Assembly (NCBI RefSeq): GCF_003752595.1
Contig: NZ_RKIJ01000009.1
Coordinates: 1-64,000, forward strand
Source: Cellulomonas sp. PhB143
GTDB taxonomy: Bacteria > Actinomycetota > Actinomycetes > Actinomycetales > Cellulomonadaceae
Length of the DNA: 64,000 nt
Direction: 5' to 3'
This document shows positions 1 through 64,000 of the stretch, piece after piece. A program made the translations under genes and the position numbers. The number at the start of each line of letters is the position of its first letter. The first letter of the stretch is position 1. Below the pieces are notes generated by a model. It did not search any database. It saw nothing but the letters and a program-made list of their open reading frames with translations, and was not told the origin of the DNA.

Positions 1-20
1 CTGTTGAGTTCTCAAACAAC
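1..20 (-). promoter_or_regulatory. boxA-like antiterminator of rrn leader
   Basis: The reverse complement reads GTTGTTTGAGAACTCAACAG. This closely matches the boxA antitermination element (TTTGAGAACTC core) found in leaders and spacers of actinobacterial rRNA operons, where Nus factors bind the nascent transcript. It lies downstream of two candidate promoters on the same strand. Confidence 0.6.
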
Positions 21-81
21 CGACGCGCACCGTCCCGACCACCCCACACCGTGGAGCACCCGAACCCGGGGCAACTTCTCC

Positions 82-111
82 AACTTACCAGACCCAGTCA
101 CCCGCGTCCAG
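82..111 (-). promoter_or_regulatory. candidate rrn promoter (proximal)
   Basis: On the minus strand a -10 box TAAGTT (82-87) and a weak -35-like CTGGAC (106-111) are separated by 18 nt, followed about 60 bases later by the boxA-like motif. Tandem promoters are common in actinobacterial rrn operons. The -35 match is poor, so this is tentative. Confidence 0.35.
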
Positions 112-287
112 CCCCCACACCCTCCACCACCAGCCGGGCACACCGAAGCGCACCACACCCGAAGGCCTCGTTCACAGGGATCACACCCGCGGCAGACAGC
201 CACCGGCCAGCCCCCGAAAGAGCGACTCCCCCAGGCCGCGAAGCCCAAGATCCGTGTCCGTCCCGCCCTGCCGGGCTGACAAGAAGA

Positions 288-316
288 ACATTACACGGCC
301 CCCAGCCCCCCTCCAA
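288..316 (-). promoter_or_regulatory. candidate rrn promoter (distal)
   Basis: On the minus strand a -10 box TAATGT (288-293) follows a -35-like TTGGAG (311-316) with a 17-nt spacer. It lies about 80 bases from the pxpA stop codon and about 270 bases upstream of the boxA-like site, as expected for a distal rRNA promoter. The boxes were matched by eye. Confidence 0.4.
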
Positions 317-373
317 ACCATCCCACCGTGACCCCCGGCACACGGTCGTGAGCCCGGCCCGTCGCGACCCCGG

Positions 374-1150
374 TCAGCGGCAGAACGGCACGGCTCCGAC
401 CCCCTCGGCGACGAGGCGGTCCCGGACCGCCCGCAGCAGGCCGACCGCCCCCGGGGTGTCCGAGTGCACGCAGACCGACTCGGCGTCCACCGTCAGGGCC
501 GGCCCGTCGACCGACCGCACCCGGCCGTCGAGCACCATGCCCAGCACCCGGTCGGCCACCTCGCGGGGGTCGTGCACCAGGGCGCCCGGCGCGCCGCGCG
601 GCACCAGCGTGCCGTCGGCGCGGTAGCCACGGTCGGCGAACGCCTCTCGCACCGTGCGCAGGCCCCGCCGCTCCGCCTCGCGCAGGACGACCGAACCGGG
701 CAGCCCCACGACAGGAAGTGTCGCGTCGTACTCCTGCACCGCGTCGAGCACCGCCGCAGCCTGGGCCTCGTGGTGCACGATCGCGGTGTAGAGCGCACCG
801 TGGGGCTTGACGTAGCGCACCCGGTCGCCGGCCAGGCGCGCGAAGCCGTCGAGGGCGGAGATCTGGTAGACGACGTCGTCGGCCAGGTCCGCCGGACGGA
901 CGTCGACGAACCGCCGTCCGAACCCCGCGAGGTCGCGGTAGGCCACGTGCGCCCCGACGCGCACACCGCGCTCGACGGCGCCGCGCGTCACCGCGCGCAT
1001 CGTGGCCGGGTCCCCCGCATGGAAGCCGCAGGCGACGTTGGCGCTCGTGACGAGGTCGAGCAGCGCGGCGTCGTCCGCGATCGTCCACGCGCCGAAGCCC
1101 TCCCCCAGGTCGGCGTTGAGGTCGATGGTGCGCTGCGTCGTCGGGCCCAT
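374..1150 (-). CDS. pxpA: LamB/YcsF family 5-oxoprolinase subunit A
   Basis: 258 residues, the usual length for the LamB/YcsF family. The N-terminal motif [12 protein letters not shown] (residues 9-20), ACGFHAGD (40-47) and KPHGALY (115-121) are family hallmarks, as is the C-terminal [10 protein letters not shown]. PxpA works with PxpB and PxpC as an ATP-dependent 5-oxoprolinase that opens 5-oxoproline to glutamate in the cytoplasm. No pxpB or pxpC is adjacent here, so the partners must be elsewhere or the role differs. It reads toward the rRNA leader and diverges from the GNAT gene 43 bp away. Confidence 0.85.
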
Positions 1151-1181
1151 GGCGCCATGATGCGCCCTCCGGCGCGATGGC

Positions 1182-1187
1182 TACAGT
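1182..1187 (+). promoter_or_regulatory. -10 box of a probably leaderless GNAT transcript
   Basis: TACAGT ends 6 nt before the GTG start codon at 1194, and no Shine-Dalgarno sequence fits in between. TAnnnT followed by 6-8 nt and the start codon is the usual layout of leaderless actinobacterial mRNAs. Confidence 0.5.
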
Positions 1188-1193
1188 GCGAGC

Positions 1194-1733
1194 GTGAACC
1201 ATCGCACCCGTCCCGCCACCGCGGACGACGTCCCCGACCTCGTGCGCGTCGCCGCGCTGACGTTCCCGCTCGCCTGCCCGCCCGGGGCCGACCCGGCCGC
1301 GGTCGCCGAGCACGTGCGCACGCAGCTCGGCGCCGACCGCTTCGCGGCGTGGGCGAGCAGCCCGGACCACGCCCTCCTGGTGGTCGAGGACGCCGACCGC
1401 AGGACCGTGGGGTATGCGCTGCTCGCCCGCGGGCCGGTCGACGACCCCGAGGTCGCGGCGCTCGTCGGACTGGGGACCCGGGTGGAGCTGTCGAAGATCT
1501 ACGTCGACCCGGCCGCCCAGGGCACGGGCGCCGCCGGCGCGCTGATGCGCGAGGCGCTCGGCGTCGCTCGCGAGAGGCTCGGCGCGCGGGACGTCTGGCT
1601 GGGCACCAACGGCGAGAACGCCCGCGCCCAGGCCTTCTACCGCAAGCACGGGTTCGCGACCGTCGGCAGCCGCCGCTACGTCGTCGGCGGCGAGACCCAC
1701 GACGACGTCGTCATGGTGCTGGCGGAGCGCTGA
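1194..1733 (+). CDS. GNAT family N-acetyltransferase
   Basis: 179 residues. The acetyl-CoA-binding segment [16 protein letters not shown] (103-118; the Q/RxxGxG/A motif is QGTGAA) and the downstream [13 protein letters not shown] (142-154), typical of motif B, identify a GNAT-fold acetyltransferase. The substrate cannot be read from sequence; this ribosomal-protein/small-molecule type is diverse. The GTG start at 1194 is supported by the TACAGT box six bases upstream. The 3' end overlaps the convergent isomerase gene by 23 bp. Confidence 0.85.
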
Positions 1734-2745
1734 CCGCTCCTGCTCCGTCCGTCGAGGAGAACGCGGAGTCGAAGGCCGCCTCCGGGGCGTCCAGCGCGTT
1801 CGCTCGGACGAAGGCCAGCCCCTCCGGCGCCCCGAGCAGGCGATCCATCCCCGCGTCCTCCCACTCCACGGACAGAGGCCCGTCGTAGCCGATGGCGTTG
1901 AGCATCCGGAAGGCGTCGTCCCAGGGCACGTCCCCGCGGCCCGTCGAGATGAAGTCCCAGCCGCGGCGGGGGTCCGCCCATGCCAGGTGCGAGGACAGTC
2001 GACCGTTGCGGCCGTTGAGCCGCTTCTTGGTGTCCTTGCAGTGCACGTGGAAGATGCGGTCCCGGAAGTCCCACAGGAACCCCACGGGATCGAGGTCCTG
2101 CCAGACCATGTGGCTGGGGTCCCAGTTGAGGCCGAAGGACTCGCGGTGGCCGATGGCCTCCAGGGTGCGCTCGGCCGTCCAGTAGTCGTAGGCGATCTCG
2201 CTGGGGTGGACCTCGAGCGCGAAGCGGACGCCGACCTCGTCGAAGACGTCCAGGATCGGGTTCCACCGGTCGCCGAAGTCCTGGTAGCCCGCCTCGACCA
2301 TGTCGGCGGGGACGGGCGGGAACATGGCGACCGTCTTCCAGATCGACGAGCCCGTGAACCCCACGACGGTCCGCACGCCCAGCCTGGCGGCCATGCGCGC
2401 GGTGTCCTTGATCGCCTCGGCCGCCCGGCGTCGTACCCCCTCCGGCTCGCCGTCGCCCCACACCTGCGGCGGGAGGATCTCCTGGTGGCGCCGGTCGATG
2501 GGGTCGTCGCACACGGCCTGGCCGGTCAGGTGGTTCGAGATCGCCACGATCTCCAGCCCGTGCCGCGCCATCAGGTCGAGCCGGCCGCGGACGTACTCGT
2601 CGTCGTCCCAGCGCGTGACGTCGAGGTGGTCGCCCCAGCAGCAGAGCTCGAGGCCGTCATACCCCCATCCGGCCGCGAGCCCCGCCACCTCCTCGAGCGG
2701 CAGGTCCGCCCACTGCCCGGTGAACAGGCTGATCCGTCGTGCCAT
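1711..2745 (-). CDS. Sugar phosphate isomerase/epimerase (TIM barrel)
   Basis: 344 residues of the xylose-isomerase-like TIM-barrel family (COG1082 type). Candidate metal-binding and catalytic stretches are [23 protein letters not shown] and SVEWED, giving the Glu/Asp/His/Glu set of the family. It is the last gene of the minus-strand sugar operon, starting one base after the TGA of the oxidoreductase gene, so the two are translationally coupled. Paired with a Gfo/Idh dehydrogenase it may isomerise or cleave a keto-sugar rather than a phosphosugar; inositol (IolE/IolI-like) or 3-keto-sugar pathways are possible. The substrate is unknown. The 3' end overlaps the GNAT gene. Confidence 0.8.
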
Positions 2746-2746
2746 C

Positions 2747-3952
2747 TCAGTTCCTTCCTCGTCGAGAGCCGGTCGGTCCGTCGACCTCGAGCCAGCATCC
2801 CTTCTCGGCGCTGCGCTCGACGGCGTCCAGCACGCGCTGGACGGCGAGGCCGTCGGCGAACGAGGGCGCGGGTACGTTCCCGGCAGCGATCGCGCCCACG
2901 AGATCGACGACCTGGTGCGTGAACGCGTGCTCGTACCCGAGCCCGTGCCCCGGCGGCCACCACGCGGCGACGTACGCGTGCTCGGGCTCCGTGACGACGA
3001 TCCGCCGGAACCCCGCCGTCGCGGCCGGCTCGTCGGCGTCGAAGAAGTGCAGGACGTTCATGTCCTCGAAGTCGAACGCCAGCGCTCCGCGCGACCCGTT
3101 GATCTCGATGCGGATCGCGTTCTTGCGGCCCTGCGCGTACCTCGTCGCCTCGTAGACGCCGACGCCACCACCGGACATGCGTGCCAGGAAGCACGCGGCG
3201 TCGTCCACCGTGACCGGCCCGGTCTCGTCCCCGCCGGTCCCGGAGAGGCCCGCGAGCCCTGTCGCGACGGGACGCACCGGCACGAACGTCTCGAGCAGAC
3301 CCGAGACGCTCGTGATCGCCTCGCCCGTGACGAACTGCGTGAGGTCGACGATGTGGGCACCGATGTCGCCGAGCGCGCCCGAGCCCGCCCGCTGCTTGTC
3401 CATGCGCCAGGTCAGCGGCGCCTCGGGATCGGACAACCAGTCCTGCAGGTACTGCGCCCGCACGTGGCGGACCGCACCGATCCGGCCGTCCGCCACGAGC
3501 CTGCGGGCGAGCTGGACCGCCGGCACGCGACGGTAGGTGAACCCGACCATCGCGACGACCCCACGCTCGGCCGCGGCGTCCGCGGCCGCAACCATCGCCT
3601 CCGCCTCGGCGACGGAGTTGGCCAGCGGCTTCTCGCAGAGGACGTGCTTGCCGGCCTCGAGCGCCGCGATCGCGATCTCGGCGTGCGTGTCACCGGGGGT
3701 GCAGACGTCGACCAGATCGACGTCCGCGCGCCCGAGGAGCGCATGCCAGTCCGTCTCGACCGAGTCCCAGCCGAGACGTGCCGCCGCGGCCGCGACCTTG
3801 TCGCGGTCCCGGCCCGCGAGCGCAGTCATCGAGACCGCCAGCGGCAGGTCGAAGAATCGCGGGGCCGTGCGCCATGCCTGGGAGTGCGCGGCACCCATGA
3901 ACGAGTAGCCGACCATCCCCACGCCGAGGCGGCGGCGACCTGCGTCTGTCAT
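2747..3952 (-). CDS. Gfo/Idh/MocA family NAD(P)-dependent oxidoreductase
   Basis: 401 residues. The N-terminal Rossmann fold has [14 protein letters not shown], and the conserved catalytic-lysine motif EKP occurs in VLCEKPLAN near residue 110. The C-terminal substrate domain contains [16 protein letters not shown] and [13 protein letters not shown]. From remembered family sequences this pattern resembles dehydrogenases of cyclic or 3-keto-forming sugars such as levoglucosan dehydrogenase; that is inference and inositol-type substrates remain possible. The gene sits between the ABC binding protein (6-bp gap) and the isomerase (1-bp gap), so it very likely oxidises the imported sugar. Confidence 0.85.
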
Positions 3953-3958
3953 GTCGGC

Positions 3959-5026
3959 TCAGGACTCGAACGCGGTGGGCAGGAACTCGTCGACGTTGTC
4001 CGCCGTCACGACGGGCGCGAAGAGCTGGACCTGGCGGGGCACGCCCACCGTCGAGATGTCGGTCAGGCTCTTGCCGTGGGCGATCAGGCGCGCCAGCTCG
4101 ACGCCGTCGGCGGCCTGGGTGGACGGGTAGACGACGGTCGCCTGGAGGACCGTGTCCCCGGACTTGATGTCCTCCATCACGTTCTTGGACCCGGCCCCGC
4201 CGACCATGAAGAACTCGTCGCGGCCGGCGTTCTCGATGGCGGCCATGACGCCCACCCCCTGGTCGTCGTCGTGGTTCCAGATGGCGTCGATCTTCGGCGC
4301 GGCCTGCAGCAGGTTCGAGGTCGCCGACTCCCCGCCCTGGACCGTGAAGTCCGCGGCGACCCGGTGGTCGACGTCGAGCCCGCAGTCGTCCAGCGCGTCC
4401 TTGAAGCCCTTGCTGCGGTCCTGGGTCAGCGGGAGGGAGTCGATCCCGGCGATCTCCGCCACGACGGCGTCGGGGTCGTCGGCGAGCTGGGAGCAGATGT
4501 AGGTGCCCGCGCTGACCCCCATGCCGTAGTTGTCGCCGAGCACGGTGGTGCGCGCGGCGAACGGGCTGGAGAACTCGCGGTCGACGTTGACGACGGGGAT
4601 GCCCGCCTCCATCGCCTTCGTCGCGACCGCGGTGAGCGAGGCCCCGTCGAAGGGCAGCAGGACGATGGCATCGACGCCGTCGTTGATGAACTGCTCGACC
4701 TGGCTGATCTGGACGTTGACGTCGTTCGTGGCCTCCGCCTGCCGGAGCTCGACGTCATCGAACGAGTCCGCCATCGCCACGGCGTTCTTGGTGATCGCGC
4801 CCATCCAGCCGTGGTCGGCAGCCGGTGCCGAGAAGCCGATGACGACGGTGTCGCCCGTCTCGTCGTTCGACGTGGCGGCGTCGACCTCGGTGGCGGTGCC
4901 GCCGCCGTCCCCGTCGTCGGAGGTGTCCTCGGTGTTCGAGGTGCAGCCGCTCACGAGCAGCGCCGCTGCGGCGCCGGCGACCGTGAGGCTCGCGAGCCGG
5001 CGGCGTGTGGTCGTCCGTGCAGACAT
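3959..5026 (-). CDS. Sugar ABC transporter substrate-binding lipoprotein
   Basis: 355 residues. An N-terminal basic stretch and hydrophobic segment end in the lipobox LLVSGC, with Cys28 the predicted lipidated residue, so the protein is anchored outside the membrane. After an acidic linker the body is a Peripla_BP_4/RbsB-type sugar-binding domain (FINDGVDAIVLLPFDGASL and VNVDREFSSPFAARTTVLGDN are characteristic). It belongs to the ribose/galactose/inositol (CUT2) class and feeds the permease and ATPase encoded upstream. A 76-bp GC-rich gap separates it from the permease. The sugar is not identifiable. Confidence 0.9.
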   Translation of the reverse strand: MSARTTTRRRLASLTVAGAAAALLVSGCTSNTEDTSDDGDGGGTATEVDAATSNDETGDTVVIGFSAPAADHGWMGAITKNAVAMADSFDDVELRQAEATNDVNVQISQVEQFINDGVDAIVLLPFDGASLTAVATKAMEAGIPVVNVDREFSSPFAARTTVLGDNYGMGVSAGTYICSQLADDPDAVVAEIAGIDSLPLTQDRSKGFKDALDDCGLDVDHRVAADFTVQGGESATSNLLQAAPKIDAIWNHDDDQGVGVMAAIENAGRDEFFMVGGAGSKNVMEDIKSGDTVLQATVVYPSTQAADGVELARLIAHGKSLTDISTVGVPRQVQLFAPVVTADNVDEFLPTAFES

Positions 5027-5102
5027 GAGATCTCCCTTGATGTCGTACTGCTGGTGAGGTCGGGCCGGGTGGTGCCGTGCCGCGTGGTGCCGCGCCGCGG
5101 GG

Positions 5103-6176
5103 TCACGTGCTCGCGCTGCTGCGGTTCGCGAACCGCTGCTGCAGCAGGACGGCGACGACGATGATCACGCCCTTCGTGACGGACTGCGCCGAGATGGACA
5201 TGTTGTTCTGCGTGAAGACGTTCGTCAGGGTGGTGAGGATGAGGACCCCGAGGACGGTGCCCGCGATCGTGCCCCGGCCGCCGGCGAGGAGCGTCCCGCC
5301 GACGACGACGGCCGCGATCGCGTCCAGCTCGTAGAGCTGACCGTGGGTGGACGTCCCGGCGGTCGTGCGAGCGAGCATCAGGACCGCCGCGATGCCGGCG
5401 GTGAGCCCGGACAGCGCGTAGAGGTACATGACGTGGCGCTGCACCTTGATGCCCGCGAGCCGCGCCGCCTCCGGGTTGCCGCCGACGGCCACGGTGCGGC
5501 GCCCGAACGTCGTCCGGTTCAGGAGCACCCATCCGGCGACGGCGACCAGCGCGAACATCCACACCAGCACCGGCACGCCGAGGAAGTCGGCACGGAAGAA
5601 GTCGAGGAAACCGTCGACCTCGACGATCTGGTTCTGGCGGCCCGAGATGATCTCGGCGAGCCCGCGGGCGCCGATGAGCATGGCGAGGGTCGCGATGAAC
5701 GCGACGACCTTGCCGTAGGCGATGAGGACACCGTTGACGAGGCCCGCCGCCGTGCCGACGGCGAGCGCCGTGAAGACCATGACCGTCCAGTGCGTGTCCT
5801 GCGCCATCGTCTGGGTGGCGACCGTGCTCGCCCAGACCGTCGCCAGACCCAGGACCGACCCGACCGACAGGTCGATGCCGCCTCCGGTGATGACGAACGT
5901 CATGCCGACAGCCAGCACGCCGAGCACGGCCGCGAGCCGCAGGATCGTCAGGAAGTTGTCGACGCTGAGGAACCGCTCGCCGGCTGTCGCGTACCCGACG
6001 ACGCAGAGCAGCAGCAGCGCGAGCACGAGCCCGGCATTGCGCCCCACCCCGCCGCCGAGGAGCTCTCGGCCGCGGCCGGGTGACGTGCCCTCGCGCGTCG
6101 AGGGTGGACGCCCCCCGAGCGCTGCTGCGTCGTTCTGCTCCGACACGGAGCTCCCGGCGTCCTGCTGACCGCTCAT
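5103..6176 (-). CDS. Sugar ABC transporter permease (RbsC/CUT2 type)
   Basis: 357 residues from the ATG at 6176, chosen because it overlaps the ATPase stop codon in an ATGA; longer upstream reading in this frame is arginine-rich noise over the ATPase gene. After a roughly 40-residue hydrophilic N-terminus the protein is almost entirely hydrophobic, with about 8-10 membrane spans of the BPD_transp_2 family. Family signatures visible are FVITGGGIDLSVGSVLGL and AVVVGGTLLAGGRGTIAGTV. It forms the membrane channel for the sugar delivered by the lipoprotein. Confidence 0.9.
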   Translation of the reverse strand: MSGQQDAGSSVSEQNDAAALGGRPPSTREGTSPGRGRELLGGGVGRNAGLVLALLLLCVVGYATAGERFLSVDNFLTILRLAAVLGVLAVGMTFVITGGGIDLSVGSVLGLATVWASTVATQTMAQDTHWTVMVFTALAVGTAAGLVNGVLIAYGKVVAFIATLAMLIGARGLAEIISGRQNQIVEVDGFLDFFRADFLGVPVLVWMFALVAVAGWVLLNRTTFGRRTVAVGGNPEAARLAGIKVQRHVMYLYALSGLTAGIAAVLMLARTTAGTSTHGQLYELDAIAAVVVGGTLLAGGRGTIAGTVLGVLILTTLTNVFTQNNMSISAQSVTKGVIIVVAVLLQQRFANRSSAST

Positions 6177-7693
6177 GCGACACGTCCTTCCATCACGAGG
6201 TCGAGCACGCCGTGCTCGTCGATCGACGTGGCCGGCCCGTCGTGGACGACCCGCCCCTCGGAGACCACCAGCACGCGGTCCGCGAGGCCGAGCACCTCCT
6301 CGATCTCGCTGGAGACGACGACGACCGCGGCCCCGGCGTCGGCCAGCGCCCGTACCAGGGCGTAGATCTCCGCGCGGGCACCGACGTCGACGCCACGCGT
6401 GGGCTCGTCCAGGAGGAGCACCCGGCACCCGTGCACGAGCCAGCGGGCGAGGAGCGCCTTCTGCTGGTTGCCGCCGGAGAGCGTGCGCACGGCCCTGTCG
6501 ACGTCGGCGGGGCGCACGTCGAGGGCGGTCACCTGCTCTCGCGCGACGGCGCGCTCTGCGCGCTCGTCCACGAAGCCGGACCGCGCGAAGCGGGTGAAGC
6601 TCGGGAGAGTGATGTTGCGGTAGACGGCCTCGTCGAGCACCAGTCCCTGGGACTTGCGCTCCTCGGGGCACAGCCCGATCCCCGCGTCGACGGCGCGATG
6701 CACGGATCCCGGCCGCACCGGTGCCCCGGCCACGCTCACGGTGCCCGACGACGCCCGGCGAGCCCCGTAGACCGTCTCGAGGATCTCGGACCGTCCGGCG
6801 CCGACGAGCCCCGCGAGCCCGAGCACCTCGCCCGCGCGCACCGTCAGCGACACCTTCTCGAACACGCCGCGGAGGGTGAGGTCCTCCACCTCGAGCAGGG
6901 GGGCGGCATCCTCGGGCACGCCCGGGCGCTCCGGGAACGTCCCCTCGACCGTGCGCCCCGTCATCAGCCGGATCAGGTCCGGGGTCGTGGTCGCGGCCAC
7001 CTCGAGCCCGGACGCGACGCTCGCACCGTCCTTGAGGACCGTGATGCGGTCGCCGATCTCGCGGATCTCCTCGAGGCGGTGGGAGATGTAGACGATCGCG
7101 ATGCCCTGTGCGGACAGGTCCCGCACGACGCGGAACAGGTTGGCGACCTCTCCGGCGTCGAGGACGGCCGACGGCTCGTCCATGACGATCACCCGCGCGT
7201 CGTGGGAGAGCGCGCGAGCCATGGAGACGATCTGCTTGCCCGCGGCCGGCAGGGTCCCGACCTCGCGGTTGGGGGAGATCTCGCGGTGCCCGAGCCGGTC
7301 GAGGAGCGCCCGTGCGTGCCGGGCGAGCCGGTGCCGGGCCGTGAAGCCGCCCGCGGACAGCTCGTGCCCGAGGTAGACGTTCTCGGCGACCGAGAGCCCG
7401 TCGACCACGTCGAGCTCCTGGTACATCGTGGCGATGCCGTGGCGCAGCGCCGACACGGGGTCGGTGATCGTGACCGGCTCGCCGTCGATGAGGACCGCGC
7501 CCTCGGTCGGCTGGTGGGCGCCAGACAGGACCTTGATGAGCGTGGACTTGCCGGCGCCGTTCTGCCCGAGGAGGCAGTGCACCTCTCCCTGGCGGACCTC
7601 GAGGTCCACGCCGTCGAGGGCGCGTGCGCCCGGGAAGATCTTGACGATGCCGCGCATCTGCAGCAGCGGTGCTGGGGGGTCTGCGATGACCAT
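6173..7693 (-). CDS. Sugar ABC transporter ATP-binding protein (RbsA/MglA type, two NBDs)
   Basis: 506 residues, the normal length for the fused two-nucleotide-domain ATPases of CUT2 importers. The first domain has Walker A GQNGAGKST, a non-standard signature LPAAGKQ and Walker B VIVMDEPSAV. The second has a degenerate Walker A (GLVGAGRSE), a normal LSGGNQQKA signature and Walker B VLLLDEPTRGVDVGA; one intact and one altered site is usual in this class. It is the first gene of the five-gene sugar operon. The start lies about 35 bp downstream of a perfect inverted repeat shared with the divergent ROK gene. Confidence 0.93.
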   Translation of the reverse strand: MVIADPPAPLLQMRGIVKIFPGARALDGVDLEVRQGEVHCLLGQNGAGKSTLIKVLSGAHQPTEGAVLIDGEPVTITDPVSALRHGIATMYQELDVVDGLSVAENVYLGHELSAGGFTARHRLARHARALLDRLGHREISPNREVGTLPAAGKQIVSMARALSHDARVIVMDEPSAVLDAGEVANLFRVVRDLSAQGIAIVYISHRLEEIREIGDRITVLKDGASVASGLEVAATTTPDLIRLMTGRTVEGTFPERPGVPEDAAPLLEVEDLTLRGVFEKVSLTVRAGEVLGLAGLVGAGRSEILETVYGARRASSGTVSVAGAPVRPGSVHRAVDAGIGLCPEERKSQGLVLDEAVYRNITLPSFTRFARSGFVDERAERAVAREQVTALDVRPADVDRAVRTLSGGNQQKALLARWLVHGCRVLLLDEPTRGVDVGARAEIYALVRALADAGAAVVVVSSEIEEVLGLADRVLVVSEGRVVHDGPATSIDEHGVLDLVMEGRVA

Positions 7694-7727
7694 GCGACGA
7701 ACGTAGACGCACTTCTGTCAGTCGTCA

Positions 7728-7752
7728 AGCAAAAGATGGGGTACTTTTGCTT
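7728..7752. promoter_or_regulatory. candidate operator: perfect 9-bp inverted repeat
   Basis: AAGCAAAAG (7728-7736) and CTTTTGCTT (7744-7752) are perfect reverse complements separated by 7 nt. The site is unusually AT-rich for this genome and lies in the 134-bp region between the divergent ABC ATPase and ROK genes. Size, symmetry and place fit an operator for the ROK repressor controlling both directions; binding is inferred. Confidence 0.6.
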
Positions 7753-7827
7753 CGTTACTCGGCCGTGACAGAGTCTGGTAATCAGAAGTCTGGAGTCCGT
7801 ACGACAGATTGGTGTTTCACTGTGCCT

Positions 7828-9030
7828 ATGGAAGGGCTGAAGAAGTTCCCGCCGCGCCCGACGGGCGCCGGCGAGATGTTCCAGCTGTTCCGCGACGGTG
7901 AGCCGCGGACCCGTGCCGCGCTCGTCGCGACCACCGGCCAGTCCCGCTCGACCGTCGCCGCGCGCATCGACGCGCTCTGCGCGGTGGGTCTGCTCGCTCC
8001 CTCCGGCGAGGCCACCAGCACCGGCGGACGCCCGCCCTCGACGTTCGCGTTCGTCCCGGACGCCAGGATCGTCCTCGGCGTCGACCTCGGCGCCACGCAC
8101 GCACGCCTCGCCGTCACGGACCTCGCGGGCGCCGTCCTCGCTGAGCTGGAGGCACCGCTCGCGATCGCGGACGGGCCCGACGCCGTGCTCGGCTGGACCG
8201 CAGAGGCCGGGGAGAAGCTCGTCGTCGGTGCCGGGCGGTCCCTCGAGGACCTCGCCGGCGTCGGGATCGGGCTCCCCGGACCCGTCGACCACGCGACGGG
8301 CCACCCGGTGAACCCGCCGCTCATGCCCGGGTGGGACGCCGTCGACGTCCCGGCCGCGCTGAGCCGGCGCTTCCGGACACCCACCGCGCTCGTCGACAAC
8401 GACGTCAACATCATGGCCCTGGGCGAGCACCGCACCGCGCTGCCCGACGAGCGCGACCTGCTGTTCGTCAAGGTCGCGACCGGCATCGGGGCGGGCCTCG
8501 TCATGGACGGGAGGCTCCGCCGCGGCGCGCAGGGGGCCGCGGGCGACCTCGGGCACGTCGCCGTGCCAGGGGCCCGCGACGTGCCGTGCCGCTGCGGGAA
8601 CGTCGGCTGCCTGGAGGCCATCGCCGGGGGCCAGGCGATCGCGACGGCGCTGCGGGCCGGCGGCGCGGACGTCACCACGGCGTCCGACGTCGTCGCCCTC
8701 GTGCGCGGGGGCGACGTCGCCGCGAGCCAGGCCGTGCGCCAGGCCGGGCGCGACATCGGCGCCGTCCTGGCCGCGTGCGTCAGCCTGCTCAACCCCTCGC
8801 GGATCGTGATCGGCGGCGTGCTCGCCGAGGCGGGCGAGCACCTCGTCGCGGGCATCCGGGAGATCGTCTACCAGCGGTCGCTGCCGCTGGCGACGCAGCA
8901 CCTGCGGATCACCGCGTCGCTGACCGGCGCGCACGCCGGGGTGCTCGGTGCCGGCGCGATGGTCACCGAGCAGTTCCTCGCGTCGGCGTCCGTCGACGAG
9001 CTCGTCGCGCAGAGCTCGGAGCAGCGCTGA
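7828..9030 (+). CDS. ROK family transcriptional repressor
   Basis: 400 residues from the ATG at 7828; an in-frame start at 7747 would place the coding region across the palindromic operator and is less likely. An N-terminal winged-helix region (about residues 15-70, TRAALVATTGQSRSTVAARI as recognition area) precedes a ROK sugar-kinase-like domain with VLGVDLGATHARLAV, a second glycine-rich ATGIGAGLVMDG and the zinc motif CRCGNVGCLE. ROK repressors release DNA on binding a sugar. Its position divergent from the ABC operon makes it the likely local regulator, responding to the transported sugar or a derivative. Confidence 0.88.
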   Translation: MEGLKKFPPRPTGAGEMFQLFRDGEPRTRAALVATTGQSRSTVAARIDALCAVGLLAPSGEATSTGGRPPSTFAFVPDARIVLGVDLGATHARLAVTDLAGAVLAELEAPLAIADGPDAVLGWTAEAGEKLVVGAGRSLEDLAGVGIGLPGPVDHATGHPVNPPLMPGWDAVDVPAALSRRFRTPTALVDNDVNIMALGEHRTALPDERDLLFVKVATGIGAGLVMDGRLRRGAQGAAGDLGHVAVPGARDVPCRCGNVGCLEAIAGGQAIATALRAGGADVTTASDVVALVRGGDVAASQAVRQAGRDIGAVLAACVSLLNPSRIVIGGVLAEAGEHLVAGIREIVYQRSLPLATQHLRITASLTGAHAGVLGAGAMVTEQFLASASVDELVAQSSEQR

Positions 9031-9055
9031 CCCCCGCTCCCGCCCGGGGTACGGC

Positions 9056-13622
<4,567 letters not shown>

Positions 13623-13650
<28 letters not shown>

Positions 13651-15773
13651 GTGGCGCGGACCGTCGCGGACGTCCCGTCCTGGGCGGTCCGGGTCACCGT
13701 GACCTCGCCGGGCACGAGGGCGCCGCGGACCTTGAAGGACTGCGCCGCGGACGCCCCGGGCCGCACGCTCGCGACCGCCTTTTCTCCGAACGGCGTCGAG
13801 AGCACGACGGCCGCCGCCTCGGTGCCGGTGTTCGTCGCCCGCACCGCCACGTACGGCGTCGTCCCGACGCACCGCGCGACGGCCTCCACCGCGAGCTGCG
13901 CGGCGGGCGGCGCCGCCGCGCTCGGGTAGACGTCGACCGCGTCGAGCTCGGTGTACCAGGTGGCCTTCGTCAGCGTGACGGTATTCCAGCCCTGGGCGAG
14001 GTCGACGTCGTGCGCGCGGGTCTGCCAATTGCCCCAGGTGGTGTGCGGGAACGTGACCGTCCCCGCGTCGCGGCCGTTCACCGTCACCGCGTCGCTGGAC
14101 TCCAGCGGATAGCCGCCGCGCTCGGAGCCGTTGGCGAAGCGGAGCGCGAGGGTCGTGGCGCCGGCCTTCGCGGCGTACACCTGCACCGACACGGAGCTGT
14201 CGGCGAAGTCCATGCCGCCGACCTTCGCGCCGGCGGACGCCGACGGGTCGGCGCCGGCCGAGGCGTGGGTGATCGTGCCGTCCTCGAGCTCGTACCGGAC
14301 CGCGTCCGCCGGGACCACGGGCGGGGCCGCCGGGCCGTCTCCGTCCACCGGCCCGTAGACGTCGACCGCGTCGATCTCGGCGTAGTACGTGGCGCGCGTG
14401 AGCGTGACCGTGTTCCACCCGGCCACGAGCTCGACGGGGTGCGCCACGTCCTGCCAGCTCCCCCAGGTCGTGTGGGCGAAGGTCACCGTGCCGGCGTCCC
14501 GCCCGTTCACGGTGACCGTGTCGCTCGCGCTCACGCGCTGCGCACCGGCCGTCGAGCCGTTGTCGTAGCGGATCCCGAGGGTCGCCGGGCCGGCCGCCTC
14601 CGCGTGCACCCGCACCGACACCGCGCTGTCGGGGAAGTCCATGCCGCCCACCTTCGAGCCGCCCGAGGCCTTCGGGTCGGCGACGACGCGGGCGTGGGTC
14701 ACCGCGCCGGCCTCGGCCTCGTAGCGGTCGGAGGCGTCGGACACGGACGGCACGCCGTCCGCGGACCACTCGAGGTCGCTGACGTACATGGCGCGGTAGG
14801 TGAACGTCGGGTCCCAGCCGTGGAAGACGATCGCGTCCCCGCCGCCGGGCGCGGGGACCACGTCCTGCCCGCCCGGGCCGCGGACGTCGTCCTGGAAGCG
14901 GTCGCTGGTCATCAGCTCCGTCGTCGCCTTGGTGTACGGGCCCGTGACCGACGGTGCCGTGGCATACGCCGTCCGGTACGCGCCGCCGTAGAAGTCGTTC
15001 GCCGAGTAGAAGAGGTAGTACGTGCCGTCGTGCCGCACCAGCGTGGGCGCCTCGACGACCTTGCCCTCGGACGGGCGGTCGACGCGCAGCAGCTCCGTGG
15101 GCGGGCCCGTCAGGGTGGTGCCGTCCGCCGACAGCGGCTGGGCGAAGATGATCGCGGCCTTGCCCTCGCAGCAGTTCCCGTCGGCCTTCCACAGCAGGAA
15201 GAGCTGATCCCCCTCGCGGTAAGTGCTCGCGTCGATCGCACCCCCGAGGTCGGCCGTGCCGCCCTCGCCGTTGGGGCAGACCAGCGGCTGGTCGCCGACC
15301 GGCTCGAACGGCCCCGCCGGGTCGTCGGAGAGCGCGACCCCGATGCACTGCCGCGGCGACGTCGCGTCGCGGGCCGTGTAGTACAGGGCGTAGCGGCCGT
15401 CCACCACCGTGACCTCGGGCGCCCAGACGCAGCGGTCGGTGGCGCCGCCCGGCGCGAAGCTGCAGGCCCCGACCCAGTCACCGAGCGTCGGTGCCGCGTC
15501 GGGCTGGACCGTCCACGTGCGCAGGTCCGTCGACGTGCGGTGCTGGACGTTCTGCCCGCCGACGTTCGTCGCATAGGCGTGGTAGACGCCGTCGACCAGC
15601 AGGACGTCCGGGTCCGCGAAGCTCGCGTCGATCACGGGCGCGAGCGCCGGGTCGGTCGGGGCCGCTCCCGCGGGAAGGACCAGCCCGACGGCGGCGAGGA
15701 CCAGCCCCGCGACGGCGGCGACGAGCGCCCTCGCCACGACGACGGACCGGGCGGGCGGGGTGCGGTGGCTCAT
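13623..15773 (-). CDS. Secreted GH43 glycosidase with two CBM6/35-like modules
   Basis: 716 residues. A Sec signal peptide (positive start, hydrophobic core, Ala-x-Ala near residue 38) is followed by a five-bladed GH43 domain to about residue 340. Likely catalytic residues are the Asp in DASFADPDVLL, the Asp in GAIDASTY and the Glu in KVVEAPTL; WAPEV is also typical. Two successive roughly 130-residue modules share KVGGMDF, TVNGRDAGTVTF, HTTWG and WNTVTLT and look like CBM6/CBM35 domains. A C-terminal FN3-like tail of about 75 residues follows. It probably attacks arabinan or xylan side chains outside the cell. No transporter is adjacent, and the 3' end overlaps the peptidase gene. Confidence 0.87.
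13935..14720 (-). repeat. tandem duplication encoding the two CBM modules
   Basis: The DNA encoding the two carbohydrate-binding modules forms two diverged tandem copies (about 13935-14300 and 14355-14720). Matching blocks encode the same residues in order (EAE/ELE...ITHA, KVGGMDF-DS-VSV, TVNGRDAGTVTF-HTTWG-WQ, GWNTVTLT-AT, E-DAVDVY). This is an internal domain duplication, not a mobile repeat. Confidence 0.75.
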
Positions 15774-15865
15774 GGTGTCTCCTCGACGGTGAGGGGGCTG
15801 CGCCCGCGGCGACCGCGGCTGGATGCATCGTCCCGCCCCTGACAGCGCACGTCAACGACGGTTGC

Positions 15866-17074
15866 TCACCCGGCGACGGCGCGCCTGCGGTGGAGCAGCC
15901 ACCATGCCGTGACGAGGTCCTCCGTGCGGCGCACGTCCAGCCCGGTCAGCTCGCGGAACCGGTTGACCCGGTAGCGCACCGTGTTCGGGTGCACGGTCAG
16001 GCGCTCGGCGACCCGCCCGACGCGCTGGTCGTGCTCGAGGTAGAGCCTGGTCGTCTCCTCGACGTCGAGGCCGCTCCGGCCCTCCGCGTCCAGGCGTGCG
16101 AGGAGCCGCGCCTCGAGCCCGGTCGCGACCCGGTCAGCGGCGAGCACGAGCGGCCGCGGCCCGAGGTCCGCGAGGCGTACGACCCCGCTCGTCCCGAACC
16201 GCTCCGCCGTCGCCAGCGCGGTCTCGGCCTCCTCGAACCCGGCGTGCAGGTCCTCCAGGCCCTGGCGCGGTCCGACCGCGACGAGCCTGCCCTCGTCCGC
16301 CACCGGCGCGCGCGCGGCGATGCACCCGAGGCTCGAGCCGAGCTCCGCGAACAGCAGCCGGTCGGCGGGCGTGCGCAGTGCCCGCGCCACGCCCCGCCGC
16401 GCGTCCTCGGCGCCGACGCCGTCGCCCCGCGCGACGACGGCGACGTACCGCGCCGCGGAGTCGAGGCCGAACAGCGGCGCGTCGAGCGCTATCCGCTCGG
16501 CGGTGAAGGAGCCCGTGAGCACGCCACGGGCGAAGGCGGACCGGCGCTCGGCGTCGAGCCGGGCGCCCTCGACCGCGAGGTCGTGGCGGATCTGCGCGAA
16601 GATCGCCGAGGCCTCGTTCGAGAACTCCCACGTGCTGTCGTGCACCGCGAGCAGGAGCCCCGGCGGCAGGTCCACCTCGGCCGCGATGCGGTCCATCAGC
16701 TCGAGCATCTCGCGCGAGCCCAGCTGGTAGGAGACCGCGAGCGCCTCCATGGACATCCCCCGCGAGACCCGCTCGTGCGCGAAGCCGACGAGCGTCTCGC
16801 GCAGCGCGTCGTCGGGCACGCGGTACGACTCGAGCTCGCCGGCCATGATGTCGACGAACCCGTGTGCGGAGTCGCGGATCTCGTCGTCGGTGTAGAGGTC
16901 GTACTCCGGGACGTTCTGTCGGGCCGTGAGGAGGAACCGCTCGCCGAACTCGCCGCGCGCCGCCCGGAGCCTGCGTGCGGTCTCGAGCACGGCGCCGCGC
17001 AGCGGCTCGTCGAGGCTCGCGAGGTCGGGCAGCCGGGTACGCCGGGGCCAGGCCGCGGCGGAGTCGTTCTCCAT
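15866..17074 (-). CDS. PucR family transcriptional regulator
   Basis: 402 residues from the ATG at 17074; upstream reading in frame crosses the divergent MFS start and is not credible. The C-terminus carries the PucR HTH_30 domain (RVAERLTVHPNTVRYRVNRF, with LTGLDVRRTEDLVTAWWLL after it). The middle is the degenerate GGDEF-like region usual in CdaR/PucR proteins, and the N-terminus is a helical RsbT/CdaR-like domain. Such regulators activate catabolic operons in response to a metabolite. It is divergent from, and probably controls, the ten-gene operon starting at 17241. Confidence 0.88.
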   Translation of the reverse strand: MENDSAAAWPRRTRLPDLASLDEPLRGAVLETARRLRAARGEFGERFLLTARQNVPEYDLYTDDEIRDSAHGFVDIMAGELESYRVPDDALRETLVGFAHERVSRGMSMEALAVSYQLGSREMLELMDRIAAEVDLPPGLLLAVHDSTWEFSNEASAIFAQIRHDLAVEGARLDAERRSAFARGVLTGSFTAERIALDAPLFGLDSAARYVAVVARGDGVGAEDARRGVARALRTPADRLLFAELGSSLGCIAARAPVADEGRLVAVGPRQGLEDLHAGFEEAETALATAERFGTSGVVRLADLGPRPLVLAADRVATGLEARLLARLDAEGRSGLDVEETTRLYLEHDQRVGRVAERLTVHPNTVRYRVNRFRELTGLDVRRTEDLVTAWWLLHRRRAVAG

Positions 17075-17095
17075 GACGCGAGGATAGGCGTGTTC

Positions 17096-17111
17096 TTGTT
17101 CTGGAGGACAA
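17096..17111. promoter_or_regulatory. candidate PucR operator half-site pair
   Basis: TTGTTC (17096-17101), 4 nt, then GGACAA (17106-17111) form an imperfect palindrome (5 of 6 positions pair). It lies in the 166-bp region between the divergent PucR and MFS genes, about 20 bp upstream of the regulator start. The assignment to PucR is a guess from position. Confidence 0.3.
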
Positions 17112-17240
17112 GGACCATCGTCCCGCGTTGGTCGGACGGCCATGGTGCCGCGGCCTCGGCCCGGACACACTTGGTCCGCAGCGCGGGCGCCGTTGTCCGC
17201 GGCACCAAACGTTTCTTCAACGACGAAGGGATGCCACCCC

Positions 17241-18710
17241 ATGGCACGCACCAGCGCGGAGCCGGACGTCCAGGTCTCGCGGCACACCCGCGCAGGCTGG
17301 ATCCTCACCCTCCTGTTCGTGGGCAACCTGCTCAACTTCTACGACCGCCAGCTGCCGTCGATCGTGCTCGAGCAGATCAAGGCCGAGTACGCCCTGGACG
17401 ACGCGCAGGTGGGCCTGCTCGCCTCGGCGTTCGTCGTCGTCGGCGCGATCGCGGGCATCCCGCTGGGCATGCTCGCCGACCGGTACGCCCGCAAGTGGGT
17501 CGCCGGGATCGGCCTGCTGGTGTGGAGCGCGTTCACCGCGCTCGGCGGCGTCAAGGGGCTCGGCTTCGGCGCGTTCTTCTGGACACGCGTGGGCGTCGGC
17601 GTCGGCGAAGCCAGCTACGGGCCCGCGACCGGCTCGCTCATCTCGGACCTGTACCCCTCCGACCGCCGCTCGCGCGCCAACGCGATCTTCAACATGGGGT
17701 TCCCCGTCGGCCTCCTGCTCTCGTTCCTCACGGTCGGCGGCATCGCCGAGGCCTTCGACTCCTGGCGCGCGCCGTTCCTGGTCGCCGCCGTCCCGGGTCT
17801 GGTCGTCGCGATCCTCATCCTGCTCATCAAGGAGCCCGCGCGCGGCCAGGCCGACCGCGACGAGGCCGCGCGGGCGGAGGCCGAGCGCCTCGCCGCCCCC
17901 GGCGCCGGCGCGTCGCTCCCGATCGGCTCCGCCGCCGCCACCGTCGGCCCGGACCTGACGGGCGACGCAGACGCCGTCGGGCCCGCACCCATCCCGCCAT
18001 CACCGGCCGCGCACCGCCGCGCCCTGGCGACGGTGCTGCGCATCAAGTCGATGTACGGGCTGATCATCGGCTTTGCCGGGTACAACTTCGCCGCCTACGC
18101 CGTCGGCACGTTCCTGACGCCGGTGCTCCAGCGCTACTACGGGCTCGACCTCGTCCCGGCCGCGCTGACCAGCGGCGTGGTCATCGGCGTCACCGGCCTG
18201 ATCGGCCTGCTGCTCGGCGGGCGCGTCCTGGACCGCGCCGCCCGGCGCTCCGCCTCGCGCCGCGTGCTCACCGCCGCGGTCTTCCTGGTCGCCGCCGCGG
18301 TCTTCTCCGTGATCGGGCTCGCCGCCGGGCAGGACTCGCTCTGGCAGCTCGTGCTGTTCCTCGGCCTCGGCTACCTGTTCGGCATCATCTACCTCGCCGC
18401 GTACGTCCCGGCGGTCACCGACGTCGTCGCGCCCCGGTCCCGCTCGACCGCGATCGGCGTCGTCTACGCCATCGCCCTGCTGCTCGGCGGCGCCGGCGGC
18501 CCCCTGGTCACCGGCGCGGTCTCCGACTCCATCAACGCGTCCCGCGCCACGGACCTCGCCTCCGACGTGGCCGCGGCGCAGGGCCTGCAGGCCGCCATGA
18601 TGATCGTGGTCCCGATCGGTTTCGCCGTCGCGGCACTCGGCACGTTCCTCGTCGCCCGCTTCGCCGACGCCGACCGGGCCCGCATGCTCGCCGAGGAGGT
18701 GTCCGCATGA
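17241..18710 (+). CDS. MFS transporter
   Basis: 489 residues from the ATG at 17241, which follows GAAGGG about ten bases upstream. About 12 hydrophobic spans are visible in two halves separated by a Pro/Ala-rich cytoplasmic loop (about residues 200-255). The MFS signature between TM2 and TM3 is recognisable as GMLADRYARKWVAG, and the first helix carries LLFVGNLLNFYDRQLPSI, typical of the spinster/anion-cation symporter type. It is the first gene of the PucR-linked operon and probably imports the operon's substrate. Its stop codon overlaps the monooxygenase start (ATGA). Confidence 0.88.
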   Translation: MARTSAEPDVQVSRHTRAGWILTLLFVGNLLNFYDRQLPSIVLEQIKAEYALDDAQVGLLASAFVVVGAIAGIPLGMLADRYARKWVAGIGLLVWSAFTALGGVKGLGFGAFFWTRVGVGVGEASYGPATGSLISDLYPSDRRSRANAIFNMGFPVGLLLSFLTVGGIAEAFDSWRAPFLVAAVPGLVVAILILLIKEPARGQADRDEAARAEAERLAAPGAGASLPIGSAAATVGPDLTGDADAVGPAPIPPSPAAHRRALATVLRIKSMYGLIIGFAGYNFAAYAVGTFLTPVLQRYYGLDLVPAALTSGVVIGVTGLIGLLLGGRVLDRAARRSASRRVLTAAVFLVAAAVFSVIGLAAGQDSLWQLVLFLGLGYLFGIIYLAAYVPAVTDVVAPRSRSTAIGVVYAIALLLGGAGGPLVTGAVSDSINASRATDLASDVAAAQGLQAAMMIVVPIGFAVAALGTFLVARFADADRARMLAEEVSA

Positions 18711-20203
18711 CGGAGGGGACGGGCCCGGACGAGACCGTCCGGCACAGCAAGGTCGTGATCATCGGCGCCGGCTTCTCCGGCATCGCGCTGGGGCACGCGC
18801 TGCTCGGGTCGCGCTTCACCGACTTCACGCTCCTCGAGCGGGCCGACGACGTCGGCGGGGTCTGGAAGGCGAACACCTACCCCGGGTGCACGTGCGACGT
18901 CCCGTCGAACCTGTACTCGCTGTCCTTCGCGCCGAACCCGGACTGGACCTCGACCTACTCGACGCAGCCCGAGATCCAGCGCTACCTCGCCGGCTGCCTC
19001 GACCGCTTCGGGCTGCGCCCGCACCTGCGCACCGGGGTCGACGTCACCGCCGCGGCGTGGGACGAGGCCGCGCAGCTGTGGCGGCTGACCACCAGCGAGG
19101 GTCCGTGGACCGCCCAGGTGCTGGTCAGCGCCGTCGGGCCCCTCACTGAGCCGAAGCTGCCGGACGTGCCGGGGATCGAACGGTTCCGGGGCACGATCAT
19201 GCACTCGGCGCGCTGGGACGCGAGCCACGACCTGACGGGCGAGCGGGTCGCCTCGATCGGGACGGGCGCGTCCGCGATCCAGTACGTGCCGCGCATCGTC
19301 GACCAGGTCGGCGAGCTCCTCGTCTTCCAGCGCAGCGCGCCGTGGATCATGCCGCACGACAAGCGCCCGACGACGCCCGAAGAGCGCGAGCGCTACCGCA
19401 CCAACCCGCGCGCCCAGAAGATCGACCGGGCCAAGGTGTACGTGAGCAAGGAGCTGCTGGTTGCCGGCTTCGCGAAGCAGCCGAAGATCATGAAGGTGCT
19501 CTCGAGACTCTCCACGAAGCACATGGAGAGCCAGGTCGCCGACCCGACGCTGCGCGAGGCACTGACGCCCGACTTCACGCTCGGGTGCAAGCGCATCGTC
19601 CCGTCGAACGAGTGGTACCCGGCGCTGCAGAAGCCGAACGTCACGCTCGTGCCCGAGGCGCTCAGCGAGATCCGCGAGCGCTCGGTCGTCGGGTCCGACG
19701 GGGTGGAGCGCGAGGTCGACACGATCATCTTCGCGACCGGGTTCCACGTCGCGGACATCCCCTTCGCGGACCGCGTCCGGGGCCGCTCCGGCGAGCTCAT
19801 GATGGAGCGCTGGAAGGGCTCGCCGCGCGCCTACCTCGGCACGTCGGTGCCCGGGTTCCCGAACTTCTTCATGTTCCTCGGCCCGAATACCGGCCTCGGG
19901 CACAGCTCGATGGTCTTCATGATCGAGTCGCAGGTGGAGCACGTGAAGAACGCGATCCGTGCCCTCGACACCTCCGGCGCGTCGGCGATCGAGGTGGACC
20001 AGCGGGTGCACGACGACTACAACGCGACGATCGACAAGAAGATGGCCACCACCGTCTGGGAGCTGGGCGGCTGCACGACCTTCTACCAGGACGCCAACGG
20101 CCGCAACGCCTCGATCTACCCGGACTGGACGTTCAGGTTCCGGCGGGACGCCAAGAGGTGGCGCCCCGAGGCCTACCGGCTCACGACAGGAGCGGACGCA
20201 TGA
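18707..20203 (+). CDS. Flavin-containing Baeyer-Villiger-type monooxygenase
   Basis: 498 residues. An N-terminal FAD Rossmann motif GAGFSG (20-25) is followed by ERADDVGGVWKANTYPG. The Baeyer-Villiger fingerprint FxGxxxHxxxW is intact (FRGTIMHSARW, about 160-170). A second nucleotide site GTGASA binds NADPH, and IIFATGFHV is the late ATG motif. Such enzymes insert oxygen next to a carbonyl, turning ketones into esters or cyclic ketones into lactones. It overlaps both neighbours by 4 nt (ATGA at each end), so it is strictly coupled with the MFS and alcohol dehydrogenase genes. The natural ketone is unknown. Confidence 0.9.
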   Translation: MTEGTGPDETVRHSKVVIIGAGFSGIALGHALLGSRFTDFTLLERADDVGGVWKANTYPGCTCDVPSNLYSLSFAPNPDWTSTYSTQPEIQRYLAGCLDRFGLRPHLRTGVDVTAAAWDEAAQLWRLTTSEGPWTAQVLVSAVGPLTEPKLPDVPGIERFRGTIMHSARWDASHDLTGERVASIGTGASAIQYVPRIVDQVGELLVFQRSAPWIMPHDKRPTTPEERERYRTNPRAQKIDRAKVYVSKELLVAGFAKQPKIMKVLSRLSTKHMESQVADPTLREALTPDFTLGCKRIVPSNEWYPALQKPNVTLVPEALSEIRERSVVGSDGVEREVDTIIFATGFHVADIPFADRVRGRSGELMMERWKGSPRAYLGTSVPGFPNFFMFLGPNTGLGHSSMVFMIESQVEHVKNAIRALDTSGASAIEVDQRVHDDYNATIDKKMATTVWELGGCTTFYQDANGRNASIYPDWTFRFRRDAKRWRPEAYRLTTGADA

Positions 20204-21385
20204 GGGCGGTCACCGTCACGAAGGGCGAGCTCGAGCTCGTCGAGCTCCCGGACCCGGTGCCCGGCCCCGGGCAGCTGCTGCTGGACGTGCACCGCTGCGG
20301 CATCTGCGGCTCGGACCTGCACGCCCGCCGGCACGCGGACGAGCTCGCCGAGGTGCTCGAGCACTGCGGCTACGACCGCTACATGCGCTCCGAGCAGTCC
20401 GTCGTCATGGGCCACGAGATCTACGGCACCGTCGCGGACGTCGGCCCGTGGGGCACCGGATCGATCGCGGTGGGCACCCCCGTCGTCGCCGTCCCGATGG
20501 TCCGGCGCGGGCGGAAGGTCGACGGGATCGGCCTGTCGGCGGACGCGCCCGGCGGCTATGCCGAGCAGGTCGTCGTGCAGGAGTCGTTCACCCTGCCCGT
20601 GCCGAACGGGCTCGCCGCGGACACCGCCGCCGTCACCGAGCCGATGGCGGTCGCGTGGCACGCCGTCGCGCGCGGGGAGGTGAAGAAGAAGGACGTCGCG
20701 CTGGTCCTCGGCTGCGGGCCGGTCGGGCTCGCCGTGATCGCCGTCCTCAAGGCCCGGGGCGTCGGCACGATCGTCGCGACCGACTACTCCGCGGGCCGCC
20801 GCGCCCTCGCCGGGCGGTGCGGGGCCGACGTCGTCCTCGACCCCGCCGTCGACTCGCCGTGGGAGTCCCTCGCCGCGGGCGGGCACGGGTACGTCCAGGG
20901 CATGCCCGACGAGGTCAATGCCGGCTTCGACGCCATGGACGGGTTCGCGAAGCTGCCCGTGCCGTGGGCGACCGTCTGGCGCGGGCTGGACGCCGTTGGC
21001 GCGACCGCGGCGAAGCGCCCCGTCGTCTTCGAGTGCGTCGGGGTGCCGGGGATGATCGACGACGTGCTCGAGCACGCCCCGTTGCACACCCGCGTCGTCG
21101 TCGTCGGCGTCTGCATGGGCGCGGACCGGATCCGTCCGTCCCTCGCGGTGAACAAGGAGCTCGACCTGCGGTTCGTCGTCGGCTACACGCCCCTGGAGTT
21201 CCGCGACACGCTGCACGCGCTGGCGGACGGGAAGCTCGACGCATCGCCGCTGGTGACCGGGCGGGTCGGGCTGGCGGGGGTCGCAGGCGCGTTCGACACG
21301 CTCGCCGACCCGGAGGCGCACGCGAAGATCCTCATCGACCCGTCGATCCCCTCGGCCGACGTGCTGGCGGTCGGAGGCGGGCGTG
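20200..21385 (+). CDS. Zinc-type alcohol dehydrogenase lacking its stop codon (3' end undefined)
   Basis: An MDR-family dehydrogenase of about 390 residues. Catalytic zinc ligands are Cys in CGICGSD and the HE pair in VMGHEIYG; VLGCGPVGLA is the NAD(P) Rossmann loop. The four-Cys structural-zinc lobe of classical ADH is absent. The ATG overlaps the monooxygenase stop. The oddity is at the 3' end: after the last family-like residues (AKILIDPSIP) no stop codon occurs in this frame. It stays open through the next gene and joins the SDR frame, ending only at 23298 (1032 residues in all). No stop exists in any frame in the last 80 bp before 21383, so a one-base indel there would not restore an end. 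The end given is approximate. Confidence 0.8.
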
Positions 21386-22513
21386 CGCATCACCGGAGCG
21401 GTCCTCGAGACCTCGGACGCCGAGCCGCCCTTCGCCGCCTCGCGCCCGTTCACGGTCGCCGGGCTCGAGCTCGACGACCCGGGCGAGGGCGAGCTGCTGG
21501 TCCGCATCGAGGCGGCGGGGGTGTGCCACTCCGACCTGTCCGTCGTCGACGGCAGCAGGCGGCGGCCCCTGCCGATGCTCCTCGGGCACGAGGCGGCGGG
21601 GACCGTCGAGCGCGCCGGCCCGGGCGTCACGGACGTCCGGGCGGGCACGCGCGTGGTCCTGACCTTCCTGCCGCGCTGCGGGCGGTGCGCGGCCTGCGCG
21701 ACCGACGGCCGCCTCCCGTGCACCGTCGGCAGCGCCGCGAACGCCGCCGGGACGCTGGTCGGCGGGGGCACGCGGTTGCACCGCCCGGCGGCGGGCGGCC
21801 GCACGGAACCGGTGGCGCACCACCTCGGGGTCAGCGCCTTCGCGACGCACGCCGTCGTCAGCCGCACCTCCGTGGTCCCCGTACCCGACGACGTCCCGCC
21901 CGACGTCGCCGCGCTGCTCGGCTGCGCGGTGCTCACCGGCGGGGGCGCGGTCGTCAACGCCGCCCGGCCGCGGCCCGGGGAGACCGTGGCCGTCGTCGGG
22001 CTCGGGGGCGTCGGCATGGCGGCGCTGCTCGTCGCGCTGGCGCTGGGCCACGAGGTCGTGGGCGTCGACCCGGTGCCGGCCAAGCTGGCGGCCGCGCGCG
22101 AGCTCGGCGCGGTCGCGGCGCACACCCCCGACGAGGCGCTCGCGGTCGGCGTCCGCGCGCCGGTGCTGGTCGAGGCCGCCGGCTCTGCCCGCGCGTTCGA
22201 GACGGCCTACGCGCTCACCGCGCCCGGCGGCACGACCGTCACGGTCGGGCTGCCGGCGCCGGATGCCCGTGCGACCATCGCCCCCGTGACCCTCACCGCC
22301 GAGGCGCGCACCGTCGTCGGCAGCTACCTCGGCTCGGCCGTGCCGGAGCGCGACGTGCCCCGGTACGTCGAGCTGTGGCGGGCGGGCCGCCTGCCGCTCG
22401 AACGGCTCGTCTCCGGCCACGTCGGGCTCGACCGCATCGACCTCGCCATGGACCGGCTCGCCGCCGGCGACCACCTCCGTCAGATCGTCCATCCCGAAGG
22501 GAACCCCGCATGA
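21383..22513 (+). CDS. Zinc-dependent alcohol dehydrogenase
   Basis: 376 residues with GTG start; GGAGG lies six bases upstream. Catalytic zinc ligands are in AGVCHSDLS and LLGHEAAG. The structural-zinc cysteines are all present (CGRCAACATDGRLPC), unlike the preceding dehydrogenase. VVGLGGVGMAALL is the coenzyme-binding loop, and the class resembles long-chain/class III ADHs. It probably oxidises an alcohol of the same pathway to aldehyde or ketone. Its TGA overlaps the SDR start (ATGA). Confidence 0.9.
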   Translation: MRITGAVLETSDAEPPFAASRPFTVAGLELDDPGEGELLVRIEAAGVCHSDLSVVDGSRRRPLPMLLGHEAAGTVERAGPGVTDVRAGTRVVLTFLPRCGRCAACATDGRLPCTVGSAANAAGTLVGGGTRLHRPAAGGRTEPVAHHLGVSAFATHAVVSRTSVVPVPDDVPPDVAALLGCAVLTGGGAVVNAARPRPGETVAVVGLGGVGMAALLVALALGHEVVGVDPVPAKLAAARELGAVAAHTPDEALAVGVRAPVLVEAAGSARAFETAYALTAPGGTTVTVGLPAPDARATIAPVTLTAEARTVVGSYLGSAVPERDVPRYVELWRAGRLPLERLVSGHVGLDRIDLAMDRLAAGDHLRQIVHPEGNPA

Positions 22514-23298
22514 CCGACTCCCCCGCCCCCGCCGGCAGCCCGGCCCGCACGGGTCGAACAGCGATCGTCAGCGGCGCCGCCCGCGGCATCGGCGCCGCGA
22601 CCGCGCGCCGCCTCGCCGCCGACGGCCACGCCGTCGCCGTGCTCGACCTCGACGCCGCGCACTGCGCCGAGACCGTCGCCGCGATCGAGGCGGACGGCGG
22701 GCGCGCGCTCGCGGTCGGCGCCGACGTCGCGGACGCGTCCGCGGTGGACGCCGCGGTCGCGACCGTCGTCGAGCGCCTGGGCGCCCCGACGATCCTCGTG
22801 AACAACGCCGGGATCCTGCGCGACAACCTCATCTTCAAGATGACCGAGGGTGACTGGGACGCCGTCCTGGGCGTGCACCTGCGCGGCGCGTTCCTCATGA
22901 CGCGTGCCGTGCAGAAGCACCAGGTCGAGGCCGGGTGGGGGCGGATCGTCAACCTCTCGAGCACCTCGGCGCTCGGCAACCGCGGGCAGGCGAACTACTC
23001 GGCGGCGAAGGCCGGCATGCAGGGGTTCACCAAGACCCTGGCGATCGAGCTGGGCCGGTTCGGCGTGACGGCCAACGCGATCGCGCCTGGGTTCATCGCG
23101 ACGGACATGCTGCGCGAGACGGCCGAGCGCATGCACCTGACCTTCGAGGAGTTCCTCGAGGGCGCGGCGAAGGAGATCCCGGTCGGGCGCGTGGGGCAGC
23201 CCGAGGACGTCGCCGCCGCGGCGTCGTTCTTCTGCTCCGAGGCGGCGTCGTTCGTCTCCGGCCAGGTGCTCTACGTGGCGGGAGGCCCGAAGGCATGA
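22510..23298 (+). CDS. SDR family oxidoreductase (FabG-like)
   Basis: 262 residues. Classical short-chain dehydrogenase with the cofactor motif SGAARGIGAA (about residues 21-30), NNAG (ILVNNAGIL), catalytic Ser in NLSSTSALG and the YxxxK pair in NYSAAKAGM. The closing GQVLYVAGGPKA is FabG/3-hydroxyacyl-CoA dehydrogenase-like. In this operon a 3-hydroxyacyl-CoA or secondary alcohol oxidation is likely. It starts on an ATGA overlap and ends on another. Because the upstream alcohol dehydrogenase lacks a stop, its frame runs directly into this gene. Confidence 0.9.
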   Translation: MTDSPAPAGSPARTGRTAIVSGAARGIGAATARRLAADGHAVAVLDLDAAHCAETVAAIEADGGRALAVGADVADASAVDAAVATVVERLGAPTILVNNAGILRDNLIFKMTEGDWDAVLGVHLRGAFLMTRAVQKHQVEAGWGRIVNLSSTSALGNRGQANYSAAKAGMQGFTKTLAIELGRFGVTANAIAPGFIATDMLRETAERMHLTFEEFLEGAAKEIPVGRVGQPEDVAAAASFFCSEAASFVSGQVLYVAGGPKA

Positions 23299-23765
23299 GC
23301 ACGAGCATCACCGCCGCCACCCCCGCGGGGCTCGCCGACGTCGTCGGGCAGCGGGCGACCGGTGACTGGTTCAGGATCGACCAGGCCCGCATCGCCGCGT
23401 TCGCCGACGCCACCGAGGACCACCAGTGGATCCACCTCGACGCCGAGCGGGCCGCGGCCGGGCCGTTCGGCGCGACGATCGCGCACGGCTACCTGACGCT
23501 GTCCCTGCTGCCCCGCCTCACGCGCGGTCTGCTCGACGTCGGCGGGACGGCGATGATCGTCAACTACGGGCTCGACGAGGTGCGCTTCCTCCAGCCCGTC
23601 GTCGCCGGGTCGCGGGTCCGGGCGACGTCCGAGCTGACGTCCGTCGACGACACCGCGCGCGGCGTGCGGGCCGGGGTGACCGTGACGGTCGAGATCGACG
23701 GCACCGAGCGGCCCGCGCTCGTGGCGCGGACCATCGCGCTGCTCGTCCCGCAGGACGCGGCATGA
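23295..23765 (+). CDS. MaoC-like (R)-hydratase
   Basis: 156 residues, one hot-dog domain. The hydratase-2 signature is visible: FADATEDHQWIHLD (with the usual Asp and His) followed by GPFGATIAHGYLTLSLLP. MaoC-type hydratases add water across 2-enoyl-CoA. In context it could hydrate the enoyl-CoA made by the acyl-CoA dehydrogenase encoded further down. It is coupled by ATGA overlaps to the SDR and thioesterase genes. Confidence 0.88.
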   Translation: MSTSITAATPAGLADVVGQRATGDWFRIDQARIAAFADATEDHQWIHLDAERAAAGPFGATIAHGYLTLSLLPRLTRGLLDVGGTAMIVNYGLDEVRFLQPVVAGSRVRATSELTSVDDTARGVRAGVTVTVEIDGTERPALVARTIALLVPQDAA

Positions 23766-24178
23766 GCTACCGGTACCACCACCCGTTCCCGACCCGCTGG
23801 AACGACAACGACCAGTACGGGCACATGAACAACGCGGTGTTCTACGAGGCGATGGACACGGCGGTCAACGTCTGGATGGGCCGGCACGGCCTGGACCCGC
23901 AGGGCGGCACGTTCGCGTTCTGCGTGACGTCCGGGTGCACGTTCCACGCCTCGGCGTCGTTCCCCGACGAGCTGAGCGTCGGCGTCGGCGTCGAGCGCCT
24001 GGGCACCACGAGCATCACCTGGTCGCTCGGGATCCTGCGCGAGGACGGCACCGACCAGGTCGCGACGGGCACGTTCGTGCACGTCTTCGTGGACGCCGTC
24101 ACCCGCCGCCCGGTGCCCGTGCCGGAGCGCATCCGCGCGGCGGTGCGGGCCGAGCTGATGGAGGACGGGCAGCGGTGA
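23762..24178 (+). CDS. 4HBT-type hot-dog acyl-CoA thioesterase
   Basis: 138 residues. TRWNDNDQYGHMNNAVFYEAMD is the 4-hydroxybenzoyl-CoA thioesterase signature, with Asp in the expected catalytic position. Such enzymes hydrolyse acyl-CoA thioesters and could recycle CoA when intermediates accumulate. The start overlaps the MaoC stop (ATGA) and the end overlaps the kinase start (GTGA). Substrate length is not predictable. Confidence 0.85.
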   Translation: MSYRYHHPFPTRWNDNDQYGHMNNAVFYEAMDTAVNVWMGRHGLDPQGGTFAFCVTSGCTFHASASFPDELSVGVGVERLGTTSITWSLGILREDGTDQVATGTFVHVFVDAVTRRPVPVPERIRAAVRAELMEDGQR

Positions 24179-25233
24179 GCGACGTCCGCGGCCTCGACGA
24201 GACCGCCCTGGCCGCCTGGCTCGCGGGCGCCTGCCCGGAGCTCGCGGACGGCCCGCTGACGGCGCGCCTCCTGGCGGGCGGGCGCAGCAACCTCACCTAC
24301 CGGGTCGACGGCGGCCGGGTCCCCCTGGTGCTGCGCCGCCCCCCGCTCGGGCACGTCCTGGCGACGGCGCACGACATGGGCCGCGAGCACCGGGTGCTGT
24401 CCGCGCTCGCGGGCACCGCCGTCCCGGTGCCGCCGGTGCTCGACCTCGTCGACGACACCGGCGGGACGATCACCGGGACCCCGTTCTACGTCATGCACCT
24501 CGTCGAGGGACGGGTGCTCGCGGCGCCGGGCGACGACGCGGGGCTCTCCCCGTCGGGGCGGCGCGCCCTGGGGCTCGAGCTGGCCGCCACGCTGGCGGAC
24601 CTGCACGCGATCGACCCGGCCGCCGTCCGGCTCGGGGACTTCGGGCGGCCGGACGGCTACCTGGCGCGCCAGCTGACGACGTGGAAGCGCCAGCAGGACG
24701 CCTCCCGCACCCGCGACCTGCCCGGCCTCGACCGGCTGCAGGCCGGTCTCGTCGCGCGGCTGCCCGGCCCCGGTGCCGGTGCGGCGAGGCCGACGGTCGT
24801 GCACGGCGACTACCGCCTGGACAACGTGCTGGTCGCCGGCTCAGGCGACGAGCCTCGGGTCGCCGCGGTGCTCGACTGGGAGATGGCGACGCTCGGCGAC
24901 CCGCTCGTCGACCTCGGCATGCTGGGCCTGTACTGGGAGATCTCCCAGCTGCCCGGCGTCACCGCCCTCGTGCCCAGCGCGGTCGACCCCGACGCCGGGT
25001 ACGCGACGTTCGACGAGGTCGTGGCGGCGTACGCCGCGCGCGCCGGCACCGACGTCCCGGACCTGCGCTGGTACCGGGCCTTCGCCTCCTACAAGCTCGC
25101 CGTGATCGCGGAGGGAATCCACCACCGTTACCTGCAGGGCGAGACGCTCGGCGCCGGGTTCGACCAGGTCGGTGCCTTCGTCGCTCCCCTGTCCGACGAC
25201 GGCCTCGCCCGCCTCGGCGCCCTCGCCCCCTGA
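24175..25233 (+). CDS. APH-type kinase of the ACAD10/11-linked group
   Basis: 352 residues of the phosphotransferase (APH) fold. The catalytic loop HGDYRLDNVLV (about residue 208) and metal-binding LDWEMATLGDPLVDLG (about 233) are intact. The N-terminal LLAGGRSNLTYRV is typical of kinases fused to or beside ACAD10/11 dehydrogenases. In those systems the kinase phosphorylates the 4-hydroxyl of a hydroxyacyl-CoA so that the dehydrogenase partner can eliminate it. The adjacent gene encodes exactly such a partner. Antibiotic phosphorylation is unlikely in this context. Confidence 0.82.
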   Translation: MSDVRGLDETALAAWLAGACPELADGPLTARLLAGGRSNLTYRVDGGRVPLVLRRPPLGHVLATAHDMGREHRVLSALAGTAVPVPPVLDLVDDTGGTITGTPFYVMHLVEGRVLAAPGDDAGLSPSGRRALGLELAATLADLHAIDPAAVRLGDFGRPDGYLARQLTTWKRQQDASRTRDLPGLDRLQAGLVARLPGPGAGAARPTVVHGDYRLDNVLVAGSGDEPRVAAVLDWEMATLGDPLVDLGMLGLYWEISQLPGVTALVPSAVDPDAGYATFDEVVAAYAARAGTDVPDLRWYRAFASYKLAVIAEGIHHRYLQGETLGAGFDQVGAFVAPLSDDGLARLGALAP

Positions 25234-25248
25234 CCCGAAGGACCCGCC

Positions 25249-26460
25249 ATGGACTTCTCCCACGACGCGCGCACCGCCGAGCTCGTCGCCGCCGCGACCG
25301 CGTTCCGCGACGAGCGCGTGCTGCCCGCCGAGCGGGTGCTCGACGCCCAGCTCGCCGCGACGCCGGACCAGTGGGGCTACCGACCGGTCGTCGGCGAGCT
25401 GCAGGCCGCCGCGCGGGCCCGGGGCCTGTGGAACCTGTTCCTCACCGGCGACACCCCCGGCGGCGCCGGCCTGACCAACCTCCAGTACGCGCCGGTCGCG
25501 GAGGTGACGGGCTGGAGCCCGCGGCTGGGCCCCGTTGCGTTCAACTGCTCGGCCCCCGACACGGGCAACATGGACCTGCTCGCGCAGTTCGGCACCCCCG
25601 AGCAGAAGGAGCGGTGGCTCGAGCCCCTGCTCACCGGGACCATCCGGTCCTCGTTCTGCATGACCGAGCCCGACGTCGCGTCGTCGGACGCCACGAACAT
25701 CGCCACCCGCGTGCGCCCCGACGGCGACCACTACGTCATCACCGGGCGCAAGTGGTGGTCCACCGGAGCGATGAACCCGGACGCGGCCGTCTTCGTCGTC
25801 ATGGGCAAGACCGACCCCGACGCGGCGCGCCACCGCCAGCAGTCGATGGTCCTCGTGCCCCGGGACACGCCCGGCGTGCGGATCGTGCGGCACCTGACGA
25901 CGTTCGGCTACGACGACCGGGACCACGGCGGGCACGCGGAGATCGCGTTCGACGACGTCCGGGTGCCCGCCGCGAACCTCGTCGGCGGCGAGGGTGACGG
26001 GTTCGCGATCGCCCAGGCGCGCCTCGGCCCCGGTCGCATCCACCACTGCATGCGCGCGATCGGCATGGCCGAGCGCGCCCTGGCGCTGGTCCGCGAGCGG
26101 GCCCGCGGGCGCGTGGCGTTCCACCGGCCGATCGCCGAGCAGGGCGTGGTGCGCGAGTGGGTCGCCGAGTCCCGCATCCAGCTCGAGGCGCTGCGCCTGT
26201 TGGTTCTCAAGACCGCGTGGCTCATGGACACCGTCGGCAACAAGCAGGCGATGACCGAGATCCAGGCGATCAAGATCGCCGTGCCCCGCGCGGTGCAGAC
26301 CATCCTCGACCGGTCCATCCAGGTGTTCGGTGCCGCCGGGCTGGCGAGCGACCAGCCGATCGCGGAGATGTTCGCCGGCGCGCGGGCCCTGCGCCTGGCC
26401 GACGGGCCGGACGAGGTGCACCTCTCGGCGCTCGGCAAGGCAGAGATGAGGCGTTCATGA
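25249..26460 (+). CDS. ACAD10/11-type acyl-CoA dehydrogenase
   Basis: 403 residues, full-length acyl-CoA dehydrogenase fold. The middle-domain motif FCMTEPDVASSDATNIA (about 136-152) and GPGRIHHCMRAIG (about 260) are those of the ACAD10/11 subfamily rather than ordinary fatty-acid dehydrogenases. It uses FAD and probably passes electrons to ETF; etfAB lie about 6 kb downstream. In this subfamily a phosphorylated 4-hydroxyacyl-CoA from the neighbouring kinase is converted to enoyl-CoA. The gene has its own GAAGGA ribosome-binding site in a 15-bp gap, the only normal gap in the operon. Confidence 0.88.
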   Translation: MDFSHDARTAELVAAATAFRDERVLPAERVLDAQLAATPDQWGYRPVVGELQAAARARGLWNLFLTGDTPGGAGLTNLQYAPVAEVTGWSPRLGPVAFNCSAPDTGNMDLLAQFGTPEQKERWLEPLLTGTIRSSFCMTEPDVASSDATNIATRVRPDGDHYVITGRKWWSTGAMNPDAAVFVVMGKTDPDAARHRQQSMVLVPRDTPGVRIVRHLTTFGYDDRDHGGHAEIAFDDVRVPAANLVGGEGDGFAIAQARLGPGRIHHCMRAIGMAERALALVRERARGRVAFHRPIAEQGVVREWVAESRIQLEALRLLVLKTAWLMDTVGNKQAMTEIQAIKIAVPRAVQTILDRSIQVFGAAGLASDQPIAEMFAGARALRLADGPDEVHLSALGKAEMRRS

Positions 26461-28046
26461 CCCGGCACGCACCCGACCCCGCGATCGACGGGGACGGCTT
26501 CGGCACGCTGTCCGCCGCGACCATCCTGTCCGGGACCGCGGCGCGCCACCCCGCCCGCACCGCGATCCTCTACGGCGACGAGACCATCACCTACGCCGAC
26601 CTGTGGGCGCAGGCGCTGGCGTATGCCGGTGCCCTGCGCGCCCGGGGCGTCGGGCGCGGCGACCGCGTCGCCGTCCTGGTCCCCAACGTCCCCGACTTCC
26701 CCCGCGTGTACTACGCCGTCCTCGCGCTCGGCGCCGTCGTGGTCCCCGTCCACCTGCTGTTCAAGGCGGACGAGATCGAGCACGTGCTGCGCGACTGCGG
26801 CATCGACCTCATGGTGGCCGCCGGCCCGGTCCTCGGCGAGGCGCTCCCCGCGGCCCGCGGCGCGGGCGTGCCGGTCGTGACCGTCCTGGCGCCCGCGGCG
26901 GCCGACGGCGGGCCGGACCTGCCGCGCCTGGAGGACGAGGCGTCGTCGGCCGCCCCGCTCCCCCGGGCCGAGGCGGTGCGGCCGACGGATGCCGCCACGA
27001 TCCTGTACACCTCCGGGACGACGGGCACGCCCAAGGGCGCCGTCGCCTCGCACCTGACGGTCGTGGAGCAGGTGCACGCCGCGCTGCTCGACTCGATCGA
27101 GATCCTGCCCGACGACGTGATCTTCGGCGGGCTGCCCCTGTTCCACGGGTTCGGCCAGAGCGCGGTGATGAACCTCGGGTTCCGCCGCGGCGCGGCGATC
27201 GTCCTGCTGCCGCGGTTCGAGCCGAGGGCCGCCCTGGACCTGCTCGTCGAGCACCGGGCCACCGTGTTCACCGCGGTGCCGACGATGTACGTGGGGATGA
27301 TCGAGGCGGCGCGCGGCACGGACGCCCGCCCGCCCCTGCGGTTCGCGATCTCCGGCGGCGCGGCCCTGCCCGTCGCCGTGCTCGAGGCGTTCTCCGAGAC
27401 GTTCGGCGCGTCGGTGCACGAGGGGTACGGCCTCACCGAGGCGGGGCCCAACGTGTCGGTGAACACGGTCTTCGAGCCGATCCGCCCCGGCACCGTGGGC
27501 CGCCCGTTGTGGGGGGTCGACGTCGCGGTCGCCGACCCGGCCGTCGAGGGCCGGGTCGAGCTGCTCGAGGAGCCCGGCGCCGTCGGCGAGGTCGTGGTGC
27601 GCGGCCACAATCTCTTCAAGGGCTACCTGGGCCGCGAGGACGCGTCGCGCGAGGCCGTGGTGGACGGGTGGCTGCGCAGCGGCGACCTCGGGACGGTGGA
27701 TGCCGACGGCATCCTCACCATCGTCGACCGCAAGAAGGACATGATCGTCCGCAACGGCTACAACGTGTACCCGCTGGAGGTCGAGGCGGTGCTCGCCCGG
27801 CACCCGGACGTGGCGATCGCCGCGGTGTTCGGTGTTCCCGACGAGCGCCACGGCCAGGAGGTGCACGCCGCCGTCGTGCTGGGCGACGACGCGTCCGTCG
27901 CGCCCGAGGACCTCGCCGCCTTCGCACGCGAGAAGATCGCCGCCTACAAGTACCCGCGCGTGGTGCACGTCGTCGACGCGATGCCGCTCGGCCCGAGCGG
28001 CAAGGTGCTCAAGCGGGTGCTGGCCGAGCGGTTCGCGCCCGCCTAG
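26457..28046 (+). CDS. Acyl-CoA synthetase (AMP-forming)
   Basis: 529 residues of the ANL superfamily. The P-loop-like YTSGTTGTPKG (about 182-192), YGLTEAGP, the hinge DRKKDMIVRNGYNVYP and the C-terminal catalytic lysine in GPSGKVLKR are all present. It activates a carboxylic acid to its CoA ester with ATP. As the last gene of the operon it would load the acid released from the monooxygenase product onto CoA before kinase and dehydrogenase action. It starts on an ATGA overlap with the dehydrogenase. Confidence 0.9.
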   Translation: MTRHAPDPAIDGDGFGTLSAATILSGTAARHPARTAILYGDETITYADLWAQALAYAGALRARGVGRGDRVAVLVPNVPDFPRVYYAVLALGAVVVPVHLLFKADEIEHVLRDCGIDLMVAAGPVLGEALPAARGAGVPVVTVLAPAAADGGPDLPRLEDEASSAAPLPRAEAVRPTDAATILYTSGTTGTPKGAVASHLTVVEQVHAALLDSIEILPDDVIFGGLPLFHGFGQSAVMNLGFRRGAAIVLLPRFEPRAALDLLVEHRATVFTAVPTMYVGMIEAARGTDARPPLRFAISGGAALPVAVLEAFSETFGASVHEGYGLTEAGPNVSVNTVFEPIRPGTVGRPLWGVDVAVADPAVEGRVELLEEPGAVGEVVVRGHNLFKGYLGREDASREAVVDGWLRSGDLGTVDADGILTIVDRKKDMIVRNGYNVYPLEVEAVLARHPDVAIAAVFGVPDERHGQEVHAAVVLGDDASVAPEDLAAFAREKIAAYKYPRVVHVVDAMPLGPSGKVLKRVLAERFAPA

Positions 28047-28068
28047 CCCGGCAGCGTCCGGCGTCCGC

Positions 28069-29094
28069 TCAGCCGTCGGCGCGCTCGGCGAGCACCGCCG
28101 CGGCGCGGCCCAGGTTCCCCACCACGGCCCGGGCCGCGTCGAGGGACCCGTCGGCGATCGAGCGTCCCGACTCGAGCAGGACGACGTCGCCCAGCCCGGC
28201 GGCCGGGAGCCCGACCCGCCGCCACGGCACCGAGACGGCGTCCGCCAGCGCGACGACGTCCGGGCCGGCGCACTGCGAGACCCGCGCCGGCGGCAGGCCG
28301 GCCCAGAGCCCGACGCCGCGCTCGCTCGCCTTCGCGACGTCCGTCCACAGCCGCTCGTCCCAGGTCCCGGGAGCGAGGTCGAGCCCGACGGCGTCGGCCC
28401 CGGCGAGCACCGCGGGGCCGATCCCGCTGCGCGAGGCGCCGACCTGCATCACGACCCGCGCCCCGGCGTCGTGCAGGGCGTCGACGACGGTGCGCAGGCC
28501 CTCGACGACCTCCGGCCCGTGGACCGCACGGATCCGCGAGAAACCGGAGAAGGTCGGCAGCACGCCCGCCCCGACCTGGGCGAGCAGCGGCTCGTCGAGC
28601 TGGACCACGAGCTCGCCCCCCGGGACCTGGCGGCGCACGTCGGCGAGGTGGTCCGTGAGACCGGCGGCGAGCGACTCGGCCAGCTCGCCGCGCGCGCCGG
28701 TGTCGGCGAGCAGGCGGTCGCCGCGCGCGAGGTAGAGCTCTGCGGCCAGCGACCACGGGCCGGTGACGGACACCGTGAAGGGCCCCCGGTACCCGTACGC
28801 GGCGATCGACAGCGCCCCGAGGTCGTCCGCCAGCAGCGCGCGGGCGCGGCGCTCGTCCGTGCCCGTGCGGTCGGCCGTCCGCCAGCCGTGCGGCCCGAGC
28901 TCGACCGGCATCTCGACGAGCATCGCGACGGCGCGCCCCAGCGCGTCGGCCTCGACGCCCCGCGCGGGCAGCTGGACGAGGTACGGCAGCGCGGCGACGC
29001 CCGTGGGCAGCTCCGTGAGGTCGCCGAGCACGACCTGCTGGGCCTCCAGCGGATCGGTGCCGGGCCGCGGTCCGTGCCCGGAGACCGCCGTCAC
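28069..29094 (-). CDS. Cobalamin-independent methionine synthase-like protein
   Basis: 341 residues from a GTG that overlaps the mnmA stop (GTGA). It resembles the C-terminal half of MetE (UROD/MetE superfamily): [24 protein letters not shown] and [10 protein letters not shown] are in the right order. It is far shorter than MetE (about 750 residues) and I do not see the full set of zinc ligands, so methionine synthesis is doubtful. Actinobacteria commonly keep such a gene next to mnmA and near ligA. Function unproven. Confidence 0.75.
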
Positions 29095-30218
29095 GCGCGC
29101 GTCCCGACGCTCGCGGGCCGGGCACGGTGCGCGCTCGCGACGGTCGCCTGGCCGAGCACGCGGGTGCCGCGGTAGACGACGAGCGACTGCCCCGCCGCGA
29201 CGCCGCGCAGCGGCGCGCCGAGCAGCTCGACCTCCGCGCCGGCGTCGCCCGTCGTCCGGACGCGGGCCGGGACCGGCGCGCCGTGCGCCCGCACCTGGAC
29301 CTCCCCCTCGACCCAGCCGTCGGCACCGGCGCCAGCCAGGACGTCGTCGGCCAGCCAGACGCTCTTCTCCCCGGTGATCCGGTCCACGCTCAGCAGCTCG
29401 GCGGCGCCGACGACGACGCGGTTCGCCGCGGCGTCGACCTCCAGCACGTAGCGCGGGCGCCCGTCCGCCGCGGGCGCGTCGATGCCCAGCCCCTTGCGCT
29501 GGCCGACCGTGTACCCGTAGGCGCCGTCGTGCTCGCCCAGCACCGCGCCGGAGGAGTCCACGATCTCCCCCGGCCGAGACCCGAGCCGGTCTCGCAGGAA
29601 GCCCTGGGTGTTGCCGTCGCGGACGAAGCAGATGTCGTAGGAGTCCGGCTTCGCGGAGACCGACAGCCCGCGCCGCGCGGCCTCGGCCCGCACCTCGTCC
29701 TTGCTCGCGAACCCGCCGAGCGGGAAGAGCGCGCGCTCGAGGCGCTCGGGACCCATCACCGCGAGCACGTAGGACTGGTCCTTCGCGGCGTCCGCCGCGC
29801 GGTGCAGCTCGGTGACCGCGCCCCGCACGACGCGCGCGTAGTGGCCCGTCGCGACGGCGTCGAAGCCGAGCGCCGTCGCCTTGTCGAGGAGCGCCTCGAA
29901 CTTGATGTGCTCGTTGCACCGCACGCACGGGTTGGGCGTGCGGCCCGCCTCGTACTCGCGCAGGAAGTCCGCGACGACGGTCTCCTCGAAGCGCGCGGAG
30001 AGGTCCCACACGTAGTAGGGGATGCCGACGACGTCGGCCGCGCGCCGCGCGTCGCCCGCGTCCTCGATCGAGCAGCAGCCGCGCGAGCCCGAGCGCATCT
30101 GGTCGCGCTCGCGCGAGAGCGCCATGTGCACGCCGACGACGTCGTGCCCCGCCTCGACCGCGAGCGCCGCGGCGACCGCCGAGTCCACCCCGCCCGACAT
30201 CGCCGCCAGGACGCGCAT
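29091..30218 (-). CDS. mnmA: tRNA-specific 2-thiouridylase MnmA
   Basis: 375 residues, standard length. The PP-loop [11 protein letters not shown] at the very N-terminus binds ATP. Catalytic cysteines lie in [14 protein letters not shown] (nucleophile) and in [10 protein letters not shown]. The C-terminal beta-barrel follows. It thiolates U34 of Lys, Glu and Gln tRNAs using persulfide sulfur from a cysteine desulfurase, whose gene is immediately upstream and overlaps by one base (TGATG). The CCSIED segment after RSGSRG is common in actinobacterial MnmA. Confidence 0.95.
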
Positions 30219-31456
30219 CAGATCCCCCCGACCCGGGCCGGCGCGGACGCGAGCCCGGCAGCCGCGGCGCGCTCGACCACGCCGGGCAGGACCTCGAGGA
30301 GCCGCGCCACGTCGTCGGGCGTCGAGGTCGCCCCGAGGGAGAAGCGCAGGGCGCCGCGCGCCGCGTCCTCGGGGACCCCCATGGCGATCAGCACGTGCGA
30401 GGGCTGCGGCACGCCGGCCTGGCACGCCGAGCCCGTCGAGACCTGCACGCCCGCCGAGTCGAGCAGGTAGAGCAGCGAGTCCCCCTCGCAGCCGGGGAAG
30501 GTGAAGTGGGCGTTGGCGGGGAGCCGGCCGGGCGTGCCCGCAGGTCCCGGCTCCGGCCCGCGCAGGACGGCGTCCGGCACCAGCCGGCGCACGCCCGCCA
30601 CGAGCTCGTCGCGCAGGGCGGCCAGCCGCTCCGCCTCGCCCGCGCGCCGCGCGACCGCCTCGGTCAGCGCCACGGCGAAGGCCCGCACGGCCGGGGTGTC
30701 GACCGTGCCCGAGCGCACGCCGCGCTCCTGCCCGCCGCCGTGCAGCACGGGCGTGAGGTCCAGGCCCCGGGCGGCGACGAGCGCGCCGACGCCCACCGGG
30801 CCGCCGAGCTTGTGCGCGCTGACGGTCATCGCGTCCAGCCCGGAGGCCGCGAAGTCCACCTCGAGGTGCGCGACGGCCTGCACCGCGTCGCTGTGCACCG
30901 GGATGCCGTGGGGACGGGCGGCGCGCACCACCTCGTCGACCGGCTGCACGGTGCCCACCTCGTTGTTCGCCCACATCACCGAGATCAGGGCGACCTCGTC
31001 CGCGTGCTCGGCCAGCTCGGCGTGCAGCGCGCCGACGTCCAGCCGGCCGACGTCGTCGACCGGCAGCAGGACGATCTCGGCACCGGTGTGCTCCGCCATC
31101 CAGAACGCCGGGTCGAGGACCGCGTGGTGCTCGACCGCGGAGACGAGGATCCGCCGGCGCCTCGGGTCGGCCGACTTGCGCGCCCAGAAGATGCCCTTGA
31201 CCGCGAGGTTGTCGGCCTCCGTGCCGCCCGCGGTGAAGAGCACCTCGCTCGGGCGCGCGCCGAGCGCCGCGCCGACCGCCTCGCGCGACTCCTCCACCGC
31301 GCGGCGCGCGCACCGGCCCGCCGAGTGCAGGGAGGAGGCGTTGCCCACCGTCGAGAGCTCGTCGACCATCGCCGCGACCGCGGCCGGCGACACCGGCGTC
31401 GTGGCGGCGTGGTCGAGGTACACGGACGCGTCCGGTCCGTCCGTCTGGGGGGTCAC
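30218..31456 (-). CDS. iscS: Cysteine desulfurase (IscS/NifS-like)
   Basis: 412 residues from the GTG at 31456, chosen because a TAGACT box lies 8 nt upstream; an in-frame GTG at 31498 would add 14 residues. [11 protein letters not shown] is the N-terminal PLP-enzyme signature. The PLP lysine is in [11 protein letters not shown], and the catalytic cysteine is in STGSACQAG. It takes sulfur from cysteine as a persulfide, here very probably for MnmA with which it forms an operon, and possibly also for Fe-S assembly. Confidence 0.93.
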
Positions 31457-31464
31457 AGCAGACC

Positions 31465-31470
31465 AGTCTA
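31465..31470 (-). promoter_or_regulatory. -10 box of iscS-mnmA operon
   Basis: On the minus strand TAGACT is followed by 8 nt and the GTG at 31456. This supports the shorter start of the desulfurase and a leaderless transcript for the iscS-mnmA-metE-like operon. Confidence 0.5.
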
Positions 31471-31527
31471 CGAACCGGCCGGGGGCGACACGAGCCACGG
31501 GTCACCCGCCTCCCGCCCGCCGCGGCA

Positions 31528-31533
31528 TAGGTT
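31528..31533 (+). promoter_or_regulatory. -10 box upstream of kinase-like gene
   Basis: TAGGTT on the plus strand lies 43 bp before the ATG at 31577, in the 120-bp region divergent from iscS. It is the only good TAnnnT match there. Confidence 0.4.
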
Positions 31534-31576
31534 GTCCAGGGCACCCGACCCCGACCCGATCCCGAGCGGCCCCTCC

Positions 31577-32680
31577 ATGCATCATCCGGACGACGTCCCC
31601 ATCACGAGCCAGATCCCCCGCGCGGAGGTTCGCGCGAAGATCGACGGCGCGCGGCTCGGCAGCGCCCGGATCGTCAACCCGCCCGCGATCGGGCGCCGGC
31701 CGTGGGCCTCGGTGCCCCGTGACGTCCGCGCGGAGATCGACGCGATCAACGGGTCGCCCGTGGTCGCCGAGCAGCTCGCCCGCCCGGGGTTCAGCGGCGG
31801 CATCGCGAGCACGGTGACGCTCGCCTCGGGGCGCCGGATGTTCCTCAAGGCGGCGTCCGTCGTCGAGGAGCCGTTCGCCGCCGACCTGCACCGCGCCGAG
31901 GCCGAGACCGCCGTCCGCCTGCCCGAGGCCGTGCCCGCCCCCGAGTTCCTGTGGACCTACGCCGACGACGAGTGGATCGTGCTCGCCTACGAGGTCGTCG
32001 CGGGCGACCACCCGACGACCCCCTGGGGCCGCTACGCGCTCGCCCGCGCCCTCGCGGCGATCGACGACCTCTCCCGCGTCCCGGGCGCCCGCGACCTGCA
32101 GCTGCGCCCGACGGGGCCCGACCTCGCGTCGATGTGCTCGGGGTGGGCCGCGCTGGACGCCGAGCCGGACGCGTTCGGCGAGGGCCTGGCCCGCATCGCG
32201 CCGTGGGCGACCGGGCGCCTGCACCAGCTCGCGGAGATCGAGAAGGGCGTCCTCGTGGCGAGCGAGGGCGAGGCGCTGGTGCACGGGGACCTGCGCGCCG
32301 ACACGATGCTCCTGGCCCACGGCGACATGTACCTGCTCGACTGGCCCTACGCGTCGCGCGGGGCGCCGTGGCTCGATCTCGCGCTGTTCCTGCCCACGAT
32401 CGGCATGCAGGGCATCGCCACCGAGCTCGACCCCGTCGACGCGGCGTCGTCGCCCGAGGAGCGCAAGGCCACCGGCGTCGAGCTCGCGCGGATGTTCGCG
32501 GCGCACCCGCTCGGCGGGACCGTGCACCCGGCCGACCTGCGCGCCGTCGTCGCCGGCGTCGCGGGCTACCTGATCTCCTCGGCCCTGCAGCCCGCGTCCC
32601 CGGGCGTGCCCGGGCTGCGGGACGTGCAGAGCGCCCAGGGCGTCGCGGCGATCGCCTGGCTCGAGCAGCTCGGGATCTGA
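31577..32680 (+). CDS. Phosphotransferase family protein (APH fold)
   Basis: 367 residues. The kinase-like catalytic loop is [12 protein letters not shown] and the metal-binding motif is [19 protein letters not shown]; a Rossmann-free N-lobe with MFLKAAS supplies the ATP-binding lysine. It therefore has an aminoglycoside-phosphotransferase/choline-kinase fold, but the substrate is unknown. It is a single gene, divergent from iscS and convergent with etfA (one base between the stops). Confidence 0.75.
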
Positions 32681-32681
32681 G

Positions 32682-33668
32682 CTACGCGCCGTCCTGGCGG
32701 TGCGCGCGGATCGCGGCAGCCGCCTGGGGCAGGACGTCGGCGAGGTCCCCGACCACGGCGAAGTCGCTGATCTCGAACAGCGGGCACTCCGGGTCGTTGT
32801 TCACCGCCACCACCACCTGCGAGGACTGCATGCCCCCGCGGTGGTGCGGAGCCCCGGAGATCCCCGCGCCGATGTACAGGCGCGGGGCCACCGAGACGCC
32901 CGTCTGCCCCACGAACTCGTCGAACCAGCCCTCGAAGACGGCGTCGCGGCTCGCCCCGACGGCCGCGCCGAGCGCGTCGGCTAGGTCGAGGACCGGGCCG
33001 AAGTCGCCGTCGGTCCCGCGCCCGCCGGCGACGACGGTCGCGGCCTCCGCGAGGTCCGGGCGCCCGCCAGTGGTCGGGTGGACGGCGCGCGAGCGCGTCC
33101 GCACCGCCGTCGCGGCGGCGTCCGGCTCCACCGGGAACCCGGCCACCTGCGTCTCCACGGTCGTCCCGGCCGGCGCGGGCACGACGGCGTTGGCCCGGAC
33201 CGTGAGCACGGCGACGTCGGTCGTGACCTCGCACTCCGTCTCCCACGTGCCGGCGAACGCGGTCTTGGCGCCGACGACGTGGCCGTCGTCCGTGGCCGTG
33301 ACGCCCACCGCGTCGACGACCAGGCCCGCCCCGGTCGCGTGCGCGAGGTGCGCGGCGACCTCCTTCGTCACGAACGAGGAGGTGAGCAGGACGACGTCGG
33401 CCCCCGCGACCTCCACCGCCCGGGCCAGCGCGGCGGCGACCACGGGCGGGCGGTGGCGCTGCTCCGGGTCGTCGAGGGCGAGCTCGGCCTGGCGCACGTG
33501 CTCGACGCCGTAGGTGCCGAGCTGGGCGAGGGTCTCGAGGCTGGGCGCCTCGAGGGCCACCGCCTCCACGCGGCCCAGGCCGCGGGCGAGCGTGAGGATC
33601 TCGAGCGCGGGCGAGCGCAGCTCGGTCGCCGGGGTGTCGAGCAGGACGAGGACGGTGCGGGCGTTCAT
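32682..33668 (-). CDS. etfA: Electron transfer flavoprotein alpha subunit
   Basis: 328 residues from the ATG at 33668, with GAGGGA-type spacing after etfB. The C-terminal FAD domain holds RLYIGAGISGAPHHRGGMQSSQ and VAVNNDPECPLFEISDFAVVGD, the ETF-alpha signature. It pairs with EtfB to carry electrons from acyl-CoA dehydrogenases to the quinone pool. The 11-bp gap after etfB indicates one operon. Confidence 0.95.
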   Translation of the reverse strand: MNARTVLVLLDTPATELRSPALEILTLARGLGRVEAVALEAPSLETLAQLGTYGVEHVRQAELALDDPEQRHRPPVVAAALARAVEVAGADVVLLTSSFVTKEVAAHLAHATGAGLVVDAVGVTATDDGHVVGAKTAFAGTWETECEVTTDVAVLTVRANAVVPAPAGTTVETQVAGFPVEPDAAATAVRTRSRAVHPTTGGRPDLAEAATVVAGGRGTDGDFGPVLDLADALGAAVGASRDAVFEGWFDEFVGQTGVSVAPRLYIGAGISGAPHHRGGMQSSQVVVAVNNDPECPLFEISDFAVVGDLADVLPQAAAAIRAHRQDGA

Positions 33669-33679
33669 GAGGATCCCTC

Positions 33680-34489
33680 TCAGACCAGCTCGTTGCGGAT
33701 GAGGAACTCGGCGAGCGCCGTGCCGCCGTCGCCCTTGTCGACGACGACCTCGGCCTCGGGGCGCTCCGGCCGCGGCTCGGCGCGCACGGTGCGGGTCCGC
33801 GCCCCGGCCTCGCCGACCCGCGAGGGATCGAGGCCGACGTCCGCCAGCGACCACTGCTCGACCGGCTTGCCGCGCGCCGCCATGATCAGCCGGAAGTTCG
33901 GGAACCGCGGCTGGTTGATGTGGTCGCTGACGCTCACCACCGCGGGCAGCGGCGCCTCGAGCTCCTCGCTCACGTGCCCGACGTCGCAGGTCGCGCGGGC
34001 GGTGCCCGCCGCGGCGTCGACCTCCAGCCGGTCCGCGAACGCGAGGTGCGGGCGACCCAGCTCCGCCGCCACGAACGAGGGGACGACGGACCCGAGGCCG
34101 TCGAGGGCCGCCATGCCCGCGAGCACGAGGTCCACGGGGCCGTCCTGCTCGAGCCGACGCACGGCGGCGGCGAGCACCGCGGCCGTGCCGGCGTAGTCGG
34201 ACCCGGCGATCGCGTCGTCGCTGACGAGCACGCCGCGGTCCACGCCGAGCTGGAACGCCTTGCGCACCGCCGCGGCCGCGTCCGGGCCGCCGACGGTCAG
34301 GGCGACGACCTCGCTCGCGGCGCGCTCCTCCTCGCCCAGCGCCTCGACGAGGCTCAGCGCCGCCTCGAGGGCGTTCTCGTCGAGCTCGTTGAGCGTGCCG
34401 TCGTCGGGCACGCGCTCGACCCGGCCGTCCGCGAAGCCACGCTCGGACTGGATGTCGGGGACGTACTTCACGGCGACGACGATGCGCAC
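33680..34489 (-). CDS. etfB: Electron transfer flavoprotein beta subunit
   Basis: 269 residues from the GTG at 34489, preceded by GGAGGA about nine bases upstream; an in-frame GTG three codons earlier is possible. VAVKYVPDIQ, DENALEAALSLVEA and the AMP-binding GxDxxxxD-like region (DYAGTAAVLAAAV) fit ETF-beta, as does NQPRFPNFRLIMAARGKPVE near the end. First gene of etfBA. Its start is 87 bp from the divergent glgX start. Confidence 0.95.
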   Translation of the reverse strand: MRIVVAVKYVPDIQSERGFADGRVERVPDDGTLNELDENALEAALSLVEALGEEERAASEVVALTVGGPDAAAAVRKAFQLGVDRGVLVSDDAIAGSDYAGTAAVLAAAVRRLEQDGPVDLVLAGMAALDGLGSVVPSFVAAELGRPHLAFADRLEVDAAAGTARATCDVGHVSEELEAPLPAVVSVSDHINQPRFPNFRLIMAARGKPVEQWSLADVGLDPSRVGEAGARTRTVRAEPRPERPEAEVVVDKGDGGTALAEFLIRNELV

Positions 34490-34576
34490 AACGATCACTC
34501 CTCCACGAGCCGGGTTCGTCCCGAACACTACCGGCGGGCCCCGCACCGTGTCGGGGGCGTACGCGAGAATGGACGC

Positions 34577-36895
<2,319 letters not shown>

Positions 36896-36905
36896 GGCGC
36901 GCCGC

Positions 36906-36911
36906 TAGGCT
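36906..36911 (+). promoter_or_regulatory. -10 box of leaderless FAD dehydrogenase transcript
   Basis: TAGGCT followed by 6 nt and the ATG at 36918, in a gap of only 22 bp after glgX. It suggests the gene has its own promoter rather than relying on glgX read-through. Confidence 0.5.
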
Positions 36912-36917
36912 CGGGCG

Positions 36918-38603
36918 ATGACCGACACGGACGTCATCGTCATCGGCGCGGGCCTGGCCGGCCTCGTCACCGCCGCGGAGCTCACCGCCGCCGGCCGCCG
37001 GGTGGTCCTGCTCGACCAGGAGCCCGCGGCGAGCCTCGGGGGCCAGGCGTACTGGTCCTTCGGCGGGCTGTTCCTCGTCGGGTCCCCGGAGCAGCGGCGG
37101 CTCGGGGTGTCCGACGACGCCGACCTCGCCCTCGAGGACTGGCTCGGCTCCGCGGACTTCGCCCCCGGCGCGGCCGACGGCGTCGGTCCCGACCGGCACG
37201 GCTACGCCTGGGCGCGCTCGTTCGTCGAGTTCGCGGCCGGCGAGATGCGGCCCTGGCTGCACGGGCTCGGCGTGCGGTGGTTCCCGCTCGTGCAGTGGGC
37301 GGAGCGCGGCGGGTACGCGGCCGGCGGGCACGGCAACACCGTCCCGCGGTTCCACGTCACCTGGGGCACCGGTCCCGGCCTGCTCGAGCCGTTCGTCCGG
37401 GCGGCGCTCGACGCGCACGCCGCCGGCCTCCTGGACCTGCGGTCCCGCCACCGGGTGACCTCGCTCGTCACGACCGGCGGTCGGGTCACCGGCGTGCGCG
37501 CGCAGGTGCTGGCCCCGGACCGCGCCGGGCGCGGGGAGCCGTCCTCGCGCGACGTCGTCGGCGACGTCGAGCTGTCGGCGAGCGCCGTCGTCGTCGCCTC
37601 CGGGGGGATCGGGGCGAACCACGAGCTGGTGCGCTCGCGCTGGCCGGCCGCGGCCGGGCCGCTGCCCGGACGCATGCTGTCCGGGGTGCCGGACTCGACC
37701 GACGGGCTGATGATCGGCGCCGCCGCGGAGGCGGGTGCGGCCCTCGTGCACGAGGACCGCATGTGGCACTACCCCGAGGGCATCGCGAACCACTCCCCCG
37801 TGTGGTCCCGGCACGGCATCCGGATCCTGCCGGGCCCGTCGCCGCTGTGGCTCGACGCCGACGGCGGGCGCCTGCCCGCGCCGCTCTTCCCCGGGTTCGA
37901 CGCACTCGGGGCGCTGCGGCACGTCACCGCCCGCGGCGACGACCACTCCTGGTTCGTGCTCAACCGCACGATCATGGAGACCGAGTTCGCGCTGTCCGGG
38001 TCCGAGCAGAACCCCGACCTGACCGGCCGCGACCTGCGGCTCCTCGCCCGGCGGGTGATGCCGGGCGCCGTCGGGCCCGTGGCGCGGTTCGCCGCGGCGT
38101 CCCCCGAGTTCGTCTGGGGGGCCGACCCCGCCGAGCTCGCCGCCGGGATGAACGCCCTGGTCGCCGCGACGCCGGGCTCGCGCGGGACCGTCGACGCGGC
38201 CGCGCTCGCGCGCACGATCGCGCTGCGGGACGCCCAGGTGCGCTCCGGCCTCGGCAAGGACCCGCAGGTGGTGGCCACGGCCGCCGCGCGCCGCTTCCGC
38301 GTCGACCGGCTGATGCGCGTGGCGCCGCCGCGGCCGCTCGTCGACCCGTCCGACGGGCCGCTGCTGGCGGTCCGGCTCTCGGTGCTGACGCGCAAGACGC
38401 TCGGCGGGCTGCACACGGACGCCTCGGCGCGCGCGCTCGACGGGGCGGGCGAGGTGCTGCCCGGGCTGTGGGCGGTGGGCGAGGCGGCGGGGTTCGGCGG
38501 CGGGGGCGTGCACGGGCACCGCGCGCTCGAGGGCACGTTCCTCGGCGGGTGCGTGCACACGGGGCGCGTCGCGGGGCGGGCGGTGGCGGCGGAGCTCGCC
38601 TGA
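36918..38603 (+). CDS. FAD-binding dehydrogenase (KstD/fumarate reductase-like)
   Basis: 561 residues. VIVIGAGLAGLVTAAEL with a downstream Asp binds FAD, followed by SLGGQAYWSFGGLF. The closing GGLHTDASARAL and GLWAVGEAAGFGGGGVHGHRALEGTFLGG are typical of the flavocytochrome-c/3-ketosteroid-dehydrogenase superfamily. No signal peptide or membrane segment is seen. Substrate unknown; neighbours give no clear link to glycogen metabolism. It converges on the nuclease gene, with a palindromic repeat between. Confidence 0.82.
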   Translation: MTDTDVIVIGAGLAGLVTAAELTAAGRRVVLLDQEPAASLGGQAYWSFGGLFLVGSPEQRRLGVSDDADLALEDWLGSADFAPGAADGVGPDRHGYAWARSFVEFAAGEMRPWLHGLGVRWFPLVQWAERGGYAAGGHGNTVPRFHVTWGTGPGLLEPFVRAALDAHAAGLLDLRSRHRVTSLVTTGGRVTGVRAQVLAPDRAGRGEPSSRDVVGDVELSASAVVVASGGIGANHELVRSRWPAAAGPLPGRMLSGVPDSTDGLMIGAAAEAGAALVHEDRMWHYPEGIANHSPVWSRHGIRILPGPSPLWLDADGGRLPAPLFPGFDALGALRHVTARGDDHSWFVLNRTIMETEFALSGSEQNPDLTGRDLRLLARRVMPGAVGPVARFAAASPEFVWGADPAELAAGMNALVAATPGSRGTVDAAALARTIALRDAQVRSGLGKDPQVVATAAARRFRVDRLMRVAPPRPLVDPSDGPLLAVRLSVLTRKTLGGLHTDASARALDGAGEVLPGLWAVGEAAGFGGGGVHGHRALEGTFLGGCVHTGRVAGRAVAAELA

Positions 38604-38686
38604 CCCCCGCCGCCGGGCCCCCTCTCCGCCGGACCGCCACACCGCCCGCCGCACCGCCCGCCGCACCTCCCTCACCCACCCACGCC

Positions 38687-38758
38687 CCGCGAGTTCGATG
38701 CTGCGGCGCGAGTTCGATGCCGAGGGGGTCGACCTCGCGCCGGAGCATCGAACTCGCG
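38687..38758 (+). repeat. palindromic repeat element, left copy
   Basis: Contains CCGCGAGTTCGATGCTGCGG (38687-38706), a second GCGAGTTCGATGC at 38708-38720 and an inverted copy at 38745-38757. Bases 689-712 and 734-757 of this kilobase form a 24-bp inverted repeat with one mismatch around a 21-nt loop. The first 32 bases match the right copy near 39893 in inverted orientation at 30 of 32 positions. It begins right after the nuclease stop codon and could also act as a terminator between convergent genes. Confidence 0.75.
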
Positions 38759-38759
38759 C

Positions 38760-39683
38760 TCAGCGGGACGCCGTCGTGCGCCGCAGCAGCGCGGCGATCC
38801 TCGCCACCACGCGTTCCGGGTCCCTCAGGTCAGCCCAGGTGACGCGCACGATCCGCCATCCCGCCTCGGTCAGCGCGTCGTGGCGCTCCTTCTCCGCGGC
38901 GAGCCGGGCCCGCGGATCCCCGAACGATCCGCCCGAGTACTTCACGGCAGCGTCGAACTCCACGCCGACGAGAGACTGCGGCCAGCCACCGTCGAGGCGC
39001 ACCGTGCCCCGCCACGTGACCACCTCGTGCTGCGGCACGAACGGCGGGAGGCCGGCGGCGACCACGACGTGGCGCAGCAGCGTCTCGCCGGGCGACTCGG
39101 CGCGGCCATCCATCGTTGCCAGGACCTCGCGAGCCCTGCGGACGCCGCGCCCTCTGACGACGGCCTCGAGACGTCGCTCGATCTCGGCCCGGCGCGCACC
39201 GAGCCGCAGGGCCGAGTCGGCAACCACCAGCCCCTGCGGCACGGGGAGCAGCCTCGCGCAGTCCACGACGGTCCGCTCGAGCGACGTCACCGGGAGCCCG
39301 TGGCGCTCCGCGCGATCCGCTGCCGGCACGTCGCTGCGGTGGCGGGCGAGAGTCGCGTCCTGACAGCCCGCCCCGCTGGGACGCCCGAGCTGGGTGACGT
39401 GCGGCACGGGGTCCAGCCGCCACGTCCAGCAGCCCCAGAGCAGCGCCGCACTGGTGTGGCTGAACCAGTAGCGCGTCGTCAGCACCTCCGCGACGGCTCG
39501 GACGTGCGCGAGCGCCTCCTCCCGTCTGCGCAGGGCCGCCGACGACGGGGCGGTGGCGGCCGCGACGTAGACGCCGCGTCGAGGACGCCATGCGTTCCCG
39601 GCGCGGAGGGCCGCCTCGACGTCGGTCCGTGTCGCGCCGACGGAGCGCAGCGCCGGCGGGGGCGCGTCCTCGTGAGGTGTCAT
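38760..39683 (-). CDS. AbiEi-like/DUF559 nuclease-fold protein
   Basis: 307 residues. The N-terminal third ([14 protein letters not shown], then [14 protein letters not shown]) resembles the winged-helix AbiEi-type antitoxin/regulator domain. The C-terminal DUF559 (Vsr/PD-(D/E)XK-like) domain has [17 protein letters not shown] and [20 protein letters not shown], retaining plausible acidic active-site residues and the Lys/Glu helix. Proteins of this build are abundant in Micrococcales and have no settled function. No methyltransferase or toxin gene is beside it. It lies between two inverted copies of a palindromic repeat, suggesting that gene and repeats form one unit. Confidence 0.75.
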
Positions 39684-39859
39684 CGTCCGATCATCGGCAG
39701 CCGGGCTCGCGGGCCGCGCGCTCGGCGGCCGCGCCCTGTGGATGGGCGGCAGATCCACATGCGGCCGCCGCGACGTCACCGCACGACCCACCGCGCCGCA
39801 CCTCGCGGCACGCTCGACGGGTCTCGACCGCACCAGCCACCGCGAGCTCGACGTTGCCG

Positions 39860-39912
39860 CTCGAGTTCGATACCGCGGCGATCGAACTCGGTCCGCAGCA
39901 TCGAACTCGCGG
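39860..39912 (-). repeat. palindromic repeat element, right copy (inverted)
   Basis: Read on the minus strand it starts with the same 20 bases as the left copy (39893-39912), then two differing bases and CGAGTTCGAT. The rest has another inverted GATCGAACTCG arm and a CGAGTTCGATAC arm. Together with the left copy it bounds a roughly 1.23-kb unit that carries only the nuclease gene. No clear target-site duplication is visible outside the repeats. Confidence 0.72.
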
Positions 39913-40008
39913 CACGAGACCGCGGAGGAGAACCTGCAGGAGCACGTCGACGGCGGTGGCGGCGGCGCGTCGGAGGTCGGCCCTGGTGCGTCCGGCACCG
40001 CGACCTCG

Positions 40009-40014
40009 TTAGGT
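40009..40014 (+). promoter_or_regulatory. -10 box of leaderless glgE operon transcript
   Basis: TAGGTT followed by 7 nt and the GTG start at 40022. No Shine-Dalgarno sequence is present, supporting this start and hence the long N-terminal extension of GlgE. Confidence 0.5.
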
Positions 40015-40021
40015 TGGTGCC

Positions 40022-42516
40022 GTGACCCGAGCCAGGCGACGCCCTCAGCCGACCGAACCCCCGACGTCCGAACCGTCGGCAGCACCCGAACCGGCGGCGA
40101 CCGGCCCGAACCCGACCCCCGGTCCCGCACCCGCGCCGAGGCGCGCGCCCGCGAGCGCCGCCCGCAAGCCGCCGGCGCCCCGTCGCGCCGCCGGCACGCG
40201 TACCGGCGCCGTACCGGCGGCCGCGACGCGAGCCTCGACGGCCGCCGTCGGGTCGGCGCGCAGCACCGTGGCGGCCGCTGCCGAGCACCCGACGCGCAGC
40301 GCGGTGGCCGCGACCGCGCCGCTGACGGCTGCCCCCGCCCCGACGTCTGCCGCCACTCCCACGCCTGCCGCCGCCACGACGCGGTCTGCCGCACCCGCTC
40401 CGGAGACGCCGGCGGCACGCCCGACGCCGTCCGCCCCCCAGCCCAGCTCGTCCGCCGCGACGCTCCCCGCCGCCCCGGCCACCCGGCCCGCCCCGCCGGA
40501 CGCCGTCGTCCCCGAGCCCAGGCCCGCCTCCCCGCGCCCGGTCGGGCGCATCCCGGTCGTCGAGGTGGCGCCAGCGATCGAGGACGGCCGCTGGCCCGCC
40601 AAGGCAGCGGTCGGCGAGGCCCTGCCGATCGAGGCGACCGTCTTCCGCGAGGGGCACGACGCCGTCTCGGCGTCCGCGGTCCTCCTCGCCCCGGACGGCA
40701 GCACGCACAGCACGGTGACGATGGTCGACGTCGCGCCCGGCCTCGACCGCTTCCGGGCGGTCGTGCTGCCCGACGCGCCGGGCGACTGGTCGTTCCGCGT
40801 CGAGGGCTGGTCCGACCCGTACGCGACCTGGGCGCACGACGCCCTGATCAAGGTCGCCGCCGGGCTCGACGTGGCCCTGATGCTGACGGAGGGCGAGCGG
40901 GTGCTGCGCCGCGCCCTGGAGCAGACGTCCCCCGCGCCCGAGGACGCCCGCACCGTCGAGGCCGCCGTCGCCGCTCTCGGGGACCAGGACCGTCCGGCCG
41001 AGGCACGCGTCGCGGCCGCGACGTCGTCCGAGGTGCGCGAGGCGCTGGCCCGCGACCCGCTGCGCGACATGGTCTCCCCGTCGGCGACCTATCCCCTGCG
41101 CGTGGACCGCCCGCTGGCGCTGTCCGGCGCCTGGTACGAGATGTTCCCGCGCTCGGAGGGCGCCCGGCAGCGCGACGACGGCAGCTGGGTCTCCGGCACC
41201 TTCACGACGGCGGCCCGCCGGCTCCCGGACATCGCTGCGATGGGGTTCGACGTCGTCTACCTCACCCCCGTCCACCCCATCGGCACCACGTACCGCAAGG
41301 GCCGCAACAACTCCCTGACTGCGCTGCCGGGCGACCCGGGCTCGCCGTACGCGATCGGCTCGCCCGACGGCGGCCACGACGCCATCCACCCGGACCTCGG
41401 GTCGGAGCGCACGTTCGCGGGCTTCGTGGAGAGCGCCCGCTCGCTGGGCATGGAGGTCGCCATCGACCTCGCCCTGCAGTGCTCGCCGGACCACCCGTGG
41501 GTGACGGAGCACCCGGAGTGGTTCACGACCCGCGCGGACGGCACGATCGCCTACGCGGAGAACCCGCCGAAGAAGTACCAGGACATCTTCCCGCTGAACT
41601 TCGACAACGACCCGGAGGGCATCTACGCGGAGATCCTGCGGGTCGTGCGCGTGTGGATCGAGCGCGGCGTGACCCTGTTCCGCGTCGACAACCCGCACAC
41701 CAAGCCGCTGGTCTTCTGGGAGCGCCTGCTCGCGGAGGTCCGCGCCACCGACCCGGACGTGATCTTCCTGTCGGAGGCGTTCACCAAGCCCGCGATGATG
41801 CGCACCCTCGCGGCGATCGGCTTCCACCAGTCGTACACCTACTTCACGTGGCGCAACACGAAGGCGGAGCTGGAGGAGTACCTCGAGACCGTCTCGGGCC
41901 CCGAGGGCTCCGTGCTGCGCCCGAGCTTCTGGCCGACGACGCACGACATCCTCCCGCCGTACCTGCAGCACGGCGGGGTGGCCGGGTTCGCGGTGCGCGC
42001 GGTGCTCGCCGCGCTCGGCTCGCCGACGTGGGGCGTGTACTCGGGCTACGAGCTCGTGGAGAACGTCCCGCGCCCGGGCGTCGAGGAGCAGATCGACAAC
42101 GAGAAGTACGAGTACAAGCCGCGGGACTGGTCCCGCGCCCCCGAGATCGGCATCAGCACGCTGATCACCGCGCTCAACGAGGTTCGTCGCGCGCACCCGG
42201 CGCTGCGCCAGCTGCGCAACCTCACGGTCCACCCGACGAGCAACGAGCACGTCGTAGCCTTCTCCCGCCACCTGGCGGCGGAGCACTCGCCGACCGGCGA
42301 GCCGGACACGGTGCTCGTCGTCGTCAACCTCGACCCGTGGACGGCCCAGGCCGCCACGGTCGACGTCGACCTCGCGGCGCTCGGGCTGGAGCCCGACGAC
42401 GCGACGACGTACTCCGCGCACGACCTCCTCTCGGGGGAGCAGTACGCCTGGGGAGCCCACCCCTGGGTCCGCCTCGACCCCTACACCCAGGTCGCCCACG
42501 TGATCGAGGTCCGCCC

Positions 42517-42520
<4 letters not shown>
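40022..42520 (+). CDS. glgE: Alpha-1,4-glucan:maltose-1-phosphate maltosyltransferase GlgE
   Basis: 832 residues against the usual 660-680: the first roughly 175 residues are a low-complexity Ala/Pro/Thr-rich extension with no recognised domain. The rest is normal GlgE (GH13_3): an N-terminal beta domain beginning [19 protein letters not shown], then the barrel with [11 protein letters not shown] (nucleophile Asp, about 558), [12 protein letters not shown] (Glu, about 584) and [17 protein letters not shown]. It extends alpha-1,4-glucan with maltose-1-phosphate. First gene of glgE-treS-mak-glgB; its TGA overlaps the treS ATG. Confidence 0.93.
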
Positions 42521-44328
<1,808 letters not shown>

Positions 44329-44374
44329 CGCGCGTCCCGCACGATCTTGCACGACGGATGAGAGGTGTTGCCCG

Positions 44375-45817
44375 GTGGACGAGCCTGCACTGGACCGAGG
44401 GATGCGGACCGCGCCACCGTCCGCCGAGCTGCTCGCGCTCGTCGAGGGGTGGATGCCCGCCCGGCGGTGGTACCCGGTCAAGGGAACGGCGGTCCGGACC
44501 GTGCCGTGGCTGTCGTGGGAGCTGCCCTCTCCCGGCGCCGCGAGCGTCGAGGTGCACCTCCTGCGGCTCGTCGGCGACGGGGTCGACCTCGTGGTCCAGG
44601 TCCCCCTCGTCCTCGACCCGGGACCGGGGGCAGCCGTGCCCGACGACGGGCCGAGCGTCGTCGGGCACCTCGCCGGAGCGGGCGCTCCCGGTGCGGGGGG
44701 TGCCGTGCCGGTGACGGTGCACGACGGCGCCGCCCACCCCGCGTACTGGGCGGCGGTCCTGCGGCTGGCGGAGTGGGCGCACGGCGAGGCCGGCGCGGGG
44801 CCCTCCGCCGGCGCGCCGGACGCGGACGAGCTGGCGGGGGCGCGCCCGCTGGCCGTCGAGCAGTCGAACAGCTCGGTGGTCCTGCCCGGGGTCGCGGGCG
44901 GGGGGATGCTGAAGGTCGTGCGCGCCGTCGCGCTGGGGCCGAACCCGGACGTGACGATCCCCCGCGCGCTCGCGGGCGCCGGGTTCGCCGGCGCGCCGCG
45001 ACCCCTCGCCTGGCTCACGGCCGGCTGGGAGCCGCAGGACGACGCCCCGGGCGCCGACGCCGCACACCCGGGGGCGGAGCCCCGCATCGCGCACCTGGCC
45101 GTCCTGGCGGAGCTCGTGCACGGCGCGCAGGACGGGTTCGACCTGGCCTGCGCCCTGGCCGGCCGCGGCGAGAGCTTCGCCGACGGTGCCGGGGCGCTCG
45201 GCCGCGCCGTCGCCCGCATGCACGTCGTGCTCGCCGGGGCGTTCGAGCCCGGTCCCCCGCTCGACGCGAAGTGGCTGGTCGACGACCTGCGCCGGCGTGC
45301 CGACACCGCCGCCGAGCAGACGCCGGTGCTCGCGGCGCGCCGGGACGCCGTGCGCGGGTTCCACGACGAGGCGGTCTCCCTGCTCGCGCAGTCCGGGGCG
45401 AGCACCCGCCTGCAGCGGATCCACGGCGACCTGCACCTCGGTCAGGTCCTGCACGGCGACGAGGGGTGGAAGATCCTCGACTTCGAGGGCGAGCCCATGC
45501 GCCCGGTCGCCGAGCGCACCCGGCCCGACGTCGCGCTGCGCGACGTCGCGGGGATGCTGCGGTCCGTCGACTACGCGGCGGCCGTCGGACACGCGACGGA
45601 CCCGGGGTGGGCGTCCGCCGCCAGCGCCGCGTTCCTCGACGCCTACCGCGCCGAGACGGGGGTCTCGGGGGACGAGGCGCGCGCCGCCGAGGCGCTGCTG
45701 CGGGCCCTGCTGCTCGACAAGGCGCTGTACGAGGTGGTCTACGAGACCCGCAACCGGCCCGCCTGGCAGCACATCCCCCTCGCCGCGGTCGACCGCCTGC
45801 TCGCCGGCCAGGTCTGA
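44375..45817 (+). CDS. mak: Maltokinase (Pep2/Mak)
   Basis: 480 residues, GTG start after GAGAGGTG. N-terminal cap domain (WMPARRWYPVKG) and a C-terminal kinase lobe with IHGDLHLGQVL (about 347-357) and ILDFEGEPMRP (about 366), the diagnostic motifs of maltokinases. It phosphorylates maltose from TreS to maltose-1-phosphate, the GlgE donor. Gap to treS is 46 bp, to glgB 66 bp, all one direction. Confidence 0.92.
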   Translation: MDEPALDRGMRTAPPSAELLALVEGWMPARRWYPVKGTAVRTVPWLSWELPSPGAASVEVHLLRLVGDGVDLVVQVPLVLDPGPGAAVPDDGPSVVGHLAGAGAPGAGGAVPVTVHDGAAHPAYWAAVLRLAEWAHGEAGAGPSAGAPDADELAGARPLAVEQSNSSVVLPGVAGGGMLKVVRAVALGPNPDVTIPRALAGAGFAGAPRPLAWLTAGWEPQDDAPGADAAHPGAEPRIAHLAVLAELVHGAQDGFDLACALAGRGESFADGAGALGRAVARMHVVLAGAFEPGPPLDAKWLVDDLRRRADTAAEQTPVLAARRDAVRGFHDEAVSLLAQSGASTRLQRIHGDLHLGQVLHGDEGWKILDFEGEPMRPVAERTRPDVALRDVAGMLRSVDYAAAVGHATDPGWASAASAAFLDAYRAETGVSGDEARAAEALLRALLLDKALYEVVYETRNRPAWQHIPLAAVDRLLAGQV

Positions 45818-45824
45818 ACGGACC

Positions 45825-45857
45825 GCCTGCGGGTCGCCCGCGGGTCGCCTGCGGGGC
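45825..45857 (+). repeat. three 11-bp tandem repeats in mak-glgB gap
   Basis: GCCTGCGGGTC (45825-45835) is followed by GCCCGCGGGTC and GCCTGCGGGGC, three near-identical 11-bp units filling half of the short intergenic gap. No function is evident. Confidence 0.5.
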
Positions 45858-45883
45858 GCGGGCGTTCGTGGAAGGGTGATGCC

Positions 45884-48109
45884 ATGTCCACGCAGACGCC
45901 CAGCACCCCCGGCACGCACCCGCTCCCGTCCTCTCCCGAGGAGCTGGCCGCGGTCGCCGGCGGACGCCACTACGACCCCCACTCCGTGCTCGGCCCGCAC
46001 CTGGACGCCGAGGCGGGCACCGCGACGGTCCGCGTGCTGCGCCCGCTGGCGGACGAGGTCGTGGTGCACACCCTCGACGGCGACACCGCCGCCCAGCACG
46101 AGCAGGACGGCGTCTGGGTCGCCGTCATCGAGGCCCCGTCCGACGACCTCGGCGTGCACGCCCCCGACTACCGCGTCTCGGCCCGCTACGGCGAGCACGT
46201 GGACCGCCGCGACGACCCGTACCGGTTCCTGCCGACCCTCGGCGAGGTCGACGAGCACCTCGTGCGCGAGGGCCGCCACGAGGAGCTCTGGACCGTCCTC
46301 GGCGCGAACCTGCGCCACTACCCGAGCGTGCTCGGGGCCGTGCACGGCACGTCGTTCGCCGTGTGGGCGCCCAACGCACGGGCGGTGCGCGTGGTCGGCG
46401 AGTTCAACGGCTGGGGCGGCGCGAGCCACGCCATGCGCTCGCTCGGCTCCAGCGGCGTGTGGGAGATCTTCGTCCCCGGCATCGGCGCGGGCACCGTCTA
46501 CAAGTTCGAGATCCTCACCCCGGACGGCTCGTGGGTGCAGAAGGCCGACCCCGTCGCCAAGGGCACCGAGGTCCCCCCGGCCACGGGCAGCGTGGTCGTC
46601 GAGAGCAGCCACACGTGGGCCGACGACGAGTGGATGACCGCTCGCGCCGCCCACGACCCGCACACCGGGCCGGTCAGCACCTACGAGGTGCACCTCGGCT
46701 CCTGGCGGCCGGGCCTGAGCTATCGCGAGCTCGCCGACCAGCTCACCGCGTACGTCGTCGAGCACGGGTTCACGCACGTGGAGCTCATGCCGGTCGCGGA
46801 GCACCCGTTCGGCGGCTCGTGGGGCTACCAGGTCACGGGCTACTACGCGCCGACGTCCCGGTTCGGCCACCCCGACGACTTCCGGTTCCTCGTCGACTCC
46901 CTGCACCGCGCCGGCGTCGGCGTGATCCTCGACTGGGTGCCCGGCCACTTCCCGAGGGACATCTGGGCGCTGGCCCGCTTCGACGGGCTGCCGCTGTACG
47001 AGCACCCGGACCCCCTGCGGGGCGAGCAGCCCGACTGGGGCACGTTCGTGTTCGACTTCGGGCGCCGCGAGGTGCGCAACTTCCTCGTCGCCAACGCGAC
47101 GTACTGGCTCGAGGAGTTCCATGTCGACGCGCTGCGCGTCGACGCGGTCGCCTCGATGCTCTACCTGGACTACTCGCGCGAGCCGGGCCAGTGGCACCCG
47201 AACGTGCACGGCGGGCGCGAGCACCTCGAGGCGATCTCGTTCCTGCAGGAGGCGAACGCCACCGCCTACCGGCGCAACCCGGGGACCATGATGATCGCCG
47301 AGGAGTCGACGGCGTGGCCCGGCGTCACGCAGCCGACGAGCGCCGGCGGCCTCGGGTTCGGCCTCAAGTGGAACATGGGCTGGATGAACGACACCCTGCG
47401 CTACCTGGCCGAGGAGCCGATCAACCGCCGCTACCACCACCACGAGGCGACGTTCTCGATGGTCTACGCCTACTCGGAGCGCTTCGTCCTGCCGATCAGC
47501 CACGACGAGGTCGTGCACGGCAAGGGCTCGCTGTTCGGCAAGATGCCCGGCGACCGCTGGCAGAAGCTCGCGGGCGTGCGCGCCCTGCTCGCCTACCAGT
47601 GGTCCCACCCGGGCAAGCAGCTGCTGTTCATGGGCAGCGAGCTCGCGCAGCCGACGGAGTGGAACGAGTCGGCCGGCCTCGACTGGGGCCTCGCCGACGA
47701 CCCCGCCCACGCGGGCGTGCAGCGCACCGTCCGCGACCTCAACGCCTTCTACCGCGCCACCCCCGCGATGTGGGCGCTGGACTCCGACCCCGCCGGCTTC
47801 CAGTGGATCGACGCCGACGACGCCGACCACAACGTCCTGTCCTACCTGCGCCTCGACGGCAAGGGCGGCGCCGTCGCCGTCGTGGTGAACTTCGCCGGCA
47901 CGCCGCACGAGGGCTACCGGCTGGCGCTGCCCAGCGGGGGCCGGTGGCGCGAGGCGCTCAACACGGACGCCGAGACGTACGGCGGCTCCGGGGTCGGCAA
48001 CCTCGGGGGCGTCGACGCCGAGGCGGTCCCGCACCAGGGCCGCCCCTTCTCGGCCGTGGTGCGGGTCCCGCCGCTCGGCGCGCTGTTCCTCGAGCACGTG
48101 GAGGACTGA
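45884..48109 (+). CDS. glgB: 1,4-alpha-glucan branching enzyme GlgB
   Basis: 741 residues, normal length. The ATG is preceded by GGAAGGGTG. An N-terminal extra beta domain and CBM48 ([20 protein letters not shown]) precede the GH13_9 barrel: [17 protein letters not shown] (nucleophile Asp, about 417), [11 protein letters not shown] (acid Glu, about 468) and [15 protein letters not shown] (about 537). It makes alpha-1,6 branches on the chains built by GlgE. Last gene of the cluster; a strong hairpin follows. Confidence 0.95.
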
Positions 48110-48115
48110 CCGCCT

Positions 48116-48142
48116 CCGCGCGGGCGGTCGCCGCCCGCGCGG
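48116..48142. terminator. bidirectional hairpin terminator
   Basis: A perfect 12-bp inverted repeat (CCGCGCGGGCGG and its complement) with a 3-nt loop lies between the convergent glgB and thioredoxin-fold genes. There is no T-run, but strong stems without one are common at actinobacterial gene ends. Confidence 0.6.
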
Positions 48143-48163
48143 GGGCGCGCCGGTGTCGCGGCG

Positions 48164-49114
48164 TCAGTACAGCGCGATCGCGAGCCTCTGGCGCGCCTTC
48201 GCGACGCGCGGGTCGGTGACGCCGACCACCTCGAAGTACTCCACGAGCCGGGCCCGCACGGACTCCTTGGTCTCGGCATCGGCACCCGGGAGCAGGTCGA
48301 GGAGCCGCCCGAACGCGTCCTCCACCTTGCCGCCCAGCATGTCCATGTCGGCGACGGCGAGCTGCACCGCCGCGTCGGCGGGCGCGTCGGCCGCCGCCGT
48401 GCGCACGGCGCCGAGCTCGAGACCGCGCGTGCGCTGCAGGAGGTGCACCTGGGCGAGCCCGGCCGGAGCCATCGCGTCCTTCGGGTCCTGCGCGATCGCC
48501 TTGCGGTACGCGGCCTCGGCCGCGTCGAGGTCGTCGCGCTCGATCGCGTCGTAGGCCTCCTGGTGCAGGGGCGGCAGCTCGGGCTCCGGCTCGGGCGCCG
48601 GCGCCGCGGTCTCCTGCCCGTCCTGGTCCCCCTGGGACGGCGCGCGTCCCGTGACGCCGTTGGCCTCGGCGGCGGCGAGCACCTGGCCGATCACCTCGCG
48701 GGCCTGCTCGATCGGCGCCCCGCCCTGGAAGAGCGGCACGGGCTGCCCGGCGAGGACCGCCACGACCGTCGGCACGCCCTGCACCTGGAACGCCTGCGCG
48801 ACCTGGGGGTACTTCTCGACGTCGACCCGCGCGAGCAGGAAGCGCCCCTCCTGCTCGGCCGCGAGCACGCCGAGGTCGACGCCCACCTGGGCGTTGGCCT
48901 GGTCGGTCGGGATCCACAGCAGGACGACGACGGGGTAGCTCGACGAGCTCTCGACCAGGGCGCCGAACGTCTCGTCGGTGACGTCGACGACGTATCCGCC
49001 GGCGTCGGGCGCCCCGCCGGGCTGTCCGGGAGGCGGCGCCTGGGGCCGGTTGAGGGCGGCGAGGTCCACGGCGCCGCGGACGTCGAACGGGGACTGGGGG
49101 TTCGCATCGCTCAT
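48164..49114 (-). CDS. Thioredoxin-fold/TPR protein (YbbN/CnoX-like), no CxxC
   Basis: 316 residues from the ATG at 49114, preceded by TAGGAT and 7 nt. A thioredoxin domain (about 45-150; VVVLLWIPTDQANAQ, RVDVEKYPQVAQAFQVQGVPTVV) is followed by an acidic Pro/Glu linker and a C-terminal TPR-like helical region (QEAYDAIERDDLDAAEAAYRKA). The active-site WCxxC is replaced by WIPTDQ, so it cannot be a disulfide reductase. The build matches the co-chaperone YbbN/CnoX, which protects proteins and hands them to chaperonins. Confidence 0.83.
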   Translation of the reverse strand: MSDANPQSPFDVRGAVDLAALNRPQAPPPGQPGGAPDAGGYVVDVTDETFGALVESSSSYPVVVLLWIPTDQANAQVGVDLGVLAAEQEGRFLLARVDVEKYPQVAQAFQVQGVPTVVAVLAGQPVPLFQGGAPIEQAREVIGQVLAAAEANGVTGRAPSQGDQDGQETAAPAPEPEPELPPLHQEAYDAIERDDLDAAEAAYRKAIAQDPKDAMAPAGLAQVHLLQRTRGLELGAVRTAAADAPADAAVQLAVADMDMLGGKVEDAFGRLLDLLPGADAETKESVRARLVEYFEVVGVTDPRVAKARQRLAIALY

Positions 49115-49121
49115 GCCACCC

Positions 49122-49127
49122 ATCCTA
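49122..49127 (-). promoter_or_regulatory. -10 box of thioredoxin-fold gene
   Basis: On the minus strand TAGGAT is followed by 7 nt and ATG (49114), favouring this start over an ATG three codons upstream that would overlap the box. Confidence 0.5.
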
Positions 49128-49193
49128 GGGAGGCGCCCGGGTGGTGGTCGCCCTGCCGCGTGCTCCGCCGGCCGCCGCCGGCCGCCGACAGGC

Positions 49194-50594
49194 TCAGCGG
49201 GCGTCGCGGGGCGTGCGGACCCGCCGCGTCAGCACGTACACCACGAGGATCACGACGACCAGGCCGGCCGTCGCGAGGAGCTGGGTGCGCGCCGCGTCGT
49301 CGGACACCATCAGCCCGGCGAGGGCGACCAGCGCGGCGAGCGTGACCCAGGACAGCCAGGGGTAGCCCCACATGCGTACCCGCATCGGCTCGCCCGTGCG
49401 CGCGGCCTCGGCCTCGAGCCGGGGCCGCAGCCTCAGCTGCGAGACCGTGACCAGCAGCCACACCACGAAGAGCGCGGAGCCGACGGCGTTGAGCAGGATC
49501 GACAGGAGGGAGTCGGGCAGCAGCCAGTTGAGGCCCACCGCCACGACGCCGAAGAAGACCGACACCAGCACGGCCACCCACGGCACCTCGCGGCGCGAGA
49601 CCCTGGTGGTCGCGGACGGGGCGTCGTCGCGCTGCCCGAGGGAGAACAGCATGCGCGACGTGCCGTACACGTTGGCGTTGAAGGCGCTCAGGAGGGCCAG
49701 CGCGACCACGACCTCCATCAGCCGCGCCGCCCAGCCGAACCCGCCGAGCTGCAGCACGGAGACGAACGGGGAGACCAGCGCGTCGGTGTCGTCCCACGCG
49801 ACGAGCGACACGATCACCGCGACGGAACCGACGTAGAAGAACAGGATGCGCCACAGGATGGTGCGCGTGGCGCGCGCGACGGCGTCCCGCGGGTCGCGGG
49901 CCTCGGCCGCCGCGATCGCCACGATCTCGATGCCGCCGAACGCGAAAGCCACGGCGAGCAGGCCCGCGGCGACGCCTCCGATCCCCGCGGGGGCGAAGCC
50001 GCCGTGCTCCGCCCAGTGCCCGAGGACGCTGCCCGTCACGGGCACCACGCCGACGATCATCAGCACGCCCACGACGAGGAACCCGACGATCGCCGCGACC
50101 TTGATCAGGGCGAACCAGAACTCGGCCTCGCCGAACTGCCGCACGCCGACGAGGTTGATGCCGCCCAGCACCGCGACGACGACGGCCGCCACCGCCCACT
50201 GCGGCACCGCCGGCCACCAGCCGGAGACGATGCCCGCGACCCCGGTGACCTCGACGCCCAGCACCATGATGAGCATGAACCAGTAGAGCCAGCCCAGCAG
50301 GAACCCGGCCCAGCGGCCCAGCGCCGCCTCCGCGTAGACGGAGAACGAGCCCGACGCCGGCATCGACGACGCCATCTCCGCGAGCATCCGCATGACGAGC
50401 ACGACGATCGCGCCCGCGATCGCGTAGCTGACGAGCACCGCGGGCCCGGCGGTGCCGATCGCCTGCCCCGAACCCAGGAACAGCCCGGCACCGATGGCCG
50501 AGCCGAGCCCCATCATGGTCAGGTGCCGGGGCCGCAGCCCGTGGGAGAGGTGGGCGTCGGGCGACGGCGCGTCCTTCGGGTCGATGGTGGTCAC
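49194..50594 (-). CDS. Amino acid permease (APC family, GABA/aromatic type)
   Basis: 466 residues with about 12 hydrophobic spans. The N-terminal HGLRPRHLTMMGLGSAIGAGLFLGSG is the APC signature for the AAT group (GabP, AroP, ProY type), and EMASSMPASGSFSVYAEAALGRWAGF follows in the right place. It is a proton-coupled amino acid importer; the substrate is uncertain. A TACGGT box (50603-50608) lies 8 nt before the GTG start, suggesting a leaderless message. Confidence 0.9.
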   Translation of the reverse strand: MTTIDPKDAPSPDAHLSHGLRPRHLTMMGLGSAIGAGLFLGSGQAIGTAGPAVLVSYAIAGAIVVLVMRMLAEMASSMPASGSFSVYAEAALGRWAGFLLGWLYWFMLIMVLGVEVTGVAGIVSGWWPAVPQWAVAAVVVAVLGGINLVGVRQFGEAEFWFALIKVAAIVGFLVVGVLMIVGVVPVTGSVLGHWAEHGGFAPAGIGGVAAGLLAVAFAFGGIEIVAIAAAEARDPRDAVARATRTILWRILFFYVGSVAVIVSLVAWDDTDALVSPFVSVLQLGGFGWAARLMEVVVALALLSAFNANVYGTSRMLFSLGQRDDAPSATTRVSRREVPWVAVLVSVFFGVVAVGLNWLLPDSLLSILLNAVGSALFVVWLLVTVSQLRLRPRLEAEAARTGEPMRVRMWGYPWLSWVTLAALVALAGLMVSDDAARTQLLATAGLVVVILVVYVLTRRVRTPRDAR

Positions 50595-50602
50595 GGCCGA
50601 CC

Positions 50603-50608
50603 ACCGTA
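50603..50608 (-). promoter_or_regulatory. -10 box of amino acid permease gene
   Basis: TACGGT on the minus strand, 8 nt before the GTG at 50594. It is in the 48-bp gap after the lipoprotein gene, so the permease probably has its own promoter. Confidence 0.4.
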
Positions 50609-50642
50609 CCGGCCCACGCCGACGCTCAGCAGCCGGGGACCG

Positions 50643-51677
50643 TCAGGACGTGACCTTCGTGGTCACCCGCTCGACCCCGAGCACCTTCGGCTTGCCGTCC
50701 TTCGTCCCCGCCGGCGGGATGTACATCGCGACCATGGAGACCGAGTCGACGTCGAGCGTGTTCGTCGCCTCCTGGTCGCCGAACAGCGCCTTCTCCGCGT
50801 CGGTCTGCGGCTGGATCTTGGCGCCCTTCTCGGCCTTGTACGCCTCACGGGCGTCCATCGCACCCATCACGACGGCGCCGCCGTCCGTGGTGGCGACGCT
50901 GCGCAGGGCGTCGTCGGTGGCCTTGAAGGTGGTCGTGTGCTTGCCGTCGGCGGGCTCGAGCGCCTTGTTGAGGACCTTGTCCTGGTCGGCGAGGAGCTGG
51001 CGGAACAGGTCGTCGCCGAACTGGTCGGCGTACTTGGAGTCGTCGCCGAGGTTCAGGACGTCCACGTACCGCGCAAAGGCGTCGTCGGGCGAGACGACGA
51101 GCGAGTCGCCGTCGTCGTGCGCGACGGCCGGGCTGCCGACCGAGGGCTCGGCGAACGCGGGCAGCGACGTGTCGGGGAACAGCTTGACCCAGCCCCACAG
51201 GCTGTAGGGGGCGCGCGCGTCGTCCTGCTCGATGACGCTCAGCCGCGGGGACTGCGAGCCCTCGGCCTCCACGCTGACGGACATGCCGGTGCGCGGCCAC
51301 GTGTCGGTCGCGGGCACGACGTCGGACTGCGAGTCCAGCGGCAGGTCGGTGACCAGGTCCGGCTCGTCGGCCTGCTTCGCGACGGTGAGCTGCCACGAGC
51401 GGGCCCGCAGCGCCGGGCCCTCCACCCGCGGCTCGAGCTCCTTGGGGTCCTCGGCCTTGGTCGCGGCGGCGAGGGTGTGGTTGATCGCGTCGTGCACGTG
51501 GTCCACCTGCTGCGACGTCAGCGCCGCCTGCGGCTTCTCGGGCGCCGGATCAGGGGCCGGCGCGGGGACCGCGGGCGCGCAGGCGCCCAGCAGCAGCGCC
51601 GCGCCGGCGACGCTCGCGCCCGCGGTCGCGCGGCGGGTCCACGTGGCGCGGCCACGACGGGTGCTCGTGGTGCTCAT
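50643..51677 (-). CDS. Conserved hypothetical lipoprotein
   Basis: 344 residues from the ATG at 51677, which overlaps the stop of the preceding membrane-protein gene (ATGA). A twin-basic start, hydrophobic core and lipobox LLLGAC (Cys about residue 33) give a lipoprotein; an Ala/Pro linker follows. The rest is a soluble domain of unknown function rich in Asp and Ala (SLWGWVKLFPDTSLPAFAEPSVG, and late SMVAMYIPPAGTKDG). The coupling implies that it works with the upstream membrane protein at the cell surface. I do not recognise a catalytic motif. Confidence 0.7.
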   Translation of the reverse strand: MSTTSTRRGRATWTRRATAGASVAGAALLLGACAPAVPAPAPDPAPEKPQAALTSQQVDHVHDAINHTLAAATKAEDPKELEPRVEGPALRARSWQLTVAKQADEPDLVTDLPLDSQSDVVPATDTWPRTGMSVSVEAEGSQSPRLSVIEQDDARAPYSLWGWVKLFPDTSLPAFAEPSVGSPAVAHDDGDSLVVSPDDAFARYVDVLNLGDDSKYADQFGDDLFRQLLADQDKVLNKALEPADGKHTTTFKATDDALRSVATTDGGAVVMGAMDAREAYKAEKGAKIQPQTDAEKALFGDQEATNTLDVDSVSMVAMYIPPAGTKDGKPKVLGVERVTTKVTS

Positions 51678-52912
51678 CGTCCGTCTCCCTCCGTGTCGCC
51701 GTCCGTGCTTCTCTCGGCATCGCCCGTGGCCTTCTCGGCGTCGCCCGCGCCGGTGCTGCCCTCGCCCTTCGGGGCGCTCTTCGCGCCGGACGCGCCGAAG
51801 CCCCAGGTACGCCGCCAGGCGTCGCCGCTCGCGGAGGTCTCGCGCGTCGAGCGGCGGGTCGCCGAGGCCGGGGCGTCGCCGTCGGCCGCGGGGGTGCCCG
51901 GCTCGTCCGACGCGTCGGTCGCCGTCGGCTCCTGCCGCACGACCGGGATCTGCCCGGTCAGCCAGCCGCGCAGCCCGCTCCTCTGGCTCGCGGCCTCGGC
52001 GGCGCGCGCCGCCTCCTCGCGCGCGGCCCGCTCCCGCAGCTCGCGCCGGGTCAGCACCACGCTCGTGGCGGTCACGTCGGTCCCGCTCACCGCGCCGTCC
52101 GCGGCGCCGCTCGCCGCCGGCCCGAAGGCGCTCGTCGCACCGGTCGCGCCGGTCGAGTCCCTGCGCCCCGAGCTCTTGCGCCGCAGCGAGCGCAGCACCA
52201 GGTAGCCGCCCACGAGCACCAGGACCACGCCGCCGACGATGCCGGGCCACAGCCAGGGCGTGGTGACCGTGCGCGGCCAGGTGAGCTGCAGGGTGGGTGC
52301 GGACGCGTCCTTGCCGACGCCCGCGGCGACCAGGCTCCAGCGGCCCTCGCGCCCCGTCCAGTGCAGCGAGGCGGAGCCCTTGCCGCTCGCCTCCGAGAAC
52401 CACATGTCCGACCCCGCGGGGTCGGGCCCGGCGGCAGGCTGCTTCTTCTCGGCGTCCGCGGTCGCGTCCGCCGACGCCTCGGGGGTCGCGGACGGCGTCG
52501 CGCCGGCAGACGCGTCCGGGCTCGTGCTCGGGCTCGGCGACCGCGTCGGGTCCGCGCTCGCGGACGGGGAGGACGTCGGTGCGGCGCCGGAGGCGGTGGC
52601 GAGGGTGTCCCAGTCGCTCAGGCCGGTCACCCGGACGTACGGGTCGTCGCCGACCCAGCCCCGCACGTCGACGTCGCGGCCGATCGCGAGAGTCACGGGC
52701 TGGTCGCCCGTAGTCGTGGCGCGGATCGTGACGTCCTCGTCGACCAGGTCGAGCACCCCCGGGTCGGTGACGAGCAGGGTGTCGTCGCCGGCGTAGGTGG
52801 TCTTCGCCACCACCGTGTCGTCGGGTCGCCAGACGGTCGCGCTGGCGACGCCGCAGGCGGCGGCGAGCACGCCGGCCACGACGAGCACGAGGCCGATGAT
52901 TCGTTGCAGCAC
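51674..52912 (-). CDS. Hypothetical two-span membrane protein
   Basis: 412 residues from the GTG at 52912, with GAGGAG about six bases upstream. A first hydrophobic span (IIGLVLVVAGVLAAACGVAS) anchors a roughly 190-residue outer domain containing a Ser/Pro/Ala-rich low-complexity stretch and WSLVAAGVGKDASAPTLQLTW. A second span (WPGIVGGVVLVLVGGYLVL, about residue 225) is followed by a charged cytoplasmic tail (about 170 residues). No enzyme motif is seen. It is coupled to the downstream lipoprotein and divergent from the DivIVA-like gene; an envelope role is plausible but unproven. Confidence 0.7.
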   Translation of the reverse strand: MLQRIIGLVLVVAGVLAAACGVASATVWRPDDTVVAKTTYAGDDTLLVTDPGVLDLVDEDVTIRATTTGDQPVTLAIGRDVDVRGWVGDDPYVRVTGLSDWDTLATASGAAPTSSPSASADPTRSPSPSTSPDASAGATPSATPEASADATADAEKKQPAAGPDPAGSDMWFSEASGKGSASLHWTGREGRWSLVAAGVGKDASAPTLQLTWPRTVTTPWLWPGIVGGVVLVLVGGYLVLRSLRRKSSGRRDSTGATGATSAFGPAASGAADGAVSGTDVTATSVVLTRRELRERAAREEAARAAEAASQRSGLRGWLTGQIPVVRQEPTATDASDEPGTPAADGDAPASATRRSTRETSASGDAWRRTWGFGASGAKSAPKGEGSTGAGDAEKATGDAERSTDGDTEGDGR

Positions 52913-52941
52913 CAAGTCTCCTCTTTCGTGGTGGACACCCC

Positions 52942-52947
52942 ACCCTA
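52942..52947 (-). promoter_or_regulatory. -10 box of membrane protein-lipoprotein operon
   Basis: TAGGGT on the minus strand, about 30 bp before the GTG at 52912, leaving room for the GAGGAG ribosome-binding site. Confidence 0.45.
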
Positions 52948-53006
52948 GGGCCGGACGACCGGTGCCCCCGCCCGCAGGAGCGGCCTCCGGGCTCTCTCAC
53001 AACCTC

Positions 53007-53052
53007 TTCACACCGCGACCGCAGGCCCGTTCACACCGCGACCGCAGGCCCG
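53007..53052 (+). repeat. perfect 23-bp tandem duplication
   Basis: The 23-bp unit beginning TTCACACCGCGACCGCAGG occurs twice head to tail (53007-53029 and 53030-53052) without mismatch. It sits between the two divergent -10 boxes, so it could be a duplicated regulator site or a recent slippage event. Confidence 0.75.
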
Positions 53053-53150
53053 CCGCAGCGGCCCCGCGGCACCGGCCGGGGGCCCTGCGGCGCGTCCCGA
53101 GGGCGCCTCCCGGTGCCGCCGTCGCGCGCTGCGGGCGGGTGACGAGCCAC

Positions 53151-53156
53151 TAGGGT
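53151..53156 (+). promoter_or_regulatory. -10 box of DivIVA-like gene
   Basis: TAGGGT on the plus strand, about 90 bp before the GTG at 53248. Initiation here would give a leader of about 85 nt that includes the GGAGG site. Confidence 0.4.
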
Positions 53157-53247
53157 GGTCGTCGAGACAAGTCCCCCGCGAGCATCTCACCCCCTGGTGC
53201 GCCGCGCGTCCGGGACGTCCCCGACCCTGAGGCCATGGAGGTTCCCG

Positions 53248-54888
53248 GTGACCGACGACCGTTCCCTGTTCCCGATCACGATGCGTGGCTACGACCGCGT
53301 CCAGGTGGACAACCAGGTCGCCCGGCTCGAACAGGCGCTCACCGACGCCCGCCGCCAGGTCGAGACCCTCGACCAGCGCCAGATGCAGCTCACGGCCGAG
53401 CTCGACGACGCCCGCCGCAAGGCGCAGGAGAGCGAGGCGCCGTCGTACGCGGGGCTCGGCTCCCGCATCGAGCAGCTGCTCCGGTCCGCCGAGGAGCAGT
53501 CCGCCGACATCCTCCAGCAGGCCAACGCCCAGGCGGCCGACATCATGGCCCGCTCCAAGCTCTCGGCGGGCCAGGTCCGTTCCCGGGCGGAGAACGAGGT
53601 CGCCGAGCTGCTCGCGTCCGCGCGCCGCGAGGCCGAGGAGGTCCGCACGACGAGCGCGTCCGAGGCGGACTCGACCCTCCAGGCGGCCCAGCGGCGTGCA
53701 GAGGAGCTGGTCTCCAGCGCCGAGCGCGAGGCGGCGCGGATCCAGATCGCGCTGACCACCGAGGAGGACGAGCGCCGTTCGACGCTGGAGCGCCAGCTCG
53801 CGAACCTGCGCAGCGTCACCGAGCGCGAGACGACGGAGCTGCGCGTCGCGAGCGAGCGTGCCGCCGCCGAGCTGCGGACGGCGACGACGCAGGAGATGAC
53901 GGCGCTGCGCGAGTCGACGGAGGCAGCCGCCGCCGACCTCATCGAGACGGCCCGCCGCGAGGCCGAGCGCAACGCCGCGGAGGTCCGCCGGGCCGCCGCG
54001 GAGGAGACCAAGGCCGCGACGGCGGACCTCGAGCAGCTGCGCGAGGCGGCCCGCCGCGAGCTCGCCGACGTCGAGCTCGACGTCGCCCGCCGCCGCGAGG
54101 AGGCGGAGGCCGAGAACGGCGCCCGGCACACCGCGGCGAAGGCCGAGACCGAGAAGCTGGTCGCGACCGCCGAGGAGCACGCGGCCGACGCCGAGCGCCG
54201 CGTCGCCCTCGCCCTCGAGCAGGCCGAGAAGGTGCGCGCGGAGACCGACTCCTACGTGCGCCAGCAGCTCGCGGAGGCGCGGACGACGGCGGACGCCGTC
54301 ATCGCCGAGGCACGGGAGTTCGCCGACCAGACCGTGAGCGACGCCAACGTGGAGGCCGACGCCCAGCGGGCCAGCGCCCAGCGCCAGCTCGAGGACCTCA
54401 CGCGCCAGCACGACTCGATCAACGCCTACCTCGGCGAGCTGCGCGCCCTGCTGACCGACGAGTCGACCGGCGAGCCGGCGGCCCGCGCGCCGCGGATCGC
54501 CGGGACCCCGGCGCAGCAGGCCCGCGCCGCGCAGCTGCGCACCTCAGAGACCCCCGTCGTCCCGGCCCCGCCCGCTGCCGACGACGACTCCCGCTCCGAC
54601 GACGAGACGCCCGATGCGGCGAGCACCGACGAGCCCGCCGACAGCGAGCACGCGGGCGACGACGGCACGGACGAGCCGCCGGTGGCCGACGACGCCACGC
54701 CCGAGGGCGGGTCGGGGCCGGTCGGCGAGGCCGAGGACACGAGCGGCCGCACGAGTGACACCGACACCGACGAGCAGCCCCGCGCCACCGGCACGGGTAC
54801 CGCCAAGCGCTCGTCGACGTCCGCGCGGACGGCGCAGGCCCGGAACCGCCCCGCGAAGTCCGGTTCCGCGAGCGCCACGAAGGCCTGA
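53248..54888 (+). CDS. DivIVA-domain coiled-coil protein
   Basis: 546 residues from the GTG at 53248, with GGAGG seven bases upstream. The N-terminus FPITMRGYDRVQVDNQVARLEQAL matches the membrane-binding DivIVA/Wag31 domain. A nearly unbroken Ala/Glu/Arg-rich coiled coil runs from about residue 30 to 415 (repeated EAEE, ARRE, AAAEL units). The C-terminal 120 residues are acidic, disordered and end in a basic Lys/Arg tail. In actinobacteria such proteins mark cell poles or septa and scaffold growth. It is much longer than Wag31 (about 260), so a Scy/FilP-like scaffold is also possible. Confidence 0.75.
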   Translation: MTDDRSLFPITMRGYDRVQVDNQVARLEQALTDARRQVETLDQRQMQLTAELDDARRKAQESEAPSYAGLGSRIEQLLRSAEEQSADILQQANAQAADIMARSKLSAGQVRSRAENEVAELLASARREAEEVRTTSASEADSTLQAAQRRAEELVSSAEREAARIQIALTTEEDERRSTLERQLANLRSVTERETTELRVASERAAAELRTATTQEMTALRESTEAAAADLIETARREAERNAAEVRRAAAEETKAATADLEQLREAARRELADVELDVARRREEAEAENGARHTAAKAETEKLVATAEEHAADAERRVALALEQAEKVRAETDSYVRQQLAEARTTADAVIAEAREFADQTVSDANVEADAQRASAQRQLEDLTRQHDSINAYLGELRALLTDESTGEPAARAPRIAGTPAQQARAAQLRTSETPVVPAPPAADDDSRSDDETPDAASTDEPADSEHAGDDGTDEPPVADDATPEGGSGPVGEAEDTSGRTSDTDTDEQPRATGTGTAKRSSTSARTAQARNRPAKSGSASATKA

Positions 54889-55355
54889 TGCCTGACGTGC
54901 CCCCCGGCGGCTCGGGCTCGGACGCCGTCGCCGGCGAGTCCCCCGAGGACTGGCGGCGCCGGCGGCGCGACGCCGCGGAGGAGAAGGGCCGCGCGCTCGA
55001 GCGCGCGAAGCGCGCGGAGTCGGCCGAGGCGGAGCGGGAGATCGCCCGGTTCGTGCGTGAGGCCCGGCGGCTGGGCGTCGACCCGCAGCCGCTGCGCGCC
55101 CGGGACTACGGGGGCCGCACGACGTACCGGACGCCCCTGACCGGCTGGTACCTGCGGTCCAACCGCTCCGTCGGCGTCGACGTCGAGGGCCGGTTCTACG
55201 TGCTCACCGTTCCCGGCGGCCTCGGCGCGCGCCTGCGTGGCCGCACCCCCGAGCCGTCGCCCCCGCCGCGTGTGCTCGGCGCGGGCGGGCGCGACGGGGA
55301 GTCGATCGACCTCGTCGACGCCCTGCGCGCGGTCCTCGACCGCGCGACCGGCTGA
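54888..55355 (+). CDS. Conserved hypothetical protein
   Basis: 155 residues. The ATG shares one base with the stop of the DivIVA-like gene (TGATG), so the two are coupled. The first 70 residues are a charged helix (RRRRRDAAEEKGRALERAKR); then a compact domain GWYLRSNRSVGVDVEGRFYVLTVPGG and a C-terminal helix ESIDLVDALRAVLDRA. No signal peptide or known motif. The coupling suggests a partner of the coiled-coil protein. Confidence 0.65.
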   Translation: MPDVPPGGSGSDAVAGESPEDWRRRRRDAAEEKGRALERAKRAESAEAEREIARFVREARRLGVDPQPLRARDYGGRTTYRTPLTGWYLRSNRSVGVDVEGRFYVLTVPGGLGARLRGRTPEPSPPPRVLGAGGRDGESIDLVDALRAVLDRATG

Positions 55356-55400
55356 GCCGGCCCGGACGCAGCGGGGCCGGACGTCCTCAGTGCGCCGTCC

Positions 55401-56240
55401 TCAGCGCGCGCTGGCCCGGGCGACGAGGTCGGCGAGGGCGGCCGCGACGTCGTCGGGCGCCTCGACCGCGCTCAGGTGCCCCGCGCCGGGGACGATCCGC
55501 AGGTCGGCGGAGCGGTGCGCGACGACCATGTGCTCGGCCTCCGCGACGGGCGAGAGCACGTCCTCCTCGCCGACCACGACCGTCACCGGGCCCGGGAAGC
55601 CCTCGAGCACCCCGGTACGGTCGGGGCGGCGCGCCATCGCCCGCTGCGCCCACGCGACGGCCGAGGGCCGCTGCGCGCGGATCCACGACTCGAGCCGCGG
55701 CGTGAGCTCGTGCCGGCGCTCGGCGCTCGTCCGGCCGAGCAGGCTCGCGACCATCCCCATCACGGCGTCGGTGGAGCGCTCGTTCTCGACCTGGTGCGCG
55801 ATCCGCTCCCGGTTGAGCCGGGCCTCGGACGGGTCCGCGTGCGACTTGGTGTCGACGAGCCCCAGCCCGGCGACCAGGCCGGGGTGACGCTCGGCGAGGG
55901 CCAGCGCGACGTAGCCGCCCATCGAGAGCCCGGCGACGACCGCCCGGTCGGACCCGGCGGCGCGCACGGCGCGGGCGACCGCGTCCGCGGAGGCCTCCAG
56001 GCTCGGCGTGCGCGGGCCGTCGGGGCTCGCCCCGAACCCGAACAGGTCGACGGCCAGCACCCCGAACCTCCCGGGCATCACCTCGGCGACGGGCCGCCAC
56101 ATCCGGTGGTCCACCGGGAACGCGTGGAGCAGCACCAGCGGCAGGCCGTGCCCGTCGCGCAGCGTGTGCACGGCGAGCCCGTCCTCGTGGCCGGGCGTCG
56201 CTCCTGAGGTGGCGGGCTTCCCGCTCGCGCTGGTCGTCAT
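55401..56240 (-). CDS. Alpha/beta hydrolase
   Basis: 279 residues from the ATG at 56240 overlapping the upstream hydrolase stop (ATGA). LLHAFPVDHRMW is the oxyanion region, GLSMGGY the nucleophile elbow (Ser), VVVGEEDVLSPV carries the acid Asp and GAGHLSAVEAP the His. It is of the 3-oxoadipate enol-lactonase/haloperoxidase type in sequence style, but the substrate is unknown. No signal peptide, so cytoplasmic. Confidence 0.82.
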   Translation of the reverse strand: MTTSASGKPATSGATPGHEDGLAVHTLRDGHGLPLVLLHAFPVDHRMWRPVAEVMPGRFGVLAVDLFGFGASPDGPRTPSLEASADAVARAVRAAGSDRAVVAGLSMGGYVALALAERHPGLVAGLGLVDTKSHADPSEARLNRERIAHQVENERSTDAVMGMVASLLGRTSAERRHELTPRLESWIRAQRPSAVAWAQRAMARRPDRTGVLEGFPGPVTVVVGEEDVLSPVAEAEHMVVAHRSADLRIVPGAGHLSAVEAPDDVAAALADLVARASAR

Positions 56241-57070
56241 CGTCCTGCTCCTTCCCGTGAGGCGTCGTACGACTGCTGGTCGGTGGTCTCGGTGTCGGTG
56301 CCCGACGACGCCGCGCCGGCACCCGCCCACGTCGTGGGCAGCGGGGTGCTCACGTCCGGCGCGACGCGGGCGACGATCTCGTCGAGCACGCGGCGCACCG
56401 ACGGCTCGCCCACCCACAGGTGCTTGGCGCCGTCGACGCCGACGACCTCCGCCTGGTGCACGCGGGCGAACCGCTCGCGCGCGGCCGCGGGGCGCAGGTA
56501 GTCGTCCTCCCCCGGCACCAGCGCGACCAGCGGCCTGCCGAAGGCGTCCCACCGGTCGAGGTCCGCGTCCCCCGCCCGGTGCAGCGGCGGGGACAGCAGG
56601 ACCGCGCCGGCGACCGCCGGGTCGGCGCCGTGCATCAGCGCGAGCTCGGTGCCGAAGGACCAGCCCACGAGCCAGCGGTTCGGCAGGTCGCGGAACTCGG
56701 CCAGCTCGATCGCCGCCGCCACGTCGAACCGCTCGCCGTCGCCGCCGTCGAACGTGCCCTCGCTGGTCCCCCGCGGCGAAGCGGTCCCCCGTGTGTTGAA
56801 CCGGAGGACGGCGACGTCCGCGAGCGCCGGGAGCCGCCACGCCGCCTTGCGCAGCACGTGGGAGTCCATGTATCCGCCGTGGGTGGGCAACGGGTGCAGC
56901 GTGATCAGGGTCGCGCGCGGCGGCCGGTCGGCCGGGAGGGCGAGCTCGCCGACGAGCGTCAGGCCGTCCGCGGTGTGCAGCTCGACGTCCTCGCGCCGCG
57001 CGGGGAGCACGGTCAGCGAGCGGACCTCGGTGATGGCGGGATCTGCGTCCTGCGCCGTCGACGTCGTCAT
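56237..57070 (-). CDS. Alpha/beta hydrolase (KANL3/Tex30-like, putative)
   Basis: 277 residues. TLITLHPLPTHGGYMDSHVLRKAAWRL and VLRFNTRGT precede the nucleophile region GWSFGTELAL (GxSxG, Ser), then LVPGEDDYLRP (acid) and GAKHLWVGEP (His). The order is that of a dienelactone-hydrolase-like fold. A TAGGCT box lies six bases before its ATG, so it heads the two-gene hydrolase operon, probably leaderless. The C-terminal 30 residues are Ser/Thr/Ala-rich and look disordered. Substrate unknown. Confidence 0.8.
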   Translation of the reverse strand: MTTSTAQDADPAITEVRSLTVLPARREDVELHTADGLTLVGELALPADRPPRATLITLHPLPTHGGYMDSHVLRKAAWRLPALADVAVLRFNTRGTASPRGTSEGTFDGGDGERFDVAAAIELAEFRDLPNRWLVGWSFGTELALMHGADPAVAGAVLLSPPLHRAGDADLDRWDAFGRPLVALVPGEDDYLRPAAARERFARVHQAEVVGVDGAKHLWVGEPSVRRVLDEIVARVAPDVSTPLPTTWAGAGAASSGTDTETTDQQSYDASREGAGR

Positions 57071-57076
57071 CGTTCG

Positions 57077-57082
57077 AGCCTA
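57077..57082 (-). promoter_or_regulatory. -10 box of hydrolase operon
   Basis: TAGGCT on the minus strand, 6 nt before the ATG at 57070; no ribosome-binding site between. Confidence 0.5.
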
Positions 57083-57127
57083 TCCCGGGCCCTCGACCGG
57101 CGGCGGGGCGCTACCGACGGCGGGGCG

Positions 57128-57427
57128 CTACCGCCGCCGGGAGCGTGCGGCCCAGCACGCGGAGTGCCAGTGGCGGCGGTCCTCGAGCGCGGACGCCGCG
57201 CCGAACATCGAGTCGTTCGCCCACGCCACGACGTGCGCGGTGTGCGGGCGCACGTCCTGCCGGCAGCCCGGGCACACGTACGACTTGTCCGAGCCGCGGA
57301 CGCTCTGGACCGTCCAGTCGCCGTCGGGCGCGGACTCGGTCCGCCGGCCTCCCGTGGCCCGGTCGAGGTCGAGCGGGACGTGCTCGTCCCCCCAGGGACG
57401 ACGGCGCGAGCGGCGCGAGGACGGCAT
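57128..57427 (-). CDS. Small zinc-ribbon-like conserved protein
   Basis: 99 residues. A basic N-terminus is followed by YVCPGCRQDVRPHTAHVV and RRHWHSACW; the CPGC pair with the later His/Cys could bind one zinc. I recall similar small proteins as conserved but uncharacterised in actinobacteria, often beside hydrolase genes. It is separated by 57 bp from the hydrolase operon on the same strand. Function unknown. Confidence 0.65.
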   Translation of the reverse strand: MPSSRRSRRRPWGDEHVPLDLDRATGGRRTESAPDGDWTVQSVRGSDKSYVCPGCRQDVRPHTAHVVAWANDSMFGAASALEDRRHWHSACWAARSRRR

Positions 57428-57518
57428 GCCCCCATGGTCCCCCGCGCCCGGCGGCCGATCCAGCCGGCCGGTCTCGCCGGCCCGTCTCGCCGGCCGAGGA
57501 CCGTCCAGACTGGCGCGT

Positions 57519-57524
57519 TAGGCT
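57519..57524 (+). promoter_or_regulatory. -10 box of FKBP gene
   Basis: TAGGCT about 60 bp before the GTG at 57584, leaving a short leader that contains the GAAGGA ribosome-binding site. Confidence 0.45.
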
Positions 57525-57583
57525 GACCCGGCCTGCCGACGGCACCGTGGCGCACCGCCGCGTCCCCACGACGAAGGAATTCT

Positions 57584-58570
57584 GTGAAGCACCGCACTCT
57601 CCGTGGCATCGCCGCGCTGACCATCAGCTCCGCGCTCCTCCTCGCCGGCTGCTCCGGCGGGTCGGACGACGCCGCGCCCTCGAAGACCGCGTCGGCGAGC
57701 GCGTCGCCGAGCGCCTCGGCCGCCGGCGCCGCCGTGAACGCGAACGCGGACGACGTGAAGAAGCTCGATGCCGTCAAGGTCAGCGGCCCGGGCGGCAAGG
57801 AGCCCAAGGTCTCCTTCGACGCTCCCCTGTCCGTCACCGGGCCCACGCTCACCGTCGCCTCGGAGGGCGACGGTGCGGAGCTCAAGGAGGGCATGCGGGT
57901 CTCGATGAACTACGTCTTCTACCAGGGCGCCGACGCGTCCCGGGTGCAGAGCACGTGGGACAAGGGTCAGAGCCCCGAGACCTTCAAGCTCGGCGACCCG
58001 CAGTACGAGCTCCTCAACGACACGTTCATCGGCCAGAAGGTCGGCGCGCGCCTCGTCTTCGCCAACCTCTCGCAGGGCCAGGACGGCAAGGAGACCACGG
58101 TGCTCAACGTCATCGAGATCTCCGACGCCGCCAAGCCGACCGACCGCACCCGCGCGACGGGCACCGCCGTCGAGCCGGCCGCCGGCCTGCCGAAGGTGAC
58201 GCTCGGCAAGGACGGCAAGCCGAGCATCGACGTCCCCGAGGACTACAAGGCCCCCGACAAGCTCGTCGCACAGACGCTCATCAAGGGCGACGGCCCGAAG
58301 GTGACGGCCGACCAGTCCGTCACCGCGCACTACACGGGCTGGCTGCTGGACGGCACCCAGTTCGACTCCTCGTGGGACCGCGGCGAGCCGGCGGACTTCC
58401 CGCTCAACGGCGTGATCCAGGGTTGGAGCCAGGGGCTCGCGGGGCAGACCGTCGGCAGCCAGGTGCTGCTCGTGGTCCCGCCGGACCTCGGGTACGGCGA
58501 CAAGGCGCAGGACAAGATCCCCGCGAACTCGACGCTCGTGTTCGTCGTCGACATCCTCGACGCCTACTGA
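57584..58570 (+). CDS. FKBP-type peptidyl-prolyl isomerase lipoprotein
   Basis: 328 residues, GTG start with GAAGGA upstream. Lipobox LLLAGC (Cys about residue 24) and a Ser/Ala linker place it on the outer face of the membrane. Two FKBP-like units follow. The first (about 75-175) lacks the usual active-site aromatics. The second (about 225-328) is complete: VTAHYTGWLLDGTQFDSSWDRG, GVIQGWSQGLAGQTVGSQ and GYGDKAQDKIPANSTLVF. It likely speeds folding of secreted proteins. A strong hairpin terminator follows. Confidence 0.9.
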   Translation: MKHRTLRGIAALTISSALLLAGCSGGSDDAAPSKTASASASPSASAAGAAVNANADDVKKLDAVKVSGPGGKEPKVSFDAPLSVTGPTLTVASEGDGAELKEGMRVSMNYVFYQGADASRVQSTWDKGQSPETFKLGDPQYELLNDTFIGQKVGARLVFANLSQGQDGKETTVLNVIEISDAAKPTDRTRATGTAVEPAAGLPKVTLGKDGKPSIDVPEDYKAPDKLVAQTLIKGDGPKVTADQSVTAHYTGWLLDGTQFDSSWDRGEPADFPLNGVIQGWSQGLAGQTVGSQVLLVVPPDLGYGDKAQDKIPANSTLVFVVDILDAY

Positions 58571-58596
58571 CCCGTCCTGACCCACGCACCACCACC

Positions 58597-58630
58597 CCGA
58601 AGGGCCCGGCCGCACGGCCGGGCCCTTCGG
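58597..58630. terminator. strong hairpin terminator after FKBP gene
   Basis: CCGAAGGGCCCGGCCG and its perfect 16-bp complement are separated by 2 nt. It lies 27 bp after the FKBP stop codon and ends 45 bp before the next gene. The T-run is absent, as often in very GC-rich genomes. Confidence 0.7.
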
Positions 58631-58661
58631 CGTCCGCGGCGCACGCGCACCCCCGAGCACC

Positions 58662-58667
58662 TAGGCT
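58662..58667 (+). promoter_or_regulatory. -10 box of phosphoribosyltransferase gene
   Basis: TAGGCT followed by 7 nt and the ATG at 58675; leaderless layout directly after the terminator hairpin. Confidence 0.5.
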
Positions 58668-58674
58668 CGACGCC

Positions 58675-59166
58675 ATGGACGAGCGGGAGATCCTCACCTG
58701 GGACACCTTCGGCAGGGCGGCGCGCGAGCTCGCGGAACAGGTCGTCGCGAGCGGCTTCGTGCCGGAGGTCGTCGTCGCGGTCGCGCGCGGCGGCCTCCTG
58801 CCGGGCGGCGCCGTCGCCTACGCGCTGGGCACCAAGGGCGTCGGGACGCTGAACGTCGAGTTCTACACCGACATCGGCCAGACCCTCGCGGACCCGCGGG
58901 TCCTGCCGCCGCTCATGGACACGTCCGAGCTCCCGGGCGCGCGCGTCCTGGTGGTCGACGACGTCGCCGACTCCGGTCGGACCCTTGCCCTGGTCATGGA
59001 GATGCTCGCCACACAGGGCGCCGAGGCGCGGTCCGCGGTGCTCTACACCAAGCCCCGATCGATCGTCCGGCCGGACTACTCGTGGCGCAACACCGACCTG
59101 TGGATCACCTTCCCGTGGTCCGCCGAGCCGCCCGTGCCCGGCGCCCCGGGGACCTCCGCCGAGTAG
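58675..59166 (+). CDS. Phosphoribosyltransferase (xanthine/guanine-type)
   Basis: 163 residues. The PRPP-binding motif VLVVDDVADSGRTL (about 89-102) is canonical, and VVAVARGGLLPGGAVAYAL resembles the N-terminal loop of xanthine-guanine phosphoribosyltransferases. YTKPRSIVRPDYSWRNTDLWITFPW near the end fits the purine-binding hood of the same group. It would salvage a purine base with PRPP in the cytoplasm. The exact base is uncertain. Confidence 0.85.
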   Translation: MDEREILTWDTFGRAARELAEQVVASGFVPEVVVAVARGGLLPGGAVAYALGTKGVGTLNVEFYTDIGQTLADPRVLPPLMDTSELPGARVLVVDDVADSGRTLALVMEMLATQGAEARSAVLYTKPRSIVRPDYSWRNTDLWITFPWSAEPPVPGAPGTSAE

Positions 59167-59292
59167 CGACGCCACCGCCGACCTCCCACCGACCCGCAGC
59201 CGACCTCCGCTTGACCCGGAGCCCTCCCGGGCCCTCGACGGGCCGTCAGCCGGGCGCCTCCCGGCCCGGCGGCCGTGCGCCGCGGCGCGTCG

Positions 59293-59298
59293 TAGGGT
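59293..59298 (+). promoter_or_regulatory. -10 box upstream of small lipoprotein
   Basis: TAGGGT about 130 bp before the ATG at 59427, the only good TAnnnT match in the 260-bp gap between the phosphoribosyltransferase and lipoprotein genes. The rest of that gap shows no gene. Confidence 0.35.
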
Positions 59299-59426
59299 GG
59301 ATCTCGCGGGTGGGGTGCCGCCGCCGTCGCCGGCCTCCCTGCGCCACGAGCCCCGCACGTCCGCACCCGTGGCCCACCCGGCCGCCCCGCGCGACGAGTC
59401 ACCGATGATGCAAACGGAGTCCCACC

Positions 59427-59885
59427 ATGCACCGCAAGTCCCTGTCCGTCGTGCTCGCCTCCGGCCTGGCCGTCGCCGCCCTCGCCGGCTGCTCGTCCTC
59501 CGACGACGACGCGTCCTCGGACGCGTCCTCGTCCGCCGCCGCGCCCAGCTCCCCTGCCGTCGTCAAGAACACCGAGTACCGGTCGATCGACGACTTCAAG
59601 GACGCCGTGGTCGCCGCGGGTCTGACCTGCGACGACTGGACCACGACCGACGCGACCGAGCCCGCCTGGCAGACCGGCACGTGCGACGGGGACGTCACGC
59701 TGACGCTCTACGCGTCGCAGGAGAACAAGGACGCCGACGCCGCGACCGCACGCAAGGACAGCTCCGTCGCCGTCCTCGTGGGCCCGAACTGGACCGTCGT
59801 CGGCTCCGCGGACGACGTCGACGCCGTCGCGCCGAAGCTCGGCGGGTCGACGGAGCCGACGGCGGCCGCGACCCCCGCCTCCTGA
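59427..59885 (+). CDS. Hypothetical lipoprotein
   Basis: 152 residues, ATG after a GGAG site. Signal peptide with lipobox AALAGC (Cys about residue 22) followed by a Ser/Asp/Ala linker. The mature part is about 95 residues with two cysteines (LTCDDW and GTCDGD) that could pair, the pattern EYRSIDDFKDAVVAAGLTC, and an Ala/Pro/Thr tail. No known domain is recognised. It is exported and lipid-anchored; role unknown. Confidence 0.7.
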   Translation: MHRKSLSVVLASGLAVAALAGCSSSDDDASSDASSSAAAPSSPAVVKNTEYRSIDDFKDAVVAAGLTCDDWTTTDATEPAWQTGTCDGDVTLTLYASQENKDADAATARKDSSVAVLVGPNWTVVGSADDVDAVAPKLGGSTEPTAAATPAS

Positions 59886-59944
59886 CGCACGCCCCCCGGG
59901 GCGCACGCCGCCCGGGGCGCACGCCGCCGCCCTGGAGGACGCGG

Positions 59945-59990
59945 ACGACCCCCGTCACCGGCTCCCAGCGGGAGCGGCGACGGGGGTCGT
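59945..59990. terminator. bidirectional terminator between lipoprotein gene and nrdF
   Basis: A perfect 12-bp stem (ACGACCCCCGTC, 59945-59956, with 59979-59990) encloses a second hairpin GCTCCC/GGGAGC (59961-59975). It lies between the convergent lipoprotein and nrdF genes and could end transcripts from both sides. Confidence 0.65.
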
Positions 59991-60016
59991 CGTGCGTACG
60001 GCGGCGAGCTCGGGGC

Positions 60017-63629
<3,613 letters not shown>

Positions 63630-63755
63630 GGCCCCACCTCGCTCACCGCGCCGGCGCTCGCTCCCGGTGCTGCTCGTCCCCTGCTGTCCTGCGCCCTGCA
63701 TGTCGTGCCGCTGGTCGCCGGTCGCGCCGCTCAGACCACGGCGCGACCGACGGCG

Positions 63756-64000
63756 TCAGGCGACGACGTCGGCCGTACGTGCGGCGAGCGCGCTGATCTG
63801 GTCGGGCCGGAAGCCCGACCAGTGCGTGTCGTCCGCGACGACGACGGGCGCCTGGAGGTAGCCGAGCCCGCGGACGAGCTCGAGCGCCTCGGCGTCCTGG
63901 CTGATGTCGACGACCGTGTAGTCGACGCCCTTCTTGTCGAGGGCCCGGTACGTCGCGTCGCACTGGACGCAGGCCGGCTTGCTGTAGACCGTGACGTTCA
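63756..64000 (-). CDS. nrdH: NrdH-redoxin (start codon cut by window edge)
   Basis: 81 codons of a glutaredoxin-like protein reading NVTVYSKPACVQCDATYRAL at the start. The CxxC motif is CVQC, and GYLQAPVVVADDTHWSGFRPDQI is the NrdH signature. Bases 63999-64000 give the last two letters (TG) of the start codon; its first base is just outside the window. NrdH reduces the NrdE C-terminal cysteines with electrons from thioredoxin reductase. A 126-bp gap with no recognisable feature separates it from nrdI. Confidence 0.93.
   Translation of the reverse strand, partial: NVTVYSKPACVQCDATYRALDKKGVDYTVVDISQDAEALELVRGLGYLQAPVVVADDTHWSGFRPDQISALAARTADVVA

Follow-up and report, generated by a model that had tools for sequence, protein, structure and literature searches.

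As a rule, REP elements are associated with a single transposase superfamily, and RAYTs are tyrosine transposases. In the portions of the literature on which we draw, REP sequences are extragenic palindromes, also arranged as inverted doublets, that are dispersed and also stand beside one gene, and the RAYT gene is single-copy, inherited vertically, not observed on plasmids and associated with one repeat group to each gene in genomes that have several (PMC3116915, PMC8049555, PMC3733652). The part of the SBW25 account used here describes three RAYTs that adjoin three REPIN groups in Pseudomonas fluorescens SBW25 (PMC3116915), and the words actinobacteria, actinomyc, arthrobacter and streptomyces do not appear in the text of PMC3733652.

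We analyzed a 64-kb window (the whole stretch of DNA under study, from Cellulomonas sp. PhB143), in which a nuclease gene is enclosed by two palindromes as follows:

36918..38603, plus strand: left neighbor, FAD-binding dehydrogenase (NCBIfam NF009472, 802 bits, cut-off 476), used as synteny anchor
38688..38758, no strand assigned: left palindrome, with GAGTTCGA at 38691 and 38710, then TCGACCTC and TCGAACTC; four half-sites at a 19-bp pitch
38760..39683, minus strand: nuclease gene, 307 codons, AbiEi-like plus Vsr-like PD-(D/E)XK
38769..39095, minus strand: nuclease domain (model residues 196-304); D230, E241 and D243 invariant, K247 near-invariant
39108..39659, minus strand: AbiEi-like part (model residues 8-191), from VIA-align and PADLOC
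39840..39912, no strand assigned: right palindrome, its outer end an inverted copy of the left palindrome (30/32)
40022..42520, plus strand: right neighbor, amylase-like protein, presumably GlgE; one NCBIfam amylase match (44 of 875 bits, far under the cut-off)

The nuclease and the palindromes that enclose it

A sequence-only reading of the window had placed a single gene between near-identical inverted repeats, and both statements held: the gene 39683-38760 (minus strand, 307 codons) lies alone there, and the repeats, read from 38687 (plus) and from 39912 (minus), are identical at 30 of 32 positions, including the first 20. Folding of the left element reproduced the 24-bp stem with one mismatch that had been described (15 + 9 = 24 bp) and added 7 more pairs beyond it. 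The further motif copies reported inside both repeats were also recovered, as five of the six window matches of CGAGTTCGATGCTGCGG, a 17-mer searched with up to 3 mismatches, fall within them, and the sixth (3 mismatches) lies inside the nuclease gene; by comparison, 0.54 matches were expected and none of 100 shuffles reached six. Three hairpins in the window have an arm score of at least 15, and the two flanking palindromes rank highest among them (25 and 17). A 40-bp hairpin at 58594-58633 (score 16.5) is of a different kind and falls outside the nuclease-flanking repeat family. A candidate copy of a second repeat type at window position 16301 was dropped as a GC-rich match that long ORFs overlap.

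The assignment of the protein to AbiEi and DUF559 domains stood by fold for both parts and by PADLOC for the AbiEi part, but was weak in Pfam and NCBIfam: the sole Pfam match of the PhB143 protein was MTES_1575, under its cut-off, and the NCBIfam search with this protein returned no match. The AlphaFold model (pLDDT 92.4, pTM 0.90) was built from a 54-sequence alignment that comprises the PhB143 protein and 53 of 66 others, which came from the 66 of the 80 named loci introduced below that yielded a usable protein, the remaining 13 being omitted by choice. Foldseek returned one match to this model at E <= 0.001, Rv2827c. With VIA-align, residues 8-191 matched the AbiEi antitoxin 6y8q (Z 10.0, rmsd 6.0, 160 residues) and Rv2827c (1zel, Z 8.0), and the PADLOC AbiEi models matched the nuclease protein (best E 2.4e-9) and all 54 aligned family members. 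Residues 196-304 matched the catalytic domain of I-Bth0305I (3r3p, Z 10.1, rmsd 2.7, 97/97 residues), 3hrl (Z 9.8) and Vsr (1vsr, Z 7.2, a value that means little by itself). D230, E241 and D243 are invariant across the alignment and K247 is almost so, and the fold points to these four as the putative catalytic residues. At E <= 0.01, MTES_1575 matched 28 of the 54 members and DUF559 matched 8, and there was no transposase family among the six Pfam families found. We consider the product of the PhB143 gene a likely DNA-cutting enzyme.

The protein shares its nuclease fold and conserved acidic residues with the Vsr-like nucleases (MTES_1575/DUF559, I-Bth0305I and Vsr), for which we found no described link to dispersed palindromes in the open-access literature; MTES_1575 was named as a Vsr-type domain that belongs to a large protein containing HEPN (PMC3710099). 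An AbiEi domain is likewise present in the AbiE type IV toxin-antitoxin systems, but in PhB143 the AbiEi-like part is fused to a nuclease domain, and at the window locus no AbiEii toxin gene adjoins it, the neighbors being the FAD dehydrogenase and the amylase-like protein.

Private repeats in PhB143 and in relatives

The 3.2-Mb PhB143 genome contains 14 exact 12-mers of CGAGTTCGATGC (0 for the reversed pattern), and the four-half-site pattern recovers eight elements genome-wide, two at the gene and six solo (reversed control, 0), to which BLAST adds a possible ninth at C1:560842. Every one of the eight elements has the form A-A-A'-A', where A is GAG(T/G)TCGA, at a pitch of 19 bp. By a GC-by-position test, all six solo copies fall outside coding ORFs, and three are situated between convergent genes. 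This strict pattern is present in 6 of 150 family genomes, PhB143 among them.

No near-identical complete unit was found in PhB143: the three further homologues (C3:213441, C1:138411 and C11:19638) share 32-38% identity with the window protein, and their repeats are different. Each of them lies between its own repeat pair, with scores of 78, 76 and 47 within pairs and 19-25 in all six cross pairs among the three (900-bp flanks, longer than those used for the named loci, judged against their own cross pairs). Because each pair is of another type, the four homologues examined represent four nuclease genes with four repeats; a profile search counts five homologues, compared to four from the protein search, and repeats were checked at four. 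This arrangement resembles the three RAYTs with three REPIN groups of SBW25, as far as the account of that strain used here goes.

The main rival to an enzyme that spreads its own repeats is a sequence-specific regulator or genome-organizing nuclease, for which the palindromes would be selected binding sites, such as operators, terminators or boundary sites. AbiEi antitoxins bind DNA, and the N-terminal fold resembles one of them; the avoidance of coding ORFs by all six solo copies, the placement of three between convergent genes, where terminators serve, and the stability of repeat sites between the near-identical strains G097 and G111 would also suit such a protein. We nevertheless regard maintained regulator sites as unlikely, though deserving to be taken seriously, because copies flank the gene on both sides, solo copies lie at unrelated genes, their presence is species-specific and four homologues in PhB143 have four repeats. 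An autoregulatory operator alone was rejected, as it fails on the downstream and solo copies; its wider form is the regulator just described.

To extend the comparison, we scanned contigs for homologues (227 stretches, 180 relatives) and used the best 80 of the 180 relatives, which we take from their names to be mostly Micrococcales, as named loci. Hairpins with an arm score of at least 16 were present within 600 bp upstream at 47/80 loci, within 400 bp downstream at 45/80 and on both sides at 32/80, compared to 27 of 839 control windows and none inside the nuclease genes. When upstream and downstream flanks were scored against each other without requiring hairpins (79 of the 80 loci, L118 being removed for its short flank), 69/79 scored above the 95% point (19.7) of the cross-locus pairs and 53/79 above their 99% point (35.0), with 10/79 failing at 95%; the median score of the named loci was 43 versus 13. 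Two of 72 distant-flank control pairs from the same loci scored 20-25 and none scored higher, at least two thus passing the 95% limit. The matching flanks of the 69 passing loci are direct in 28, inverted in 19 and undecided in 22.

The repeat sequences themselves vary widely among loci (GAGATAGAACC, GAGATCGACC, GAGGTCGTC, TCGCCGGAA, TCGGTCGGTTG, TGCGTCAGCGG and others). We tested the pitch on 92 palindromes from 60 loci, 86 of which were of sufficient length: self-match at a lag of 19 averaged a best 6.5 of 8 bp versus 3.5 in shuffled arms, and 65 of the 86 showed a clear lag, with 19 among the best in 52/65 and 20 alone in 9/65. Palindrome length ranges from 54 to 93 bp (5th to 95th percentile). 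The sequence-only reading had proposed a search for the motif beyond the window locus. The repeats proved not to be confined to this place, and repeats of their kind are strongly enriched beside nuclease genes (32/80 on both sides, 69/79 with matching flanks).

Across the class, homologues at E <= 1e-25 occur in 106/148 genomes, and the flank test (28 of 29 loci, L199 being removed for its short flank) placed 26/28 loci above the 95% limit (20.1), with 2/28 failing, and 0/28 above the 99% limit, which is as high as 113 because related loci inflate it. The class-wide repeats are often longer, and are hairpin-like in some cases and not in others; inverted scores were best in 18 of the 26 pairs, with two near ties among all 26, and the matches at L191 and L204 have a low-complexity look. 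Hairpins abound in GC-rich genomes, and chance or host terminators could be invoked for matches like these last two, but as an account of the repeats this has a negligible probability given the hairpin, flank and dispersal controls and the 19-bp pitch; chance hairpins in particular were ruled out by the control windows, the distant flanks and the reversed patterns.

Copies are also dispersed in other genomes. The GAG.TCG-class pattern, defined by three of the four half-sites, occurs in 65/150 family genomes, compared to 1/150 for the reversed control (G135, 2). In G108 it gives 33 and 34 matches, one count per strand, and copies at C14:85 and C14:1185 bracket the homologue C14:153-1022. In G097, a single 4.86-Mb contig, the GAGATCGACC pair with up to 3 mismatches gives 35 matches (control 0), two of which flank the gene, and in the five other genomes queried it gives 34, 27, 16, 8 and 1. 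In another family in the class, matches of the ATGATCACGTTCACCAC element number 32 in G220 and 38 in G202 (control 0), and across ten genomes the element is less frequent in four besides these two and gives zero in four. In all GAGATCGACC and ATGATCACGTTCACCAC numbers, an element is counted twice if two of its arms or ends match. GAG.TCG palindromes, which represent one motif class, are found in 62/136 genomes with a homologue (E <= 1e-15) and 3/14 without, so homologue and palindromes are associated only loosely. One genome without a homologue at E <= 1e-15, G040, contains 14 GAG.TCG palindromes, perhaps an orphan population left after loss of the nuclease.

In G220 the gene lies between inverted ends at 4083913 (plus) and 4085119 (minus), a unit of about 1.24 kb. 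Several ATGATCACGTTCACCAC matches in G220 and G202 form inverted pairs only 130-155 bp apart, a spacing that leaves no room for a nuclease gene, and these pairs recall REPINs or MITEs. Such features, together with the 18/26 class-wide pairs that match best in inverted orientation, would be expected of an insertion sequence that has terminal inverted repeats, encodes a PD-(D/E)XK transposase and gives rise to MITE-like derivatives, and the resemblance to IS elements and MITEs extends to a gene with paired, often inverted repeats and to inverted pairs that lack a gene. We judge an insertion sequence very unlikely, however: a multicopy unit was not seen, there is no classical transposase, four homologues in PhB143 have four repeats, and no target duplication was read in flanks that are only ~75-80% identical. 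Searched against 72,556 records of plasmids and 50,697 of phages, the window protein gave no match at E <= 1e-8, and a profile of the 54 sequences run against IMG/VR contigs gave 45 pattern stretches, none of which was confirmed; on these searches we rejected a phage or plasmid origin. The earlier suggestion of a small transposable element was not borne out, in view of the synteny over seven genomes described below, the four repeats for four homologues and the sites shared by near-identical strains.

A syntenic site, and the co-divergence of gene and repeat

To compare the window locus with relatives, we took 8.2-kb stretches from 20 of the 28 other genomes that have the FAD gene. In the interval from the FAD dehydrogenase gene to that of the amylase-like protein, a palindrome-nuclease-palindrome arrangement is present in 6/20 relatives and in PhB143, that is, in seven genomes with five genus labels, and the nuclease is absent from the 8.2-kb stretch in 14/20, including the congener G060 (completeness 87%). 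Two of these 14 nuclease-free sites, in G002 and G019, hold a palindrome of the general nuclease-flanking type. The locus is therefore not unchanged among relatives, the unit being present or absent and the repeat sequence differing. Hairpins of unlike kinds stand beside the FAD gene in other nuclease-free genomes (e.g. G020, G016, G008 and G005). The unit of G010 (L175:2203-3424) is opposite in orientation to those of the six other occupied genomes, either through inversion via the flanking palindromes or through separate arrival, and in G011 the DNA that separates the nuclease unit from the FAD gene contains one more palindrome of the resident type, the third at this locus (L171:5869-5947).

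The nuclease domain has a homing endonuclease as its closest fold, and the gene-free palindromes of G002 and G019 at the syntenic site, together with the inverted unit of G010, would fit a homing element whose targets are the solo palindromes, whose gene enters the cut site by palindrome recombination and whose removal or inversion follows from recombination between the flanks. Such an element seems improbable to us, since site and orientation are alike in six of the seven occupied genomes, we saw no genome in which one unit recurs at several places, PhB143 being the one surveyed for this, and the matching flanks have no single orientation (28 direct, 19 inverted and 22 undecided of 69); the hallmark of homing endonucleases, interruption of a conserved target gene or intron, is not seen at the window site, which is intergenic.

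The nuclease proteins at the syntenic site are 45-62% identical. The left and right repeats of the same genome score 33-64 against each other, whereas scores between genomes are mostly 12-20 (<=20 in 15/21 upstream and 32/42 cross pairs, >20 in 6/21 and 10/42), the high ones being due partly to coding flanks of neighbors and partly to related palindromes (G024-G044, G007-G011). Over 47 loci, repeat similarity correlates with protein identity (Spearman 0.22; 0 of 2000 permutations as high), weakly because repeats of different loci can be aligned only over ~60% protein identity: similarity per base between loci is 0.12-0.14 under 60% protein identity and 0.37-0.44 over it, compared to 0.54 within a locus. 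We conclude that repeats and nuclease diverge together.

A REP-like reading and the turnover of palindromes

The original observation was confirmed and proved wider than first noted, as it takes in the bracketing of nuclease genes by matching repeats, a 19-bp four-half-site plan in Micrococcales and, for a number of genomes, copies dispersed elsewhere. A likely DNA-binding part joined to a nuclease, a regular four-site array, and arrays that are gene-specific and diverge with the gene together suggest that enzyme and palindrome are linked. The reading that we favor, and hold to be somewhat probable, is a REP-like system driven by a non-transposase enzyme, in which each AbiEi plus Vsr-like nuclease gene has its private palindrome. 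The AbiEi-like part would read the half-sites, the nuclease would nick or cut the palindrome, perhaps when it is extruded as a hairpin at the fork, and repair would, at a low rate, copy or rewrite palindromes elsewhere; the palindromes of a genome would hence come to match the specificity of the nuclease present there. The gene, for its part, would be mostly fixed in place and inherited vertically, like RAYTs.

The likeness to REP/RAYT systems that had been proposed stood for the architecture (bracketing, intergenic copies, gene-specific repeats and co-divergence), with extragenic palindromes that are dispersed and also flank the gene, but not for the enzyme or the GTAG tag. In place of a Y1 (HUH) transposase, residues 8-304 comprise AbiEi-like and Vsr-like folds; the palindromes are built of four half-sites spaced 19 bp apart and are 54-93 bp long; and their ends, read by eye, are CGAG, TCGG, TGCG and similar rather than GTAG. 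There are tens of nuclease-linked matches, compared to over a thousand REP 16-mers in SBW25 according to the part of that account used here. As the enzyme is unrelated to RAYTs, the nuclease system is not a member of the REPIN/RAYT group despite the shared architecture.

We know of no described repeat system to which the enzyme of this nuclease family or its repeat could be assigned. In line with the claim that no described system pairs the two, our searches of open-access papers, preprints excluded, yielded none, although an earlier description is possible; since neither enzyme nor repeat appeared there as part of a repeat system, we regard the system as new. We give even chances to the broader proposal that actinomycetes harbor a second REP-type system of independent origin, a large AbiEi-Vsr family, often with several members per genome, each propagating or rewriting private palindromes chromosome-wide, with specificities evolving in step. 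If this is true, gene-bound palindrome populations evolved at least twice, the second time around an unrelated nuclease fold; many actinobacterial genes labeled DUF559 or orphan AbiEi antitoxin would gain a context, and many natural enzyme-site pairs would be available for testing joint change of specificity between nuclease and dispersed sites.

Movement of the palindromes is inferred from differences between species. Three solo copies of G106 have no counterpart of the same type in G066 (3/3 places) or G311 (2/2 places). At the second of these places, 0/9 genomes have a hairpin of at least 13, and at site 1 a strong hairpin (23.5), of another type, is present in G008, with weak ones (13.0) in the stretches from G311 and G066. 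The flanks of these empty sites are only ~75-80% identical, so that gain and loss are not separable and no target duplication is read there. At the place of the PhB143 solo copy C9:2963, the empty-site comparison with relatives revealed that other DNA intervenes. In one case, the slot of this copy (L010:1512-1590) is occupied in G044 (L264:3119-3185) as well, each genome having a palindrome of its own type with a short right flank in common, GCGGCGTCC, which suggests either rewriting in place or repeated use of the site.

As judged by matching, with only a few places aligned, G097 and G111, whose nuclease loci are 99.2% identical, have nearly all repeat places in common. Sister species differ and near-identical strains are alike, and repeat differences are thus visible between species and hardly within them. 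Recent gain was rejected for this pair of strains, as there was no clean case among the places that differed at first: L243/L244 have the same flanks with the palindrome in both strains, and L247/L248 are likewise common to both. L249/L250 have the left flank in common and differ in the interior. At G097:C1:145004 and G111:C6:365743 (L245/L246), the palindrome lies at a breakpoint where the right flanks agree and the left flanks are unrelated, and palindromes may act as recombination junctions.
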